A stretch of DNA of 10,320 nt, from positions 1-10,320 of the forward strand of contig CATLAS010000013.1 of the NCBI GenBank assembly GCA_949878535.1, given 5' to 3'. Made by a program: the position numbers and the translations under genes. The notes under the pieces were generated by a model. That model did not search any database. It was not told the DNA's origin and saw only the letters and a list, made by a program, of their open reading frames with translations. This document shows, piece after piece, positions 1 to 10,320 of the stretch. The stretch is from an uncultured Eubacteriales bacterium (GTDB lineage Bacteria > Bacillota > Clostridia > Oscillospirales > CAG-272). Position 1 is the stretch's first letter. The number at the start of each line of letters is the position of its first letter.

Positions 1-912
1 GAGGTGCTGCCTCGGAGCGTACCACCAGAGCGGATTGTTGATTTTCTCCGGGAAGAGATAAACCGTGACAATTATATAGTTGTTGAATTAAAACGTCCTT
101 CTGGAAATGAAAAAGGATATTGGATCCATGAACAACTTATATTCGGATACAGCGATACGGACCGTGTATTTTATGGAAGTGCGTTAGATAATAAGACCGG
201 TTCCTTTGTGGAAATAAGGATATCGTACGAGACGCTCCTTTCCTATTATTTCGACAGCTATACTTATTTTCAGGCGCCGGAAAATAAAAGCGAATATATA
301 TACTGGTCACGGAGCAATTTTCTGATTTCCCGGATGCGGTTGCGTGAGGATTACGTTCCCCACGGATGGGTGTATGATATGCTACAAAATATTGTAATTG
401 AAGCAGATGGGAAAGCATATACGGCGGTTCAATATGATGGGGACAGGAATGTGATAGGTGAAAATAAAATGTACACCGGCGCGGCGTGCATCCTTGCCGC
501 AGAGCAGCATATGGAAAAATTTCTCCACGACCGACATTTTATTGAGAAGGATACGGATATAGAATATAACGACCTGTTTGGACAGCTGTCGTATCACCTT
601 GCCAAAGGATTTTATAAGTTGTATGAACACAGAAAGATGATACTGAATTCCCTGCGCTGTCTTTATACATTGGCAGAAATCCCCGCCTATAATGCGGAAG
701 GAAATGTAGCAGAATATGCCCAGTGCTGCAAGGATATGGACATCTTTTATAAGAAGGCACTCAAATTCCATAAGCTGCGGGATTGGAGTATTCTTGAAGA
801 GCTGAAACAGAATTTCTCCGGCCAGTATAAGAAAGAACACAGGATATTGAATCAATTGGTGTTGGAAATCAAGGATATCTGGCATAGCAGCCAATTACAG
901 GAACTTATATAA
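1..912 (+). CDS. BtrH_N / C39-like cysteine-fold protein, 5' partial
   Basis: The reading frame is open to the first base of the window, so the true start and N-terminus lie upstream; the GTG at 4 is only an in-frame codon. The visible part carries the second half of a papain-like (C39/BtrH_N) fold: a His in the stretch WIHEQLIFGYSD followed by VFYGSALDN, and then a segment like the 'is.eel..ay' helix of that family. The rest (about residues 130-302) is predicted helical. The catalytic Cys would be in the missing N-terminal part. It is a diverged paralogue of the protein at 1993-2853. Known relatives of BtrH_N include butirosin BtrH, which transfers an acyl group from a carrier protein; a similar role here is inference from the carrier proteins downstream. 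It could equally be a non-catalytic or peptidase member. The gene ends 14 bases before the next start, so it is probably in the same operon. Confidence 0.6.
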   Translation, partial: EVLPRSVPPERIVDFLREEINRDNYIVVELKRPSGNEKGYWIHEQLIFGYSDTDRVFYGSALDNKTGSFVEIRISYETLLSYYFDSYTYFQAPENKSEYIYWSRSNFLISRMRLREDYVPHGWVYDMLQNIVIEADGKAYTAVQYDGDRNVIGENKMYTGAACILAAEQHMEKFLHDRHFIEKDTDIEYNDLFGQLSYHLAKGFYKLYEHRKMILNSLRCLYTLAEIPAYNAEGNVAEYAQCCKDMDIFYKKALKFHKLRDWSILEELKQNFSGQYKKEHRILNQLVLEIKDIWHSSQLQELI

Positions 913-926
913 AATGTTAGAAAGGT

Positions 927-2006
927 ATGGAAATAAAAATGTGTGATGGAAATTTGCTTTTTCAAATTTGCGATCCGTTTTTAGAAAGCAGCACCGGTGT
1001 GGACTGCTCCGGGAATCAGGAAACGCTGTTTGGGCAGATTGTTTTGAATAAAATGGTAGGGATTGCCGCGGGAAATATACAAATGCCCTCTCTCAACCCG
1101 GAAATCCGCAAAGCAATACAGTTACTACATAAAAATTATCTGTATAAAAGCACTGTTTTCAAAAAACATCTAAAGCATCTGGCAAATATACTTGTCGATG
1201 CGGATTTTCCCTATGCGCTGCTGAAGGGTGCCTTTCTTTCTGCCAATATATATGAAGCCGGGCAGCGCACCTCTAATGATATTGATATCCTGATCAGCGC
1301 GGAACATGTGTCACGGCTGCAAAAGCTGCTTCTCCAAAACGGCTTTGTTCAGGGGTTTGCCCAAAAGGACAACACCATCCGGCAGGCAACCAGAAGAGAA
1401 ATTATAGATGCAAAAATGAACACCGGCGAAACAGTTCCTTTTGTGAAAAATATTATGGGAGAGCTGTTGGAGGTGGATATCAATTTCTCCCTCGATTTTA
1501 AAACCTCCGCCGGAAATACTGTTGCGGCTTTTCTGGAGAACACTGTCCAGGCAGATTTTGAAGATGTGCATTTCAAAGTGCTGGATCCAGTTCATTTTCT
1601 GCTCCATCTTTCCTGCCACTTATATAAGGAAGCTACTACCTATGACTGGGTTGCCCGGCGGCGGGATCTGATGCTGTATAAGTTTTGCGATATTTATATG
1701 TTTATCCGGAAGTATGCAGATACCGACTATTTTGCAAAGCTGATACAGGAAATCGAAAGGTACGGGCTTACAAAGGAATGTTATTACACGTTTGAAAATA
1801 CTTCTGAAATATATCCGACATTAAACCGGATCCAGGGATTTTTCGAACTGAAAGAAGCAATCCGCCCTGCGTTGGTAGACTTTATGAAGCAGATTCTGCA
1901 TCCCCGTAAAAAAAAGCTGTTCTCCTATAGCATGTCCTTTACAGATTGGTTTTTCTGCCCCGACCGGATCGCGCAGTTGAAGGAGATCCCTTATGCGGAA
2001 CATTGA
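927..2006 (+). CDS. NTP_transf_5-type nucleotidyltransferase-fold protein
   Basis: The 359-residue protein matches the pattern of the uncharacterised nucleotidyltransferase family NTP_transf_5 (pol-beta/MNT-like fold). It has a LLKGAFLSANIY segment near residue 99, the metal-binding NDIDILI motif with Asp118 and Asp120, and a C-terminal helical region with HFLLHLSCHLYKE and DLMLYKFCDIYMF that is typical of the family. Length fits the usual 350-380 residues. Family members often occur in peptide and other natural-product clusters; the transferred nucleotide and acceptor are not known. Start choice is uncertain: ATG 927 is only one base after AAAGG, whereas the in-frame ATG at 939 has a long spacing from it. 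It overlaps the next gene by 14 bases, which indicates translational coupling. Family assignment is fairly secure; activity is unproven. Confidence 0.75.
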   Translation: MEIKMCDGNLLFQICDPFLESSTGVDCSGNQETLFGQIVLNKMVGIAAGNIQMPSLNPEIRKAIQLLHKNYLYKSTVFKKHLKHLANILVDADFPYALLKGAFLSANIYEAGQRTSNDIDILISAEHVSRLQKLLLQNGFVQGFAQKDNTIRQATRREIIDAKMNTGETVPFVKNIMGELLEVDINFSLDFKTSAGNTVAAFLENTVQADFEDVHFKVLDPVHFLLHLSCHLYKEATTYDWVARRRDLMLYKFCDIYMFIRKYADTDYFAKLIQEIERYGLTKECYYTFENTSEIYPTLNRIQGFFELKEAIRPALVDFMKQILHPRKKKLFSYSMSFTDWFFCPDRIAQLKEIPYAEH

Positions 2007-2853
2007 TATAGACCTGGATCGGTTCAATTCCCTGTACAGTTTGTCCTGTGTGGAAAGCTATATGCTGTATATACTGGATGCAAATCAATATCATTTTCAG
2101 CATTTGTATGCACAAAGCTACGCAGGTATTGCGGAAATTTTACAGTATTTTCTATGGGATAAAAAAGTGTATGCCTATTACGATGGGGTGCCTCGGTTAC
2201 AGAGAACGGCAATCGCCCACGGTGTGCTTGCCATGCAGACCGTACAGTGCTCGGACATCTGCACAGACCCGGATTATGACTTTTTCATGCTGAAGCTGCA
2301 CCCGGAGTATATAAAGAAAACCTATGGTGCGGCGGCGTGGCGGGACGACCATTATGTGCTCCTGACAGGATATGACGATAGGCACCGGACGTATATCAAT
2401 GACAGTCCCCGGGATTACAGAACCCTCACCTGCGGGGAGCTGGAGCAAGCGTATGCCGGAAGTATGATCAAGCTGAAGCTGCTGGGGGATTTGTCAGACC
2501 GGTCTGCGGATTTGCTGCTTGAAGATTTTTTAACCCGGATAAGGGACTCTCTTAACACAGATGTTATTATTCCCATAGAGGATGGTATCGCCGCAAGAGA
2601 TGCACTGGCAGTTTTGCGCATACTCAGGCGTAGAATGTATGTATACTGTACACAGTATATATCCTGCGATTTTATGAAAGCGTACCTACGGAAATTGGAC
2701 AAATGTTTTTCTGCAATAGAATATATGCGGCTGCGCCGCAGTATGGATTTTTCCAAACTGGCAGAGATGTTTCAGATGGTGCAGCACCAAGATATGGAAA
2801 TTTTAGACATCATAAAAAGAAAGATGGGTGAACAATATGGACAGAACATTTGA
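1993..2853 (+). CDS. BtrH_N / C39-like cysteine-fold acyltransferase or peptidase
   Basis: The 286-residue protein has a papain-like layout. Cys19 is in SLSCVESYM near the N-terminus, His120 in DDHYVLLTGYDD, and Asp137 (or Asn136) in TYINDSP. These are the positions expected for the catalytic Cys-His-Asp/Asn of C39 and BtrH_N proteins. Residues about 160-286 form a helical C-terminal region, as in the paralogue at 1-912. There is no signal peptide, transmembrane segment or ABC transporter part, which argues against a C39 bacteriocin exporter peptidase. With two carrier proteins and a ligase immediately downstream, a BtrH-like transfer of a carrier-bound acyl group is the best inference; cleavage or hydrolysis is an alternative. 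ATG 1993 is preceded by AAGGAGA at 1980-1986 with good spacing, inside the end of the upstream gene. The 3' end overlaps the carrier-protein gene by 17 bases. Confidence 0.65.
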   Translation: MRNIDIDLDRFNSLYSLSCVESYMLYILDANQYHFQHLYAQSYAGIAEILQYFLWDKKVYAYYDGVPRLQRTAIAHGVLAMQTVQCSDICTDPDYDFFMLKLHPEYIKKTYGAAAWRDDHYVLLTGYDDRHRTYINDSPRDYRTLTCGELEQAYAGSMIKLKLLGDLSDRSADLLLEDFLTRIRDSLNTDVIIPIEDGIAARDALAVLRILRRRMYVYCTQYISCDFMKAYLRKLDKCFSAIEYMRLRRSMDFSKLAEMFQMVQHQDMEILDIIKRKMGEQYGQNI

Positions 2854-3076
2854 AATCATGCAGATCATCGCATCGGTATCGATCGTGTCGGCGGAAGATA
2901 TTTGCCTGGAGGATACTCTTGCTTCTATCGGAATTGATTCCCTGAAAAAAGTAGAGCTGATTGTTGCGCTGGAGGATATGCTGGACATAACCTTTGAAGA
3001 TGCGGATTTGGATCCTGCAAAGCTGACCTGTGCTGGGGATGTGGTTGATCTCACCCAGCGGTATTTGCCGGAATAG
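2837..3076 (+). CDS. Acyl carrier protein (first of two)
   Basis: This small acidic protein of 79 residues is a free-standing acyl carrier protein. The phosphopantetheine site is Ser35 in the motif SIGIDSLKKVEL, followed by the usual IVALEDMLDITFEDADL helix and loop. It should carry an acyl group as a thioester on a 4'-phosphopantetheine arm in the cytoplasm. ATG 2837 is preferred because GGTGA at 2827-2831 sits five bases upstream; a GTG at 2828 in the same frame would add three residues but overlaps that ribosome site. The gene starts inside the preceding gene and ends 13 bases before the ligase, so it is coupled to both. It may receive its acyl group from that ligase. It is distinct in sequence from the second carrier at 4531-4794, so the two may have different partners. 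Confidence 0.9.
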   Translation: MDRTFEIMQIIASVSIVSAEDICLEDTLASIGIDSLKKVELIVALEDMLDITFEDADLDPAKLTCAGDVVDLTQRYLPE

Positions 3077-3089
3077 GGATGCTGTTGTT

Positions 3090-4544
3090 ATGTGGGACTT
3101 TATCAAAAACAGTCTGACCCGACATCCGGCGTCCAAGGTTTTATCGGGAGATTGCGTGATGTCGTATCAGGCGCTGCTGGACGCTGCAGTACTCCATGGG
3201 AATAGCTTAAAATCCCGGCTCAAACCCGGTGCAAAATGTGCAATCCTATGTGATACAGGACTGCATACTGCCATCGGTATTCTTGCCTGCTGGGCTGCAG
3301 GGCTGACCGCCATTCCTCTGTCAAAAAATTACGGCAAAGAGCACTGTGCAAAAATCCTTAACTGTACCGAACCAGATATTCTCTTTACAGACAACAGCAA
3401 CTGCACATTCAAATATACATATCATTTAGTATCAAAAGCTTTTACAGGAAATCTCGGTTCCATACAGCCAGATCCTACTTTATCCGATGTTGCTTTGATT
3501 ATGTGCACCTCCGGAACCACTGGTATGCCCAAAGGCTCTATGATCACGAAAAAAGCACTGCAAAAAAATGTGCAGGCGGTGGCTCAGTATTTTTCCATCG
3601 GTCAAACGGATACAATTCTGATTGCCCGCCCCCTGTATCATTGTGCAGTTCTCACGGGGGAATTTCTGATCGCCCTGTCCAAAGGCGTGCAGATTGCTTT
3701 CTTTAATGATGCCTATAACCCAGTAAATGTGATTTCCAGTATCAAGAAATACAGTGCGACAACGATCTGCGGTACGCCCACCTTGCTCGGACATATTGCC
3801 CGGCTTATCAAACCGGACAGAGAGAACAGCATCCGAAAAATTGCAGTAAGTGGGGAATGTCTCAGTGAAAGCGGGGCAAAAAAGATCCGCAGCGCATTCC
3901 CGGATGCAGAAATATACAGCGTTTATGGATTGACGGAGGCTTCTCCCCGGGTTTCCTATCTTCCTCCCTCGGATTTTGATAGATTTCCTGAATCGGTTGG
4001 TATTCCCATAGAAGGTGCGGCAATCAAAATTTTGGACACACAGATGAAAACGGAGTTGCCGGCAAACGTCCCCGGGATCGTAATGGTTTCCTCACCATGC
4101 TTAATGAAAGGATATTACCGGGAACCAGCATTGACAGAGAAAACGGTAAAAGACGGCTGGCTGAACACCCGCGATATGGGATACAAAGATGAAAAGGGAT
4201 ATTTATATATCCTAGGGCGGGCAGATGATATGCTAATCAAAGCAGGCATGAATATTTACCCTCGGGAAATTGAAAATCCAGTAAGGGGACTGCCTGAAGT
4301 AGCAGAATGTATGGCATATGGGAAAGAGAGAGCATCGGGACAGGAAATCATTTTGGATGTTGTTTTGCAAAAGGATTATAAAGACATCCGCAAAAAAGAA
4401 TTTGCGCGCAAGCTTGGCATGGTACTTCCCTCTTATCTGATGCCGGCGGAAGTTCGTATTGTGGATACAATTCCCCGGAATGCTTCCGGGAAATTGGTTC
4501 GCAACAGGAGAGAGGGATACGGGACGCAGAATGATGAAATATGA
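3090..4544 (+). CDS. Stand-alone AMP-forming acid ligase (ANL superfamily)
   Basis: The 484-residue protein has the core motifs of ANL adenylating enzymes: the P-loop TSGTTGMPKG (residues 140-149), YGLTEASP (279-286), the ribose-binding Asp362 in TRDMGY, the hinge GRADDMLIKAGMNIYPREIE (376-395), and the C-terminal catalytic Lys468 in PRNASGKL. It should adenylate a carboxylic acid with ATP and transfer it to a thiol. The region PLYHCAVLTGEF looks like acyl- or aryl-acid ligases and lacks the FD...E signature of amino-acid A domains. A non-amino acid substrate (fatty, aryl or short acid) is therefore inferred. Lying between two carrier-protein genes, it most likely loads a carrier rather than free CoA. 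An upstream in-frame ATG at 3030 would run far into the carrier gene; ATG 3090, ten bases after a weak AGGGA, gives the expected N-terminus. The end overlaps the second carrier gene by 14 bases. Confidence 0.9.
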   Translation: MWDFIKNSLTRHPASKVLSGDCVMSYQALLDAAVLHGNSLKSRLKPGAKCAILCDTGLHTAIGILACWAAGLTAIPLSKNYGKEHCAKILNCTEPDILFTDNSNCTFKYTYHLVSKAFTGNLGSIQPDPTLSDVALIMCTSGTTGMPKGSMITKKALQKNVQAVAQYFSIGQTDTILIARPLYHCAVLTGEFLIALSKGVQIAFFNDAYNPVNVISSIKKYSATTICGTPTLLGHIARLIKPDRENSIRKIAVSGECLSESGAKKIRSAFPDAEIYSVYGLTEASPRVSYLPPSDFDRFPESVGIPIEGAAIKILDTQMKTELPANVPGIVMVSSPCLMKGYYREPALTEKTVKDGWLNTRDMGYKDEKGYLYILGRADDMLIKAGMNIYPREIENPVRGLPEVAECMAYGKERASGQEIILDVVLQKDYKDIRKKEFARKLGMVLPSYLMPAEVRIVDTIPRNASGKLVRNRREGYGTQNDEI

Positions 4545-4794
4545 ACAGAAAATCAGGGAAATCATCGGTGGGACAATAGAAACGGATATTCCCATTGAAA
4601 CGTATGATGCAAATGGAGATTTACGGTCTATCGGAATGAACTCAATCACGTTTATATCTATGGTGGTTGCCATTGAAGACGCGTTTTCCATCCGGTTCCC
4701 GGATGAAAAGCTGATTTTGGAAGAGGCAGGAACCATTGCGGTAATCCATCAGATTGTAGAAGACAGTATTTTGAAGAAACAAGCTTTTGAGTAA
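4531..4794 (+). CDS. Acyl carrier protein (second of two)
   Basis: This 87-residue protein is a second free-standing acyl/peptidyl carrier protein. The attachment site is Ser38 in LRSIGMNSITFI, followed by MVVAIEDAFSIRFPDEKLI, the normal helix II to loop pattern. The residue before the serine is Asn instead of the common Asp, which is unusual but tolerated in some free-standing carriers of non-ribosomal pathways. ATG 4531 and ATG 4534 are adjacent and either may be used. Both lie inside the 3' end of the ligase gene and no strong ribosome site is visible, so translation is probably coupled to the ligase. The protein differs clearly from the first carrier (2837-3076), suggesting a different partner or a relay. 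The gene ends 14 bases before the kinase gene. Confidence 0.88.
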   Translation: MMKYEQKIREIIGGTIETDIPIETYDANGDLRSIGMNSITFISMVVAIEDAFSIRFPDEKLILEEAGTIAVIHQIVEDSILKKQAFE

Positions 4795-4808
4795 AAGGAG
4801 AATATTAC

Positions 4809-5459
4809 ATGAAACTGAATTTGAAACCGAATGCCCATCCTGGTTGTCTGATCAGCTTTTGCGGGTTGGACGGATGCGGAAAAACCACGCAGATCTCTCT
4901 GCTGAAGGAATTTCTGGAAAATCAGGGAATTATGCCTGTACTGACGAAGCAGCCTACGGAATCTGTACGGCAAACAGATATTTTCCGTACATATATGGAT
5001 AATCCCAATCACACGATGTATGATTATAGAGCGTTGTCTCTGCTGTGTGCATCGGATCGCTTACAGCATACAAACAAGGAAATTGTACCGAGACTGCAGC
5101 AGGGAGACACGATCATATCCGATCGGTATTTTTATTCCTGCATTGCCAACCTGCATGCCCGCGGGTACACAGAAGATCGGTGGATTTATGAAATCGCAGA
5201 GCATATTATTAAACCGGACATAGCGTTTTTTCTGGATACAGAAGTGGAAACCGCGGTAGCCCGTGTGCGCAGCAGAGAAAGTGAAAAAAATAAATATATT
5301 GATATGGACTTGCAGTACCGTTTGCAGGAAAAGTATATGGAAATTGCCGCAGATAACGGGGGAATTGTGATCGGCGCCGGCTTGTCTGTAGAAGAAGCAG
5401 CGCAGGTTGTCCAATCTGCCGTTATCGGGAAAATAATGTGTGGTGCCAAAGGGGGGTGA
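4809..5459 (+). CDS. Thymidylate-kinase-like P-loop kinase
   Basis: The 216-residue protein resembles dTMP kinases. It has a Walker A GLDGCGKTT (residues 19-27), the DRYFYS motif (Asp105, Arg106, Tyr107), FFLDTEVETAVARVRSRE like the family's 'fLdv.pe.a..R...R' strand and LID start, and a matching C-terminus. Length matches ordinary Tmk. Its place at the end of a ligase/carrier operon, rather than near housekeeping holB or DNA-repair genes, suggests a pathway-specific paralogue that phosphorylates a nucleotide or another intermediate; this is inference. A second housekeeping tmk elsewhere in the genome would support that reading. ATG 4809 follows AAAGGAG (4794-4800) with good spacing. The stop codon lies inside a run GGGGGGTGA that is itself a strong ribosome site for the short frame that follows. 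Confidence 0.8.
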   Translation: MKLNLKPNAHPGCLISFCGLDGCGKTTQISLLKEFLENQGIMPVLTKQPTESVRQTDIFRTYMDNPNHTMYDYRALSLLCASDRLQHTNKEIVPRLQQGDTIISDRYFYSCIANLHARGYTEDRWIYEIAEHIIKPDIAFFLDTEVETAVARVRSRESEKNKYIDMDLQYRLQEKYMEIAADNGGIVIGAGLSVEEAAQVVQSAVIGKIMCGAKGG

Positions 5460-5467
5460 CAGACGCT

Positions 5468-5509
5468 ATGATTCAGCTTATAAAGCGGAAGGGGCGATGT
5501 GTAGAATAA
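5468..5509 (+). pseudogene. 13-codon frame after the kinase, possible remnant of a lost gene
   Basis: ATG 5468 opens a frame encoding MIQLIKRKGRCVE and then a stop. It is preceded by GGGGGGTGA (5451-5459), a near-ideal ribosome site that overlaps the stop of the kinase gene, with eight bases of spacing. That is the arrangement expected for a coupled next gene of the operon, but nothing longer continues in any frame. It may be the first codons of a deleted gene, a short coupled peptide, or chance. The basic, hydrophobic start is compatible with a membrane protein N-terminus, but this is too short to assign. Confidence 0.35.
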
Positions 5510-5557
5510 AAGATTGCTGAACCCAGAAATATATTGAAATTAAGAAAGGAAATACTT

Positions 5558-6268
5558 ATGAAAAAGACAGTATTAAGAAGAGGGCTTTCAATATTGTTGA
5601 CGCTTGCACTTTTATTGACCGTACAAATTTCTGTATTAGCAGCATCCTCTTTGAAAAGCAATTCTTATTTGAGAGAAATCGCTGGGGTTACATATTTGAT
5701 TACAGACGAATATGATGACGACGGTGCACGCCACATAACTTATCAAAGCGAAGAAAGAACAATTATCGGAAGTTATGACGGAGAAACGATATATATTTCG
5801 TCTCCCGAAGGGGAATATACTTTCGATTTTACTTTTAATGAAAATGAAATCGAAGCTTTGCAAAAAGGACAGGAAATCGTGCCGATGCGCGCGAATTACT
5901 GTTCTAAGACATCGGCTATTGGATATTCCGGAGCCATATACAGTTATTCTAATTATAACTGGAAAATAACCTTGCAGGCTGGAAATCTTTCCGCTACCGG
6001 ATCCCATAATAGTGCCGCTGCGGGCTTTTATAATGAAGTCGTAAAAATGGGACAGATTTATAATTCTATGAATGGCCTACAGCGTTCTGCCTGGCTGATA
6101 CTGAGGGTAAAGGGCTTTTTGGGAAGTCTTTCGTTAGACGCAATTGATGTAATACTGATGATGGCCGGAATTGATCTGAAGGGGCAGCTTGAATCAACTG
6201 TGTTAGGTTTAAATAATTGGTATGAGGCAGAAGAAAAAGCAAAAATGTATTTCAGATCATTCTCTTAA
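5558..6268 (+). CDS. Secreted protein of uncertain family, possibly bacteriocin-like
   Basis: The 236-residue product has a clear Sec signal peptide: MKKTVLRRG, a hydrophobic core of about 20 residues, then VLAAS as the likely cleavage site near residue 27. The mature part has a beta-rich acidic segment (about residues 30-115), including DEYDDDGARHITYQSEERTI. An aromatic, Ser/Tyr-rich stretch follows (YSGAIYSYSNYNWKI, about 125-145), and then a helical C-terminus with hydrophobic AWLILRVKGFLGSLSLDAIDV. A prodomain followed by a helical hydrophobic part recalls secreted proteins of the geobacillin-26 type, but I cannot confirm that. ATG 5558 is chosen over ATG 5534 because AAAGGA at 5545-5550 fits it and the signal peptide starts cleanly there. 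It stands alone between the biosynthetic operon and a hairpin, so it may be its own transcription unit. No catalytic motif is visible. Confidence 0.7.
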   Translation: MKKTVLRRGLSILLTLALLLTVQISVLAASSLKSNSYLREIAGVTYLITDEYDDDGARHITYQSEERTIIGSYDGETIYISSPEGEYTFDFTFNENEIEALQKGQEIVPMRANYCSKTSAIGYSGAIYSYSNYNWKITLQAGNLSATGSHNSAAAGFYNEVVKMGQIYNSMNGLQRSAWLILRVKGFLGSLSLDAIDVILMMAGIDLKGQLESTVLGLNNWYEAEEKAKMYFRSFS

Positions 6269-6280
6269 ACACGTTTTGCT

Positions 6281-6316
6281 GTGCTGCGGGCTGCAAACGG
6301 TTCAGTCCCGCAGCAC
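6281..6316 (+). terminator. Strong hairpin after the secreted-protein gene
   Basis: A perfect 10-base inverted repeat, GTGCTGCGGG (6281-6290) and CCCGCAGCAC (6307-6316), encloses a 16-base loop that can extend the stem by CTG/CAG. It lies 13 bases after a stop codon, as expected for a terminator or an mRNA-stabilising stem. Only a short CCAATTT follows, with no real T-run, so intrinsic termination would be weak and an attenuator or 3'-end protector is as likely. Confidence 0.5.
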
Positions 6317-6348
6317 CCAATTTAACAAGAATATAGGGAGGAAAAGAT

Positions 6349-6600
6349 ATGCCTTTTATTGTGGGAGTTGTTATAGCGCTCGTTCTGATTTTGCCGGGCT
6401 TTTTGATCCGTTGGTCTGCTGTACGGGCAATTTGCCAGGAGATTGCAGATAAACCGTTTAAATGTCCCAACTGCGGACACAGGTTCTATGTAAAATGGTA
6501 TCAGATGTTTTTCAAAAGAATGACTGTATATACGTACAAAAATGCAAGATTAAAATGCCCCGCCTGCGGCATAACAGATATGTGTAAACATGAGGAATAA
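6349..6600 (+). CDS. Small zinc-ribbon membrane protein
   Basis: This 83-residue protein has one N-terminal transmembrane helix (about residues 2-24) and a cytoplasmic-type zinc ribbon. The ribbon is formed by Cys39-x2-Cys42 in CPNCGHRF and Cys70-x2-Cys73 in CPACGITD, with an extra Cys79. It probably binds one structural zinc ion; its partner and role are not known. ATG 6349 follows GGGAGGAAAAG with ideal spacing. It is separated from the gene upstream by the hairpin at 6281-6316 and is followed after 29 bases by the lipoprotein gene, so these two may be co-transcribed. A second zinc-ribbon membrane protein is encoded at 8031-8582. Confidence 0.75.
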   Translation: MPFIVGVVIALVLILPGFLIRWSAVRAICQEIADKPFKCPNCGHRFYVKWYQMFFKRMTVYTYKNARLKCPACGITDMCKHEE

Positions 6601-6629
6601 GAAAATTTAATTCAGCGAGGTAAATAATC

Positions 6630-7985
6630 ATGACTGCCTGGAATAAAATAAAAATATTTACTGCTTTATGTATTTGTTTTTCTATCGGTTTATGCGCTTG
6701 CTCTGATATAGAACCCGGCGCAGCTGAGGTCAATGAGACTAAGTCCGGAATTATAGCAGAACTGGATCAGTTTGTAATGCAGCCTGACAATATAGATGCA
6801 TTGCTGACCTTTGACGGCGAGATAAAAACCACGGCTTCTACATACAATATCACTTATGGGGAAGACAATCAACGAAAGATGTATGTATTTTCCAATCCTG
6901 TAAGGGAATACGCAAAAGGTTCGTTTGCTGCAATCAATAAAGAAATTTTTTCTATGGAAGAACACACGTTCGGTGTATCGAACAGTATTTATTCGGCACA
7001 GTTTACAGCAGAAAAAATCACTGTAAGCAACGGTAGTAGAAACATTGCAGTATTTCCACAGAACCACTGTGAAAGTATTGAGAAGGAGACCTTTCAAAGC
7101 TTATACAAATCAGATGTAGAAGCTGTAGTTTACAAAGGAAAAGATGTGGAATTGTATTGTATGCCAACTGCTGCCGGTGTCGCAATAGAAATACATTATC
7201 TGAAAAAGCCCGCTGGTGCATTGGAATGGAAAGTGGATATAGATGATTGTACATATACAAACGATTCTGCGGGTTATATCAAACTTATGAAAGGAAAAAA
7301 TAATGCAGCAGTAATATATCCAGGCATTGCAGCGGATAACAGCAATATGATATATTATCACGATTCTGCAAGCATTCTAAGAAAAAACGGAGAATTATAT
7401 TTACATATCGGAACGGCAAGTTGGGCGGATCAAACGGTGGAATATCCAGTAAAATCAATGGTACATTTTGATTTTTATACAGAAAAAATGTTTTTTGATT
7501 CCTCTGTTTATCAAAGCGCACCCAAGCAGAATTCACTTTTAAATAATATCAGCATTTTTGATGAATCCGGCGAGGACTGCTCCGGATATACATACCTTAA
7601 ATGCAATCTGGAATCTATCACGCCTGCTGACAAGAACTTGCTCGGATCTATCCGTTATCATTTTTATGTGGCAGCGCTTACCAATGCGATGGATTTGGAA
7701 GCATATCTTGTGCCAGATACTTGGTGCAGCTTTACTGTGAATTGGGAAACAAAGCCAGCATATACAGAAAAAATCGGTGAGGTTCATGTGGATGCCGCCG
7801 GATATTATTATTTAGATATGACGGAATTTGCCAAAAACTATATTGAACATGCCGGGGAGTATACTGCTGAATGCAGTATTGTGCTAAAGGCAAAGGATAA
7901 CAGCACCGGAATTGTTATAGCAGCTTCTGCTGACAATACCATAGCACCACCCTTCTTTGAAGTAGATTACGCATTAGAAAATTAA
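6630..7985 (+). CDS. Lipoprotein with DNRLRE-like C-terminal domain
   Basis: The 451-residue product starts with a lipoprotein signal peptide whose lipobox LCAC places the lipidated Cys at residue 24. Residues about 55-130 (AStYNITYGEDNQRKMYVFSN-type pattern, then 'ykGsfaaInkei') resemble the region that precedes DNRLRE domains in wall-associated RHS proteins, where a short beta segment ends in a 'w..Idn.l' motif. Residues about 300-451 fit a DNRLRE/CBM96-like beta-sandwich: WCSFTVNWETKPAYTEK, then GYYYLDMTEFAKNYIEHAGEYT, then a final PPFFEVDY. Such domains in known proteins support surface adhesion or carbohydrate contact. Here there is no RHS repeat or toxin, only a membrane-anchored stand-alone version. 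ATG 6630 follows GAGGT at 6617-6621. Export and anchoring are well supported; domain naming is by pattern only. Confidence 0.7.
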   Translation: MTAWNKIKIFTALCICFSIGLCACSDIEPGAAEVNETKSGIIAELDQFVMQPDNIDALLTFDGEIKTTASTYNITYGEDNQRKMYVFSNPVREYAKGSFAAINKEIFSMEEHTFGVSNSIYSAQFTAEKITVSNGSRNIAVFPQNHCESIEKETFQSLYKSDVEAVVYKGKDVELYCMPTAAGVAIEIHYLKKPAGALEWKVDIDDCTYTNDSAGYIKLMKGKNNAAVIYPGIAADNSNMIYYHDSASILRKNGELYLHIGTASWADQTVEYPVKSMVHFDFYTEKMFFDSSVYQSAPKQNSLLNNISIFDESGEDCSGYTYLKCNLESITPADKNLLGSIRYHFYVAALTNAMDLEAYLVPDTWCSFTVNWETKPAYTEKIGEVHVDAAGYYYLDMTEFAKNYIEHAGEYTAECSIVLKAKDNSTGIVIAASADNTIAPPFFEVDYALEN

Positions 7986-8030
7986 CAATCTTTCAAATTA
8001 TTTTTTGAAAAACGAAAGGGAGAACAGTTT

Positions 8031-8582
8031 ATGAAATGTAAGCATTGCGGTCATGAAATTCAGCCTGGGGATATATTTTGTCCAGGCTGCAGCGCATTGG
8101 CGCCCACAAAAAGAGAAAATAAAATAGGCAGACTTGTTTCCATAGTGAAAGGAAAAAATATACTGTCCGTTTTTTGTATCACTCAAATACTGCTAAGCGT
8201 TATATTTATTATCCTTAGCTTTACAAAATGCTTTACCATCGGCGGACAGCTATCCCTCTCCTTGTCTGAAACCTTTGCGGGCGGCAGCAAAATGAGCTTT
8301 GTATTAATGCTCATTTTCGTAATAGCGTCCGATGCGATCCTCGTGTGCTTTATGCTGAAAAAACCTACCATTCCCCACCTGTTGCTTTTGGTACCTGCCG
8401 GAGCATATATATGGGGCTTCGTCCAGTTTCTCATACGCATTGCGCGGGTTAAAAAGGCTGCAACGTCTAACGCGATTGATTATGCTATCGCCTTTTCCGG
8501 ACGGCTGTTTCCCATTGTCTGCGTTTTGTCTGTTATTTTGCTGGCGCTTATTTTTGTTTGTCTCAGAAAATCCGATGATTAG
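8031..8582 (+). CDS. Zinc-ribbon protein with four membrane helices
   Basis: The 183-residue protein starts with a zinc ribbon (Cys3-x2-Cys6 in CKHCGHEI and Cys17-x2-Cys20 in CPGCSALA). A basic linker follows, then about four hydrophobic helices near residues 42-65, 88-108, 114-136 and 159-178. This 'zinc_ribbon_2 plus membrane region' layout is common in Firmicutes and has no firm function. The ribbon should face the cytoplasm. ATG 8031 follows GGGAG at 8018-8022 with eight bases spacing. It lies 45 bases after the DNRLRE-like lipoprotein gene and is followed by a 179-base gap. Co-transcription with the upstream gene is plausible but no clear terminator or promoter was identified. Confidence 0.75.
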   Translation: MKCKHCGHEIQPGDIFCPGCSALAPTKRENKIGRLVSIVKGKNILSVFCITQILLSVIFIILSFTKCFTIGGQLSLSLSETFAGGSKMSFVLMLIFVIASDAILVCFMLKKPTIPHLLLLVPAGAYIWGFVQFLIRIARVKKAATSNAIDYAIAFSGRLFPIVCVLSVILLALIFVCLRKSDD

Positions 8583-8761
8583 AAAATAGTGAGAGAAATG
8601 GAACGTCTTTCCGACTATATAAGTAAGGATAATTTATTTCCATAGAATTATGCCTGTAAGAAGGAGGAGATACCAAGGTTCTATTAAGGCTGGATCCTGC
8701 GATTGGCAGCAACCGAGTGAAGTATCTTTCTATAAAATAATAAAGGTGGGAGAAATAGTAT
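8583..8761 (+). other. 179-base gap with an orphan ribosome site
   Basis: This stretch has no ordinary gene. It contains AAGGAGGAG at 8661-8669, a near-perfect ribosome site, with no ATG, GTG or TTG at useful distance. One frame is open from 8660 and reads DTKVLLRLDPAIGSNRVKYL and three more residues from 8669 to a TAA ending at 8740. It could be an eroded small gene or a gene that lost its start codon. The last bases hold the ribosome site (GGGAG, 8748-8752) of the lipoprotein gene at 8762. No convincing promoter was found; TTGGCA at 8703-8708 has no -10 partner at normal spacing. Confidence 0.4.
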
Positions 8762-8900
8762 ATGTGGAAAAAATTTATTAGTTTGCTCTTAACAATTGCT
8801 TTTGTTACAGCAGCAGCCGGTTGCGCCGATCCGGAAGCAAGCATACCCGATGATACAAATAACGTTCCTGCAGACGAGGATACTGTAGATTCGTCTGCAG
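8749..8900 (+). repeat. Direct repeat, copy A (lipoprotein leader)
   Basis: These 152 bases align without gaps to 10130-10281, offset 1381 bases, with 12 mismatches counted by eye (about 92% identity). The repeat begins at the ribosome site, covers the whole signal peptide, lipobox and acidic linker, and stops abruptly near codon 47. Beyond it the two genes share little. About half of the mismatches are silent third-base changes. Confidence 0.85.
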
Positions 8901-9403
8901 ATATAGAATACCATTGGTCAATACATGAACTGTACATGACCTTTACAGAATTTCTTGCAGAAAGCGATTGCGCCGCCATTGGATCATTTGTATCATACGG
9001 AATTGACGAAGATGGATATGCAGATTACGTTTTTAAAATATCAGAAGTGCTGCGGGGTGAAATCCTGGAAAATGAGATTCATGCATATTCTAAAATAGGA
9101 CATTCAATTGTTCAGAGAGATGTTCCGGGAGAGTCTGTAGCTGAGTATGATGTAGGCGGGGATATTTATACGCCCGGCGAGGAGTACGTTTTGATTCTTT
9201 CCAAGAATGACTCTCTCTTTAACGAACGTCCTATATACAGCATACATGCGGGTGTGTTTATCCCGGTGAAGGATACCGGAGCCAGCACAATGTACGGCAT
9301 GCCTTTAACAGAGGTCACAGGAAGAAATATAGCTTCTATCAAACTGATGATTCAAAACGCATCCATGATGCGGGCACAGAAAAAAGAATCGGATTGTATG
9401 TGA
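8762..9403 (+). CDS. Lipoprotein with possible NTR/TIMP-like (OB-fold) domain
   Basis: The 213-residue product has a lipoprotein signal peptide ending in the lipobox AAGC (lipidated Cys21), an acidic linker rich in Asp, Glu and Pro (about residues 22-49), and one globular domain. That domain shows 'esDCAAIGSFVSYG', 'YADYVFKISEVLRGE' and 'TPGEEYVLILS'. This order resembles the beta-strand pattern of bacterial NTR/TIMP-like OB-fold proteins ('a.vv.g.v', 'y.f.v.evlkG', 'G..Yll'). The likeness is by eye, without the TIMP disulfide set. It should be anchored on the outer face of the membrane. The gene is 78 bases upstream of a matrixin-like metalloprotease, and a second copy follows that protease, so a role as its inhibitor, partner or self-protection factor is a reasonable but unproven inference. 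ATG 8762 follows GGGAG at 8748-8752. Confidence 0.6.
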   Translation: MWKKFISLLLTIAFVTAAAGCADPEASIPDDTNNVPADEDTVDSSADIEYHWSIHELYMTFTEFLAESDCAAIGSFVSYGIDEDGYADYVFKISEVLRGEILENEIHAYSKIGHSIVQRDVPGESVAEYDVGGDIYTPGEEYVLILSKNDSLFNERPIYSIHAGVFIPVKDTGASTMYGMPLTEVTGRNIASIKLMIQNASMMRAQKKESDCM

Positions 9404-9481
9404 AAATCTAAAAAATGTGCTTTAAATATTTTGTGAGGTTTATAAGGAAGCGAAAGTCTGAAAGGAATTTTAAGGATAGGA

Positions 9482-10129
9482 ATGTCATTTGTCTCGGCAA
9501 TTCTTGTGACTGTCATATTGCAAATACAGGCAGGAGCCAGTACAGGAACGCTGACATATTGGGAAGATCGCGAAAGCACTACGGTATATAGATGGGGAGA
9601 TACATACCGTTCTATCCCGCAGCCTATTTATGTGAATCAACTCAATGGGAATGATAAGTTTCACTTTATGAAAGGATTTGATCATGCATTTATTCAATGG
9701 GGCAATGCTTTAAACCGGACTTTCGTAAAATCTGCATCGCCAACAACAAGCATAAAATATTACGGCGGAACAAAGGAGCAGTTGGAATCAATTGGTCTTT
9801 TTAAAGACATAGGAGGTGAACTTGGCAGGACTGATTTGGTTGGAAGCTATGAAGGCACATGGAAATATGGTTCTTATAACAGAACTGTGAAAAGAATGAA
9901 TAGTGCACGCGGATATATAGTTGATTGCAGCTGGAGGGATATCGTCGGCTATAAAAATACATGTACACATGAATTTGGGCACGCAATGGGATGGGCAGGC
10001 CATACAACCGATAAAGATTCTGTTTCTGTTATGTATAAGAATGATAATTACAACAGGATTTATTTATCCAGTATAGATAAGCGCCATTTACAGCAGATTT
10101 ATGGAATAAAAATCAATAATTATAAATAA
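9482..10129 (+). CDS. Secreted matrixin-like zinc metalloprotease
   Basis: The 215-residue product has the metzincin zinc-binding motif HEFGHAMGWAGH (His163, Glu164, His167, His174) and a Met-turn with Met184 in SVSVMY, as in M10 matrixin-type peptidases. About 140 residues precede the motif and about 40 follow, normal for a minimal catalytic domain with no propeptide cysteine switch visible. The N-terminus is hydrophobic and ends in AGA-S near residue 19, a likely signal peptidase site, so the enzyme is probably exported. ATG 9482 gives a signal peptide with no basic residue and only four bases after AAGGAT. A CTG at 9458, nine bases after AAGGA, would add LKGILRIG and supply Lys and Arg (see findings). 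It sits between two related lipoprotein genes, its likely functional neighbours. Protease class is secure; substrate is unknown. Confidence 0.85.
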   Translation: MSFVSAILVTVILQIQAGASTGTLTYWEDRESTTVYRWGDTYRSIPQPIYVNQLNGNDKFHFMKGFDHAFIQWGNALNRTFVKSASPTTSIKYYGGTKEQLESIGLFKDIGGELGRTDLVGSYEGTWKYGSYNRTVKRMNSARGYIVDCSWRDIVGYKNTCTHEFGHAMGWAGHTTDKDSVSVMYKNDNYNRIYLSSIDKRHLQQIYGIKINNYK

Positions 10130-10281
10130 GGAGAAATAGTGTATGTGGAAAAAAAGTATCAGCTTGCTCTTAACAATTGCTTTTGTTACAGCAGCAGCCG
10201 GTTGCGCCGCCCCGGAAGCAAGCATACCCGATGATACAAACAACGTTCCCGCAGACGAGGACACTGTGGATTCGTCTACAG
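10130..10281 (+). repeat. Direct repeat, copy B (lipoprotein leader)
   Basis: This is the second copy of the 152-base repeat at 8749-8900, starting at the ribosome site directly after the metalloprotease stop codon. It encodes the same signal peptide, lipobox and linker, with changes such as Phe5 to Ser and Asp23 to Ala. Confidence 0.85.
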
Positions 10282-10320
10282 GTGAAGAATTATATAGTAT
10301 ACGGCATGAATTGTATATAA
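10143..10320 (+). CDS. Second leader-sharing lipoprotein, 3' partial
   Basis: ATG 10143, preceded by AAGGAG (10128-10133), opens a frame that runs off the window end after 59 codons. Signal peptide, lipobox AAGC (Cys21) and acidic linker are nearly identical to those of the lipoprotein at 8762-9403. After about residue 46 the sequences diverge, though HELY is kept at the same position and length (RHELYI against IHELYM). It is therefore a paralogue whose mature domain is expected to be related but distant. The gene begins 13 bases after the metalloprotease stop, so the two are probably co-transcribed. The rest of the protein is not visible, so its fold cannot be judged. Confidence 0.85.
   Translation, partial: MWKKSISLLLTIAFVTAAAGCAAPEASIPDDTNNVPADEDTVDSSTGEELYSIRHELYI

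Follow-up and report, generated by a model that had tools for sequence, protein, structure and literature searches.

A candidate amide-forming operon of uncultured Clostridia that combines an acid ligase and two free carrier proteins with a predicted nucleotidyltransferase and a kinase

Results

The window analyzed here, 10,320 bases from an uncultured Eubacteriales bacterium, is one whole contig (G000:C13) of a genome that is 67% complete, and because this contig is cut at base 1, gene A has no start. The open reading frame (ORF) listing together with a Pfam scan recovered all seven genes of the operon proposed in the preliminary description (A to G), all of them on the plus strand and separated by gaps of 13-14 bases or overlapping by 14-17 bases. 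The features used below are as follows.

1..912, plus strand: gene A, cysteine-fold protein of the CcbD/BtrH type (subfamily C39A), truncated 5' at the contig boundary (ORF, alignment A3, profile matches)
927..2006, plus strand: gene B, NTP_transf_5 nucleotidyltransferase by profile (PF14907, 2.1e-30, above cut-off; conservation)
1993..2853, plus strand: gene C, carrier-dependent amide synthase fold (residues C19, H120, N136/D137)
2837..3076, plus strand: gene D, first carrier protein, ACP1 (IGIDSL; PF00550, 9.3e-8)
3090..4544, plus strand: gene E, stand-alone AMP-forming acid ligase (PF00501, 9.1e-61; PF13193, 2.7e-10; alignment A1)
4531..4794, plus strand: gene F, second carrier protein, ACP2 (IGMNSI; PF00550, 1.1e-8)
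4809..5459, plus strand: gene G, thymidylate-kinase-like P-loop kinase (TIGR00041, tree, conservation)
6630..7985, plus strand: gene I, CBM96/DNRLRE protein (PF24517, 1.5e-8; DNRLRE_dom, 1.8e-10)

The Pfam scan assigned D and F to PP-binding, E to AMP-binding plus its C-terminal domain, and G to Thymidylate_kin (7.4e-36). Gaps of 14 bases separate A from B and F from G, and 13 bases separate D from E; B and C overlap by 14 bases, C and D by 17 (ATG at 2837) or 26 (GTG at 2828), and E and F by 14 (ATG at 4531) or 11 (ATG at 4534). The overlaps of 14-17 bases and the single 13-base gap reported earlier are therefore correct, and the three 14-base gaps are two. Promoter-like sites in the window are at chance level (27, with 27.4 expected). 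Terminator-like sites number 19, with 9.1 expected; many lie within genes, and they were not used.

Three other origins or roles for the locus were considered and rejected. A search of 72,556 plasmid records with ligase E gave nothing at E <= 1e-80, and only two distant matches (24-25% identity) were found on viral contigs. A PADLOC search with seven proteins, which looked for known anti-phage systems, gave weak AbiEii matches for B (best 0.0012), matches to P-loop models for G (PDC-M51B, 1.4e-13; VakA, 1.6e-10; AriA, 0.004) and nothing for the other five; the operon does not correspond to any known defense system.

To follow the operon in related genomes, we searched 97 of them with its proteins. 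Ligase E was found at 17 places in 12 genomes at E <= 1e-60, and NTP_transf_5 genes, present at 64 places in 46 of the 97 genomes, adjoin 16 of these 17 (the exception is a 3.6-kb contig). The kinase occurs at 18 places in 13 genomes at E <= 1e-40. Comparison of positions by hand puts 15 of these no more than about 5 kb from such a ligase; the others are solo kinases in G001 and G016 and a kinase-carrier-C39a-SEC7-RHS arrangement on a contig without a ligase (G009:C14). Given an NTP_transf_5 gene at 16/17 ligases and a kinase near a ligase at 15/18 places, a chance grouping is very unlikely, and the genes prove to be conserved together, a point that the preliminary description had left to a neighborhood search. 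The genome of the window itself has a second, paralogous cluster on contig C12 (L019).

A search of named genomes gave 391 relatives, of which the best 80 loci were taken; ligase and NTP_transf_5 occur together in 70 of these 80, which by a hand count of accession prefixes represent 64 different genomes. The hosts are mostly Clostridia MAGs, along with Paenibacillus xylanexedens, Halonatronum saccharophilum and one Margulisbacteria genome. The P. xylanexedens and H. saccharophilum loci yielded no kinase; L044, from P. xylanexedens DSM 21292, has two carriers, a C-type enzyme and an ABC pair. From the same best 80 we drew a subset of 62 loci with at least 4 kb upstream, excluding five outgroup ligases. 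It contains NTP_transf_5 (NT5) in 60 loci, the kinase in 51, any C39-fold protein in 55 (none in the remaining 7) and the main carrier in 51, other carrier clusters not being counted; CYTH, HTH and ABC genes are present in 28, 25 and 17 loci, some misses being gene-calling losses. Among the 11 loci without a kinase within 6 kb, L037 is a gene-calling miss and L035 has its kinase about 10 kb further on.

These neighborhoods fall into three layouts: HTH-NT5-kinase-carrier-C39a-ligase-CYTH-SEC7; ABC-ABC-NT5-kinase-C39c-carrier-ligase, followed by CYTH, a second carrier or other genes; and, in Paenibacillus and Chengkuizengella, carrier-ABC-5'-nucleotidase-BtrH_N protein-carrier-ligase-NT5-kinase-PLP decarboxylase-ATP-grasp. 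For the third layout, family membership was tested with proteins of L101 and L106, and for the decarboxylase with its relative from outgroup L114. Individual loci depart from these layouts. Because its protein C belongs to C39c, the window is placed with the second layout, an assignment made despite the fact that no ABC or CYTH gene was seen in the window. An ABC exporter is present in 10 of the 19 loci with C-type enzymes. The relatives' neighborhoods include CYTH, ABC exporter, DNRLRE and RHS genes that were absent from the earlier account.

The preliminary description held the ligase motifs of E to be intact. Alignment A1 agrees for A3, A5 and A10 (including the A10 Lys), which are unbroken, whereas A7 deviates, reading TRD in E versus TGD in 11 of the 13 aligned ligases. 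The stretch PLYHCAVLTGE, which we take to sit where amino-acid domains have Asp235, is acyl-ligase-like. The best NCBIfam match of E is PRK06187 (256 bits; cut-off, 476), and a profile of the ligase family matches in the PDB the amino-acid module of gramicidin synthase best (253 bits), followed by feruloyl-CoA and o-succinylbenzoate-CoA ligases. The carrier serines, likewise called intact before, are present in both D (IGIDSL) and F (IGMNSI), and all 55 members of D's cluster, window included, have this serine. Relatives of F occur in two-carrier loci and, in L036 and L037, as the carrier portion of proteins in which a ligase and a carrier are fused. No adenylating enzyme for F was seen in the window, which is cut upstream; L036 and L037 have these fusions. 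For the L036 fusion, a by-eye prediction that its ligase portion uses glycine was set aside.

Both A and C had been described as BtrH-like. Neither matches any Pfam family at E <= 0.1, and so neither matches PF14399 (BtrH_N). By fold, however, the label holds for C, whose whole-length structural matches are CcbD (best), AziU3 (second) and CtaG only, at just 5-11% identity; a PDB sequence search with the C profile did not retrieve these three. Alignment of the C family places a Cys-His-acid set at C19 (16/18 members), H120 (16/18), N136 (16/18) and D137 (14/18), and protein C of the window has all four. Protein A carries the label only through its family profile, since the part expected to bear its Cys lies off the contig; its conserved His is kept (..WIHEQLIFGY), and its profile matches the C39a family over 320 columns (probability 97.3, E 1.9e-11). 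Against an alignment that includes BtrH_N-positive sequences, the A profile scored a probability of 95.8 over the C-terminal helices only, and the C profile only 46 (E 2e-4). A search of 5.8 billion proteins with the C profile, by a method that reaches near relatives only, returned 11 proteins, none named and none with a Pfam match. As A and C lack a PF14399 match, the closest model is CcbD/CtaG and not BtrH_N proper, and the fold match suggests that C is a carrier-dependent amide synthase of the CcbD/CtaG kind. We consider it unlikely that C and A, instead of forming amides, act as thioesterases or peptidases in the release or editing of carrier-bound chains, given that C matches only CcbD, AziU3 and CtaG over its whole length.

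The number of carriers differs with the type of cysteine-fold enzyme. Two or three carriers lie within 6 kb of the ligase in 14 of the 19 C39c loci (window included); of the other five, each with one carrier, L093, L095 and L108 end within 130 bases past the ligase, and L046 and L053 have enzymes without the Cys. Among 38 loci with C39a and without C39c, 37 have one carrier and one has none. Fisher's test gave p = 8e-13 for 14/14 versus 0/37, with the five one-carrier C39c rows and the single C39a row without a carrier left out and with related rows that are not independent, common descent being uncorrected. These counts come from our own ORF caller and from HMMs built from the same loci, in which gene-calling misses occur (the L037 kinase and some carriers). 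A further carrier lies 6.8-6.9 kb away in L046 and L057, just beyond the 6-kb limit, and the C39a count includes L106, in which a C39e enzyme is present as well. As two carriers accompany the Cys-type C enzyme, we read the acceptor as probably being held on the second carrier, F. CtaG is proposed to act in this way between the carriers CtaH and CtaE (PMC6772006). The enzymes of alignment A4 are called Cys-less here, as 0 of its 23 rows have a Cys at positions 14-20. In several of these rows a Cys that is not conserved follows a few residues later, and a Cys near position 19 is present in L071, which belongs to C39a but is not part of A4.

Protein B scores 106.6 bits against PF14907 (cut-off, 31.2), and residues K100, G101, R114, D118, D120 and D184 are kept in 68 of 68 cluster members, window included, so B is probably an active nucleotidyltransferase. 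We take D118, D120 and D184 to be the catalytic pol-beta carboxylates. A PDB sequence search with B gave chance-level matches only. In relatives, the CYTH protein that we tested matches PF01928 (5.9e-19), and its nearest solved relatives are BH2851 and GBAA_1210.

Protein G could in principle be an ordinary dTMP kinase that sits in the operon by happenstance, as it scores above the TIGR00041 (dTMP kinase) cut-off (120.8 versus 83.25 bits) and as G024, a 97% complete genome, has no other PF02223 protein at E <= 1e-5; the window's own genome, at 67%, has PF02223 only in its two operon copies. Against this, the operon kinases cluster apart from 13 other Tmk rows, in a tree whose long branches make its deep part unsure, and share a motif of their own (consensus DRYFYSCLANLRARG), with ANL.ARG at the position where Tmk presumably has AYQG, as seen in part in the HK rows; G thus neither groups with the dTMP kinases nor has their substrate motif. 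Six Paenibacillus-type kinases lie further off, again on long branches. A separate Tmk is also present in 6 of the 7 operon-bearing genomes that are more than 90% complete, and together with the 15/18 kinase places near a ligase this makes a housekeeping role for G quite unlikely.

Downstream of the operon, gene I, which by eye has a lipoprotein-like start, is the only one of genes H to L with relatives in the loci: phmmer found none for H, K or L and one weak match for J (0.0018), and BLASTP against the neighbors in L020 left K and L unsupported as conserved parts (E 2.6 and 0.012). Gene I homologues adjoin core genes in L036, L037, L065, L090, L091 and L092, and gene I is related to the CBM proteins of other loci and to the SEC7 (DNRLRE-like) proteins of HTH-type loci. 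Two RHS proteins match the CBM profile in their N-terminal part.

These neighbors raise the alternative that the operon places an acyl or nucleotide group on a DNRLRE/CBM96 or RHS protein of the same genomes. In its favor, SEC7, found at 13 places in 10 of the 97 genomes, adjoins a ligase or kinase at 10 of the 13, and an RHS gene lies directly 3' of SEC7 in seven loci (L039, L040, L050, L056, L060, L142 and L144, the last being one more SEC7, in the order C39c-carrier-C39A-SEC7-RHS). Strong RHS matches (E <= 1e-90) occur in 9 of the 97 genomes, 8 of which also have the ligase (p = 3e-8, ancestry uncorrected), at a cut-off chosen after the hits were seen, with 20 genomes at 1e-20. Across the 17 genomes of the window's genus, 7 have operon and RHS, 1 has RHS only (G001, 61% complete, with a solo kinase) and 9 have neither (p = 4e-4, ancestry uncorrected). 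The co-occurrence of RHS and operon is clear in this 97-genome sample. However, 7 of the 9 strong RHS places in the genus lie away from the operon (two on contigs of about 5 kb), SEC7 or CBM genes lie within 6 kb in only 25 of the best 80 loci (of 391 relatives), an RHS gene is found anywhere in only 16 of 82 loci, and SEC7 also occurs without the core (G024:C2 and G052:C11). As the RHS cut-off was fixed after the hits were seen, and as the presence of ABC exporters and ligase-carrier fusions in relatives suggests a small-molecule product, modification of a protein appears improbable. A broader version is a long shot: a widespread, undescribed maturation system would transfer a carrier-borne acyl group, and a nucleotidyl or phosphate group from the NTP_transf_5-kinase(-CYTH) set, onto DNRLRE/RHS proteins, with an exporter form making a free small molecule and an HTH form in which a Cys-less CcbD-fold enzyme and one carrier modify the RHS partner.

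Discussion

We favor, with a probability of roughly 60%, a non-modular thiotemplated pathway that forms an amide. Ligase E would adenylate a carboxylic acid and load it onto carrier D, and C would take the acyl group onto its cysteine and pass it to an amine, most likely one on carrier F; A, of related fold, could perform a second transfer or the release. The preliminary description had proposed that an acid is activated, loaded onto a carrier and transferred by a cysteine-fold protein, and the structural similarity of C to CcbD and CtaG suggests the same. For B and G, phosphorylation or nucleotidylation of the acceptor or product is a guess drawn from their conserved active-site residues. An ABC exporter would export the product and, for the window, would lie beyond the cut edge.

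In a lincosamide-like alternative, a free amino sugar or amino alcohol would be activated by G and then B (phosphate, then nucleotide) and joined to the acyl group by C, and the second carrier would serve another step. The best structural match of C is CcbD, whose Cys receives the acyl group and hands it over to an amine; that amine belongs to a thio-octose derived from a GDP-sugar (PMC12945683). In addition, B has the conserved nucleotidyltransferase residues. Sugar-building enzymes, however, are absent among the core genes, and the two carriers that accompany C are left unexplained. We also know of no TMK-like sugar kinase, and we regard this alternative as doubtful, with a small but real chance of being right.

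The proposed amide-forming pathway matters for two reasons: unknown gut metabolites may come from the operon family, and the operon is a setting for assigning a job to NTP_transf_5. CcbD, CtaG and BtrH show that bacteria do not need modular synthetases to make amides on free carrier proteins, and to our knowledge few such pathways have known products. As the preliminary description had supposed, the literature searched contains no cluster with the same genes, and no match to a known cluster with a defined product came to light; nor does that literature describe a nucleotidyltransferase-kinase pair adjoining enzymes of the CcbD/CtaG/BtrH kind. It also gave nothing for PF14907/NTP_transf_5, or for TMK, CYTH, carrier and nucleotidyltransferase in combination or with RHS, subscription papers being mostly outside its scope.

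Comparison with known systems places the operon among several relatives. BtrH of butirosin synthesis moves an acyl group from a carrier to an amine; the Paenibacillus-type loci share with that pathway BtrH_N matches (L106, 5.1e-15), an ATP-grasp protein and a PLP decarboxylase, presumably the butirosin side-chain set, whereas A and C of the window, unlike BtrH, have no PF14399 match. AziU3, from the AziU2-U3 pair of azinomycin synthesis, is the second-best fold match of C, yet it is a cyclizing enzyme that forms an azabicycle and not an intermolecular amide. A likeness to the exosortase-A-associated set (TIGR03098/TIGR03099) is seen in E (210.7 bits) and in the L114 decarboxylase (363.1 bits), both under the cut-offs (592.35 and 478.45 bits). 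In lincosamide synthetase (CcbD/LmbD), CcbD joins proline to the thio-octose; the other genes differ from those of the operon, and CcbD, about 10% identical to C, has Glu as its third residue versus N136/D137. With the closthioamide pathway of Ruminiclostridium cellulolyticum (CtaG, CtaE/CtaH) the window shares two free carriers, a stand-alone ligase and a CtaG-like transferase. The closthioamide enzymes also include an ATP-grasp protein, a thioamide synthetase and a transglutaminase, and the window showed none of these; CtaC and the ATP-grasp loader are not among its scanned genes, on a contig cut at base 1. The accessible text of the closthioamide paper names no NTP_transf_5, TMK-like or CYTH protein, unlike the operon and its relatives. 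We conclude that the observation and reading of the preliminary description stand with the corrections given here, and that the operon represents a new variation on the way closthioamide and lincosamide pathways form amides on free carriers, with a gene set found in no cluster of the literature searched.

Ligase motif and variant gene sets

In an alignment of 13 ligases, motif A7 of the window's stand-alone acid ligase (gene E, 3090-4544, plus strand) reads GWLNTRD near residue 362 and that of the ligase at related locus L021 reads GWLNTHD, whereas the remaining 11 of 13 have TGD. We observed a paralogous cluster, L019, in the window's own genome (G000), and a gene string at L144 with no ligase on the stretch examined.

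Features in the window and at related loci
G000:C12, 1-10946: L019, in the order HTH, NTP_transf_5 (NT5), kinase, carrier, C39a cysteine-fold protein, ligase
G000:C12, 2352-3476: SEC7 (DNRLRE-like protein) of L019
G006:C32, 3361-12879: L144, in the order C39c, carrier, C39A, SEC7, RHS
G016:C1, 9989-10663: L140, solo operon-type kinase
G001:C31, 9815-10561: L141, solo operon-type kinase
Window, 9482-10129: Matrixin-like protein (PF00413, 1.8e-7)

Four loci (L099, L101, L103 and L106) carry a Paenibacillus/Chengkuizengella-type cluster, in which the ligase-NT5-kinase core is accompanied by a 5'-nucleotidase, a BtrH_N protein, an ATP-grasp protein and a PLP decarboxylase. The solo kinases are 58-59% identical to window kinase G and share a gene setting, adjoining ThiF/ThiG- and kinase-like genes (annotated by eye); the rest of the cluster is absent around them.

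Right end of the window

Positions 8749-8937 and 10130-10318 are direct repeats of 189 bases (86% identical), such that the start of gene K seemingly recurs at the contig end. This repeat suggests a putative tandem paralogue of gene K there. An HE..H motif resembling that of the window's Matrixin-like protein also occurs in a protein of the L020 cluster, although BLASTP between the two gives an E-value no better than 0.012.

Radical-SAM-like neighbours

L151 (G003:C13, 1149-2998) holds two proteins, one C39d-like (87 bits) and the other judged radical-SAM-like by eye, a few kb from an RHS gene located away from the operon. Downstream of the core at L057 (~10883-14655), which shares one contig with L028, we observed a carrier and an ABC transporter together with a protein judged radical-SAM-like by eye. 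This set recalls peptide maturation systems; window carrier gene F has a weak TIGR04069 match (0.03).
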